A stretch of 42,872 nt of DNA. Origin: Clostridia bacterium. GTDB lineage: Bacteria; Bacillota; Clostridia; Oscillospirales; Acutalibacteraceae. This document shows, in pieces, positions 1 to 42,872 of this stretch (positions within the stretch are counted from its first letter, which is position 1; every line of letters begins with the position of its first letter). The DNA is taken from NCBI GenBank assembly GCA_017623235.1, contig JAGAPN010000032.1:1-42872 (forward strand), written 5' to 3'. The position numbers and the translations under genes are program-made. Below the pieces are notes generated by a model. The model was given only the letters and a program-made list of their open reading frames with translations. It did no database searches and was not told the DNA's origin.

Positions 1-514
1 CATACTTATTGTCTGCCGTAAATGTTGCGGTAAGGGTAAATTCTTTTCCCTGGTCCTCTGCAGTATGCTTTTTAGAGGTTCTTACATAGATATTGCTGCC
101 CTTGTTTGTGCCGTTGAAGTTACCGATACCTATTTGTGTACCGTGTGTGGCGTTAGGTGTACCTGTAACCTTATATTTTACCTCTACAATGGCTTTGTTG
201 CCGTTTGTAAGTTTAAGAACCGAACCATCTACTGCAAATACATAATTAGGAAACCAGGTTTGTGTAGAGTAGTCGGTAATGCTCGAAAGCTGTCTTTCGT
301 AAGCAGAAACGTGTACCTTTAACTTTCCGCCATCTACCGTTGCGGTAGTGTTTGTTGTTGAGCCTGTTGTTGCAAATATATTTGCAACATCCTGTGTTAG
401 GTCGATTACGGTTGTTTTTACGTTAGTGTCTGTGTTAGCGGACACAACAATCGAAGTTAGTACACTTGACAACAGAATTATTACTGATAACACTATCGAT
501 AATGCTTTTTTCAT
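1..514 (-). CDS. Secreted protein, N-terminal part only (runs off left edge)
   Basis: The reading frame starts at ATG 514 behind an AAAGGTG ribosome binding site and stays open for 171 codons to the window edge. Residues 1-26 form a classical Sec signal peptide: MKK start, a hydrophobic core, and a V-S-A cleavage site. The mature part is rich in Thr, Asn, Val and Gly with short beta-strand-like stretches and no cysteines, as in extracellular beta-sandwich or carbohydrate-binding modules. I recognise no specific family. It lies downstream of the sugar-binding lipoprotein gene, separated by a terminator, so it may be another exported carbohydrate-related protein; that is inference. The C-terminal domains, which would decide function, are outside the window. 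Confidence 0.72.
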   Translation of the reverse strand, partial: MKKALSIVLSVIILLSSVLTSIVVSANTDTNVKTTVIDLTQDVANIFATTGSTTNTTATVDGGKLKVHVSAYERQLSSITDYSTQTWFPNYVFAVDGSVLKLTNGNKAIVEVKYKVTGTPNATHGTQIGIGNFNGTNKGSNIYVRTSKKHTAEDQGKEFTLTATFTADNKY

Positions 515-540
515 ACTAACACCTTTCTTTTTAAGATTTG

Positions 541-580
541 AACAAAATTACCATCCCTCGCTTTCACTCAGGATGGTAAT
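541..580 (-). terminator. Intrinsic terminator after the solute-binding protein gene
   Basis: A perfect 10-bp inverted repeat (547-556 and 571-580, ATTACCATCC/GGATGGTAAT) with a 14-nt loop is followed on the minus strand by TTTTGTT. It lies between the stop of the binding-protein gene (604) and the start of the secreted-protein gene (514). Confidence 0.75.
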
Positions 581-603
581 ACCAAATTCGCTATTTGCGA
601 GTA

Positions 604-2034
604 TTATTTATATGAATCCAATCTCTTGTTCGATTCGTCAACTGCATTTTGGAACGTATTCATAATCTTCTCAAGCTCTACTGCCATCTGCTCTGAAGAC
701 TGACGACGCAGCTCCTTGAAAATTTCACTATGCGTCCAGTTAAGATCTATCATAGTAAGAGGTCCGCCTAAAACAGACATCTTAAGATTGTTTTCACGAT
801 ATGCCTTTAAAACAGTTTCAGAATAAAATTTCTGCATTTCCTTATTGCCGAAGATGCTTGCGTCCTTATTGCAGTTATCTACGTCAAGGAAATAACGGAG
901 GAAATAGTAAGCTCCGTCAGGATTCTTTGCGTTCTTTGCAATTCCGTATGCACGAAGACCAACGCCGCCGTAATTGCAAGGCTTGCCCTCAAAGCTATCG
1001 GGCATTCTTACTGCGCCGAAATCGCTTGCAGACATATCCTTAAGATATCCGTTTTTCTTTATTGCGTAAGCATCGGTAGTAAGCATTGCGATGTTGCCTG
1101 CGGGATACTGAGCAATCAGATAGTTTCCTACAAGGCCTTCTGCACGGCAATCAGCATAGAACTTCAGTGATTTGAGCATAGCCTCGTTATTTTTATTAGC
1201 GGACATTTTGCCGGTCTTTGCATCGTAGGAGATAAATCCGGGACCCATGGTAAGTGACATAAGATAGGGGTCAAGCACGCCGCCGTAATAACCTATCTTA
1301 TCGGCATCAAGCATACACTGTTTGAAGGTTTCCCAAGTCCAGTTGCCTTCATTTATGTAATCAACGGGAGATTTAAGTCCGTTGTCGTTAAATATCTTTT
1401 TGCTGTAAACAACTATACCTGCAGTTGGTACGTAGGGGCTGTAGAAGGAGTTTACAAAATAGCTCTTTCCCTTAAACTTCGTCTGCTCGGTAACTCTGGG
1501 ATCCCAGAAGCCGTCGTTAACGTTGAATATCTTGGGAAGCTCTGCAGCCACCTCATATATCTGAGGAATTTTGTCGTTAAGAATAATAATGTCGGGGCCC
1601 TTGCCGGCAACTATCTGCTTGGCAATATCGGCTTCGTAGGTTGTCTGGTCATATATCTGCCACTTAACGTTAATACCTGTAAGCTTTGTGAAGGCCTTGG
1701 CAACCTTTACGTATTCTGCGCCGCCCTCATCTCCCCAATGAGCAAAGGTAACGGTTGTTCCTTTAAGCTTCTTGGGAATGTTTTTGAAAACATCTTGGCG
1801 GCCGGATTGCGAAATTTCACCCTCAAAGCCACCTGCGTTTCCGCCATCAGCAGAACCGTCTGCGCCGCCTGAAACGGTACCGTCAAAATCAATATCGCCG
1901 CCTAAATCGTCAAAGGAGTCGCTTTCGTTGGAGCCCGATGTGTCGGCGCTGCCTGTTCCGCCGCATGCTCCCAGCGTTAAGCACATAACCAATGACAATA
2001 CGAGTGCCATTAATCTAATTACAGTTTTTGTCAT
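604..2034 (-). CDS. ABC transporter extracellular sugar-binding lipoprotein (family 1)
   Basis: 476 aa. It captures a substrate, probably a sugar or oligosaccharide, outside the cell and delivers it to an ABC permease. The N-terminus is a lipoprotein signal with lipobox L-G-A-C and the acylated cysteine at position 24. An acidic Ser/Gly/Asp-rich tether of about 50 residues follows, then a periplasmic-binding-protein fold with typical family 1 elements: the T-F-A-H-W-G segment near residue 95, a G-P-D-I-I segment near 145 and the W-T-W-E-T-F segment near 230. Length is slightly above the family norm because of the tether. No permease or ATPase gene flanks it, so it must work with transporter parts encoded elsewhere. 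The upstream region carries a strong palindrome, suggesting a repressor or activator site. Substrate is not determinable from sequence alone. Confidence 0.88.
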   Translation of the reverse strand: MTKTVIRLMALVLSLVMCLTLGACGGTGSADTSGSNESDSFDDLGGDIDFDGTVSGGADGSADGGNAGGFEGEISQSGRQDVFKNIPKKLKGTTVTFAHWGDEGGAEYVKVAKAFTKLTGINVKWQIYDQTTYEADIAKQIVAGKGPDIIILNDKIPQIYEVAAELPKIFNVNDGFWDPRVTEQTKFKGKSYFVNSFYSPYVPTAGIVVYSKKIFNDNGLKSPVDYINEGNWTWETFKQCMLDADKIGYYGGVLDPYLMSLTMGPGFISYDAKTGKMSANKNNEAMLKSLKFYADCRAEGLVGNYLIAQYPAGNIAMLTTDAYAIKKNGYLKDMSASDFGAVRMPDSFEGKPCNYGGVGLRAYGIAKNAKNPDGAYYFLRYFLDVDNCNKDASIFGNKEMQKFYSETVLKAYRENNLKMSVLGGPLTMIDLNWTHSEIFKELRRQSSEQMAVELEKIMNTFQNAVDESNKRLDSYK

Positions 2035-2088
2035 AATAATTTTCCTTTCTGTTGTAGTTTTTTGATTAAGGATGACCCTCAGTTTTCA

Positions 2089-2136
2089 CGAATTTGCAGT
2101 TTAGCTTAAAAGATATCCATATTTTTACAAATTCGT
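2089..2136 (-). promoter_or_regulatory. Leader-region inverted repeat upstream of the binding-protein gene
   Basis: ACGAATTTG and CAAATTCGT (about 2088-2096 and 2128-2136) form a perfect 9-bp inverted repeat with a 31-nt spacer. It would lie in the 5' leader of the binding-protein mRNA, so it could be an RNA stem or two operator half-sites. No function is established. Confidence 0.4.
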
Positions 2137-2174
2137 TAATATATTGACTTTGCGCATAATACAATATGTGCAAA
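2136..2174 (-). promoter_or_regulatory. Operator-like 26-bp palindrome over a candidate promoter
   Basis: Positions 2149-2174 read TTTGCGCATA, six bases, TATGTGCAAA: a 10-bp dyad with one mismatch. On the minus strand a TTGTAT (2164-2159), 17-bp spacer and TATTAA (2141-2136) can be drawn, so the dyad is centred on the -35 element, where a repressor would act. A second possible -35 (TTGACT, 2212-2207) lies further up but with only 15 bp to TAAAAT. The palindrome is clear; the promoter assignment is tentative. The adjacent regulator at 2318-3505 is the obvious candidate binder. Confidence 0.5.
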
Positions 2175-2282
2175 TTTACAAATATATTTTATCATAAGGT
2201 GAAAAAGTCAACAATTAAGTTTTTGAAAATACAAATGTAGTAAATTACTTTTCAGTATGTTTATATATTATTTATAATATAT

Positions 2283-2318
2283 AAAAGGCGGACAGTTCTT
2301 AAAAACTGTCCGTCTTTT
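2283..2318 (-). terminator. Intrinsic terminator after the LacI/LuxR-like regulator
   Basis: A 15-bp stem (2283-2297 with 2304-2318, one G-U pair) has a 6-nt loop and begins at the stop codon of the regulator. On the minus strand it ends in CCTTTTATAT. Confidence 0.85.
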
Positions 2319-3505
2319 TAGTAGTTTGAAAAGTCAGTAATATCATTTGAAATATATCTCAAATATTCCTCTAAATGCCTGGGCGAAATATACTTAGAAA
2401 GCAGTTTGACAAACTCAGCCTTATCCTTACAGCCCGTTCTTTTAAAATAATTATTTTTATGCGTATTCAAGGATTGTGGCGTTAAGAATAATTTGTGGGT
2501 TGTCAAACTATTTGAGTAACCCTTTAGGAACATATATATAATCAGCAAATCAACCGTCTTTGCACTGAGCAAAAGATTTTCCAAAACAAATATATCTTTC
2601 AGGGCGGGGTCGGATTTATGGGAATACTCCTCCACCGGGTCAAAATTCATAGAAACACTTCGCTTACCACGAGTAAAAATCAAATCGGAGTTTGTAAGCG
2701 CACGCTTTTGCGTTGAATCTCTGGGAATAAGAATGTTTTTCAAATCAATAGAAATACAGTTAAAATCATTCTTATTGTTTGTAAGACACCTGTAGATTTG
2801 CAGTACTGCCGATTTAATTGCTTCGGAGGTATATGTAATGCTTGAAACACTAATGTGAAACAGCCTCGCGATAATGGTATCGGAAAATCCTAAAAAGAAA
2901 CGGTCTTCTATATACGAAGGCTCGTTATTCCTAAAATAATTTAAAAATGCAATTGCAATGAAATCGTTAGGGAAGTATATACCATCATATTCATTTCTGC
3001 GCTCCCAGAAATCATTCATACATTCTGCAAATCCGCTTTTTATATGGAATATATCCTTCTCCGAAAAATTGAGATTAACCTTGTAGAAGGCTTCGATTTT
3101 GGAAATATCGGACTCAGAATTGGCATAAAACCCGAAAAATGCTATTTTTTCTTTTGCGTTGGCCTTAAAGTAACGATAAACCATAGATGCGGTTATATCA
3201 TCATTATCGGCTATCGAACTGTAAATGTATTTATAATGCTTTTTGCTTTTGTCGTGAAGTAAAATTACAGGTATGCCGTTTTCATTACAAATTTTAACAC
3301 AATGCTCATTGTTTTTATTAAGCCCCTGCGCAACTAAAAGTACTGCCTTTGAATCGGTAAAAATTTCCGGCACATCTTCTATGTTTTCGAAAACTATGGT
3401 TGGTATTCTTTTTTGATTTAGAGATTTTATGCTTGCAATTTCCTGCTTTCTTCTTGTTTCGAAAAAGTAAGATGAGCTGTTCTCCATTAAAATATATAAT
3501 GACAT
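2318..3505 (-). CDS. Transcriptional regulator: LacI-type sensor domain plus C-terminal LuxR-like HTH
   Basis: 395 aa, soluble, no signal peptide. Residues about 35-265 resemble the periplasmic-binding-protein-like effector domain of LacI/GalR regulators: an N-D-F-I-A-I-A-F-L segment, a G-F-S-D segment, and the closing I-P-R-D-S-T, which matches the end of LacI sensor domains. There is no N-terminal LacI helix-turn-helix. Instead residues about 318-380 look like a LuxR/GerE-type helix-turn-helix (L-S-A-K-T-V-D, L-T-P-Q-S-L-N-T-H-K-N-N-Y-F-K-R-T, then K-A-E-F-V-K-L-L). It should bind DNA in response to a small ligand, probably a sugar, and lies immediately upstream of the orphan sugar-binding lipoprotein gene, whose promoter carries a palindrome. 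The start has a GGTGA site 5 nt upstream. The fold assignment is from motif recognition and has moderate certainty. Confidence 0.65.
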   Translation of the reverse strand: MSLYILMENSSSYFFETRRKQEIASIKSLNQKRIPTIVFENIEDVPEIFTDSKAVLLVAQGLNKNNEHCVKICNENGIPVILLHDKSKKHYKYIYSSIADNDDITASMVYRYFKANAKEKIAFFGFYANSESDISKIEAFYKVNLNFSEKDIFHIKSGFAECMNDFWERRNEYDGIYFPNDFIAIAFLNYFRNNEPSYIEDRFFLGFSDTIIARLFHISVSSITYTSEAIKSAVLQIYRCLTNNKNDFNCISIDLKNILIPRDSTQKRALTNSDLIFTRGKRSVSMNFDPVEEYSHKSDPALKDIFVLENLLLSAKTVDLLIIYMFLKGYSNSLTTHKLFLTPQSLNTHKNNYFKRTGCKDKAEFVKLLSKYISPRHLEEYLRYISNDITDFSNY

Positions 3506-3526
3506 TTATTCACCACATTTCTCTGT

Positions 3527-3588
3527 AATATAGCATAAGTGACCAACCCAGTACAATTCTATTCTACCACTTTAAACAAAAAGTTCAA
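3527..3588 (-). promoter_or_regulatory. Candidate promoters of the regulator gene
   Basis: Two sigma-70-like promoters read leftward. The proximal has TTGTAC (3556-3551), 18 bp, TATATT (3532-3527), leaving a 20-nt leader to the ATG at 3505. The distal has TTGAAC (3588-3583), 16 bp, TAGAAT (3566-3561). Confidence 0.5.
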
Positions 3589-3682
3589 TCAATATTTTTT
3601 ACCACAAATGCAATAAACTGGCAAAGCACCGTTTCTTGCAGGAAATACAAAACGATTGCTTGGCTTCGAGTAAAATTCATCA

Positions 3683-3773
3683 TTTGAAACGGGAGTTCCT
3701 TTTATGACGAATCAGAAGGCCCGTCAAAGGTCACTTAAAGCAAAAGTGAGGAAAACCTTGCTTTTGCTTTTTA
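3683..3773 (+). ncRNA. Structured RNA candidate ending in an intrinsic terminator
   Basis: TTTG-AA-ACGGG (3683-3693) pairs with CCCGTCAAA (3720-3728); inside it CCTTT pairs with GAAGG (3698-3702/3715-3719) and TGA pairs with TCA around a CGAA tetraloop (3705-3714). Immediately downstream is a terminator: AAAGCAAAAG (3737-3746) with CTTTTGCTTT (3761-3770), extended by AGG/CCT and followed by TTATTT. An alternative hairpin TCACTT/AAGTGA (3731-3736/3744-3749) overlaps the terminator's left arm and would exclude it. The arrangement looks like a small RNA or a riboswitch-like leader, but no plus-strand gene ends upstream, no clear promoter precedes it and it matches no riboswitch I recognise. The rest of 3506-3881 holds only promoters. 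Confidence 0.4.
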
Positions 3774-3817
3774 TTTATAAAAAATTCTGCTGTATTACTT
3801 TGTCCTTTTAGGGGCTA

Positions 3818-3846
3818 TTTACTTTTTACGCAAAAAATGGTACAAT
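3818..3846 (+). promoter_or_regulatory. Promoter of the O-acetylation pair
   Basis: TTTACT (3818-3823), a 17-bp spacer and TACAAT (3841-3846) lie 35 nt before the MBOAT start codon and downstream of the terminator at 3737-3773. Confidence 0.7.
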
Positions 3847-3881
3847 AAATGTGATTTTAATGTTATGGAGAATGATACTTT

Positions 3882-5327
3882 ATGTCTATTCTTTCTATTT
3901 ATTTCTTGCTTTTTCTTCTGTTATCTTCGTTAATTTTTTACGCCTTACCAAACAAATTAAAGCCTCTTTCTATACTTGCCGCTAATATTTATTTTTATAT
4001 TCAGTTTGGTCTTAAGCATCTGCCCTTTCTGCTTTTCAGTATTGTTTCGACCTTTGCGGGGGCTCTTCTAATCGAAAGGCTGGAGAAAAAATCCGCCAAA
4101 AAAGCGGTACTCGCCTCTGTACTGTTTTTGAATATCGGACTGCTTTTCTACGTAAAATTTACCCCGTATTTATTAAATCTCGCGCAAAAGGTTGTTACCT
4201 TTGATTCTTCGAATATTCTGAAAACCATTATCGTACCTGTGGGTATCGCATTTTATACACTACAGCTTTGCGGCTACATAGTTGACGTATACCGTGAAAA
4301 GTACGTTGCAGAAAGAAATTTTCTTAAATTTGCGGCCTTTGGTACCTTTTTCCCTCTGATATTACAGGGTCCCATTTCAAGGTACGACCAATTAGCTGAC
4401 CAGATATACAGTAAGGCCAAACGTGAGAATATCTACCGAAATTATACCTACGGCGCTCAATTAATGCTCTGGGGCTTTTTTAAAAAGCTTGTTGTTGCCG
4501 ACCGTGCCGCAATTTTGGTCAATGAGGTTTTCGGCAACTACACCTCTTATTCGGGTTTAACCGTGGCTCTGGCCGTTTTATTTTACACAATTCAGATATA
4601 TATGGATTTCTCCGGCTGTGTTGATATATGCAGAGGTGCCGCCCAGTTGTTTGGAATAAACGTTATAGAGAACTTTAAGCAGCCCTATTTTGCCAGTTCA
4701 ACACAAGATTTTTGGAGAAGATGGCATATTGCGCTATCAAGCTGGTTCCGTGACTACCTTTATATTCCTTTGGGAGGAAACAGAATGGGTGCCTTCAGAA
4801 AATATCTCAACATTTTAATCGTGTTTTTCGCAAGCGGACTTTGGCACGGCGTTGGTTTCCACTATATTGTTTGGGGACTTATGCAGGGCCTCTTCCAGAT
4901 TGTCGGCGCAATAACCCTGCCTTTAAAGAAAAAAATCTGTGACAAGCTGATGCTTGACCGCACAAAGGGCTTTCTCCTTCTTTGGCAACAGCTTATAACC
5001 TTTTGCCTTATTAATCTATCCTGGCTTGTTTTCAGAGCCAACGGAACCACAGCGGCAATAGCTATGTTCAAAAGCATCTTCACCCTCCAGCCCGTATCCT
5101 TGGTTAACCTAACCTATCTTGACTTAATTATTATATGCGTTTCTCTTTTAATTGTATTTTTCGTTTCTTATTACAAGGAAAAGGGATTTTCCGTGCGTGA
5201 TGAGCTTTCAAAACAGGTTCTGCCCGTAAGGTGGAGCGTATTTCTTATTCTGTTTGCTGCGGTGGTTTTATTGGGGGTTTACGGCCCCGGTTACTCTGAC
5301 TCCTCATTTATCTATATGAATTTTTAA
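3882..5327 (+). CDS. MBOAT-family membrane O-acyltransferase (AlgI/DltB-like)
   Basis: 481 aa polytopic membrane protein, about 10-12 hydrophobic segments. Members move an acyl group, usually acetyl, from the cytoplasm to an extracytoplasmic sugar polymer together with a partner esterase/transferase. Diagnostic motifs are Q-G-P-I-S-R-Y near 158, D-F-S-G near 240, the F-W-R-R-W-H-I-A-L-S-S-W-F-R-D-Y block near 284, and L-W-H-G followed by W-G-L near 320, including the conserved MBOAT histidine. Length matches AlgI-type proteins. It has a GGAGA site and its own promoter. The downstream gene is only 11 nt away and encodes a matching SGNH protein, so the two form an O-acetylation module. The acceptor is unknown; the polysaccharide made by the 10-22 kb operon is a reasonable candidate. 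Confidence 0.9.
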   Translation: MSILSIYFLLFLLLSSLIFYALPNKLKPLSILAANIYFYIQFGLKHLPFLLFSIVSTFAGALLIERLEKKSAKKAVLASVLFLNIGLLFYVKFTPYLLNLAQKVVTFDSSNILKTIIVPVGIAFYTLQLCGYIVDVYREKYVAERNFLKFAAFGTFFPLILQGPISRYDQLADQIYSKAKRENIYRNYTYGAQLMLWGFFKKLVVADRAAILVNEVFGNYTSYSGLTVALAVLFYTIQIYMDFSGCVDICRGAAQLFGINVIENFKQPYFASSTQDFWRRWHIALSSWFRDYLYIPLGGNRMGAFRKYLNILIVFFASGLWHGVGFHYIVWGLMQGLFQIVGAITLPLKKKICDKLMLDRTKGFLLLWQQLITFCLINLSWLVFRANGTTAAIAMFKSIFTLQPVSLVNLTYLDLIIICVSLLIVFFVSYYKEKGFSVRDELSKQVLPVRWSVFLILFAAVVLLGVYGPGYSDSSFIYMNF

Positions 5328-5338
5328 GAGGTACTTAT

Positions 5339-6367
5339 ATGAAAGAAAGGTTTAGTAAAGCTTTAAAAATCGTTGCTTTTATTTTGTGCGCGGCTATATT
5401 GTTTTCTTTCATTTCCAACGTTTGCGAAAGAAAAACCTTTGACGGCCCTTGGAATTATATGGCCAAGCTTAACGAATTTTACAGTCTGGAGGATGACACG
5501 CTGGATTACGTAGGTGTGGGCTCAAGTCACATGTACTGCACCCTCAATCCTTTGGAGGTGTGGAATAATTCCGGAGCCGCCGGCTTTGTCCTGGCAACCC
5601 AGCAGCAGCCCCTTACGGCCTCATACCACTACATAAAGGAGACTTTTAAGACCCAATCTCCCAAATACGTTATCCTCGAAGGGTATATGATTTGTGTGGA
5701 GGAGACCACCGATTCTGCGGTACTTTACGATGCTATAGACCCCTTAAGGCCTTCCTTTAACAAATTTCAGATGATAAATAATCTCGTTCCCTATGAGCGG
5801 CGACCCGATTATTATTTTAACATATTAAAATATCATACCCGCTGGTCCTCAATCTCCCTTGACCAGGTAAACAATATTCTTGGCGAGCATATTGACACCT
5901 ACAAGGGCTTTGTTGCCCTGCAGGGGGATTTTAAGGGAGAAAATCTTATTCCCGATTATGAAAGCACTCAGGATATTCAGCTCAGCCAATACAATCTAAA
6001 TATTTTAAACAAAATTTATGAACTAACTCAGGCGCATAATGCAGAGCTTATTTTAATGCTGGGACCCTATAATGCCCAATCCCCCGACCTTGCTCAAAAG
6101 ATAAAGGCAGAGATAAATTGGGCGAAAGAGAAAAAGGTGGCTGTGCTGGACTACTCCGAGCTGCTTAACACTATAGAAATAAACCCTGAATGTGACTATT
6201 ACGACCCCGGTCATCTGGATGTTTCGGGGGCAGCTAAGGTAAGCGCACATTTTGCCGAATATCTGTTAGATAAAGGAGTAACGGCAAATACTTCCATTAA
6301 TACGGAAAAGTGGCAGGCCGATTATGACTCCTACGTAGAAAATTTTTCAAGCGAGCTTAATAAGTAG
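5339..6367 (+). CDS. Membrane-anchored SGNH-fold protein, partner of the MBOAT acyltransferase
   Basis: 342 aa. Residues 10-26 form a single N-terminal membrane anchor; the rest should be extracytoplasmic. A G-S-S-H motif at 61-64 supplies the probable nucleophilic serine, and D289-P-G-H292 supplies the Asp-His of the triad (D-P-G-H-L-D-V-S-G-A-A-K), as in AlgX/AlgJ/DltD-like SGNH hydrolase domains. Such proteins pair with an MBOAT protein and transfer the acetyl group to a surface polysaccharide. The gene follows the MBOAT gene after 11 nt with a GAGGT ribosome binding site, so co-transcription is likely. The exact acceptor sugar cannot be read from sequence, and plain esterase activity is an alternative. 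Confidence 0.8.
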   Translation: MKERFSKALKIVAFILCAAILFSFISNVCERKTFDGPWNYMAKLNEFYSLEDDTLDYVGVGSSHMYCTLNPLEVWNNSGAAGFVLATQQQPLTASYHYIKETFKTQSPKYVILEGYMICVEETTDSAVLYDAIDPLRPSFNKFQMINNLVPYERRPDYYFNILKYHTRWSSISLDQVNNILGEHIDTYKGFVALQGDFKGENLIPDYESTQDIQLSQYNLNILNKIYELTQAHNAELILMLGPYNAQSPDLAQKIKAEINWAKEKKVAVLDYSELLNTIEINPECDYYDPGHLDVSGAAKVSAHFAEYLLDKGVTANTSINTEKWQADYDSYVENFSSELNK

Positions 6368-6372
6368 CAAAA

Positions 6373-6442
6373 GCGAGGGATAATCATCGGACTGCCCCAA
6401 GTTGTTCGGCCGGAACAAAATTTCGATTGCAAAACTACTCGC
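6373..6442 (+). other. Structured 3' UTR segment after the SGNH gene
   Basis: GCGAG (6373-6377) can pair with CTCGC (6438-6442) and encloses a hairpin TTGTTC-GGCCG-GAACAA (6402-6418). It lies between the SGNH stop codon and the terminator at 6479-6517, so it would be part of the mRNA 3' UTR or a 3'-derived small RNA. No known RNA family is recognised. Confidence 0.3.
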
Positions 6443-6478
6443 ACCTAAAAAAGATAATTTTTTACCGGAATAAAAGGC

Positions 6479-6517
6479 AAAAAGCCGTGGTACACGACAG
6501 CGTTACCACGGCTTTTT
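6479..6517. terminator. Bidirectional terminator between the SGNH gene and rhaD
   Basis: A perfect 14-bp stem, AAAAAGCCGTGGTA (6479-6492) with TACCACGGCTTTTT (6504-6517), has an 11-nt loop and A/T tracts on both sides, so it can stop transcripts from either side of these convergent genes. Confidence 0.92.
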
Positions 6518-6551
6518 TAACACATTAGGCTGCAAAAACCTGCTTTTTTAG

Positions 6552-6591
6552 GCGGTTTATCCCTAACCGCAACTCCCTTTCGGGTGTTTTT
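6552..6591. terminator. Secondary hairpins next to the rhaD stop codon
   Basis: GCGGTT/AACCGC near 6553-6570 and an AACTCCC/GGGTGTT hairpin followed by TTTTTTT near 6571-6592 sit just downstream of rhaD. The second is oriented to stop plus-strand read-through; the stems are imperfect. Confidence 0.4.
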
Positions 6592-7407
6592 TTACAGATT
6601 AAGGAAATCTTTTCTATAATCGAGGCCGAAGGCTTCGGCTACAGCCTTAAGCTCGGGGTCGGTAATGGTGTTAACGTGGGGCAGGTGGGCTATCAGCATA
6701 TAAAGCTGGGCAGCCTTTTCAACCGTTTCGATAAGGCCGAAGGTTTCGTCCATATCACGGCCTGCGCCGTAAATTCCGTGAAGGCCCCAGACAACCAAAC
6801 GGTAATCCTTCATCTTTTCTGCGGTGGCAACACCGATTTCGTTATTGCCGCATACCATCCAGGGCAGAACGCCGATACCGTCGGGGAATACCACGATGCA
6901 CTCGGTGCACATCTCCCAGATAGTGTGGGTGAATTTCTTATCATCCAGCTCGTGGATGTGGGTCATAGCCAGAGTGTTGGTGGGGTGTGTGTGCATTACG
7001 ACACGGTGATTGGGGTCCTGTTCGAGCCTTGCGATATGGCTCATAAGGTGGGCGGGAAGCTCGCTGGTGAAGCGGCCGCCGTCCTTGTAGCCCCAAAGCA
7101 GCTCGGCGGTGGTGCCGTCCTCTGCAATACGTATAATACCCAGGTTGGTTTCGGGGTCAACCTCAACGTTTTTAAAATATTTACCTGTACCGGTAACCAC
7201 AAAAATCTTGCCGATAAGGGGGGTAGCGTCAAAGCCTGTAGGGATGGTGCGAATAACCTTATTCAGGTCAAGATACTCTGCGACCTCTTCGGTTTCCAGC
7301 ATATAGCTGATGTTACCGCCGTTGCGCTCATCCCAGCCCTGGCGGTACATATTTGCGGTGGTGCGCTTCATCTCCTCAATAAAGGGAGCAGTTAAAATAT
7401 CCTTCAT
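6592..7407 (-). CDS. rhaD: Rhamnulose-1-phosphate aldolase
   Basis: 271 aa, essentially the length of the E. coli enzyme. It splits L-rhamnulose 1-phosphate into dihydroxyacetone phosphate and L-lactaldehyde. It belongs to the class II zinc aldolases related to FucA. The catalytic glutamate is E116 in T-S-E-L-P-A-H. The zinc ligands are H139 and H141 (H-T-H-P-T-N) and H210 (L-H-G-I-Y-G), in the same spacing as the known E117/H141/H143/H212 set. It is the last gene of rhaBAD, 5 nt after rhaA. A strong terminator follows. Assignment is secure. Confidence 0.96.
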   Translation of the reverse strand: MKDILTAPFIEEMKRTTANMYRQGWDERNGGNISYMLETEEVAEYLDLNKVIRTIPTGFDATPLIGKIFVVTGTGKYFKNVEVDPETNLGIIRIAEDGTTAELLWGYKDGGRFTSELPAHLMSHIARLEQDPNHRVVMHTHPTNTLAMTHIHELDDKKFTHTIWEMCTECIVVFPDGIGVLPWMVCGNNEIGVATAEKMKDYRLVVWGLHGIYGAGRDMDETFGLIETVEKAAQLYMLIAHLPHVNTITDPELKAVAEAFGLDYRKDFLNL

Positions 7408-7412
7408 TTTTA

Positions 7413-8675
7413 TTATCCTCTCTTAATGGTTACTTCATTCTCATAGGCCTTAACGGTGTCGAACCACTTACCATCGGCAGGAACGCCGCAAACACGGCAA
7501 TACTCGTTCCATACATCACCGAAGGGCAGGGTCTTAAGCTCCTCGCTGACTACCATAAGCTGGGTAAAGTCGCCCTCATCCTGAAGCTGACGAAGCCTAT
7601 CGTGGGGGGTCACCAGAGCCATAAGCAGGGCCTTTTGCATATTGCGAAGACCAACTACCCAGGCGGTTACACGGTTAATGGATGCATCGAAATAGTCAAG
7701 GGCAATTTTAACCCTTCTGTCCAGGCCGCCGCAACGAACGATTTCCTTTGCAATTTCCTTGGTTTCGTCGTCCAGCACTACCACGTGGTCACTATCCCAG
7801 CGGATGCCACGGGTAACGTGAAGGGCAACCTCATCAAAGAAGGTAATCAGTGCGGGAATTTTATCCGATACAACCTCGGTGGGGTGGTAGTGACCGTTAT
7901 CCATAAGGGGGATGCACTTATCCTTGTTGGCGGCGGCGTAGGACAGAGAAAACTCTGCGCTGCCTGCGGTGTAGGCCTCAACGCCGATACCGAAAACCTT
8001 GGACTCTACGCAGGGCTTAACCTTGCTGAAATCAAAGGGCTCGGAAAGGATAGCGTCGATAGACTCCTTATATCTCATACGGGGACCCATACGGTCAGAG
8101 GGAACGTCCTTAAAGCCGTCACCCGTCCAGATGTTCATAACGCACTCCTGGCCCAGCTCCTCAGCCAGGTACTGGGAGATGCGGATACAAGCCTTACCGT
8201 GCTCTATCCAGAAGTTTCTGGTTTCCTCGTTGGGGGAGGACAGGGTTAAGGGGTCACATTTGGGGTGGGAGAAGAAGGTGGGGTTAAAGTCACAGCCCAG
8301 GCCTCTCTCCTTACAGAAATCAACCCACTTCTTAAAATGCTTGGGCTCTATCTTATCACGGTCTACCCAGCCGCCGTTTTCATCGTCGAAAATGGCGTAG
8401 CAGGCGTGAAGATTAAGCTTTTTAGCGCCGGGGCAGAGCTTTAAGGCCAGGTCGATGTCATCCATAAGCTCCTGGGGGGTGCGGGCACGACCGGGATAGT
8501 TACCTGTGGTCTGAATACCGCCTGTAAGGGCATCGACCTTCTGGTCGAAACCACGAACGTCATCACCCTGCCAACAATGAAGGGCGATAGGGGCCACCTT
8601 GAGGGCGGCTATTGCAGCATCGGTATCAACGCCGATTTCGGCATAGATTTTTTTTGCTTCCTCATATCTGCTCAT
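7413..8675 (-). CDS. rhaA: L-rhamnose isomerase
   Basis: 420 aa, the normal family length. It converts L-rhamnose to L-rhamnulose in the cytoplasm. Family hallmarks are H-C-W-Q-G-D-D near residue 33, N-I-W-T-G-D-G near 191, the D-N-G-H-Y-H-P-T-E block near 260 and R-W-D-S-D-H near 300, which carry the Mn2+-binding His and Asp residues. The reading frame begins one base after the rhaB stop codon, and an AGGAGGTAAA site inside the end of rhaB serves it, so translation of the three rha genes is coupled. Assignment is secure. Confidence 0.97.
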   Translation of the reverse strand: MSRYEEAKKIYAEIGVDTDAAIAALKVAPIALHCWQGDDVRGFDQKVDALTGGIQTTGNYPGRARTPQELMDDIDLALKLCPGAKKLNLHACYAIFDDENGGWVDRDKIEPKHFKKWVDFCKERGLGCDFNPTFFSHPKCDPLTLSSPNEETRNFWIEHGKACIRISQYLAEELGQECVMNIWTGDGFKDVPSDRMGPRMRYKESIDAILSEPFDFSKVKPCVESKVFGIGVEAYTAGSAEFSLSYAAANKDKCIPLMDNGHYHPTEVVSDKIPALITFFDEVALHVTRGIRWDSDHVVVLDDETKEIAKEIVRCGGLDRRVKIALDYFDASINRVTAWVVGLRNMQKALLMALVTPHDRLRQLQDEGDFTQLMVVSEELKTLPFGDVWNEYCRVCGVPADGKWFDTVKAYENEVTIKRG

Positions 8676-10049
8676 TTACTTTACCTCCTGAATATCAAAA
8701 GTGTTTATTATTATCTCACGGGCGCGGGCCAAATCAAGGCCGCTGTCCAGATACATCAGCTGGGAAATAAGGTTACCGATTGCGGTACCCTCGGTGGGAC
8801 CTGCGGTCACCCTTTTGCCTGTATACTCACGGGTAAGGCGGTTAAGATATTTATCCTTACAGCCGCCGCCTACAATAGCGATGGTGTCTATCCTCTTGTC
8901 GGCTACCCTTTCTATCTCCTCCACCGTCTTTTTGTAGCTGACGGCCAGGGAATGATAAACGCTGGAAAGCAGGTCGCCGGTAGGCAGGTCGGGACGGCCC
9001 AGATAGGTGCGGATGGCCTCCATCATATTTTCGGGGGCTAAAAAGCACTCGTCGGTGGGGTCAATAAGCTCCTTAAAATCGCTCTCCTCGGCCATATTCA
9101 TCATTTCGTCATAGGTATACTTTTTATCCAGATTTTTTCTGATATTCTGGAAAAGCCACATACCCATAATGTTTTTAAGGAAACGGAAGCGATAGTTTAT
9201 ACCGCCCTCGTTAGAAAAGTTAGCGGCGAGGGCTGCGTCACTTGTTACGGGATAAAGGTTTTCGGTGCCCACAAGGCTCCAGGTGCCCGAGGAAATAAAC
9301 ACGCTGTTATCATCCAGGGGGCAGGCGGCCACCGCCGAAGCGGTATCGTGGGTGGGACAGAAGATAACCTTGCTGTCAAAGCCGACTCTGGCCTTTATAT
9401 CATCTGTAAAGCCGCCGATATATGTAGAGGGCAGGCAAAGCTCACCAAACAGGGTGGCGGGAAAGCCTAATTTCTCCATAATAACGCCGTCAATTTTCTT
9501 TGTTTCGGCATTTACCAGATTGGTAGTGGTAGCGTTGGTATACTCGTTTTTCATAACCCCCGTAAGACGGTAGGAAAGATACTCGGGTATCATAAGCAGG
9601 CGGGCGGCCTTATCCAGCTTGCCCGACTTTTTATCGCAATAAAGCTGATAAATGGTGTTGTAGGACATAGTCTGTATACCTGTGCGGGCATACAGCTCCT
9701 CCTTGGGGATGATGCCGAAAACCTCCTCGGGTACTCCGGAGGTGCGGCCGTCACGGTAGGAAACGCAGGGGCGTATCTCATTACCGTCGTCATCAAAAAG
9801 CACGTAGTCAACGCCCCAGGTATCAATAGCCACCGTTTCGGGGATTTTGCCTAATTTCTTGCATTGGGCAATACCTTCTATAACCGAATCGGTAAGGCCG
9901 TCAATATCCCACACCAGGGTGCCGTTTTCATTTTTAAAGCCGTTTTCAAAACGGTATATCTCGGTGGTTTCAAGTCTGCCGTTTACATATTCACCTAAAA
10001 TATGGCGGCCGCTGGAGGCACCGATATCAATTGCCAGACAGTAGGACAT
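8676..10049 (-). CDS. rhaB: Rhamnulokinase
   Basis: 457 aa FGGY-family sugar kinase that phosphorylates L-rhamnulose at O1 with ATP. The N-terminal D-I-G-A-S-S-G-R phosphate-binding loop (residues 8-15), W-G-V-D-Y near 103, S-S-G-T-W-S-L-V-G-T near 255 and the C-terminal G-G-G-C-K-D motif near 390 are typical of RhaB. It is the first gene of the rhaBAD operon and has its own promoter just upstream. No RhaR/RhaS-type regulator or rhamnose transporter gene is adjacent, so control and uptake must be encoded elsewhere, or by the AraC regulators further along. Confidence 0.96.
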   Translation of the reverse strand: MSYCLAIDIGASSGRHILGEYVNGRLETTEIYRFENGFKNENGTLVWDIDGLTDSVIEGIAQCKKLGKIPETVAIDTWGVDYVLFDDDGNEIRPCVSYRDGRTSGVPEEVFGIIPKEELYARTGIQTMSYNTIYQLYCDKKSGKLDKAARLLMIPEYLSYRLTGVMKNEYTNATTTNLVNAETKKIDGVIMEKLGFPATLFGELCLPSTYIGGFTDDIKARVGFDSKVIFCPTHDTASAVAACPLDDNSVFISSGTWSLVGTENLYPVTSDAALAANFSNEGGINYRFRFLKNIMGMWLFQNIRKNLDKKYTYDEMMNMAEESDFKELIDPTDECFLAPENMMEAIRTYLGRPDLPTGDLLSSVYHSLAVSYKKTVEEIERVADKRIDTIAIVGGGCKDKYLNRLTREYTGKRVTAGPTEGTAIGNLISQLMYLDSGLDLARAREIIINTFDIQEVK

Positions 10050-10081
10050 AACACTACCCCTATCATAAATATTGTAAAAAT

Positions 10082-10110
10082 ATTATATCACACCCTCCTT
10101 CTTTCTGCAA
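10082..10110 (-). promoter_or_regulatory. Promoter of rhaBAD
   Basis: On the minus strand TTGCAG (10110-10105), 17 bp, then a perfect TATAAT (10087-10082). The start codon is at 10049. The -35 is weak (three matches), as expected for an activator-dependent promoter. Confidence 0.6.
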
Positions 10111-10159
10111 TTATCTTTTATAATAAGAGTGATTAATTATATATTTTTGCGATATATAG

Positions 10160-10188
10160 CAAAAAAACTGCCGACTTTAGGTCGGCAG
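10160..10188 (-). terminator. Terminator of the polysaccharide operon
   Basis: CTGCCGAC (10168-10175) and GTCGGCAG (10181-10188) form an 8-bp GC-rich stem with a TTTAG loop (as read on the plus strand). On the minus strand it is followed by seven T residues, just after the wecB stop codon. Confidence 0.93.
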
Positions 10189-10195
10189 AAAGAAA

Positions 10196-11299
10196 TTATT
10201 TAGAAAACTTCTCAATAATTGCATCAACGATGCGGCGGCTGGCCTGTCCGTCACCGTAGGGGTTGGAGGCCCTGCTCATACGCTCGTACTCGGCCTTATC
10301 GGTGAGCAGACGCATAGTTTCCTCGTAAATAGTGTCGGCATCGGTTCCCACCAGCTTCAGAGTACCTGCATCAATACCCTCGGGACGCTCGGTGGTGTCA
10401 CGAAGCACCAGTACAGGCTTGCCCAGAGAGGGAGCCTCCTCCTGGATTCCGCCGCTGTCGGTGAGGATGATGTGGGAAAGATTCTGGAAGTTGTGGAAAT
10501 CAAATACCTCCAGAGGCTCGATAAGTTTAACCTTGTCGCAGTCACCGAAAATTTCATCGGCGGCGGCACGAACAAGGGGATTTTTGTGTATAGGATAGAT
10601 AACCTTGATGCCCTCTACCTCGTCAAGGACTCTGCGGATGCCACGGAAGATATTACGCATAGGCTCGCCCAGATTTTCTCTTCTGTGGGCGGTGAGCAGA
10701 ATCATCTTATCGCCCTGCAGCCACTCCAGCTCGGGGTGGGTGTAGTTTTCGTCAACGGTGGTGCTCATAGCGTCAATGGCGGTGTTGCCCGTGATGTAAA
10801 TCTTGCTCTCATCAACGTTTTCCTTTAAAAGGTTGGCCTTGGAAAGGGCGGTGGGGGCAAAATACATATCGGTCATACAGTCAACCATCTGACGGTTCAT
10901 CTCTTCCGGGTAGGGAGAATATTTGTTGTAGGTACGAAGACCTGCCTCAACGTGACCGATAGCCACCTGGTTATAGAATGCGGCAAGACCACCTGCGAAG
11001 GTGGTGGTGGTATCACCGTGAACCAACACAATGTCGGGCTTGGCCTGCTTTATAACGCCGTCCACACCGATAAGGGCACGGGTGGTGATGTCAGAAAGGG
11101 TCTGACCCTGCTTCATAATATCCAGGTCATAGTCGGGCTTAATGTCGAAGGTGGCCAGCACCTGGTCCAGCATTTCTCTGTGCTGGGCGGTAACGCAAAC
11201 AATGCTTTCTATCTCTTCTCGGCTCTCCAGCTCCTTAACCAGAGGTGCCATTTTAATGGCCTCAGGTCTGGTGCCGAAAATACTCATTACCTTGATCAT
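10196..11299 (-). CDS. wecB: UDP-N-acetylglucosamine 2-epimerase, non-hydrolysing
   Basis: 367 aa, usual length. It interconverts UDP-GlcNAc and UDP-ManNAc in the cytoplasm and so supplies ManNAc for surface polymers (also called MnaA in Gram-positives). Motifs: G-T-R-P-E-A near residue 10, H-G-D-T-T-T near 95, G-H-V-E-A-G-L-R-T near 117, T-A-H-R-R-E-N near 208, and the T-D-S-G-G-I-Q-E-E block near 283 followed by R-D-T-T-E-R-P-E. Its start overlaps the tagA stop by ATGA, and TagA-type enzymes use UDP-ManNAc, so the pair makes sense together. It is the last gene of the operon. Confidence 0.96.
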   Translation of the reverse strand: MIKVMSIFGTRPEAIKMAPLVKELESREEIESIVCVTAQHREMLDQVLATFDIKPDYDLDIMKQGQTLSDITTRALIGVDGVIKQAKPDIVLVHGDTTTTFAGGLAAFYNQVAIGHVEAGLRTYNKYSPYPEEMNRQMVDCMTDMYFAPTALSKANLLKENVDESKIYITGNTAIDAMSTTVDENYTHPELEWLQGDKMILLTAHRRENLGEPMRNIFRGIRRVLDEVEGIKVIYPIHKNPLVRAAADEIFGDCDKVKLIEPLEVFDFHNFQNLSHIILTDSGGIQEEAPSLGKPVLVLRDTTERPEGIDAGTLKLVGTDADTIYEETMRLLTDKAEYERMSRASNPYGDGQASRRIVDAIIEKFSK

Positions 11300-12021
11300 T
11301 TGTTATTCTCCTTTGCCAGCTTTTTCACCTTAAACAAGAATTTTACGTTGCTGTTATAAAAACGCTTGATTCTTGAGGGCTCCTTCATAATGCGGTAAAA
11401 CCACTCGAGATTATGGTCAATAAAGAACTTTGGAGCTCTGGCCTTGGTGCCGCTGAGAACATCCAAACTGCCCCCTACACCTACAAAAATGCCTTTTTCA
11501 AAACAGAAAAGATGCTTATAAATAAGCTTTTCCTGGGCAGGAATGCCCAAAGCCACCAGCACGATATCAGGGGTGGCTTTTTTTATTTCCTCAAAGGCGG
11601 CATCCTTGTCGGGGACGTAGCCGTTGATGGCTCCCGCAACGGTAAGGTGCGGATATTTTTCAGCCATCACCTTAACCATAGCATCCAGCACCTCCTGCTT
11701 TGAGCCAAGGAGGAAGATGGATTTTTTTAGTTCGTTACCCTGCTCCATAAGGCGCTGGGCAATATCGACACCGGGGATTCTCTCGGGCAGGTTTATCCCA
11801 AGCATAGAGGCACCCTTTACGATGCCGATTCCGTCGGCAACCACAGAGGTAGCCTCGTCGGTGAGCAGAGCCTCAACCTCGGGGTCACCTTCTCCGAACA
11901 TAAAGGCCTCGGGATTAGCGGTAACGATAAAGGTACGCTCTCCCCGCTCCAGCCTTCCGTGAAGCTCACCGTAAAAATCCTCGGCGGTACTTTTATATAG
12001 CTTACTGAAAAATTTTATCAT
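11296..12021 (-). CDS. WecG/TagA/CpsF-family glycosyltransferase (probable ManNAc transferase)
   Basis: 241 aa, single-domain GT26 protein. Characterised relatives transfer ManNAc or ManNAcA from the UDP sugar to a polyprenyl-diphosphate-linked GlcNAc. Motifs: T-A-N-P-E-A near 34, V-V-A-D-G-I-G-I-V at 60-68 with the conserved aspartate D63, G-A-S-M-L-G, R-I-P-G-V-D, F-L-L-G-S near 104, V-A-L-G-I-P-A-Q-E-K near 157 and G-V-G-G-S-L-D-V near 180. It overlaps the neighbouring genes by 4 nt at each end. Placement beside wecB suggests that ManNAc is an early sugar of the repeat unit; that substrate call is inference. Confidence 0.9.
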   Translation of the reverse strand: MIKFFSKLYKSTAEDFYGELHGRLERGERTFIVTANPEAFMFGEGDPEVEALLTDEATSVVADGIGIVKGASMLGINLPERIPGVDIAQRLMEQGNELKKSIFLLGSKQEVLDAMVKVMAEKYPHLTVAGAINGYVPDKDAAFEEIKKATPDIVLVALGIPAQEKLIYKHLFCFEKGIFVGVGGSLDVLSGTKARAPKFFIDHNLEWFYRIMKEPSRIKRFYNSNVKFLFKVKKLAKENNK

Positions 12022-13166
12022 TTAAAATCATCCCCCTTACCGTCAAAAAGCTTAAACCATAAAGGCATAATCTCATCGGCAAGATATCTGTATGACATTC
12101 TTTTTGCTCCGTCGGCAAGCTTTTGTTTATACGAGCTGTTTTCTAATATACCAATAATTTCTTGTGACATTTTCTCCCTGTCCTCATAGGGAACGAGTAT
12201 ACCGTTTTCGCCGTTTTCAATAATCGCCTTGGGTCCAACGGGCACATCGAAGGCAACAAGGGGCAGTCCCACCGACGATGCCTCTAACAGTACCATCGGG
12301 AAGCACTCGGTATGAGAGGTCATAACATAAAGGTCAGCGTCCAGCATATACTGTTTTACCTCGTCGGCCGACACCATACCCGTAATTTTTACACTATCCT
12401 CAAGGCCCAGCTCCTTTACCTTAGCCTCAAGGGCGCCCTGCTCCTCTCCGCCACCCACGATAGTCAGCGTAGCATCGGGAATTTTTTTCTTTACCGATGC
12501 GAAAACCTCAATAAGGGTACCGAAATTTTTAACGGGATGAAGCCTGCCCACCGCCACAAGATTATTACCCGAAAGGGCGGCGGTATCCTCGGGTACAGCC
12601 TCTAAAATATTGGGTATCTGAACGATTTTTATATGGTCATTTCCTTTAAGCCAGCGGAAAAAGTTCTGACGGGAGCCGTCACAAAGCACCAGCAGATAAT
12701 CAAGCCCCTTAAAGGCCTCCTGCGCCCTTGCAACGTATTCCTCGCTGTCGTCGTGAAGATGCTCCTGGGTCATGGTAACCACGCCTTTCGGAGCGTGAGC
12801 CGACAGCATCTCGGCAAACTCAATTCGGGTCGACAGCACACAGTCGCAATCCAGCTTTTTTATGGCGTTGACCATAAGCGTCTTCTTTAAATACAGAATT
12901 TTTACGGCCTTTATACCCTGTTTTATAAGCTCAATAAGCTTTTTTGACCTTATTGCCGCCTTTATCTCCTCACGGTTGGGGCGGCCGTTTATAAGGTAGG
13001 TTATTTTTACCCTTTCATCCACAGGATAAGCGGGGGCGTAAAGCATACTGTAGGTGGAAATAATCTCCACCTCATACCGCTTTGCCAGCTGATTGGCCAG
13101 GGTTATGGTCTGCTTTTCGATTCCGCCGTGCTGCAGATGCAGCATTAAAATGGTTATTTTTTTCAT
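12018..13166 (-). CDS. GT4-family glycosyltransferase
   Basis: 382 aa, GT-B fold. It should transfer a sugar from a nucleotide donor to the growing lipid-linked repeat. The N-terminal domain has the G-G-I-E-K-Q near residue 14 seen in GT4 enzymes. The C-terminal donor domain contains V-G-R-L-H-P-V-K-N near 206 and the E-x7-E motif in H-T-E-C-F-P-M-V-L-L-E-A near 285. It shares one base with the GT2 gene upstream and four with tagA downstream, so translation is coupled. Donor and linkage are not predictable from sequence. Confidence 0.9.
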   Translation of the reverse strand: MKKITILMLHLQHGGIEKQTITLANQLAKRYEVEIISTYSMLYAPAYPVDERVKITYLINGRPNREEIKAAIRSKKLIELIKQGIKAVKILYLKKTLMVNAIKKLDCDCVLSTRIEFAEMLSAHAPKGVVTMTQEHLHDDSEEYVARAQEAFKGLDYLLVLCDGSRQNFFRWLKGNDHIKIVQIPNILEAVPEDTAALSGNNLVAVGRLHPVKNFGTLIEVFASVKKKIPDATLTIVGGGEEQGALEAKVKELGLEDSVKITGMVSADEVKQYMLDADLYVMTSHTECFPMVLLEASSVGLPLVAFDVPVGPKAIIENGENGILVPYEDREKMSQEIIGILENSSYKQKLADGAKRMSYRYLADEIMPLWFKLFDGKGDDFK

Positions 13167-14143
13167 TATCGTGTTGCTTTCTTTAATTTCATTAATAAAG
13201 CGGAGATATTATAAAGCCTGTTTTTATTTAGGGTAAGTATAAGCTTCTTTTTCAGGCTCATACCCTTAATATATCGGTTACCGTAAATCCCATCAAAGGA
13301 TGAGGCGTAGTCCAAAAGCCTGTTTATTATAGCCTTTTTATCCTTATCCCTTGTCTGGGCAACCCTGGTGACCGCCGCCATAAGAACGTGCTCGATTACC
13401 ATAAACTGAAATTCCTGTTCAAGGGGCTTGTACATCCCCTTTTCTCTGTAATAACCGATAACGTCCTCAAAGGCAGTAATTATCTCCAGATTCCGCTTTG
13501 CATTTGAATTGTTCATTATAGAGCCCTGACGCTGAACGTAGAAAAACAGGGTGTCCTCTATATATACAATTTTTTCGGCCTCGGCATAAAGCTTTACCAC
13601 ACACCGCAGGTCCTCGTACCATTCCCTGGAAACGAAACGGTGCTTACAAAACAAATCTCGGCGGTATAGCTTGCCCCAGGCAGAAAACCGGTTAAAGAGA
13701 ATTTGGGGCTGTTTTTCAAGGCCTGTAACCGGCTGAGAATAGGAGTTTTTATAATATAAAAGAGGTGTTCCGTCCTCTGCCACGTCACAGAAGTTACAGC
13801 AAATGATATCCCCCTGAAAGTCACCTGCGGCCAGAGCCAGCTTTTCTATACAGTCGGAGGCAATATAATCGTCGCTGTCCAGAAATATCACATAATCACC
13901 TGTGGCGTTGTCAAGACCGTAATTTCTTGCTCCGCCCAGGCCTCGGTTTTCTATATCAAAAACCTTGAACGAGGGATTTTTCACCCTGTACTCTTCAATA
14001 ATATCCCTTGAGCCGTCGGTACTGCCGTCGTTGACGATAACCACCTCTAAATCGGGATAGGTCTGGGCGCAAACCGAATCAAGACACCTGGGCAAAAAGG
14101 CCTCTACGTTATAAACGGGAATTATAAGACTGACCTTTATCAT
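13166..14143 (-). CDS. GT2-family glycosyltransferase
   Basis: 325 aa, GT-A fold inverting enzyme. The N-terminal domain carries V-S-L-I-I-P-V-Y-N-V-E, V-N-D-G-S-T-D-G-S near 37, N-R-G-L-G-G-A-R-N near 68 and the donor/metal-binding L-D-S-D-D-Y near 90. The C-terminal half is alpha-helical and variable, as in EpsH/WcaA-type enzymes. Its start overlaps the stop of the polymerase gene by ATGA. Sugar specificity is unknown. Confidence 0.92.
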   Translation of the reverse strand: MIKVSLIIPVYNVEAFLPRCLDSVCAQTYPDLEVVIVNDGSTDGSRDIIEEYRVKNPSFKVFDIENRGLGGARNYGLDNATGDYVIFLDSDDYIASDCIEKLALAAGDFQGDIICCNFCDVAEDGTPLLYYKNSYSQPVTGLEKQPQILFNRFSAWGKLYRRDLFCKHRFVSREWYEDLRCVVKLYAEAEKIVYIEDTLFFYVQRQGSIMNNSNAKRNLEIITAFEDVIGYYREKGMYKPLEQEFQFMVIEHVLMAAVTRVAQTRDKDKKAIINRLLDYASSFDGIYGNRYIKGMSLKKKLILTLNKNRLYNISALLMKLKKATR

Positions 14144-15675
14144 TTCTCACCCTCCGAATGCTCTGTCCGTCTTTCTACCAGCTTTTGAAGCAGGATGCCC
14201 GATACAAGACCGATAAAGATATTAATAAAGGCATACACCATGGTATTGCCTGCGTAAAATGCGCTGGCCAGCACAAAGCCTAACGCCAGCACCAGGCTGT
14301 AGCTCATAACATCAAAACGTTTCTTGAAAAGCTCTATAAGAAGCTTTATGAGGGTTGCCGCAGTAATAAGCAGATAAGGCGCAAGGAACAGCACAATACC
14401 CACTATTCCATAGCTGTAATAGGTGGCCACAAAATCGGCCTCGGGATAAATTCCCATTTCACCGATACCCAGCCACTCATCCGCAGGACTGTTCTTATTG
14501 GCCATTATATCCTTCAGGATAAGACCCTTTACCTTTCTGGCGTTGTCCCTTTGGCTGAAATCTACGTTGGTCATAAGGTCAAACCAGAAATCGGGATGCT
14601 CCTCATAATTATAATATTTTACAACAAACTCTTCCGAAAGATAGTGGTAGAAGTAGTTATCCCTGATAAATTCCAGCTTATAATCCAGGGCGACGTCACT
14701 CCCACCCTCAAGCATACTGTTACTTATGTTATCGTTAATGGTGTAGTTGTTGTCAAAGCCCTCTCCGCTTTTCATTCTCAGAACAAAGGGAGAGAAGGAA
14801 AAGGCGGTTACAAACAACGCCGCTACGACCCCTACGCATATAAGGGATTTCAAATCTATCTTTATCCTGTTAAATACGGCGTCAAAGAGCCACAGTCCCA
14901 GCATAATTACAAGGAGCATAATGGCGCCGTAAACCGAAATTCGGGTGCTTACCATAAGCAGGGACAGCAGCTGCAGGAAGGACAGCAGGAAAAGCAGTAC
15001 CTTTTTCTCTCTGAAGGCCATAAAGAGGGTAACGGGCAAAAGCAGGGACAGGAAGGCGCCAATGGCATTTCCCGAATCGAAAAGGCCACGGGAGGTGTAC
15101 GCCTCCCAGTTTGTTTCGTTTACGTCCTCAAAAAACCAGGCCAAAAAGCTTCCCTTCGGATGGTCGTAGCTACCATAGCCGTAGGAGATAAAATCCAGGC
15201 CCAACAGGTTTGTAGCAACCTGGCTGACTGCCGCTATGGCAGAGCCTGCTATGGCCGAGATTTTGAAATGCTTATAGTCAAATTGAAGTATCAGCACCAA
15301 TAAGATAACACAAATCGGCACCATATATTCCGAGATATTAAAGGCGCACTGAACAAGGGATTTTTTGGCGCTTATCTCGTTAACCACAAGGTCAAAATCC
15401 CTGACGTTAAGGTAGTGGGCCAAAATATACCCTACACACGCCACGGCATAGCCTACAAGGCCCCAGGTGTATTTGTTCTTCAGATTGGCCAGCACAGCCA
15501 AAATGAAAATAAGTGCAAAAAGAAGATAGCGCACAATGGTGGCTATAGGAATGCCTGCTATGGCAAAAAAGTCATCCTTAAAAAGGCTGACCGTAATTTC
15601 AAGTACGGGTTGAATAACAAAAAATACTGTAAGCAGTATTCGATTTATCCGATTCAGCCTTTGCGAATTAAGCAT
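14140..15675 (-). CDS. Wzy-like polysaccharide polymerase / O-antigen ligase-family protein
   Basis: 511 aa integral membrane protein with about 11-12 hydrophobic segments and one long hydrophilic loop (roughly residues 305-415) containing many Tyr, Asp and Glu, the arrangement seen in Wzy and O-antigen ligase-family proteins, which are weakly conserved in sequence. It would polymerise lipid-linked repeat units on the outer face of the membrane after Wzx export. The context of flippase, priming transferase and several glycosyltransferases supports this. Its start lies 22 nt inside the end of the GT2 gene upstream, with an AGGAAG ribosome binding site. Function is inferred mostly from topology and context. 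Confidence 0.78.
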   Translation of the reverse strand: MLNSQRLNRINRILLTVFFVIQPVLEITVSLFKDDFFAIAGIPIATIVRYLLFALIFILAVLANLKNKYTWGLVGYAVACVGYILAHYLNVRDFDLVVNEISAKKSLVQCAFNISEYMVPICVILLVLILQFDYKHFKISAIAGSAIAAVSQVATNLLGLDFISYGYGSYDHPKGSFLAWFFEDVNETNWEAYTSRGLFDSGNAIGAFLSLLLPVTLFMAFREKKVLLFLLSFLQLLSLLMVSTRISVYGAIMLLVIMLGLWLFDAVFNRIKIDLKSLICVGVVAALFVTAFSFSPFVLRMKSGEGFDNNYTINDNISNSMLEGGSDVALDYKLEFIRDNYFYHYLSEEFVVKYYNYEEHPDFWFDLMTNVDFSQRDNARKVKGLILKDIMANKNSPADEWLGIGEMGIYPEADFVATYYSYGIVGIVLFLAPYLLITAATLIKLLIELFKKRFDVMSYSLVLALGFVLASAFYAGNTMVYAFINIFIGLVSGILLQKLVERRTEHSEGEK

Positions 15676-16628
15676 TTTACGGCTTCCTTTCTGTTAAATA
15701 TCAAACTCAAAATAAAGATGTTTTTGCTAAACGCCAGGAAGCAGAATATCTTTACCTTTATTCCCATTTGCTTAAAATATTTATTTTTATAAAATTCGGG
15801 ATACTTTTGCTTCATAATGTCGGCTATTCGCCTTATATCCGCCTTGCCCTCGGCATAGTTCAGATATCGCAGCGTAGCATAGTGAAGCAGATGCTCGATG
15901 TATAAATACTCCAGCTCCTCGGTATATTTTGTATCCTTAAAGGCCTCTTCAAGATAATCCATAGCAAAATAAATGCTTTGAAGCTTTTTGTTGTATTTTT
16001 GCTGGGTCATTGTAGAGCCGGTATGAATTACGTAATTATAAAGGCAATCGTCAATAAAGCCGATTTTTTCGGTATACAGGGCTATGGTGGGTATCATAGC
16101 CAGGTCCTCATAAATATAATTTTCGGCAAAGCGTATATTGTGATTTTTAAACAGACTGCTTTTATATATTTTATTGCAGGGAGATGGCGTGTTTAGAATA
16201 TATCTGGGGTTTTCGGGTATATGGGGAAATTCCCAGGTGTGGGACCTTATCCCCTGTTCCATAATCTCACGCCAGAGAAAGCAGACTATATCCAGCCCGT
16301 TCTCGTCGGCGTAGTTACAGGTTCTCTCGAAGGTGCCCGGCTCGATATAATCGTCGCTGTCCACGAACATCAGATACTCGCCGCTGATATGCTCAAGAGC
16401 TCTGTTTCTGGCCGCCGCCTGGCCTGCATTTGCCTGCTTTATGGCAACAATTTTTTCAGGGTAAAGGCTGCAGTATTCATCTATGATAGCCTGGGAATTA
16501 TCCGGGCTGCCGTCGTTTACGATGATTATTTCAAAATCCTGAAGGGTCTGACAAAAAATGGAGTCAAGACACTGTCTTAGATACTCTTCAGAATTATAAA
16601 CCGGTATTACAACGCTGATTTTTGGCAT
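15654..16628 (-). CDS. GT2-family glycosyltransferase
   Basis: 324 aa. GT-A domain motifs: I-S-V-V-I-P-V-Y-N-S-E at the start, V-N-D-G-S-P-D-N-S near 37, A-N-A-G-Q-A-A-A-R-N near 66 and V-D-S-D-D-Y near 90. The helical C-terminal region is followed by a hydrophobic patch near residues 295-312, which could hold the enzyme at the membrane. A GGAGGAATT site precedes the start. The paralogue directly upstream has the same V-N-D-G-S-P-D-N-S-Q-A-I-I-D-E-Y block, so the two probably arose by duplication or belong to the same subfamily. Donor unknown. Confidence 0.92.
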   Translation of the reverse strand: MPKISVVIPVYNSEEYLRQCLDSIFCQTLQDFEIIIVNDGSPDNSQAIIDEYCSLYPEKIVAIKQANAGQAAARNRALEHISGEYLMFVDSDDYIEPGTFERTCNYADENGLDIVCFLWREIMEQGIRSHTWEFPHIPENPRYILNTPSPCNKIYKSSLFKNHNIRFAENYIYEDLAMIPTIALYTEKIGFIDDCLYNYVIHTGSTMTQQKYNKKLQSIYFAMDYLEEAFKDTKYTEELEYLYIEHLLHYATLRYLNYAEGKADIRRIADIMKQKYPEFYKNKYFKQMGIKVKIFCFLAFSKNIFILSLIFNRKEAVKCLIRKG

Positions 16629-16639
16629 AATTCCTCCGC

Positions 16640-17575
16640 TTAAATTCCGTTTTTAAGTCTTATGATAATTTTTCTTATTTTTCGTTTCAGGGTGTCGTCT
16701 ATTATATTTTTTGACACCCCTCTTTTAATAATTTCTTTTTTATAGTCCTTCTTAAGCTGTCCGTCTAACGATTTTAAACGGGATATCACCGAATTGGCGG
16801 CATAGGCAAGGTAAAGCCTGCCTGCATAGCAGTTTTTAACCGAAGCCTTATAAAATTCCTGCACCAAAAAATCGTAACCCTTCAGCAGGTCGTAGGCCAA
16901 CTTGCGGCGCCTTTCCTCGGTTTGAGTGCGGGTAATACTGCTATCATTACTTACATAATAATAGGCCTCAAGCTTTATAAGGCTTACCCTTTCAGCCTTT
17001 AAGATAACCAAGGGCATAAGGGCAAAATCCTCGTGATAAATCCCTTTCATAAACTCAAAGCCCTTCTCGCACCAGTAGCTCCGCCGATAGGCAAAGCTCC
17101 AGGCAGGCTCAAAGGATTCCTTGTGCTCTACAAGGGCGATTATCGCTTCCTCTCCGGTTACCGACAAAGCAACCGGTCTTGACCACAGTCCCGTGCGCAG
17201 TCCCTCTTCGTTTACGGTTACGGCCTCAAAGCCTATGACATCGGGCCGATGGATATCAATTTCCCTTCCGATGTCCTTTAATGCGTTTTGAGCCATATAA
17301 TCATCGGAATCCACAAACAGCAGATAATCTCCCGAGGCTCTCTCTATACCGAAATTTCTGGCATCCGAAAGGCCGCCGTTTTCCTTTTTAAAGGCCTTTA
17401 TCTTTTCGGGATATTTTGCCGCATATTCGTCTATTATGGCCTGGCTGTTATCGGGGGACCCGTCGTTTACCACGATAATCTCATAATCGTCGTAGCTCTG
17501 GGTCAGAATGCTGTCAAGGCATTTTGCCAAATACCGTTCCACATTATAGACGGGAACTATAACACTGAATTTCAT
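16640..17575 (-). CDS. GT2-family glycosyltransferase
   Basis: 311 aa from the ATG at 17575, chosen because the AGGGTGA ribosome binding site sits 5-8 nt ahead; an in-frame GTG at 17584 lies inside that site. GT-A motifs: S-V-I-V-P-V-Y-N-V-E, V-N-D-G-S-P-D-N-S, N-G-G-L-S-D-A-R-N and V-D-S-D-D-Y. The C-terminal end is very basic (K-R-K-I-R-K-I-I-I-R), consistent with peripheral membrane contact. The gene lies between the HtrL-like gene and the other GT2 genes. Donor and acceptor unknown. Confidence 0.92.
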   Translation of the reverse strand: MKFSVIVPVYNVERYLAKCLDSILTQSYDDYEIIVVNDGSPDNSQAIIDEYAAKYPEKIKAFKKENGGLSDARNFGIERASGDYLLFVDSDDYMAQNALKDIGREIDIHRPDVIGFEAVTVNEEGLRTGLWSRPVALSVTGEEAIIALVEHKESFEPAWSFAYRRSYWCEKGFEFMKGIYHEDFALMPLVILKAERVSLIKLEAYYYVSNDSSITRTQTEERRRKLAYDLLKGYDFLVQEFYKASVKNCYAGRLYLAYAANSVISRLKSLDGQLKKDYKKEIIKRGVSKNIIDDTLKRKIRKIIIRLKNGI

Positions 17576-17585
17576 ATATTTCACC

Positions 17586-18509
17586 CTATAACAAATCGTT
17601 TCTTTTAAACATTGAGCCCAGGTTTTTCATACACCTGCGGTTTCTTTTATAGATGCGATAATTCTTAAGCACCCTGTCTATAAGGGCCGGCTTGGGCTTG
17701 GGCTTACGGGCCACAGTCAGATGCTCTCCACCATACTCCTTAAGGGGCATAAACCAGCCGCTTTTTATAATGTTATACCGTTGTGGATTTCTGAGCGATG
17801 CCATTAAAAGCAGGGTCTGGTCGTCGTCTAAAAAGCCTACTTCCAGCAGGGATTCCATAGATTTTTTCACGTCACCCCAAAGCTCAGCGGCCATATCTGC
17901 CGATACATAAATCGGAGCCCCCATCATATACACCGAATAGTCCTCTATAATGTGAAAAATCGGTTTGTTGTCATAATTATTCAGACTGAAAAGGGTCACC
18001 TTATCCATTGGAAAGTCTACATTAAGGGTAAAGTCAAACTCTTCACTATTGCTAAAGACGTCGCCCCCGTGATTAAAGCCGAAGTCCAACCAGCAGAGCA
18101 TACCGTCGGCATAGCCCTTTTCTGCCGCTTCCTTAAGGAACCAAACCTTCAAAAGCATAATATAATCATAGTCCGCATTATTATCAGCAGGGTTTGGCAT
18201 ATAGCGGAATTTTAAGAACTCCTCGCTGGCTGCAACCTGCGTCATTCTGCTATGAAGCTCTGCCTCTACGGCGTATATATCGTCTATGACAACTATTTCA
18301 GTTCTGTCTTCCAGGCCAAATTCATTTCTAACCTCTCTGACCCTCTCGGCCATTGCAGGAAAAGTGAAAACCACCAATTTGTTTTTCATCCTTGCCCAGA
18401 ACTTAAAATATTCCAGATATTTCTCGTTGCTTCTGGAAAGTTCACTTCCAAAATTTTCTCTTCCGATATCAAAAAAGGCCGTTACAACGGTTACTTCCCT
18501 CTTGCTCAT
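17586..18509 (-). CDS. HtrL/YibB-like (WlaTC-type) protein, putative glycosyltransferase
   Basis: 307 aa from the ATG at 18509, placed 7 nt after GAGG; an in-frame GTG directly upstream is less well placed. The opening V-T-V-V-T-A-F-F-D-I-G-R, the K-Y-L-E-Y-F-K-F-W block and the W-L-D-F-G-F-N-H-G motif near 150, followed by D-D-D-Q near 235, fit the HtrL/YibB family found in capsule and LPS clusters such as those of Campylobacter and E. coli. Members are thought to be glycosyltransferases, but their reaction is poorly defined. The basic tail R-I-Y-K-R-N-R-R may bind membrane. Position between the flippase and GT2 genes supports a role in the repeat unit. Confidence 0.72.
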   Translation of the reverse strand: MSKREVTVVTAFFDIGRENFGSELSRSNEKYLEYFKFWARMKNKLVVFTFPAMAERVREVRNEFGLEDRTEIVVIDDIYAVEAELHSRMTQVAASEEFLKFRYMPNPADNNADYDYIMLLKVWFLKEAAEKGYADGMLCWLDFGFNHGGDVFSNSEEFDFTLNVDFPMDKVTLFSLNNYDNKPIFHIIEDYSVYMMGAPIYVSADMAAELWGDVKKSMESLLEVGFLDDDQTLLLMASLRNPQRYNIIKSGWFMPLKEYGGEHLTVARKPKPKPALIDRVLKNYRIYKRNRRCMKNLGSMFKRNDLL

Positions 18510-18513
18510 CACT

Positions 18514-20037
18514 TTACCTCTTGAATTTTGATATAAAAATATTTATAAAACGCTCCCTGTCCGACCGGTTGAATAAGACAAGGTAATTGACTATCAGGCC
18601 TACAACACCGCATATCATTACCGATACAAGAAGCCATAGCCAGTTTTCAACCGCCATAATCATCTTCAATGCAAAGAATATCGCGGTTATGACAGCGGTA
18701 GAGAACAAGTATCTTAGCACTGTACCAAAGAATGTCATCATAGAAATATTCATACATTTTGCAGCGTAGGCAGGCACAATAACAAGGCCCTTTATCAGGC
18801 CGACAAGGGCACTTACTCCCACAATGGCGTATACCCCTAAATCAGTGGTGCTGATAAGCAGAAATACAAGGGCGGTGGATAAAAATCCGCTTCCCACGTT
18901 AAGAATCGCATTTCCCTTTACCTTGTTTATGATGGTAAAAATATTATAAAGTGGGGAAACTATTCCCCCGCAAAGTATGTTAAGGAAGGTTAAAATGGAT
19001 AGCTGGTACAGAAGCTCAAGGTTAACCTCGGGCACCCAAAGTTTGCAGAAGGCATATCCGAATACTACAATATACGCAAAGGGAATATTTCCGAATATTC
19101 CCGTTATCTTCATACCCTGCTTTGTTTCTGCCACGACCCCGTCGGTATCATTTTCAGAATAACGACTGATTATCTGGGGCTGGAACACGTTAGATATGCT
19201 GGATATAACGATATTTATAACGTTACCCGGCGTTTTTGCCAGCGCCACTATACCCATTGTTGAAGCATTTACCGCAATATTGCTTATTATCAGGTCAAGG
19301 CCGTCAGCCAGAACGTTACCCAGATTGGTAATGGAGTTCCACACGCCCGACGATAACAATTCTTTAATTTTCTGCAGCGAAAAATTCTTCGATCTTATTT
19401 TAATATCAGGCAAAAGCTGTTTAGTATATTTCACGTTAAACAGCACAACGTAGATGCCCGATATAAGGGTAGCCAGTCCAATATAAAAGGTGGCAGGCTT
19501 CAAGAATACAAACAATGCGACTATTACCAAAGCCTTCAGTATGTTTGATTCCATTGTCCTTAAAGAGGTTAGATACAGCTTATTGGTACAATAGGTTGCA
19601 ACCGCAAAAACACCGCCGATAAGCGATACGAAGAAATTTAAAATTATAAATAAAAAAAGAAGCTTAACGTCGGTTACAAGGCGGTCGGAGATATTGATTA
19701 TTTTTTCCAGCCACGCAATAAGCGCCGTGGCTGGAATAACCAGAACGCCAATTATAACAGCATTGGAAATAAGAACCGAGCTGAAATATTTATTTGCTTC
19801 CTCGTGATTTCCGCGCTGAACGTTTATAGTTATAAACCTACTGGCCATTGAGTTTATCGCCGTGGTAAGAATAGTGGCATACATAATAAAGCTGTTTGCC
19901 AGCGATACAAAGCCGTATGCATCCTCACCGATAGTAGCGACGATATATTTTGAAAGGCCAAAGCTTATAAGAGTATTAACCACAAGGCCAACCAAGGTGG
20001 TCGCCAGATTAATAAAAAGCTGTTTTCCTTTATTCAT
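18514..20037 (-). CDS. Wzx-type lipid-linked repeat-unit flippase
   Basis: 507 aa with about 14 hydrophobic segments, the size and topology of polysaccharide-transport (MOP superfamily) proteins. The start N-L-A-T-T-L-V-G-L-V-V-N-T-L-I-S-F-G-L-S-K-Y, with charged residues between segments 1 and 2, is characteristic of Wzx. It should move undecaprenyl-diphosphate-linked repeat units across the membrane for the Wzy-like polymerase. The gene overlaps the end of the upstream GT4 gene by 8 nt. One Wzx, one Wzy and one priming transferase in a single operon make a Wzy-dependent pathway the simplest reading. Confidence 0.92.
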   Translation of the reverse strand: MNKGKQLFINLATTLVGLVVNTLISFGLSKYIVATIGEDAYGFVSLANSFIMYATILTTAINSMASRFITINVQRGNHEEANKYFSSVLISNAVIIGVLVIPATALIAWLEKIINISDRLVTDVKLLFLFIILNFFVSLIGGVFAVATYCTNKLYLTSLRTMESNILKALVIVALFVFLKPATFYIGLATLISGIYVVLFNVKYTKQLLPDIKIRSKNFSLQKIKELLSSGVWNSITNLGNVLADGLDLIISNIAVNASTMGIVALAKTPGNVINIVISSISNVFQPQIISRYSENDTDGVVAETKQGMKITGIFGNIPFAYIVVFGYAFCKLWVPEVNLELLYQLSILTFLNILCGGIVSPLYNIFTIINKVKGNAILNVGSGFLSTALVFLLISTTDLGVYAIVGVSALVGLIKGLVIVPAYAAKCMNISMMTFFGTVLRYLFSTAVITAIFFALKMIMAVENWLWLLVSVMICGVVGLIVNYLVLFNRSDRERFINIFISKFKR

Positions 20038-21199
20038 TACCTTTTTTCCTTAAAATATCTACAAAATCCTTATAAAACGTCTCGGTATTAAAGCGGGCAG
20101 CATTTCTTTCGGCAGAGGCCGCCATTGCCGCTCTTAAATCGGGGGAGTTGTAGAGCTGAAGAATGTTTTCCTTCAACGCCTCGACTACATCCCCGTCCTT
20201 ATCAATTATAATGGTATCCTCTGCCGCATATTCAGGAGCCCCGCCCGTTCTGGTGATTACGGTAGGCAGACCTGATGCCTGCAATTCTATAAAGGAAAGC
20301 GGAGCGGAGTCCTCACAAGTAGAGGGCATAGCCCCCATATCGGCAATCTGATGATATTTATAAAGCTTACTGTTGTGCACAAAGCCCGTAGCTGAAATTC
20401 TGCCGTTAGAAGCTTCTATTTCCTCGTGTATCAGAGAAATATACTCGTTACCCTCAGGATCGTCACCAAAATTAGCTGAGCCCACTATCATAAGCTTGAT
20501 TTTTTCATTGCCTATGGCGTTTACGGCTTTAGCCAGCTCCAAAACGCCCTTTTGGGGTATCAGCCGTCCGCAAAAGACAACGATAAAATCGTCCAGCGAA
20601 AAACCCAGTTCTTTTCTAATCGCCAATCTTTCCTCTGCGGATATTCTCTTTAAAAAGTTTTCGGTTTTAATTCCGTTTTTAAGAACCTGTATATCCTTAA
20701 TTTCGGTGACTTTTCTGAAGTTTTCGGCCACGAAATTGCTGACCCCGATATAGGTAGAGTATATCCTGTCAAGAGGCATCGGAACGGTATGATTATGATG
20801 AAAATGCACTATCATCTGTTCCTTTTTGAAATGCTTAAGGTAGCTTTCGAACTGCATAAAGGCACCGTCTTCTACAACGATAAAATCAAAGTCGGTCTTT
20901 TTGATTTTTTTTAATATGGCCTCGTTATAGGTGTTCAGGTCCTTACCAAACAGATTTTTGACCCTCACCCACAGGGCGGTAAGAATATATGAAAAGTCCT
21001 TCTTTACAAATATAAACCTGCTTGCGGAATAGGTTTTTGCCAGCCTTTCGGCCTCCTCATCGTAAACCGAAGCGACCGTTATATCCAGCAGCTTTTCCTT
21101 TTCATTACGGTCAACGATATCGTTTACCAGGGTCTCTATAGCTCCCCCTTTTACGGCAGGCACAGGCAAACCCTTGGGAAGGATCATACATATCTTCAA
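20030..21199 (-). CDS. GT4-family glycosyltransferase
   Basis: 389 aa from a TTG start at 21199, preceded by GGTGAT at about 7 nt; no ATG with a better site is present, since the next ATG is four codons inside the first beta strand. GT-B fold: N-terminal I-L-P-K-G-L-P-V-P-A-V-K-G-G-A-I-E acceptor-side loop, V-V-F-C-G-R-L-I-P-Q-K-G-V near 208 and the E-x7-E region C-E-D-S-A-P-L-S-F-I-E-L-Q-A-S-G near 310. It is the second gene of the operon, after the priming transferase, so it may add an early sugar. Donor unknown. Confidence 0.9.
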   Translation of the reverse strand: MKICMILPKGLPVPAVKGGAIETLVNDIVDRNEKEKLLDITVASVYDEEAERLAKTYSASRFIFVKKDFSYILTALWVRVKNLFGKDLNTYNEAILKKIKKTDFDFIVVEDGAFMQFESYLKHFKKEQMIVHFHHNHTVPMPLDRIYSTYIGVSNFVAENFRKVTEIKDIQVLKNGIKTENFLKRISAEERLAIRKELGFSLDDFIVVFCGRLIPQKGVLELAKAVNAIGNEKIKLMIVGSANFGDDPEGNEYISLIHEEIEASNGRISATGFVHNSKLYKYHQIADMGAMPSTCEDSAPLSFIELQASGLPTVITRTGGAPEYAAEDTIIIDKDGDVVEALKENILQLYNSPDLRAAMAASAERNAARFNTETFYKDFVDILRKKGNE

Positions 21200-21229
21200 A
21201 AAATCACCGCTTTCGTTTTCAGTTAAAGT

Positions 21230-22597
21230 TTATTTTCCTTCCCCGATGCTCTTGCTTTTTTCTTCGGTGAAGCCTTCGGTGCTTTCCTTCATAAACATAA
21301 TTTTCACCGTCATAAAGAGCAGGCGTAGGTCTAAAAGCACCGAGTAGTTCTGAATATACATAAGGTCAAGCTGCAGCTTGTCGTAAGGGGTGGTGTTATA
21401 CTTTCCGTAAAGCTGGGCAAAGCCGGTAAGACCACCACGGACCTTAAGACGGTACTGGAATTCGGGCACCTCTTTAGAGTACTGCTCGGTATGCTCAACA
21501 CGCTCGGGGCGGGGACCCACAAGGCTCATATCACCCTTTAAAATATCAATAAGCTGGGGAAGCTCGTCCAATCTGGTAGCACGAAGCACCCTGCCCACGG
21601 GGGTGATACGGGGGTCCTTTTCGGTAGCGGGGTGAGATTTTCCGTCCTTTTCGGCATCCACAATCATACTGCGGAACTTGTGTATTTTAAATACCCTGCC
21701 CCCTATAGTGGACCTGTCCTGTCTAAAGAAAACGGGACCGCCGTCGTAAAGCTTTATGGCCAGGGCCGAAATAAGCATAAAAGGAGAGGTGATAATAAGC
21801 ATAAGTCCGGCGATAATTATATCCATAGTCCTTTTGATAACCCTCTGCTCAAAGGTAAGACTCTCGTTGCGGTAGAGCAGCAGGGGGGTATCAAACAGAT
21901 GTATGTTTTCGGCGCCTCGAATCAGTATATCCGATACCTTGGTGGTGGTATAGGTGCGGACGTTTTTATCAAAGCAGGCCTTGAGGATACGGTTTCTCTG
22001 CTCGGAATGAACGTCAAAGATAACGACACCGTCGGCGGCATCTATCATCTTCTCCAGCTCCTCCATACCCACCGATACGTGAACTGCCATCTCAACCTTA
22101 TACTTGTCCTTACGGGAATTGAGCTTTTTAACCATCATATCAGGCTCGTACTCATCGTAAATTACCAGCAGCTTTCTTGCAGGGAAGCATCTGCGGAAAA
22201 CCACACCGCTGAGCCCCGTTACCCCAAGGGCAAAGAGTATATCAAAGGCGGTGATAAGCAGCATTGGCACCACCGTTACAAACTCGGCGGCCAAAAGCAC
22301 TATCTGCAGGTACATCATAACGTTGGTGCAAAGAATTGCCAGCACCTGGGAAATAAAGATATTGGTCTTTCTGAAATAGCCAAATTTAAGACCGTCAAAG
22401 CTGTAGAGGAAAATCAGCTCAAACAGAATATAATAAAGCGCAATCATCCAATGGCCCTTTTGTACGAAGGGCAAAACAATTATATCGTTATAACGGGTCA
22501 TCCAGCAATGAAGAAAGGCCAGGGCCTGACCTAAAACCAGCAGAAGAACAAAGCCGTAACGAAAAAGTCGTTTGTACTGGTCCAGCCTGTTTTTCAA
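21230..22597 (-). CDS. Polyprenyl-phosphate sugar-1-phosphate transferase (priming enzyme)
   Basis: 455 aa from a TTG start at 22597. That start has AAGGAG 8 nt upstream; a GTG at 22606 overlaps the same site and is unlikely. Four to five N-terminal membrane segments (to about residue 140) and a Rossmann-like CoA-binding-type domain (about 145-240) precede a bacterial sugar transferase domain with S-P-F-M-L, G-P-V-F-F-R-Q-D-R, F-K-I-H-K-F-R-S-M, R-L-D-E-L-P-Q and G-D-M-S-L-V-G-P-R-P-E-R. It loads the first sugar phosphate onto undecaprenyl phosphate and thus starts each repeat unit. It is the first gene of the operon. The sugar used (Gal, Glc or an N-acetyl amino sugar) cannot be told. Confidence 0.94.
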   Translation of the reverse strand: MKNRLDQYKRLFRYGFVLLLVLGQALAFLHCWMTRYNDIIVLPFVQKGHWMIALYYILFELIFLYSFDGLKFGYFRKTNIFISQVLAILCTNVMMYLQIVLLAAEFVTVVPMLLITAFDILFALGVTGLSGVVFRRCFPARKLLVIYDEYEPDMMVKKLNSRKDKYKVEMAVHVSVGMEELEKMIDAADGVVIFDVHSEQRNRILKACFDKNVRTYTTTKVSDILIRGAENIHLFDTPLLLYRNESLTFEQRVIKRTMDIIIAGLMLIITSPFMLISALAIKLYDGGPVFFRQDRSTIGGRVFKIHKFRSMIVDAEKDGKSHPATEKDPRITPVGRVLRATRLDELPQLIDILKGDMSLVGPRPERVEHTEQYSKEVPEFQYRLKVRGGLTGFAQLYGKYNTTPYDKLQLDLMYIQNYSVLLDLRLLFMTVKIMFMKESTEGFTEEKSKSIGEGK

Positions 22598-22639
22598 TAC
22601 GATCACTCCTTTAAAAGTTTACATAACTATTCATTATTT

Positions 22640-22667
22640 ATTGTACCACAAAAATAGTAAATGTAAA
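22640..22667 (-). promoter_or_regulatory. Promoter of the polysaccharide operon
   Basis: TTTACA (22667-22662), a 16-bp spacer and TACAAT (22645-22640) on the minus strand, 43 nt upstream of the TTG start at 22597. It lies after the terminator at 22693-22726, which isolates it from the folT operon. Confidence 0.72.
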
Positions 22668-22692
22668 GTATAAAGTTGCTTTCATCAACAAT

Positions 22693-22726
22693 AAAACCGA
22701 CCGAATCTGATAATTCGGTCGGTTTT
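22693..22726 (-). terminator. Terminator of the folT operon
   Basis: A perfect 14-bp stem, AAAACCGACCGAAT (22693-22706) with ATTCGGTCGGTTTT (22713-22726), has a 6-nt loop and starts 2 nt after the deacylase stop codon. Confidence 0.94.
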
Positions 22727-22728
22727 GC

Positions 22729-23271
22729 TTAAAGCTCTACAAAGGTTGGGGTATGGTGGCAGTACGGTAGCAGTTTTTCCATAATATCTGCCGTTTTTAT
22801 TTTAAGGCTGGAGGAGTTAAGGCAGGGGTGGCAACCGAAGTGTTCATCGCCCAGCACGTCCTTATCAATTATCAGCCTTACTTTTATGCCTTTATCGAAA
22901 AGCAGGCCCAGCACCGAAGCGCTGCCCGGGGTGCAGTTTATAAGCTCCTCCATATACTCGGGTGGCGCAAAGGAAAGCCTTGAGCAGCCCAGCTGGGGAG
23001 AAAGAAGCTTGGTTTTAAAAGGCTTTTCTCCCGGCATTATAAGCAGATAAAAATCGGTTTTTTGGGCGTTGCAGAGAAAAAGATTTTTCTTTATCTCACA
23101 GCCCAACACCTCTTTTATCTCATAACAGCCCTCAATGGTGCCGATTTCGCCGTGGGACACCCTCTCATAGGGGATACCAAGACTATTCAGGGCGTCGTAG
23201 CAGACCTGCTCCTTCTCGGTGCAGCCCTCCTTAGGGGTGGAGTAAACGGTCTTATCGGTGAAAAGGCTCAC
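22729..23271 (-). CDS. ProX/YbaK-family prolyl-tRNA editing deacylase
   Basis: 180 aa. The family hydrolyses mischarged aminoacyl-tRNA, typically Ala- or Cys-tRNA-Pro, acting in trans to prolyl-tRNA synthetase. The N-terminal helix and L-N-S-L-G-I-P-Y-E-R-V-S-H-G-E segment, K-N-L-F-L-C-N and Y-L-L-I-M-P-G-E-K-P-F in the middle, L-S-F-A-P-P-E-Y near 92, P-G-S-A-S-V-L-G-L near 110 and the late F-G-C-H-P-C-L-N-S-S-S stretch fit ProX-type proteins; the usual late motif is H-P-N-x-N, so the Cys here is a variation. A GTG start at 23271 directly abuts the stop of the FAD gene, with AGGAAG about 10 nt upstream. It is the third gene of the folT operon. Confidence 0.85.
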   Translation of the reverse strand: MSLFTDKTVYSTPKEGCTEKEQVCYDALNSLGIPYERVSHGEIGTIEGCYEIKEVLGCEIKKNLFLCNAQKTDFYLLIMPGEKPFKTKLLSPQLGCSRLSFAPPEYMEELINCTPGSASVLGLLFDKGIKVRLIIDKDVLGDEHFGCHPCLNSSSLKIKTADIMEKLLPYCHHTPTFVEL

Positions 23272-24660
23272 TTAAATCAGCTTCCTTCCCATAAGAACGC
23301 CCATTACCGAGGCCATCATAAGACCTCTGGTCCAGCCCGAAGAGTCACCCAGACAGAAGAGTCCCTTAACGTTGGTATTAAGGTCGGCATCCATCTTTAC
23401 ACGGTTGGAATAAAACTTCAGCTCGGGGGAGTAAAGCAGGGTTTCTTCGCTGGCAAAGCCGGGAACAACCTCGTCCACCGCCTTGATAAAGTTGATGATA
23501 TTCATCATAGCACGGTATGGCATAGCGGCGGTAATATCGCCTGCTACGGCATCGGGCAGGGTGGGACGCACGTTGGAAAAATTAAGCTCCTTAGGCCAGG
23601 TGCGCTTGCCGTCAAGAATATCACCGAAGCGCTGTACCATAATATGGCCTGCGCCCAGCATATTGGTAAGCTCGCCTACCTTAACGGCGTAATCAATAGG
23701 CTGATTAAAGGGCTCGGAGAAGTTGTGGGATACAAGAATCGCCAGGTTGGTATTGTTTGATTTAAGCTCCTTATAGGAGTGGCCGTTTACCACCGCCAGG
23801 TTATTATCGTAATTCTCCTGGCTTACAAAGCCACCGGGATTCTGGCAGAAGGTGCGCACCTTATTTTTGAAGGGCTGGGGATAGCCGATGAGCTTGGACT
23901 CGTAAAGCACCTTGTTTACCTTCTCCATAACCTCGTTACGGACCTCAACACGGACACCTATATCAACGGTGCCGGGCTGGTGGGCAATGTCGTGCTCGGC
24001 GCAGAGCTTTTCGAGCCAGTCGGCTCCTCTGCGACCTGTGGCCACAATAACGTTATCGGCCTCAATTACCTGCTCCTGGCCCTTCTTTTCTATGATAACA
24101 CCTGTGCAGATATTATCATTAATGATAATATTCTTACACTCGTAGCCGAAGATAAGCTCTACCCCGTTATCACGCAGGTAGTTTTCAATAGAAAGATAAA
24201 TATCCTGCGCCTTTTCGGTGCCCAGGTGGCGGATGGGACAATCCACCAGCTTAAGGCCTGCCTTAATGGCCCTTTTACGGATTTCCTTAACCTCTTCTTC
24301 GTTGCCGATACCCTCAATCTTATTATCGGCGCCGAACTCAAGATAAATCTTGTCGGTATATTCTATAGTTTCCTGGGCTTTGTCTTCGCCTATGAGGGTG
24401 GGCAGGTCGCCGCCTACCTCATAGGAGAGGGACAGCTTGCCGTCGGAAAATGCGCCTGCTCCCGAAAAGCCTGTGGTAATGTGGCAATAGGGCTTGCAGT
24501 TAACGCATTTCTTGGTCTTTGACTTAGGACAATGGCGTTTTTCAATAGGGGCGCCCTTTTCAACTATGGCAATACTCTTTTTGCTACCCTTTTTTATCAT
24601 TTCAAGGGCGGTAAAGATACCTGCAGGGCCTGCGCCTATGATAACAACGTCTTTTTTCAT
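23272..24660 (-). CDS. FAD-dependent oxidoreductase (COG2509-like)
   Basis: 462 aa. G-A-G-P-A-G at 9-14 is the FAD-binding dinucleotide loop, and G-L-F-C-L-G-D-S-S-G-W-T-R-G-L near 440 is the second FAD motif. C44, C52, C55 and C59 form a small cysteine cluster (R-H-C-P ... C-V-N-C-K-P-Y-C) followed by G-F-S-G-A-G-A-F-S-D-G-K-L, diagnostic of a widespread but uncharacterised dehydrogenase family of bacteria and archaea. The cysteines could hold a metal or an Fe-S cluster. The gene is 13 nt after folT with an AGGAGG site, so it is likely expressed from the riboswitch-controlled transcript. Whether it acts in folate chemistry is unknown. Confidence 0.85.
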   Translation of the reverse strand: MKKDVVIIGAGPAGIFTALEMIKKGSKKSIAIVEKGAPIEKRHCPKSKTKKCVNCKPYCHITTGFSGAGAFSDGKLSLSYEVGGDLPTLIGEDKAQETIEYTDKIYLEFGADNKIEGIGNEEEVKEIRKRAIKAGLKLVDCPIRHLGTEKAQDIYLSIENYLRDNGVELIFGYECKNIIINDNICTGVIIEKKGQEQVIEADNVIVATGRRGADWLEKLCAEHDIAHQPGTVDIGVRVEVRNEVMEKVNKVLYESKLIGYPQPFKNKVRTFCQNPGGFVSQENYDNNLAVVNGHSYKELKSNNTNLAILVSHNFSEPFNQPIDYAVKVGELTNMLGAGHIMVQRFGDILDGKRTWPKELNFSNVRPTLPDAVAGDITAAMPYRAMMNIINFIKAVDEVVPGFASEETLLYSPELKFYSNRVKMDADLNTNVKGLFCLGDSSGWTRGLMMASVMGVLMGRKLI

Positions 24661-24673
24661 AAAAAATCCTCCT

Positions 24674-25210
24674 TTAGTTTTGAAGCATTCTTTTAACGGG
24701 GGGATATACGAATTGCTTTATAATAAATGCCACCGGCACCTGGAGCAGGAGCATAATAGCTGCCTTTGGAATACGGGAAACCATAGTGGGAATATAGGGA
24801 CTGCCGTAAAGCAGAGTTATCCACACAGAATTAAGCAGAAGGGAGCAAACCAGCTCATCCACCGTAATAATTACCGCCGCCATACCCAAGAAGGACCAAC
24901 GTCCTTTCATACGGTGGGCGGCCGTTCCCATAAGACCGAAAAGCGTACCGCTTAAAAAGGCTACCGCAGTAAAGCCCGGGAAATAGGTGCCGAAAGGAAA
25001 CAGCACAGCCCCGATAAAATCGGCAGCAGCGCCGCAGATTCCGCCCCATAGCGGACCGAAGAGCATACCGCAAAGCATTATAGGCACAAAGGAAATGCCG
25101 ATGCTCATATTCCACATATTCAACGAGCAAAATCTGGAAAGCACGACAGCAACAGCCACCAGGGCGGCAGTCACCGCCAATCGGATAATATGTTTTTTTG
25201 CTTTTGACAT
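24674..25210 (-). CDS. folT: Folate ECF transporter S component
   Basis: 178 aa with about 5-6 membrane segments. It is the substrate-specific subunit that works with the shared ECF energy-coupling module (T and A components encoded elsewhere) to take up folates. The A-A-L-V-A-V-A-V-V-L-S-R-F start, the N-M-S-I-G-I-S-F-V-P-I-M-L-C-G-M-L-F-G-P-L-W-G-G block and G-A-A-A-D-F-I-G near residue 60 are typical of FolT. The start is the ATG at 25210, 7 nt after AGGAGG; a longer in-frame reading from 25270 would run through the riboswitch expression region and is rejected. An upstream THF riboswitch independently supports the folate assignment. Confidence 0.93.
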   Translation of the reverse strand: MSKAKKHIIRLAVTAALVAVAVVLSRFCSLNMWNMSIGISFVPIMLCGMLFGPLWGGICGAAADFIGAVLFPFGTYFPGFTAVAFLSGTLFGLMGTAAHRMKGRWSFLGMAAVIITVDELVCSLLLNSVWITLLYGSPYIPTMVSRIPKAAIMLLLQVPVAFIIKQFVYPPVKRMLQN

Positions 25211-25286
25211 AGAAAACCTCCTTCCCCACTTAAACACCGACCCCAAAAGGGCAAAAAGGTGTTCGGGCAAGAGGTATCTCCTGTCC
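25211..25286 (-). promoter_or_regulatory. Riboswitch expression platform before folT
   Basis: Between the aptamer and the start codon is an AACACC/GGTGTT hairpin (about 25233-25263). An ACCTC stretch near 25272-25276 can pair with GAGGT of the folT ribosome binding site (25215-25221). No T-tract terminator is seen, so control is probably at translation initiation by hiding the ribosome binding site. The pairing is inference. Confidence 0.5.
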
Positions 25287-25389
25287 TGTCAGCGGGATGC
25301 GGAAAACAGACCGCCGGGAAAGCTCCCGTTCGTCCGTCGGACAACTCCCCGTCCCGACGGCACTCTACGCCTGTTAACCTACTCTAACA
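25287..25389 (-). ncRNA. Tetrahydrofolate (THF) riboswitch aptamer
   Basis: Read on the minus strand, the parts of the THF aptamer occur in order. P1 is TGTTAG/CTGACA (25389-25384 with 25292-25287). Next comes the conserved AGTAG. P2 is AACAG/CTGTT, flanked inside by GCGTAGAGTG on one side and GGCGGT on the other. P3 is CCGTCGG/CCGACGG, with a purine-rich GGGGAGTTGT loop. A CGAA junction leads to the short P4, GGGA...TCCC, and the conserved GCATCC closes before P1. At 103 nt it has the expected size, and it precedes a FolT gene, its typical target. It senses reduced folate and should lower folT operon expression when folate is ample. Confidence 0.92.
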
Positions 25390-25401
25390 AAAATGAAAAT
25401 A

Positions 25402-25421
25402 ACGGCAGTTCCCTGCCGTTG
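25402..25421 (-). terminator. Hairpin after the AraC gene, in the folT leader
   Basis: AACGGCAG and CTGCCGTT form an 8-bp stem with a short loop, followed on the minus strand by ATTTTCATTTTTG. It can terminate araC read-through. Because the folT promoter lies just upstream, it would also form at the 5' end of the riboswitch transcript. Confidence 0.6.
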
Positions 25422-25425
25422 ATTA

Positions 25426-25454
25426 ATTATATCATAAATTCTGCCCTTTTACAA
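25426..25454 (-). promoter_or_regulatory. Promoter of the riboswitch-folT operon
   Basis: TTGTAA (25454-25449), exactly 17 bp, then a perfect TATAAT (25431-25426). The -35 overlaps the stop codon of the upstream AraC gene. Initiation would fall near 25419, about 30 nt before the aptamer. Confidence 0.7.
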
Positions 25455-26243
25455 CTGTTTTTTACGATATTGTGTGGGGGTCAGACCAAACTGCCTTTTA
25501 AAGGCTTTGGAAAAATAAAGCTGGTCGGAAAATCCTACCGAATAGGCCACCGCCTTTACCGAATAATCACCGTTTCTCAGCAGGTTGCAGGCCTTTTGCA
25601 GTCGCAAATCATTTACGTATTTGCCGGGAGATACCCCCAGCTCTCCCACAAATTTCCTGTGCAGGGTCACCCTGTTAAGGCCCGATACCTCCGCTATATC
25701 CTCAAGGCAGAGCCCCGGCCGCCGATAGTTTTCTTCGATATATTCAGCGGCACGGGTAAGGGCGGCATCCCCTCTGTCACCCCCGTTTCCGGCGGGATAA
25801 CACTCAATATATTTAGCCATTATAAGCCTGAAATAGGCCACGTTTCGGCAAACACCCTGGGGACTTTGACTGTCATAAGCCGCCGCCCCCTGCACAAAAA
25901 GCTCCTCAAGCTCGGGACAGGGCTGCTCCGTCACGGGGTTTTCCTTGGTCAGGCAGCAATATTCCAGCAGTTTTTTAGCCTCTATACCCATAAAATCCGT
26001 CCAGGCGTATTCCCAGGGGTCGTCCTCATCGGGATAGTAATGCACCAGCTCGCCCGGGTAGATAATAAAGCTTTGGCCGGGGCCTATACTGTATTTTTTG
26101 CCCCCTGTTTCATAGTATCCTCTGCCCCGTTTTACGTAATGTATAATATAAATATCTCTGACACCGGGGCCCCAATAGCAGTGGTCATATTTTTCAAAAT
26201 TTGATATGCTTATCACCGAAAGATAAAGCTTTTCCTTGCTCAT
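25449..26243 (-). CDS. AraC-family transcriptional regulator
   Basis: 264 aa. The N-terminal cupin-like sensor (about 15-150) includes H-Y-V-K-R-G-R-G-Y-Y-E-T-G-G-K and I-Y-P-G-E-L-V-H-Y-Y, as in AraC regulators of sugar utilisation. Two C-terminal helix-turn-helix units follow (about 165-262): C-L-E-D-I-A-E-V-S-G-L-N-R-V-T-L-H-R-K-F and S-V-K-A-V-A-Y-S-V-G-F-S-D-Q-L-Y-F-S-K-A-F-K-R. It is divergent from the GH27 alpha-galactosidase gene, 108 bp apart, so it most likely activates that gene in response to a galactoside or related sugar. Confidence 0.92.
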   Translation of the reverse strand: MSKEKLYLSVISISNFEKYDHCYWGPGVRDIYIIHYVKRGRGYYETGGKKYSIGPGQSFIIYPGELVHYYPDEDDPWEYAWTDFMGIEAKKLLEYCCLTKENPVTEQPCPELEELFVQGAAAYDSQSPQGVCRNVAYFRLIMAKYIECYPAGNGGDRGDAALTRAAEYIEENYRRPGLCLEDIAEVSGLNRVTLHRKFVGELGVSPGKYVNDLRLQKACNLLRNGDYSVKAVAYSVGFSDQLYFSKAFKRQFGLTPTQYRKKQL

Positions 26244-26267
26244 TTTCTCACCTTTGCAATAATTTTA

Positions 26268-26318
26268 CATATATAAGCAACAATTTCACCTTTTATTGAA
26301 ATCTTTTTGCATATATAA
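26268..26318. promoter_or_regulatory. Divergent regulatory region between AraC and GH27 genes
   Basis: A 9-bp direct repeat CATATATAA occurs at 26268-26276 and 26310-26318, 42 bp (about four helical turns) apart. Between the copies is an inverted repeat ATTTCA-8 bp-TGAAAT (26283-26302). These could be AraC-type binding sites. A TTGAAA and TATAAT are present on the plus strand but poorly spaced, consistent with an activator-dependent promoter. Confidence 0.45.
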
Positions 26319-26351
26319 TGATACTATAAACTTCACAGGAGGTCAACAAAA

Positions 26352-27542
26352 ATGATAGTAAAAACACCACCCCTTGGCTGGAACACCTGGAACACCTTCG
26401 GCCCCGACATAAACGAGGCCCTTATTTTAGAGGCCACCGACGCTATGGTGGAAAGCGGTCTTAAGGATGCAGGCTATGAATATATAGTCATTGACGACAT
26501 CTGGTCCCTTAAGGAGCGTGACGAGAAAGGCCGCCTGGTGCCCGACCCCGAAAAGTTCCCCCACGGTATGAAATATATTGCCGATTACATCCACTCAAAG
26601 GGTCTTAAATTCGGTATGTATTCCTGTGCCGGCTATCTTACCTGCGCAGGCTTTCCCGGCAGCTACGATTATGAATGGATAGACGCCGCCACCTTTGCCG
26701 AGTGGGAGGTAGACCTCCTTAAATATGATTTCTGCTTCCACCCCACCACCGAAAAGGCCGACGTGCTTTACAAGAGAATGGCCCTTGCCCTGGCAAACTG
26801 CGGCAGAGATATTCTTTTCAGCGCCTGCTCCTGGGGTGCCGAGCATACCAAGCAGTGGATAAAGGAAACGGGAGCCCATATGTGGCGCTCCACAGGAGAT
26901 ATTGTGGACTCCTGGGCATCTATAAAGGACCTTTCCCAGTCCCAGCTTATGGCCCAGGAATATAACGGCCACGGTTGCTTTAACGATATGGATATGCTGG
27001 TGGTAGGTATGAACGGCAAGGGTAACGTAGCCCTTACAGGCTGTACCTTTGAGGAATACCGTCTGCATTTCTCCCTCTGGGCTCTGCTCAATTCCCCCCT
27101 TATGATAGGCTGTGACATCCGCAATATGACCGAGGAAACCAAGAAGATTCTTACAAACAAGGAGGTTATTGCCATAAACCAGGACCCCCTGGGCGCCCAG
27201 CCCTTCTTTGCCAACCGCTACCAGTTTGAGATAAACGAAAACCGAGGCGGTACCGCTCCCTTCTATAAGGAATACCCCGTGGACATCCCCGTGGTGGCAA
27301 AATATCTTGAGGGTGGCGACGTGGCCCTGGACTTCTTCAATTTCAGCGATGAGATGAAGTATTTCCAGCACATGACCATGACCCCCGACGCCATCGGTCT
27401 GCCCATTACCTCGGGCAAGATTTTAGAGCTTACAGACCTGTGGACAGGCGAGGTTATAAAGGCCTTCAACGGCACCGTAAACGTAAATTATCTGCCCGCC
27501 CACGACTGCCGACTCTTCCGTGCCAGGGTAATTGATGCGTAA
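26352..27542 (+). CDS. GH27-family alpha-galactosidase
   Basis: 396 aa, cytoplasmic (no signal peptide). It releases terminal alpha-linked galactose; some GH27 members are alpha-N-acetylgalactosaminidases or isomaltodextranases. The start P-P-L-G-W-N-T-W-N-T-F, V-I-D-D-I-W near 46-51 and K-F-G-M-Y-S-C-A-G form the typical barrel entrance. The nucleophile is D126 in L-L-K-Y-D-F-C and the acid/base is D183 in W-R-S-T-G-D-I-V-D-S-W, matching D170/D231 of human alpha-galactosidase A. The C-terminal 100 residues form a beta domain. An AGGAGGT site precedes the ATG. As it lacks a secretion signal, it acts on imported oligosaccharides. Confidence 0.93.
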   Translation: MIVKTPPLGWNTWNTFGPDINEALILEATDAMVESGLKDAGYEYIVIDDIWSLKERDEKGRLVPDPEKFPHGMKYIADYIHSKGLKFGMYSCAGYLTCAGFPGSYDYEWIDAATFAEWEVDLLKYDFCFHPTTEKADVLYKRMALALANCGRDILFSACSWGAEHTKQWIKETGAHMWRSTGDIVDSWASIKDLSQSQLMAQEYNGHGCFNDMDMLVVGMNGKGNVALTGCTFEEYRLHFSLWALLNSPLMIGCDIRNMTEETKKILTNKEVIAINQDPLGAQPFFANRYQFEINENRGGTAPFYKEYPVDIPVVAKYLEGGDVALDFFNFSDEMKYFQHMTMTPDAIGLPITSGKILELTDLWTGEVIKAFNGTVNVNYLPAHDCRLFRARVIDA

Positions 27543-27742
27543 TGGCAGAGTGTAAAAACTGCGGCAAGGTCCTGCGGCACAACGAAATAGGCCTGCACAA
27601 GCGTATGATAAACCGCGGCGCCGAAAGCTTTATGTGTATAGGCTGCCTGGCGGAATATTTCGGTTGCAGTACCGAAATGCTGGAGAAAAAGATAATTCAC
27701 TTTAAAAACCAGGGCTGTCTGCTCTTTACAGACGAGGAATAA
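27542..27742 (+). CDS. Small zinc-ribbon protein of unknown function
   Basis: 66 aa. C4-x2-C7 and C32-x2-C35 should hold one zinc ion; C42 and C58 are additional cysteines. The stop codon of the GH27 gene overlaps the start (TAATG), so it is translationally coupled. The C-terminal half (E-M-L-E-K-K-I-I-H-F-K) looks helical. I do not recognise the family; similar short zinc-ribbon proteins are common in Clostridia. A role in nucleic acid binding or as a regulatory partner is possible, but nothing in the sequence settles it. A strong terminator follows directly. Confidence 0.7.
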   Translation: MAECKNCGKVLRHNEIGLHKRMINRGAESFMCIGCLAEYFGCSTEMLEKKIIHFKNQGCLLFTDEE

Positions 27743-27745
27743 ACA

Positions 27746-27777
27746 AAAACCCCATCTCCCTCGGGAGATGGGGTTTT
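27746..27777. terminator. Bidirectional terminator after the zinc-ribbon gene
   Basis: A 15-bp stem AAAACCCCATCTCCC/GGGAGATGGGGTTTT, with T-rich sequence on both sides, separates the convergent zinc-ribbon and sugar isomerase genes. Confidence 0.95.
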
Positions 27778-27784
27778 GTTTTAA

Positions 27785-28591
27785 TTAAAGGGACTTAAGA
27801 TAGTTAATAGAGGTTTCTGCGCACTCCATAGCGGTTTTGCCCATAGAGGGTGCATCCTGCTCAACCACTACCCACTTGATGCCGACTTCCTTGGCGGCCT
27901 CAAGAATTGCGGGGAAGTTCTGAACGCCGCTTCCTACGGGGCGGAACTCAAACTTACCTGCGGTATCCTTCTTCTCGTTCTCATCAATACCGATGAGGGC
28001 GTACATATTCTCGCTCTTGGAGCCAACGAAGTCCTTAAGGTGGAGAATTTCCTCACGACCTGCATACTTGCGGATATAATCGGTGGGCTCCTCCCCTGCT
28101 ACCTTAACCCAGCAGCAGTCAAGCTCGGGCATCATATCGGGAACCTTCTCGAAGAGAATATCAAGGCCGTACTTGTCGCCCAGCTTTACAAACTCAAAAT
28201 CGTGGTTGTGATAGCAAAGCTTAAGACCTGCGGCAGCAGCCTTTTCATAAAGCTCCTGGCAGTTTGTGATAACCTCGTCAAACTTCTCGGCACCGGGACG
28301 GTACTCGTTAGGAAGGTAAGGAACAACTATAAACTCGCAGCCGATTTCCTTATAAACGTTGAAAAGGCCCGGGTCCTTCATAAGGTCCAGCATAGCAACG
28401 TGGGCAGAAATGGGGGTAAGGCCGACCTCTGCGCAGAGAGCCTTAACCTCGGCGGCAGTCTTGCCGAAAAGGCCTGCAAACTCAACGCCGTCATAGCCTA
28501 ATGCCTTTACCTTTTTTAGGGTTGCTTCCATATCGGCAGCCATATCTTCACGTACCGAATAAAGCTGTAATGCAACGGGAAAATCTTTCAT
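27785..28591 (-). CDS. Sugar phosphate isomerase/epimerase-family TIM-barrel protein
   Basis: 268 aa, AP-endonuclease-2/xylose-isomerase-like barrel. The V-A-L-Q-L-Y-S-V-R-E-D start is typical of the subgroup found with Gfo/Idh/MocA oxidoreductases. Candidate metal ligands are in Y-H-N-H-D-F-E-F (127-134), E-L-D-C-C-W-V (D158), L-H-L-K-D (H184) and V-V-V-E-Q-D near 243. Members include isomerases, epimerases and lyases or hydratases acting on keto-sugars. It is the last gene of the cluster, 12 nt after a Gfo/Idh/MocA gene. The substrate is unknown; participation in a 3-keto-glycoside pathway is inference from neighbours. Confidence 0.88.
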   Translation of the reverse strand: MKDFPVALQLYSVREDMAADMEATLKKVKALGYDGVEFAGLFGKTAAEVKALCAEVGLTPISAHVAMLDLMKDPGLFNVYKEIGCEFIVVPYLPNEYRPGAEKFDEVITNCQELYEKAAAAGLKLCYHNHDFEFVKLGDKYGLDILFEKVPDMMPELDCCWVKVAGEEPTDYIRKYAGREEILHLKDFVGSKSENMYALIGIDENEKKDTAGKFEFRPVGSGVQNFPAILEAAKEVGIKWVVVEQDAPSMGKTAMECAETSINYLKSL

Positions 28592-28603
28592 ATCGGTTTC
28601 TCC

Positions 28604-29773
28604 TTAAATTTCGGGAATCTCAATCTCTATCTCACGGCCGATAGCGGCAGACTTGGAGATAGCGTCAAGAATAGCCTGGTTGTAAACGATTTCAGAGGAG
28701 GGAACGGTGGGCTTGCCGCCTTCCTTAATGGAATCTACGAAGGAACGAATCTTCTTGCCGAAGAGGTCGCCGCAGGGTGCGTAAGGAATCTCGTACTGAA
28801 CGTTCTTGCCTGCAACACTCTTATAAACGGTAAGGGGCTTGGTGAACTCGCCGTTCCAGCACTCGGTGGAGGGGATACGCAGACCGCCCTTGGTACCAAG
28901 GATAAGAGCATCGCCGCAGGTATCCATGTGCATAGCCCAGGAAATGCGGAAGTCAAGGATGATACCGCCCTCAAGACGAACGAAGGCAGCGGCGAAGTCG
29001 TCAACGCCGAACTTCTCAGCATACTCGGGATGCTTTGCGTTCTGATAGCCGATGTAGTTGGGGTCCTTACCGAAGAAATCGGAAACGTAGCCGGTACAGG
29101 TAAGGGGCTTCGGATAGCCTACAGCGCCGAGAAGCATATCAAGAGAATAGCAGCCGATGTCGCCCAGAGCGCCGATACCGCCGGTGTTCTTCTCAATAAA
29201 GGTGGTGCCGAAGGGGAAAGGAATACCGCTTCTGCGGCCGCCGCCTGCCTGGATGTAGTAAACGTCACCCAGCTCGCCGGATTCAACAACCTTCTTAATC
29301 ATCTGCATATTGTCAGACATTCTGGGCTGGAAGCCGATGGTAAGAATCTTACCGCTCTTCTTCTCGGCCTTCATAACCTCGATAGCCTCATCCAGGGTAA
29401 CGGTGAAGGGCTTCTCAAGCATTACGTTAACGCCTGCCTCAAGGGCACGAATAGCGCAGGGAGCGTGCTGACAGTTATAGGTACAGATAGAAACACCGTC
29501 AAGGTCCTTCTCATTAGCCAGAAGCTCCTCATCGCTGTTGTAGATGCGGGCGCCTTCAATACCGTGCTTTTTAGCAAAAGCAGCAGCCTTGCCGGGTACG
29601 ATGTCGGCCAGAGCAACTATCTCAACGTCGGGCTGAGCTTTATAAGAGCCGGCGTGAGCGTCGGCTATCCAACCGGTACCGATAATACCAACCTTTACCT
29701 TTTTGCTTGCGTCTACTACCTTTTCCTCTTTCACGTCTTTAAAGGCGTCTAAGATTGCAGCATCGTTTGCCAT
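28604..29773 (-). CDS. Gfo/Idh/MocA-family oxidoreductase
   Basis: 389 aa from the ATG at 29773; the GGAGGAAATT upstream is its ribosome binding site, so a reading that begins inside it is rejected. NAD(P)-binding Rossmann motif G-I-I-G-T-G-W-I-A follows an unusual charged extension of about 27 residues. The family E-K-P signature occurs as L-E-K-P-F near 120, with G-F-Q-P-R near 148 and G-D-I-G-C-Y-S-L-D near 210. Such enzymes oxidise sugar hydroxyls, often at C3 of glycosides or at inositol carbons. The gene is flanked by the two isomerase-like TIM barrels. Substrate unknown. Confidence 0.9.
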   Translation of the reverse strand: MANDAAILDAFKDVKEEKVVDASKKVKVGIIGTGWIADAHAGSYKAQPDVEIVALADIVPGKAAAFAKKHGIEGARIYNSDEELLANEKDLDGVSICTYNCQHAPCAIRALEAGVNVMLEKPFTVTLDEAIEVMKAEKKSGKILTIGFQPRMSDNMQMIKKVVESGELGDVYYIQAGGGRRSGIPFPFGTTFIEKNTGGIGALGDIGCYSLDMLLGAVGYPKPLTCTGYVSDFFGKDPNYIGYQNAKHPEYAEKFGVDDFAAAFVRLEGGIILDFRISWAMHMDTCGDALILGTKGGLRIPSTECWNGEFTKPLTVYKSVAGKNVQYEIPYAPCGDLFGKKIRSFVDSIKEGGKPTVPSSEIVYNQAILDAISKSAAIGREIEIEIPEI

Positions 29774-29805
29774 AATAATTTCCTCCAAACAATAAAAATT
29801 TTATA

Positions 29806-29830
29806 AAAATGGGTTTTTGTGCCCTATTTT
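29806..29830 (-). terminator. Weak hairpin between sugar isomerase and oxidoreductase genes
   Basis: AAAT-A-GGG pairs with CCCATTT around an 8-nt loop, then TTATAAAATTTTT on the minus strand. It sits in a 73-nt gap and may attenuate rather than stop transcription. No convincing new promoter is seen in the gap. Confidence 0.35.
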
Positions 29831-29846
29831 CAAATAACGGTTTGCC

Positions 29847-30761
29847 TTAAATTACAAACTGGCGCATATAACGGTAGGAAAGCACGCAGGAATCGAGAAT
29901 TCTCTCGCGGCTGCCCTCGAAGGCCTTATCCTCAACCTCAACGCAGGTGGGACCCTCGTAACCTATATCGGTAAGGGCGGATACGTACTTACCCCAATCA
30001 ACGTCACCAAGGCCGGGAAGCTTGGGGCTCATATACTCTAAGGGATAGGCCATAATGCCCACGTCGTTGAGCTTATCCTCGTAAACCTTGATGTCCTTAT
30101 AATGAACGTGGAAAATCTTATCCTTAAACTCGTAAAGAGGCTTTACGTAGTCTATCTGCTGCCAGATAAAATGAGAGGGGTCATAGTTGATGCCGAAGTT
30201 ATCCGAGGGAATAAGCTCAAACATCTTTCTCCAAAGCTTGGGGGTTGTGAAGAGGTTCTGTCCGCCGGGCCACTGGTCAGCGCCGAAGAGCATAGGACAG
30301 TTTTCGATAGCAACCTTAACGCCCTTTTCCTCGGCCAGCTTAATAATGGGGGGCCATACCTCTTTGAATATTTCAAGATTTTCTTCTACCGTTTTGGTCT
30401 GATCTCTACCGATAAAGGTGGTAACCATATTCACACCCATAAGGGAGCTCATATTGATAACCTTCTTCAGGTGGTCGATAGCGGCCTGTCTTTTGGCAAG
30501 GTCGCCGTCCATGGTATTGGGGTAGAAGGCCAGGGAAGAAATTGTAATATTCTTCTTGGCGCAGTAATCCTTAACGTAGGCGATATACTCCTCAGAGGTG
30601 TTATCTACGTCAATGTGGGAAACACCTGCATAGCGGCGCTCTGCCTTGCCCTGGGGCCAGCAGGCAACCTCAACGCACTCGTAGCCTGTAGCCGATGCGT
30701 GATCAATCATTTCCTCAAAGGTAAAGCCGTCATAAATGGCGCTTACGATACCAAGCTTCAT
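29847..30761 (-). CDS. Sugar phosphate isomerase/epimerase-family protein, DgpC-like candidate
   Basis: 304 aa from the ATG at 30761, which overlaps the preceding stop codon (ATGA) and follows AGGAGGAAGAA; the longer frame to 30833 is internal to the upstream gene. TIM barrel of the AP-endonuclease-2 type. Probable metal ligands: E153 (A-I-E-N-C-P-M), D194 and nearby H197 (N-Y-D-P-S-H), H218 or H220 (F-H-V-H-Y-K-D) and E275 (V-E-V-E-D). This layout resembles the catalytic subunit of C-glycoside deglycosidases (DgpC/CarC) and 3-keto-glycoside lyases as well as ordinary isomerases such as IolE/IolH-like proteins. No DgpB/CarB-type small partner is visible. Confidence 0.85.
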   Translation of the reverse strand: MKLGIVSAIYDGFTFEEMIDHASATGYECVEVACWPQGKAERRYAGVSHIDVDNTSEEYIAYVKDYCAKKNITISSLAFYPNTMDGDLAKRQAAIDHLKKVINMSSLMGVNMVTTFIGRDQTKTVEENLEIFKEVWPPIIKLAEEKGVKVAIENCPMLFGADQWPGGQNLFTTPKLWRKMFELIPSDNFGINYDPSHFIWQQIDYVKPLYEFKDKIFHVHYKDIKVYEDKLNDVGIMAYPLEYMSPKLPGLGDVDWGKYVSALTDIGYEGPTCVEVEDKAFEGSRERILDSCVLSYRYMRQFVI

Positions 30762-31744
30762 ATTTCTTCCTCCTGATAAATTATATTTGCGGTTCTTTTT
30801 ATTTCGTCCATACAGGTATGAACGTCTATACAAAGCCGTGAAGCGGCTGTATATTTATCGTGGTCCAGCCCTGCCGCAAAATCGGCAAAGGCGGAGGCCT
30901 CCAGGGCCATAAGCTCCTCCTTGGGGGTGAAAACCGTAAGGGGTGTGGTGACCCCATCCTTTATGAGCCTGGCCTCGGCGTAAAGGCCGATTTTATCAAT
31001 TACCACGCTACCCTTATCACCTACTATTTCACAGCCTACAGAGCTTTGTCCCGTTTTGGAATAGCTGAGGACGGCGGTAAAATCGGGGTAGCTGAAAAGT
31101 GCGGCGCCTGCCCCGTCGCAGCCGTTTTCAAGATAGGATGCGGTGGCGGTAATGCTGTCGGGCATACCCAGCAGGTCAACTGCGGCATAGACACAGTAGA
31201 CCCCTAAATCCATAAGGGTGCCTGCGTGAAGGGACATATCGAAGATATTCATCCTCTCCCCTGCCTTAAAGGCATCGTACCGAGAGGAACGCTGGCAGTA
31301 ATCCAGCCTGGCCATAGAGATGTTGCCTATCTCACCCAGGGCCTCCTTTATGGCGGCTCTGAAATGGGTGTATATGGGGATAATGGCCTCCATATATATA
31401 AGGCCTTCACTTTCGGCAATATCGTGAAGCAGGGCGTAGGCCTTGGCGTTGGTGGTAATGGGCTTTTCGCAGATTACGTGCTTGCCCGAAAGGAGCATAG
31501 CCTTACTCTGCTCAAAATGACAGATGTTTGGGGATGCGATATATACGGCGTCAATATCGGGGTCGGCGGCCAGAGCGTCAAGAGAGGTATAGACCTTTTC
31601 TACACCGTACCTTTGGGCAAATTCCCTGCCGTCGGCCTCACTTCTGGAGTAGACCGCCTCAAGGGACATTTTGCCCGAAAGCCTCGCCCCTTCTATAAAC
31701 TGCTCAACAATGGAGCCCCTGCCTATGGTGGCGTAGCGCAGCAT
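30758..31744 (-). CDS. Gfo/Idh/MocA-family oxidoreductase
   Basis: 328 aa. Residues 1-120 form the Rossmann domain; the first motif is degenerate (Y-A-T-I-G-R-G-S-I instead of G-x-G-x-x-G), but the E-K-P signature is intact (C-E-K-P-I-T near 92) and D-L-G-V-Y-C-V-Y near 168 matches the family. It resembles the dihydrodiol/xylose dehydrogenase-like branch (M-E-A-I-I-P near 118). The stop codon overlaps the start of the downstream isomerase, and its own start shares one base with the upstream oxidoreductase's stop, so the genes form one coupled unit. Substrate unknown. Confidence 0.88.
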   Translation of the reverse strand: MLRYATIGRGSIVEQFIEGARLSGKMSLEAVYSRSEADGREFAQRYGVEKVYTSLDALAADPDIDAVYIASPNICHFEQSKAMLLSGKHVICEKPITTNAKAYALLHDIAESEGLIYMEAIIPIYTHFRAAIKEALGEIGNISMARLDYCQRSSRYDAFKAGERMNIFDMSLHAGTLMDLGVYCVYAAVDLLGMPDSITATASYLENGCDGAGAALFSYPDFTAVLSYSKTGQSSVGCEIVGDKGSVVIDKIGLYAEARLIKDGVTTPLTVFTPKEELMALEASAFADFAAGLDHDKYTAASRLCIDVHTCMDEIKRTANIIYQEEEI

Positions 31745-32787
31745 TATATTTCTACCTTAAGGGTCTGATGGGCCTCATCGGAGGCAAAGCAGGCCTCCAT
31801 AACGGACAGCACGCGACGGACCTCATCTAACTTTACAATAATCTCTGCCTTACCGTCTATTGCGGCGCAAAGATTGCGATAATACTCGTGAACGTCGGTG
31901 GTAAGACGGTCAATTTCATACTCGTCAAGGGTAAGCTCGTCACGGGGGGCCATAGTCTTGGTGATGCCTGCCGCATTCTGTACGGGGGTAACGTCCTTCT
32001 CAATCCAGGCGGTAAGTCTGGCTACACGGGCCTTCTGCTGCCAATCGGTCAGATAGAGGGAGCCCTCCTTGCACTGCATATAGAAGCGGGGCATACCTAT
32101 GAAATTATAGGTGCCAACCTCAACGTAAGCGGTTTTTCCGCTTTCAAAATCAAGCTCTAAACGGAAGCCGTCATCAACCTCGTTATTGGTGATATGGGTG
32201 CAGACGCAGTTAACCCCCGTTATCTTTTCGGGGATAAGCTGAAGTATCTGGTCGATAAGGTGAACGCCCCAGTCCAGCACCATTCCGCCGCCGGGAGCCT
32301 TATGACAGCGCCAGTCGGAGGGAATACCACGGGAGCCGTGAATACGGGACTCTATACGGATAACCTCGCCGATTTCGCCCGAACCGATTACCTGCTTTAC
32401 CGCACGGAAATCAACGTCCCAGCGTCTGTTCTGGTGAACGGTGAAAATCTTGCCGGAGGCCTCTGCGGCGGCGCACATACGGTCAAACTCGGCAACAGAC
32501 AGAGCAACAGGCTTTTCGCAAACAACGTGATGTCCGCTTGTAAGGCCGTTTACCACAAGGGCCTCGTGAACGTCGTTGGGGGTAGCCACAACAATGATGT
32601 CAACCGATTTGTCGGCAAAAATTGCTTCGTTATTTTCATAAACGAAGATGCCGTTTGCCCTGGCGGCCTCACGTCTTACCTCTTTAATATCGTAGGTGCC
32701 TGCAAGGGTGCAAACGTCGCTTTTCAGTACCTGGGCACAATGCCAGGCTCCCTGTCCGCCGTAGCCTATAACTGCAACTTTTTTCAT
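31744..32787 (-). CDS. Gfo/Idh/MocA-family oxidoreductase
   Basis: 347 aa from the ATG at 32787, which has AGGTG upstream; a GTG three codons earlier overlaps that site. Rossmann motif G-Y-G-G-Q-G near residue 9, E-K-P in C-E-K-P-V-A near 92, N-R-R-W near 121, and D-W-G-V-H-L-I-D-Q near 172, which contains the His/Asp pair typical of catalysis in this family. The third paralogue of the cluster is clearly divergent from the other two, arguing for sequential or reverse redox steps rather than recent duplication. Substrate unknown. Confidence 0.9.
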   Translation of the reverse strand: MKKVAVIGYGGQGAWHCAQVLKSDVCTLAGTYDIKEVRREAARANGIFVYENNEAIFADKSVDIIVVATPNDVHEALVVNGLTSGHHVVCEKPVALSVAEFDRMCAAAEASGKIFTVHQNRRWDVDFRAVKQVIGSGEIGEVIRIESRIHGSRGIPSDWRCHKAPGGGMVLDWGVHLIDQILQLIPEKITGVNCVCTHITNNEVDDGFRLELDFESGKTAYVEVGTYNFIGMPRFYMQCKEGSLYLTDWQQKARVARLTAWIEKDVTPVQNAAGITKTMAPRDELTLDEYEIDRLTTDVHEYYRNLCAAIDGKAEIIVKLDEVRRVLSVMEACFASDEAHQTLKVEI

Positions 32788-32929
32788 AATTTTCACCTGA
32801 AATCTAAACTAAATAATATGTCTGTTTTCTACCCATATAGTGGAATTTTCTTTTCTTGCCGCCCTTGCTGTCAGTGACTTAAAACTACAGATTATATCGG
32901 ATAACGTAGGGCGGGGCGCAGCTCCGCAA
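32788..32929 (-). other. Intergenic spacer with GC-rich hairpin in the oxidoreductase operon
   Basis: A 142-nt gap holds a GCGGGGC/GCTCCGC hairpin (about 32911-32927, one wobble pair) just after the ThuA stop. No T-tract follows it on the minus strand. No clear -35/-10 pair is seen, though an isolated TATAAT lies near 32895. Confidence 0.4.
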
Positions 32930-33637
32930 TTACTCCTCCAACGGTTTTTTAACGTTGGGGCAGCCTATCTTCTCACGGTAGGGAGAGTAGGCCCAATTTA
33001 TTGCGTTTTTTATAACCTTTATAACGTCCTCGTTGTAGAAGGTGGGATAGGTTTCGTGGCCGGGCTGGAAATAGAAAATCTTTCCGTTTTCACGCCTATA
33101 GGTACAGCCTGCACGGAATACCTCGCCACCCTCATAGGAGCCGATAAATATAAGCTCATCAGGCTCGGGAATAGCAAAGGGCTCGCCATAGGTTTCCTCG
33201 TGGTCAAGCTTTATAAAGCGGCCGATACCTCGGGTTATGGGGTGACCCGGCTTTATGTTCCAGACAAGCTCATAATCCCCGTCCTCACGCCAGGTAAGGT
33301 TACAGGAGGTGCCCATAAGCAGCTTAAAGGGCTTTGAGTGGTGACCCGAATGAAGGAATATAGCCCCCATACCGCCGTGAACTGCGTCACGCACCCTGGC
33401 GGCAACCTCATCAGGCACCTGGGCGTGGCGAATATGGCCCCACCACAGCAGTACGTCGGTATCGGCCAAAACCTCATCGGTAATGCCCTCAACCGTTTCA
33501 AGGGTAAAGACCTTTATTTCAAACTCATCCTCAAGGGCTGATTTCAGCTGACCGTGTATACCCTTTGGGTATATCTCCCCTGCTCGGTGGTCCAGCTTTT
33601 CGTGAACACCCTCATTGTAAATGGTTATTTTGAGCAT
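32930..33637 (-). CDS. ThuA-like (trehalose utilisation) domain protein
   Basis: 235 aa from the ATG at 33637 behind GGAGGT. The fold is a glutamine-amidotransferase-like Rossmann domain. Supporting segments are I-T-I-Y-N-E-G-V-H-E at the start, D-V-L-L-W-W-G-H near 60, F-L-H-S-G-H-H near 95 and the late F-Y-F-Q-P-G-H-E-T-Y-P-T-F, all characteristic of ThuA proteins. In rhizobia ThuA works next to ThuB, a Gfo/Idh/MocA enzyme that oxidises trehalose and related disaccharides to 3-keto forms. Here it is the first gene before three such oxidoreductases. Its exact biochemical role is not settled in any organism I know of. Confidence 0.9.
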   Translation of the reverse strand: MLKITIYNEGVHEKLDHRAGEIYPKGIHGQLKSALEDEFEIKVFTLETVEGITDEVLADTDVLLWWGHIRHAQVPDEVAARVRDAVHGGMGAIFLHSGHHSKPFKLLMGTSCNLTWREDGDYELVWNIKPGHPITRGIGRFIKLDHEETYGEPFAIPEPDELIFIGSYEGGEVFRAGCTYRRENGKIFYFQPGHETYPTFYNEDVIKVIKNAINWAYSPYREKIGCPNVKKPLEE

Positions 33638-33677
33638 AAAGTACCTCCATACGGACACTTTTTGTCATTCTGCCCTT

Positions 33678-33706
33678 ATTGTAGTGGATTGATGTCTTGA
33701 GGGCAA
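33678..33706 (-). promoter_or_regulatory. Promoter of the ThuA-oxidoreductase cluster
   Basis: TTGCCC (33706-33701), 17 bp, TACAAT (33683-33678) on the minus strand, 41 nt before the ThuA start codon. Confidence 0.6.
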
Positions 33707-33845
33707 GTCAATACTATGCTACTTTATAGACAAATATTGCTCTTTGCTAAGGTGCAAATCATAACAAATCTCTTTATCTCAAGAATATCATATTGCCGCT
33801 CTCTTTTCAAGCAAAAACTGACTTCCTTGCCATAAAAAAGTGTTA

Positions 33846-33874
33846 TTGAATAATTTATTTGTTTAGGTTATAAT
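33846..33874 (+). promoter_or_regulatory. Promoter of trkA-trkH
   Basis: TTGAAT (33846-33851), exactly 17 bp, perfect TATAAT (33869-33874), 37 nt before the trkA ATG. No c-di-AMP riboswitch is seen in the 252-nt intergenic region. Confidence 0.8.
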
Positions 33875-33910
33875 TAGAATGTACAAATACAGCCTTTAAG
33901 AGGTGGATAT

Positions 33911-35269
33911 ATGAAAATAATTATTGTGGGCTACGGCAAGGTGGGCTCTCACCTGGCTAAGCTGCTCTCATTTGAGGATCATCAGGTCACCGTTATTGAC
34001 GTCAATCGCAGTTCGGTGGAAGAGGCGGTTGATGAGTATGACGTAATCGGCATTAACGGCAACGGCGCCTCCTTCCCCATCCAAGAGGAAGCGGGGGTTG
34101 ACGGCTGTGATATGTTTATTGCCGTAACAGGTAACGATGAGCTTAATATTATGAGCTGTATGGTGGCAGACCGTTCGGGAGCAAAACGTACCATTGCCAG
34201 AGTGCGCAATACCGATTATTCGGGTCAGCTTCTCTTTTTACAGAACAAGCTGGGTGTTGACCTCATTATTAATCCCGAGTTTGAAACCGCTATGGAGCTT
34301 TCCCGTGTTATCGAGTTTCCCGCCGCCACCAAGCTTGAAACCTTTGCCAGAGGCAGGGTTGAGCTGGCAGAGGTCACCGTTACCGAGGACAGTCCCTTAA
34401 ACGGTCTTATGCTAAAGGATCTGCGCAAAAAGCTGGACGTAGCTATGCTTATCTGCGCCGTACAGCGGCAGGATGAGGTTTTTATCCCCCTGGGAAGCTT
34501 TATACTTCGGGCGGGGGATAAGGTGCATTTCACCGCCGACAGGCTCCAGCTTGCAGGCATATTCAAGGCCATAGGACTTAGAAAAAAGAAGATTAAAACC
34601 GTATTCATAGTTGGCGGCAGCCGCACGGCCTATTACCTGGCCCAATACCTGCTTAAAACCGGCAAAAAGGTCAAGCTGGTAGAGCGTGACCCACAGCGCG
34701 CCGCCCTTATTGAAGACGCCCTTGACGGGGCCTCGGTAATCTGCGGCGACGGCACCGACCCCGACCTGCTCTTTGAGGAGGGCATCAGCAGCTTTGACGC
34801 CTGCGTAGCCCTTACCCAGATAGATGAGGAAAATATCATTCTCTCTATGTATGCCGCAGGACAGGGCGTCCAAAAAACCGCCTGTAAAATAAACCGTGAC
34901 CCTCTGGTGGGTATGATGAACGCCACCCTGTCCGACTGCAGCGTGGTCTGCCCCAAAACCACCACCGCAGGCATAATTCTCCGCTACATCCGTGCCATAG
35001 ACAACGCCCACGGCAGCTCGGTCCGCACCCTGTATAAAATACTTGACAGCAAGGCTGAGGCCCTGGAATTTATCGTTGCCGACGAATGTCCCCTGGCAGG
35101 CAAGGCCCTTAAGGAATTAAAGCTTAAACGGAACGTTATCGTGGCCTGCGTAAGTCGCCATAAAGAGGTCATTATTCCCGACGGTAACACGGTTATAAAG
35201 GACGGCGACAGCGTAATAGTTATTACCTCGGGCACCCCCCTTACCGACCTTTCTGAGATATTGGAGTAA
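33911..35269 (+). CDS. trkA: Trk potassium uptake regulatory subunit
   Basis: 452 aa, peripheral NAD(H)-binding gating protein of the Trk K+ uptake system. It has the duplicated layout of TrkA: an N-terminal RCK_N with V-G-Y-G-K-V-G-S-H near residue 6 and an RCK_C (about 140-215), then a second RCK_N with F-I-V-G-G-S-R-T-A near 234 and a final RCK_C (about 370-452). An acidic residue ends the first beta-2 strand (V-I-D-V-N-R), consistent with NAD binding. It follows an AGAGGTGG site and precedes trkH by 4 nt. Assignment is secure. Confidence 0.96.
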   Translation: MKIIIVGYGKVGSHLAKLLSFEDHQVTVIDVNRSSVEEAVDEYDVIGINGNGASFPIQEEAGVDGCDMFIAVTGNDELNIMSCMVADRSGAKRTIARVRNTDYSGQLLFLQNKLGVDLIINPEFETAMELSRVIEFPAATKLETFARGRVELAEVTVTEDSPLNGLMLKDLRKKLDVAMLICAVQRQDEVFIPLGSFILRAGDKVHFTADRLQLAGIFKAIGLRKKKIKTVFIVGGSRTAYYLAQYLLKTGKKVKLVERDPQRAALIEDALDGASVICGDGTDPDLLFEEGISSFDACVALTQIDEENIILSMYAAGQGVQKTACKINRDPLVGMMNATLSDCSVVCPKTTTAGIILRYIRAIDNAHGSSVRTLYKILDSKAEALEFIVADECPLAGKALKELKLKRNVIVACVSRHKEVIIPDGNTVIKDGDSVIVITSGTPLTDLSEILE

Positions 35270-35273
35270 TTAT

Positions 35274-36743
35274 ATGAATTACAGAATGGTATTTTTGTTT
35301 ATCGGTCGAATTCTTGTGACCCTGGCCGCACTTATGCTGGTCCCCCTTACCTGCGCCATCATATACGGCGAGGCATTAGCCCCCTATCTTATTCCCATCG
35401 CCATCTGTCTGGCCATAGGCCTTATTTTCAACATAAAGGCCCCCAAGGACCGCCGCTTTCTGCCAAGGGACGGCTTTGTCTGCGTCGGTATTTCCTGGAT
35501 AGTGATGTCCCTCTTTGGCTGCCTGCCATATATAATCAGCGGGGCTATCCCCTCCTTTGTGGACGCCTTTTTTGAATCGGTATCGGGCTTTTCCACCACA
35601 GGCGCCTCCATACTCAGCGACGTAGAGGCCCTGCCCCGGGGACTAAAGCTCTGGCGTTGCTTTACCCAATGGATCGGCGGAATGGGCGTGCTGGTATTTA
35701 TGATGGCTATTATGCCCTCTGCCGACAAGGGTGGCGCCAGCTTTACCCACCTTATGAAGGCTGAGGTCCCCGGCCCCACCGTAGACAAGGTGGTACCCAG
35801 GGTTGCCGACACCGCCAGGATAATGTACGGCATATATATTCTCCTTACTGCGCTGGAATTTTTATTCCTGCTGGCGGGGGAGATGAATATTTACGAGGCT
35901 CTTTGCCACTCCGCCTCAACGGCAGGCACCGGCGGCTTTGGAATTATGAACGATTCTATAGCCTCCTACTCGACCTATAGCCAGTACGTTATAGCAATAT
36001 TTATGTTGCTTTTCGGTACAAACTTTAACGTCTTTTTCCTAATTCTTACGGGACGTTTTCTGCGGGCTATCAAATGTGAAGAGCTTTGGTGGTATCTTGG
36101 AATTGTTGCCGCCTCTGTTACAGTTATTACCCTCAGTGTATTCCGTTTCTTCGGCGCAGGGGCTACCCTTCTTCAGGGTGAAGAAGCCTTCCGACTGGCC
36201 TTATTCCAGGTGGCCTCAATCATTTCCACTACCGGCTTTTCCACCACAGACTACAGTATATGGCCCATTCTCACCCACGTGGTAATCATTACCCTCACCT
36301 TCAGCGGCGCCTGTGCAGGCTGTACAGCGGGCGGTATTAAAATCTCCCGTCTGTTGCTTCTGGCTAAAAACGGTCGACGTGAGATAAGATATATTCTTCA
36401 TCCCCGTGCCGTAATGTCGGTTAAATTAGAGGGTAAAAAGGTCGACCACGAGGTTATAAGAGGCACCACGTCATTTATAATAACCTATGCCTCCCTGTTT
36501 TTGGCCTCAACCTTTCTGGTAACCGCCCTTGACGGCTGCGACCTGGTGACGGGCTTTACCTCCGTGGCGACCTGTCTTAACAACGTAGGCCCCGGCCTCG
36601 GCGAGGTTGGTCCCGCGGGAAATTTCGGGGGCTTTACCGCAATATCAAAGCTGCTGCTCTGCCTTGATATGCTGCTGGGCAGACTTGAGATTTTCCCCAT
36701 TCTCATTCTCTTCTCCCCCTCCACCTGGAAAAGATATATATAA
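35274..36743 (+). CDS. trkH: Trk/Ktr potassium channel subunit
   Basis: 489 aa membrane protein. Four pore-loop repeats are visible: S-T-T-G-A-S near residue 105, G-T-G-G-F-G near 220, S-T-T-G-F-S near 325 and N-N-V-G-P-G near 440; each supplies a selectivity-filter glycine. It forms the K+-conducting part of the Trk system with the TrkA protein encoded upstream. Its ribosome binding site (GGAG) lies inside the trkA stop region, so expression is coupled. A terminator follows at the stop codon. Confidence 0.96.
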   Translation: MNYRMVFLFIGRILVTLAALMLVPLTCAIIYGEALAPYLIPIAICLAIGLIFNIKAPKDRRFLPRDGFVCVGISWIVMSLFGCLPYIISGAIPSFVDAFFESVSGFSTTGASILSDVEALPRGLKLWRCFTQWIGGMGVLVFMMAIMPSADKGGASFTHLMKAEVPGPTVDKVVPRVADTARIMYGIYILLTALEFLFLLAGEMNIYEALCHSASTAGTGGFGIMNDSIASYSTYSQYVIAIFMLLFGTNFNVFFLILTGRFLRAIKCEELWWYLGIVAASVTVITLSVFRFFGAGATLLQGEEAFRLALFQVASIISTTGFSTTDYSIWPILTHVVIITLTFSGACAGCTAGGIKISRLLLLAKNGRREIRYILHPRAVMSVKLEGKKVDHEVIRGTTSFIITYASLFLASTFLVTALDGCDLVTGFTSVATCLNNVGPGLGEVGPAGNFGGFTAISKLLLCLDMLLGRLEIFPILILFSPSTWKRYI

Positions 36744-36769
36744 AAAAGCACCCCTCGGGGTGCTTTTTT
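36742..36769 (+). terminator. Terminator after trkH
   Basis: A 13-bp stem AAAAAAGCACCCC/GGGGTGCTTTTTT with a minimal loop begins at the trkH stop codon. Confidence 0.95.
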
Positions 36770-36773
36770 ATGC

Positions 36774-36891
36774 GATGATGTTGTGCTTCGCACAAATGAT
36801 GAATGATGTATGCCCTTCGGGCAAATGATGGTTTGCCTGCGGCAAAATTCCGGTGTCTGCGACGCATTTATATTGTGCGGCTTTGCCGCAC
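36774..36891. repeat. Array of mini-hairpins with ATGATG linkers
   Basis: ATGATG occurs at 36775-36780, 36796-36801, 36803-36808 and 36825-36830. Between and after the copies sit short perfect hairpins with different stems: TTGTGC-TTC-GCACAA (36781-36795), TGCCC-TTC-GGGCA (36811-36823) and TTTGCC-TGC-GGCAAA (36832-36846). A further hairpin GTGCGG-CTTTG-CCGCAC (36875-36891) lies downstream without a linker. The region is non-coding and falls between the trkH and gdhA terminators. Confidence 0.75.
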
Positions 36892-36900
36892 ACCTTTTTT

Positions 36901-36928
36901 ATTCTTTATTATTTATTCTTTATTATTT
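36901..36928. repeat. 14-bp tandem duplication plus GC-rich hairpin
   Basis: ATTCTTTATTATTT is repeated exactly twice (36901-36914, 36915-36928). A GGGCGC/GCGCCC hairpin follows at 36934-36953. Both lie in the trkH-gdhA intergenic region and contain no gene. Confidence 0.8.
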
Positions 36929-36958
36929 TACACGGGCGCACGCGCAAGCGCCCCTACT

Positions 36959-36989
36959 AAAAAAGACCCTTCTCACGAAGGGTCTTTTT
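36959..36989 (-). terminator. Terminator after gdhA
   Basis: AAAAAAGACCCTTC pairs with GAAGGGTCTTTTT around a 4-nt loop, 4 nt after the gdhA stop codon; the A/T tracts allow function in both directions. Confidence 0.93.
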
Positions 36990-36993
36990 ATTA

Positions 36994-38343
36994 TTAGCAT
37001 ACGCCTTGAGCTATCATAGCATCGGCTACCTTTTCGAAGCCGGCGATGTTGGCGCCTGCAACCAGGTCACCCTCCATACCGTACTTCTTGGCGGCATCCC
37101 AGGATGCCTTGTAGATGCCTTCCATAATCTGATGAAGCTTTGCATCTACCTCTTCGGAAGTCCAGCTGTAACGCATAGAGTTCTGGCTCATCTCAAGACC
37201 GGAAACTGCAACGCCGCCTGCATTTACTGCCTTTGCGGGAGCGATAACTACGCCGTTCTCCTTAAGATATGCCATAGCCTCGTTGCGGGTAGGCATATTG
37301 GAAACCTCAACGTAATACTTAACGCCGTTCTTAACAATCATCTCTGCCTCGGCCATACCAACCTCGTTCTGGGTTGCGCAGGGCATAAGAACGTCGGCCT
37401 TAACGCCCCAGGGCTTCTCGCCTGCAAAGAAGGGTACACCGAACTTATCGGCATAATCCTGAACCTTGTTGCGGCCCGAAGCTCTCATCTCAAGCATAAA
37501 GTTAATCTTCTCTTCGGTGTTAACACCGTTTTCATCATAGATATATCCATCGGGACCCGAGATGGTTACAACCTTACCGCCAAGCTCGGTAAGCTTCTTA
37601 ACGGTACCCCAGGCAACGTTACCGAAGCCGGATACTGCGAAGGTCTTACCCTCAACAGACTCACCAAAGGTCTTAAGCATTTCAACGGTATAGTAAACAG
37701 CGCCGAAGCCTGTAGCCTCAGGACGGATGAGAGAGCCGCCGTAGGAACGACCCTTACCGGTAAGAACACCGGTAAACTCATTGCGGAGTCTTTTATACTG
37801 GCCGAACATATAGCCGATTTCGCGAGCACCTACACCCAGGTCACCTGCAGGAACGTCGGTGTCGGCACCGATGTGCTTTGAAAGCTCGGTCATAAAGCTC
37901 TGGCAGAAGCGCATAATCTCTCCGTCACTCTTTCCGTTAGGATCAAAGTCTGCGCCGCCCTTACCGCCGCCCATGGGGAGGCCTGTAAGGCTGTTCTTAA
38001 AGGTCTGCTCAAAGCCGAGGAACTTCATAATTGAAGCTGTAACGTTAGGAGCAAAACGGATGCCGCCCTTGTAGGGTCCGATAGCAGAGTTGAACTGAAC
38101 ACGGAAGCCGCGGTTTACCTGCACCTGACCGTTGTCGTCAACCCAAGGAACACGGAACTGAATCTGACGCTCGGGCTCAACCATGCGCTCGATAACTCCG
38201 GCCTTCTCAAACTTGGAGTCCTGCTCAACAACAGGCTCAAGAGAGGTAAGAACCTCCATTACTGCCTGAAGAAACTCGGGCTCGCCTGCGTTACGCTTTT
38301 CAACATCAGCGTAAACCTTCTTAAGATACTCGTTCTTTAACAT
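36994..38343 (-). CDS. gdhA: Glutamate dehydrogenase, NADP-type
   Basis: 449 aa, the normal hexameric GDH length. It interconverts 2-oxoglutarate plus ammonium and glutamate, the main ammonium-assimilation route when ammonium is abundant. Substrate-domain motifs: K-G-G-I-R near 93, L-P-M-G-G-G-K-G-G-A-D-F-D-P with the catalytic lysine near 128, and D-V-P-A-G-D-L-G-V-G-A-R-E near 165. The coenzyme domain has V-S-G-F-G-N-V-A near 238. An ideal GGAGG site precedes the ATG. Cofactor preference for NADPH is inferred from the overall similarity to the clostridial/enterobacterial GdhA class. Confidence 0.96.
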   Translation of the reverse strand: MLKNEYLKKVYADVEKRNAGEPEFLQAVMEVLTSLEPVVEQDSKFEKAGVIERMVEPERQIQFRVPWVDDNGQVQVNRGFRVQFNSAIGPYKGGIRFAPNVTASIMKFLGFEQTFKNSLTGLPMGGGKGGADFDPNGKSDGEIMRFCQSFMTELSKHIGADTDVPAGDLGVGAREIGYMFGQYKRLRNEFTGVLTGKGRSYGGSLIRPEATGFGAVYYTVEMLKTFGESVEGKTFAVSGFGNVAWGTVKKLTELGGKVVTISGPDGYIYDENGVNTEEKINFMLEMRASGRNKVQDYADKFGVPFFAGEKPWGVKADVLMPCATQNEVGMAEAEMIVKNGVKYYVEVSNMPTRNEAMAYLKENGVVIAPAKAVNAGGVAVSGLEMSQNSMRYSWTSEEVDAKLHQIMEGIYKASWDAAKKYGMEGDLVAGANIAGFEKVADAMIAQGVC

Positions 38344-38386
38344 AATTTTCCTCCAATAGAAAAAGATTTTAAAAAATTATAGAAAT

Positions 38387-38416
38387 ATAATAAACCCCAA
38401 GGGAAGTATTTGTCAA
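38387..38416 (-). promoter_or_regulatory. Promoter of gdhA
   Basis: A consensus TTGACA (38416-38411), 18 bp, TATTAT (38392-38387) on the minus strand, 44 nt before the ATG. Confidence 0.8.
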
Positions 38417-38516
38417 TAGCGGGTGCAATTAAATTTGTATGAAATTTTAGTGCGTTAAAGTAAATTGTTTCGGCACAATGTACAAATGTACGCCAGCCAC
38501 GAACAAAAACTCGGTG

Positions 38517-38546
38517 TTGCAAAAGGCGGTGTGTATAATATATAAT
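38517..38546 (+). promoter_or_regulatory. Promoter of the rsmA-araC-MATE unit
   Basis: TTGCAA (38517-38522), 18 bp, TATAAT (38541-38546), 35 nt before the rsmA start. It is back to back with the gdhA promoter. Confidence 0.65.
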
Positions 38547-38580
38547 ATAGTGAACAGCAAATTAATTTATGAGGTAAACT

Positions 38581-39444
38581 ATGGAACTTGCAGATTACAG
38601 CACCCTTATGGGGGTACTTAAAAGCGAAGGCTTTATGACCAAAAAATCCCTGGGACAAAACTTTCTTGTTGACCCCACCGTTTGCCCCAGAATGGCCGCT
38701 TCGGCCTGCGACAAGCAGACCGGCGCCCTGGAGATCGGCCCCGGCGCAGGAGTGCTGACCCGTCAGCTTTGTGATGCCGCTAAAAAGGTGGTAACTATTG
38801 AGCTGGACGAAAGGCTGCGCCCCGTACTTAAAAAGACCCTGGCGGATAAGGACAACGTAGAAGTCATTTTCGGGGATGCGATGAAGCTGGACCTGGCCGC
38901 CCTTATAGCCGAGAAATTTGCCGACTGCCGGAAGGTAGCGGTCTGCGCCAACCTGCCGTACTACATTACCTCACCCATAATAATGATGCTTCTGGAAAGC
39001 CGCCTGCCTATAGATAACATTACCGTTATGGTACAAAAGGAGGCCGCCGAGCGCCTCTGCGCCAAGGTGGGCAGCCGCCAGGCAGGGGCCGTTACCGTGG
39101 CGGTTAACTACTATGCCGAAAGTGAAATTCTTTTCAAAGTGGGCAGGGACTCTTTTATGCCGCCACCCAACGTAGATTCGGCGGTAATACGCCTTACCCT
39201 GAGGCAGAAGCCCGAAATTGCCCTTAACGACGAGAAAAAATTTTTCCGCTTTGTAAAGGCCTGCTTTGCCCAGCGCAGAAAGACCCTTATAAACACCGTA
39301 TCCTCGGGGCTTGGAATACCCAAGGATACCTTGCGCCAAGCTCTGGAGGAGCTGGGTCTGGATGCCACCGCCCGCAGCGAGGCCCTTACTATGGAGGAGC
39401 TGGCAGGGATAGCAAACAGGCTTTTCCCTGTGGAGGATAAATAA
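38581..39444 (+). CDS. rsmA: 16S rRNA dimethyladenosine transferase
   Basis: 287 aa (KsgA). It dimethylates the two adjacent adenines in the 3'-terminal hairpin of 16S rRNA during late small-subunit assembly, using S-adenosylmethionine. Motifs: S-L-G-Q-N-F-L at 23-29, SAM-binding E-I-G-P-G-A-G at 51-57 and the catalytic N-L-P-Y at 124-127, followed by a C-terminal helical domain with C-F-A-Q-R-R-K-T-L near 232. A GAGGT site precedes the ATG. It is unusual in heading a unit with an AraC regulator and a MATE exporter, with which it overlaps end to start. Confidence 0.97.
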   Translation: MELADYSTLMGVLKSEGFMTKKSLGQNFLVDPTVCPRMAASACDKQTGALEIGPGAGVLTRQLCDAAKKVVTIELDERLRPVLKKTLADKDNVEVIFGDAMKLDLAALIAEKFADCRKVAVCANLPYYITSPIIMMLLESRLPIDNITVMVQKEAAERLCAKVGSRQAGAVTVAVNYYAESEILFKVGRDSFMPPPNVDSAVIRLTLRQKPEIALNDEKKFFRFVKACFAQRRKTLINTVSSGLGIPKDTLRQALEELGLDATARSEALTMEELAGIANRLFPVEDK

Positions 39445-40349
39445 TGCCCAAAAGAAAGCTAACTCGAATAGTATATAGCGGCTACGGCGATACCGTAACC
39501 ACAGAATGCAGAAAACTGCTTTCGGAGGAAGCCCATAATCACGACTGCCTTGAGCTGGAATACGTAACCTCGGGAGAGGGTGAAATGGTGCTTCGGGGCA
39601 AATGCTTCCCGCTAAAGAGAGGCTGTATCTTTATGGTGCGCCCTACCGACCGCCACAGCTATCGCTTTTTCGGTGAAAAGGGCATCGTTTACCGCATAAT
39701 TCTGCCTGCAAGCTGTGTGCCCGACAGCCTGCGACGCGCCTTTATAAGAAATAAGAAAAGGGGTGTCGCCTACGCAGGTGATAGGGTCTGCCTGTATCTT
39801 GACTCTATGTTCGAGATGCTGATGTCCTGCCCCACCGAGGCCCCCGGAGAGGACGTTCTTTATGCCCGTGAAAGCTTCATAAATATAATAGTTATGACCT
39901 ATCTTAAGCTTTATAATCAGGCAGGAGGAGGTCTTTCCCCCGTGGAGGAGGAGCTTCGGGGTGTGGATGATGCGAAATACTATATCTGGGAAAATTATCA
40001 GAACAAAATAACCCTCACTCAGGTGGCAAAGGCCGCCTCTATGCACCCCAGGTATATCAGCCATATATTTAAAAAGCATTTAGGAGTACCCATATTCACC
40101 TTTATAAAGCTCCATCGCCTGGACCAGGCCGCCCTGCGGCTTCGTGGTACCGAGGAGTCGGTGACCTCCATTTGCAGCCTTGTGGGCTATACCAACTATG
40201 CTAATTTTATGCGGGATTTCAAGGAGCATTTTAAACAGACCCCCTTGGAATACCGTCAGCAGAACAAGGGGCTCGACCTGACCGAGGACTTTAAGGAGGA
40301 AATGGACCGTAGGGATTTTATTCCCCCTTCGGAAAATAACAATGACTAA
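39444..40349 (+). CDS. AraC-family transcriptional regulator
   Basis: 301 aa. The N-terminal cupin sensor (about 25-110) has H-N-H-D-C-L-E-L-E-Y-V-T-S-G-E-G and V-R-P-T-D-R-H-S-Y-R-F. The C-terminal DNA-binding domain (about 175-275) has two helix-turn-helix units, T-L-T-Q-V-A-K-A-A-S-M-H-P-R-Y-I-S-H-I-F and S-V-T-S-I-C-S-L-V-G-Y-T-N-Y-A-N-F-M-R-D-F. The start shares one base with the rsmA stop, and the end overlaps the MATE gene by 8 nt. The likely target is the MATE gene or a distant sugar regulon; the inducer is unknown. Confidence 0.92.
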   Translation: MPKRKLTRIVYSGYGDTVTTECRKLLSEEAHNHDCLELEYVTSGEGEMVLRGKCFPLKRGCIFMVRPTDRHSYRFFGEKGIVYRIILPASCVPDSLRRAFIRNKKRGVAYAGDRVCLYLDSMFEMLMSCPTEAPGEDVLYARESFINIIVMTYLKLYNQAGGGLSPVEEELRGVDDAKYYIWENYQNKITLTQVAKAASMHPRYISHIFKKHLGVPIFTFIKLHRLDQAALRLRGTEESVTSICSLVGYTNYANFMRDFKEHFKQTPLEYRQQNKGLDLTEDFKEEMDRRDFIPPSENNND

Positions 40350-41745
40350 TCTAAAAAACTATCTCATCGGCGACCGTACATTTTACCGCCGTGTAATTTC
40401 AATTTTAATACCAATAATAATTCAGAATACCGTAACCAACGTAGTAAGTCTGCTGGATAACGTTATGGTTGGGACCGTAGGCACCCTGCAGATGTCGGCG
40501 GTAGCCATTGTCAACCAACTGCTTTTCGTATTTTATATTGCCGTTTTCGGCGGTCTTTCGGGAGCAGGTATTTTTGCCGCCCAGTATGCGGGAGCGGGAG
40601 ACCACAAGGGAGTGGCCCATTGCTTTCGAATGAAGGCATATATTGCCCTGGGTCTGGTGGGGGCCGCCCTTGTAGTGTTTTTAACCGTTCCGCAAAGCCT
40701 TATTTCTATGTACCTGGCAGAGGGCACCTCGGCCGAGGAGGCCTCTGCCACCCTCTCCTTTGCCGAGGGTTATTTAGGGGTTATGCTGGTAGGTATACTG
40801 CCCTTCGGCATTTCCCAGATATACGGCAGCACCCTGCGTGAGCTTGGAGAAACCAAGGTGCCGATGATAGCCTCGGTTTCGGCCATTTTTGTAAACCTTA
40901 TATTTAACTACCTGCTTATTTTCGGTAACAAGGGTCTTCCCCTTTTACCCTTTGAGCCATTAGGGGTAATAGGCGCCGCCATCGCTACCGTACTTTCCCG
41001 CTTTGTGGAGATGGCCATAATAGTTGCCTTCGTTCACAAAAACGCACACCGCTATCCTTTTATCAAGGAGGCATTTAAAAGCTTTAAAATCCCCCTTATT
41101 CTGTGTGGAGATATTGCAAAAAAGGGCTCTCCCCTGCTGATAAACGAATTTTTCTGGTCTTTGGGTATGGCCCTACTTTCCCAGTGCTATTCGGTAAGAG
41201 GTCTGGAGGCTGTTGCCGCATCCAATATATGCACCACCGCCGCAAATCTCTTCAACGTGGTATTTCTGTCAATGGGTAACGCAATTGCAATTGTGGCAGG
41301 TCAGCACCTGGGAGCAGGAGAATTTGAAAAGGCAAAAATCTCGGTTTGGCGGCTTCTTGCCCTCTCCTCGGCGGCCTGTGTAGTAATGGGCGGTATAGTT
41401 GCCCTGTGCGCACCCTTTATCCCTCTGCTTTACAACACCACCGATACGGTACGTGGTCTTGCTACGGGTATGCTCTTTGTTTCGGCGGCTATGATGCCCA
41501 TTATCTCCTTTGTTCACGGCTGTTATTTTGCCCTGCGGTCGGGCGGCCGCACCCTTATAACCCTGCTTTTTGATTGCGGCTTCACCTGGGGAGTCTGCCT
41601 GCCTCTGGCCTTTGTGCTTTCCAGATTTACCGCTATGCCCCTGGTTATGCTCTACCTCTGTGTTCAGCTTGTAGAGGTGGTGAAATCGGGTGTGGGCTTT
41701 ATTCTTGTTAAAAAGGGAGTATGGCTTAACAATATTGCCCGATAA
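40342..41745 (+). CDS. MATE-family multidrug efflux transporter
   Basis: 467 aa with 12 predicted membrane segments in two related halves. It exports cationic or other small molecules in exchange for Na+ or H+. The N-terminal half has I-P-I-I-I-Q-N-T-V-T-N-V-V-S-L-L-D-N-V-M-V-G near residues 19-40 and A-A-Q-Y-A-G-A-G-D near 76; the second half has the matching A-G-Q-H-L-G-A-G-E near 318. The start lies 8 nt inside the AraC gene, so translation is coupled. Its ribosome binding site is weak. The substrate cannot be inferred. Confidence 0.94.
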   Translation: MTNLKNYLIGDRTFYRRVISILIPIIIQNTVTNVVSLLDNVMVGTVGTLQMSAVAIVNQLLFVFYIAVFGGLSGAGIFAAQYAGAGDHKGVAHCFRMKAYIALGLVGAALVVFLTVPQSLISMYLAEGTSAEEASATLSFAEGYLGVMLVGILPFGISQIYGSTLRELGETKVPMIASVSAIFVNLIFNYLLIFGNKGLPLLPFEPLGVIGAAIATVLSRFVEMAIIVAFVHKNAHRYPFIKEAFKSFKIPLILCGDIAKKGSPLLINEFFWSLGMALLSQCYSVRGLEAVAASNICTTAANLFNVVFLSMGNAIAIVAGQHLGAGEFEKAKISVWRLLALSSAACVVMGGIVALCAPFIPLLYNTTDTVRGLATGMLFVSAAMMPIISFVHGCYFALRSGGRTLITLLFDCGFTWGVCLPLAFVLSRFTAMPLVMLYLCVQLVEVVKSGVGFILVKKGVWLNNIAR

Positions 41746-41756
41746 TGATTTTTTTA

Positions 41757-41785
41757 GTGACAAACGCCCCTTTTTGTGCTATACT
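41757..41785 (+). promoter_or_regulatory. Promoter of the terminal hypothetical gene
   Basis: GTGACA (41757-41762), 17 bp, TATACT (41780-41785). Initiation near 41792 would leave a leader of about 25 nt before the TTG start at 41817. Confidence 0.7.
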
Positions 41786-41816
41786 TTAATAAATATGTTT
41801 TTTGGATGTGAATATT

Positions 41817-42566
41817 TTGGATAACAGATATTATGATAACGTCATCGCAGAGATGACCCCCTTCTTTGAAGAAAACGGCTTTAAGGCCGACGGGGATATT
41901 TTTAAAAGCGATACCAAGGCCCTTAAGGTAGAATATAACGAAACAAAGCAGCTCTATAACCTGCTGGCCGCCGACCTTGAAGAGGGTAAGGTGGGTGAAT
42001 TCAGCATAATCACCTCCTACCTTTTTGACGACAGCCAGAACGCTAAGGATGCCGCCGCCGTGGGTATTGACTTTGTTGACACCGCCCGCAAGGCTATGGG
42101 TATAAAGGCAAAGAAAAAGTCGGTAACGGGCGAGGCCGACCTGCCCGTTGCTACAGGCTCTGCCGTTAACGTTTCTACCCTGGCCTCAAAGCTGCTGGCC
42201 CACTATCCCAATCTTAAGGAAACCTACAGGGCAGAAACCTCTGCCAAAGGCAAGTTCCTTTATCTTGATTTCTTTACACGCTACTTCGTGCCCGAAATCA
42301 GGGCTACTCTGGACGGGGGTAACAAAAAGGCCACTAAGAAGCTTATAGATACCCTGATAAACGTATTTGTAACAGGCGATAAGGCTGTTTCCACCCTGGT
42401 TGTTGCCGTACTGGCCGCCGCTATCGGTACTAACGTTGACCGCTTTAAGGCTGCTACCGCTCATATGGATGAGTGCCAGCCCCTTATCACCTCGGTAAAT
42501 CAGCAGATAGACCTGCTGATAAGAAATAAGAAGTTCGCCAAGGCAATGAACTTTAAGGCAGAATAA
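41817..42566 (+). CDS. Conserved-looking protein of unknown function
   Basis: 249 aa, cytoplasmic, no membrane segment. There is no usable ATG: in-frame TTG 41802, GTG 41808 and TTG 41817 are possible; 41817 is preferred because GGATGTG lies about 7-9 nt upstream. The N-terminal 100 residues look like a mixed alpha/beta domain (Y-N-V-L-A-type strands, F-F-E-E-N-G-F-K near 18). A lysine-rich linker (K-A-K-K-K) precedes a mainly helical C-terminal domain with T-L-I-N-V-F-V-T-G-D-K-A-V. I do not recognise the family. It has its own strong promoter and a downstream terminator, so it is monocistronic. Confidence 0.75.
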   Translation: MDNRYYDNVIAEMTPFFEENGFKADGDIFKSDTKALKVEYNETKQLYNLLAADLEEGKVGEFSIITSYLFDDSQNAKDAAAVGIDFVDTARKAMGIKAKKKSVTGEADLPVATGSAVNVSTLASKLLAHYPNLKETYRAETSAKGKFLYLDFFTRYFVPEIRATLDGGNKKATKKLIDTLINVFVTGDKAVSTLVVAVLAAAIGTNVDRFKAATAHMDECQPLITSVNQQIDLLIRNKKFAKAMNFKAE

Positions 42567-42711
42567 AAAAATAAAGCCGCTATCTTAAAGTGTAATATCG
42601 TTAGCGAAGTTTTTGTTTTGGCATAAAATATTATATCTGGATAGAACCAGCATCGCATTTGTGAGTACAAAATGCAGTCGGGCAGAAACCCAAGCCCACT
42701 TAACAACAGAA
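42567..42711 (+). other. 3' region of the hypothetical gene with small stem-loops
   Basis: No gene is seen. GCATTT/AAATGC (about 42653-42675) and GGGC/GCCC (about 42680-42697) can form small stem-loops in the stretch before the terminator. It may be a long 3' UTR or hold a small RNA; no known family is recognised. Confidence 0.3.
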
Positions 42712-42752
42712 AAAGAGAAGATTTGTTTTGTAACAGGTCTTCTCTTTCTTTT
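42712..42752 (+). terminator. Terminator after the hypothetical gene
   Basis: AAAGAGAAGA (42712-42721) pairs with TCTTCTCTTT (42738-42747) around a 16-nt loop, followed by CTTTTTATC. Confidence 0.8.
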
Positions 42753-42761
42753 TATCTGTAT

Positions 42762-42872
42762 AGTGATATTCCGACTTTGTCGGAGTGATATTTTTGCTAA
42801 GCAAAAGTGATATTGAAACCTTACGGTTTCAGTGATATTTTATTCGCCTCTAAAACTCGCGAAGCGAATAAC
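42762..42872. repeat. Array of mini-hairpins with AGTGATATT linkers (continues past right edge)
   Basis: The 9-mer AGTGATATT occurs exactly at 42762-42770, 42784-42792, 42806-42814 and 42831-42839. Each copy is followed by a perfect hairpin whose stem differs: CCGAC-TTT-GTCGG (42771-42783), TTTGC-TAA-GCAAA (42793-42805), GAAACC-TTAC-GGTTTC (42815-42830) and TTATTCGC with GCGAATAA (42840-42871, 16-nt loop). Period is 22, 22 and 25 nt. No coding potential is seen. Confidence 0.85.

Follow-up and report, generated by a model that had tools for sequence, protein, structure and literature searches.

Among the described systems closest to the locus reported here are the intervening sequences (IVSs) of 23S rRNA that carry an S23/PF05635 gene. 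As given in the accessible text of PMC4990558, the Coxiella IVS has tandem heptamers (GACAGAT) before its S23 gene and terminal inverted repeats; the same text calls the function and origin of IVSs unclear and cites a role for the gene in mobility as a hypothesis. In the accessible part of a second source, the 23S rRNA IVP is named only in a legend on CRISPR-linked genes (PMC10910872). Gut-1 RNA is listed for the human gut only, and is counted among likely noncoding RNAs, in the available portion of Weinberg 2010 (PMC2864571). A literature search, with most subscription papers and bioRxiv preprints outside its reach, found no paper linking PF05635, hairpin arrays and Gut-1.

The array described here ends a window of 42,872 nt, the whole stretch of DNA that was analysed, which is one entire contig (C52) of assembly G000 (1.61 Mb, 84 contigs, 71% complete). 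The elements to which the array belongs share with rRNA IVSs their tandem 7-nt units, protein family and sporadic distribution, and probably complementary arms. They differ from IVSs in that variable hairpins separate the heptamers, the gene comes after both arms, the location is intergenic and many copies have no gene. The window copy itself has the repeated 7-nt units (GTGATAT, four times) and has neither a PF05635 gene nor a location in a structured-RNA gene. It is probably a gene-less copy of an IVS-like selfish element that would be moved or maintained by a PF05635 protein recognising the heptamer.

The window array and the complete element

The first-pass annotation of this DNA had described four exact copies of a 9-mer between hairpins, and four copies of AGTGATATT do indeed start at 42762, 42784, 42806 and 42831, where 0.31 are expected in the 42,872-nt window and none of 100 shuffles reached four. 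The linker is fixed, as that annotation held, but its unit has seven nucleotides, GTGATAT; the T and A at the ends of the 9-mer form the outer pair of each stem. A chance frequency of the 9-mer elsewhere in the genome had been named as the result that would speak against the array, and the whole assembly holds 31 copies, as against 10 of the reversed control. Similarly, GTGATAT pairs spaced by 10-40 nt number 15 in the assembly and 1 in the control. From 42763 to 42838 the heptamer alternates with three perfect hairpins (TCCGACTTTGTCGGA, TTTTGCTAAGCAAAA and TGAAACCTTACGGTTTCA), followed by a core, a short hairpin and the start of a reversed linker, at which the contig ends. Three of the four reported hairpin inserts are therefore hairpins throughout, whereas the fourth, of 32 nt, consists of an asymmetric core (TTTATTCGCC, TCTAAAAC), another short hairpin of 11 nt (TCGCGAAGCGA) and the first five bases of the reversed linker, as read from the sequence and interpreted through complete copies. 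The features are as follows.

42712-42754, plus strand: terminator-like hairpin and T-run between the upstream gene and R1, read from the sequence
42761-42843, plus strand: covariance-model hit to Rfam RF01706 (Gut-1 RNA) at 44.8 bits, for a gathering score of 50
42763-42769, minus strand, which is the element's orientation: linker R1, GTGATAT on the plus strand, outer end of the right arm
42770-42784, no strand: hairpin h7, TCCGAC-TTT-GTCGGA, from sequence and element parse
42785-42791, minus strand: linker R2, from the heptamer copies
42792-42806, no strand: hairpin h6, TTTTGC-TAA-GCAAAA, from sequence and element parse
42807-42813, minus strand: linker R3, from the heptamer copies
42814-42831, no strand: hairpin h5, TGAAACC-TTAC-GGTTTCA, from sequence and element parse
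42832-42838, minus strand: linker R4, from the heptamer copies
42839-42848, minus strand: core, GGCGAATAAA as read on that strand; its counterpart in complete relatives is complementary to the end of L1 and the 5′ half of h1
42849-42867, minus strand: remaining core TCTAAAAC and hairpin h4, TCGC-GAA-GCGA, from sequence and element parse
42868-42872, minus strand: first five bases of linker L4, from the sequence; the other left-arm parts are missing as the contig ends

Further copies in the same assembly, on C31, C36, C37 and C73 and at the end of contig C4, reveal that the window array is one arm only. Both arms are present in the complete copies on C31, C37 and C73. What the window holds of this dispersed hairpin element, in which two opposed arms stand on either side of a conserved core, is its right arm, core and h4. 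The start expected for its missing half, GTTTTATTCGCC, was not found in the assembly.

Parsing of loci L001-L204 gave 226 single arms or elements, including 119 with two arms. Among the two-armed ones, 4+4 linkers is the most frequent form (40 of 119; loci overlap, such that some elements are counted more than once). The array is cut at the end of the window, as had been noted, but arrays of this kind are not open-ended as a rule. Growth by slippage, which had also been proposed, is not borne out as a rule either, since the number of units per arm is mostly fixed. An exception is L161 (4329-4694), where 16 tandem linkers represent a four-hairpin unit amplified four times; arms can sometimes expand.

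Removal of duplicates left 106 parsed elements, of which 101 are clearly oriented and 5 were dropped for lack of a clear orientation. Oriented by the core, the order of parts is hairpin h0; L1 h1 L2 h2 L3 h3 L4 h4; a core ending in GGCGAATATA; and R4 h5 R3 h6 R2 h7 R1. Hairpins h1 (TCGCC..GGCGA) and h2 (TGCTTCGCA) are fairly constant, and h3 and h5-h7 are variable. Directly beside L1, 55 of 97 elements have a hairpin of 8 bp or more, as do 15 of 99 at the opposite end.

The final ten bases of the core are complementary to bases 3-7 of L1 joined with the first five bases of h1, perfectly so in 45 of 61 elements. The mean is 9.46 paired positions of 10, as against a shuffled mean of 8.88 and a highest value of 9.10 in 1000 shuffles, and the helix covaries, one position showing A-T, T-A and C-G and a second showing C-G and T-A. 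A common trunk formed by pairing of the linkers of both arms was also considered and rejected: L1 is GTTATAT or GTTTTAT in 31 of 37 oriented 4+4 elements and R1 is ATATCAC in 27 of 37, hence the two mismatch.

Dispersal and insertion sites

A scan of named genomes for three linkers in a row returned at least 114 stretches. Among the matches listed, nearly all are titled as metagenome-assembled Clostridia, Clostridiales or Oscillospiraceae, with herbivore guts in many of the names, and two are Bacillota records. Candidate elements outside Clostridia, in Planktothricoides (L166) and Methanosarcina (L186), were rejected as plain tandem repeats without hairpin arms. The GTGATAT two-linker pattern occurs in 43 of 60 related genomes, up to 56 times per genome as against 0-2 for reversed controls, with some chance matches among the isolated ones.

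The 77 near-complete distinct elements include 90 pairs that are at least 85% identical and have usable flanks. By nucleotide or translated search, homologous flanks were found in 6 of these 90 pairs, and pairs at least 90% identical share flanks in 2 of 24 cases; identity drops quickly beyond the element arms. Near-identical elements thus stand in unrelated surroundings, which indicates that they have been dispersed, and the earlier suggestion that the array is mobile holds in this sense. No target-site duplication was found, since 1 of 64 flank pairs scored 15 or more, with a null of 1.6%, and membership of the MITEs was rejected by this measure. Inverted similarity of at least 13 between the flanks was seen in 6 of 64 pairs, a count that has no matching null.

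No shared neighbour gene was found for the gene-less copies: the three largest neighbour families occur at 4 of 101 loci each, and one of these is PF05635. Of 101 elements, 9 have a tRNA gene no more than 150 nt from the left end and 3 have one as close to the right end, with about one per side expected; all of these genes point at the element. Gene-bearing elements lie near tRNA, 6S (L338) or 5S rRNA (L332) genes in several of 20 loci. On viral contigs, a hairpin arm of at least three linkers or a full element was found in 11 of 120 loci; the one full element, L208, lies on a contig from IMG/VR.

The window copy adjoins a protein gene, downstream of which it lies; next to the copy, searches at the gathering threshold gave no RNA gene. 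The gene just upstream (41802-42566, plus strand) encodes 254 aa with a weak DUF7674 match (20.4 bits, cutoff 27), and is present in all 10 same-genus genomes searched. In nine same-genus genomes, the 3′ flanks of its orthologues have no GTGATAT array within 520 nt (with shorter flanks for L447 and L451, and with differing synteny). These array-free flanks suit a species-specific insertion, though none is a clean empty site. Between the upstream gene and the array, at 42635-42700, lies a recurrent motif GGATAGAACCAGCATCGCATTTGTGAGTAC..GTCGGGCAGAAACCCAAGCCCAC; a similar GGATAGAACCAGCATCGCATTTGTATG.. adjoins the PF05635 gene in L340.

Association with PF05635 genes

Over 107 nt the window piece has 90.7% identity to the copy in L346, and over 112 nt it has 83% identity to that in L338, both from species of the same genus. 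Both of these copies carry a PF05635 gene. In L058, L085, L158, L162, L338 and L346 the PF05635 gene directly follows the right arm, with a promoter-like sequence and a ribosome-binding site in between. In L158 the gene seems to be split over two reading frames. PF05635 genes are present in 34 of 60 relatives and in 0 of 14 control genomes. Assembly G000 has three, on C67, C14 and C7, and none on the window contig, at the end of which the copy is cut. All three belong to other clades, and no GTGATAT-clade gene was found in this 71% complete assembly.

The L338 protein was modelled as a four-helix bundle (pLDDT 97), with TM 0.97 to the S23 protein 2rld (E 4.7e-8). The fold also resembles that of Avd, the accessory protein of diversity-generating retroelements (DGRs), with TM 0.80 to 4dwl, though at E 0.15. 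By eye, loci L439-L441 resemble DGR loci.

The arrays were also sought without prior choice of a linker, by a test requiring that the same 6-mer occur on both strands, in two or more spaced copies on each. From 94 PF05635 genes, 92 were examined (G056 C19 and G040 C108 were left out), and three with less than 250 nt upstream were set aside, giving 89. Upstream regions reached a score of at least 6 in 29 of 89 cases, as against 2 of 89 for downstream regions and 4 of 1780 for shuffles. The respective counts were 40, 3 and 23 at a score of at least 5, and 56, 10 and 134 at a score of at least 4. The remaining 33 genes scored below 4 and have no array by this test, which misses some clear cases with varied linkers (L336, L340 and L343). 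The right flanks of the copies in L108, L171 and L176 have a promoter-like TTGNTT-N17-TATAAT beside R1, like gene-bearing copies; perhaps these copies derive from gene-bearing ones by gene loss.

Many PF05635 genes of this order share the design but use other linkers, and the linker words vary among PF05635 clades. By eye and by word count, the linker of the clade with ILRDKSK..FAK is GTTATAT/GTGATAT, that of another clade is TCATAAC, and others have AGCTAAAT, ATGAAATCC, CAATTCAT, ATGAATAA and further words, some of 7 nt and some seemingly longer. Among the 67 genes with a repeated word, of 85 with enough protein and upstream sequence, sharing of the linker correlates with protein identity (Mantel r 0.38, 0 of 2000 permutations). 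The word is shared in a fraction of 0.87 of pairs with at least 80% protein identity, 0.37 at 60-80% and 0.07 at 45-60%. Pairs from different genomes that are at least 60% identical share the word in 87 of 188 cases, whereas pairs from the same genome that are less than 45% identical do so in only 2 of 34. As judged from these sequence comparisons, the linker is tied more closely to the protein clade than to the genome. Part of this association is due to common descent of gene and array.

Correspondingly, other linkers were predicted to form dispersed hairpin arrays where the gene of their clade is present, a genome with at least two matches being scored as positive. Arrays of CAATTCAT were found in 5 of 5 gene-bearing genomes (4 of 5 when the gene's own array is removed) and 2 of 55 others; of AGCTAAAT in 2 of 2 and 3 of 58; of TCATAAC in 3 of 3 and 13 of 57; and of GTGATAT in 10 of 11 and 22 of 49. 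These counts include the gene's own array, which holds the sole matches in G000 (AGCTAAAT), G055 (CAATTCAT) and G047 (TCATAAC), and clade membership was assigned by eye from the table of identities and words, or from upstream sequence for L333. Arrays for which no clade gene was found occur for CAATTCAT in G046 and G052, for AGCTAAAT in G056 and G058 (one G056 PF05635 match was left out) and for TCATAAC in G007 (one gene there is broken). GTGATAT pairs with no placed GTGATAT-clade gene number 30 in G046, 20 in G013, 17 in G047, 15 in G000 and 13 in G019. The link between linker and clade gene is clear but not exclusive.

The favoured reading is a selfish element served by its PF05635 protein. 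A complete copy comprises, often, a strong hairpin or terminator, then a left arm of four linkers with hairpins, a core and a right arm of four linkers reversed, to which gene-bearing copies add the promoter-like sequence and the gene for the four-helix bundle. In the mechanism proposed here, an oligomer of the PF05635 protein would read the heptamer of its own clade, repeated along each arm and positioned by the hairpins, and could thereby act on gene-bearing and gene-less copies alike. Copies would spread into sites beside hairpins or terminators, RNA genes included. We infer the oligomeric state, the binding of heptamers and a role of binding in driving movement or maintenance; PF05635 is not known to have nuclease activity. 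For this family, a short word that changes with the protein clade is a concrete candidate target, through which the idea of a mobility role becomes testable.

The position of the arms just upstream of the gene's promoter-like sequence, and the tracking of protein clade by linker, would also be expected of a cis-regulatory or chromosome-organising site, at which heptamer binding by the PF05635 protein would regulate its own promoter or compact the DNA, with passive dispersal. This explanation is unlikely, although it is the strongest of the alternatives: copies adjoin varied genes, the largest neighbour families accounting for 4 of 101 loci, and they occupy non-homologous sites, which needs some means of spread.

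PF05635 genes were also surveyed across the phylum, where 29 of 149 genomes have matches, 26 above the cut-off. Among the 28 loci studied, Rfam places the gene inside 23S rRNA in L424, L428, L431 and L435 and inside RNase P RNA in L430. In L430 (1229-2003) and L432, a PF05635 gene with complementary arms appears to be inserted in RNase P RNA, which Rfam confirms for L430 only. Upstream of the genes in the 28 loci, self-identity is 0.38 at lags of 7 and 14 and 0.25-0.30 elsewhere, a 7-nt periodicity. Complementary arms surround the gene in 12 of 28 loci, as against 1.3% of 756 mismatched pairs and 5 of 28 in the same-strand control. A broader reading can be offered tentatively, with rather less confidence than that for the window copy. 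The PF05635 (S23/IVP) proteins may be mobility or maintenance factors of widespread, transposase-free selfish elements, each clade reading its own word of about 7 nt in two opposed arms, with or without hairpins. The Gut-1 'RNA', the ribosomal IVSs and the RNase P RNA insertions would then be forms of one type that settles beside or inside nucleic-acid hairpins.

Stem pairing, Gut-1 RNA and known repeat classes

The 287 distinct hairpins contain 1627 stem pairs, of which 1601 are Watson-Crick, 12 G.T, 9 A.C and 5 other. As a control, the acceptor stems of 91 predicted tRNAs from the same loci, less those with fewer than 6 of 7 positions paired, gave 596 Watson-Crick, 36 G.T, 3 A.C and no other pairs among 635. 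The G.T fraction is therefore 0.7% in element stems and 5.7% in tRNA stems (Fisher p 1e-11). The stem parser accepted G.T freely together with one mismatch, such that the search did not disfavour G.T. When the pairs are tabulated by position, each of h3, h6 and h7 has a position at which all four Watson-Crick types occur. The stems vary yet stay Watson-Crick and remain paired across species, in agreement with the earlier view that the inserts are kept as structures rather than as sequences; stems not conserved between strains, the outcome said to contradict that view, were not what was seen.

A structured noncoding RNA of the Gut-1 family, with hairpins conserved because the RNA works, is a somewhat less probable alternative than the regulatory site. 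At the gathering threshold, an Rfam search gave no match at the window array; at a relaxed threshold the array scores 44.8 bits to Gut-1 RNA (RF01706; E 6.4e-8), short of the threshold of 50. Arms in L011 (55.4 bits), L338 (52.8), L369 (52.1) and L381 (59.7) do exceed it. The model spans one arm, linkers and hairpins included, and in the complete C31 copy (L011) it matches both arms, at 55.4 and 47.0 bits, on opposite strands, which speaks against this alternative. A complete copy folds far below its shuffles as RNA (z -7.8), as such an RNA would; it folds equally well as DNA (z -8.0). In gene-bearing copies, moreover, promoter-like sequence stands downstream of the arms. The absence of a G.T excess, with A.C pairs nearly as numerous as G.T ones, argues against selection on an RNA strand, and an RNA role appears disfavoured by the pairing statistics, although recent repair of palindromes could produce the same pattern. 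What was published as a likely noncoding RNA here forms half of a two-armed, dispersed, PF05635-linked element whose stems lack RNA-like tolerance of G.U. What is catalogued as a noncoding RNA may accordingly be one half of a selfish DNA element.

REP/REPIN repeats and MITEs resemble the elements described here in being short, dispersed, intergenic, palindromic and non-coding, and differ in that here stems vary, linkers are constant, no target duplication was seen and copy number does not follow Y1 transposases. Movement as a REP- or MITE-like repeat by a Y1/RAYT-type transposase (IS200/IS605 kin), with PF05635 as a passenger, would suit hairpin-rich, dispersed, non-coding copies and the weak Y1 homologues of G000, G003, G007 and G009, but is very improbable: the two genomes richest in GTGATAT pairs, G059 (56) and G039 (51), have no Y1_Tnp match, and neither have G013 and G047, while G044 has five Y1 matches and one GTGATAT pair. 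To judge from the two richest genomes, Y1 transposases appear dispensable. REP/RAYT membership was rejected for want of Y1 dependence and of constant stems, the latter being the contrast with REP elements that the first-pass annotation had drawn. Its contrast with CRISPR arrays likewise stands, and that class was rejected, because the inserts are self-complementary, with 287 distinct near-perfect hairpins in the parsed arms, for which the parser required a stem. Elsewhere in the window, a THF riboswitch (RF01831, 87.3 bits) lies on the minus strand at 25288-25388.
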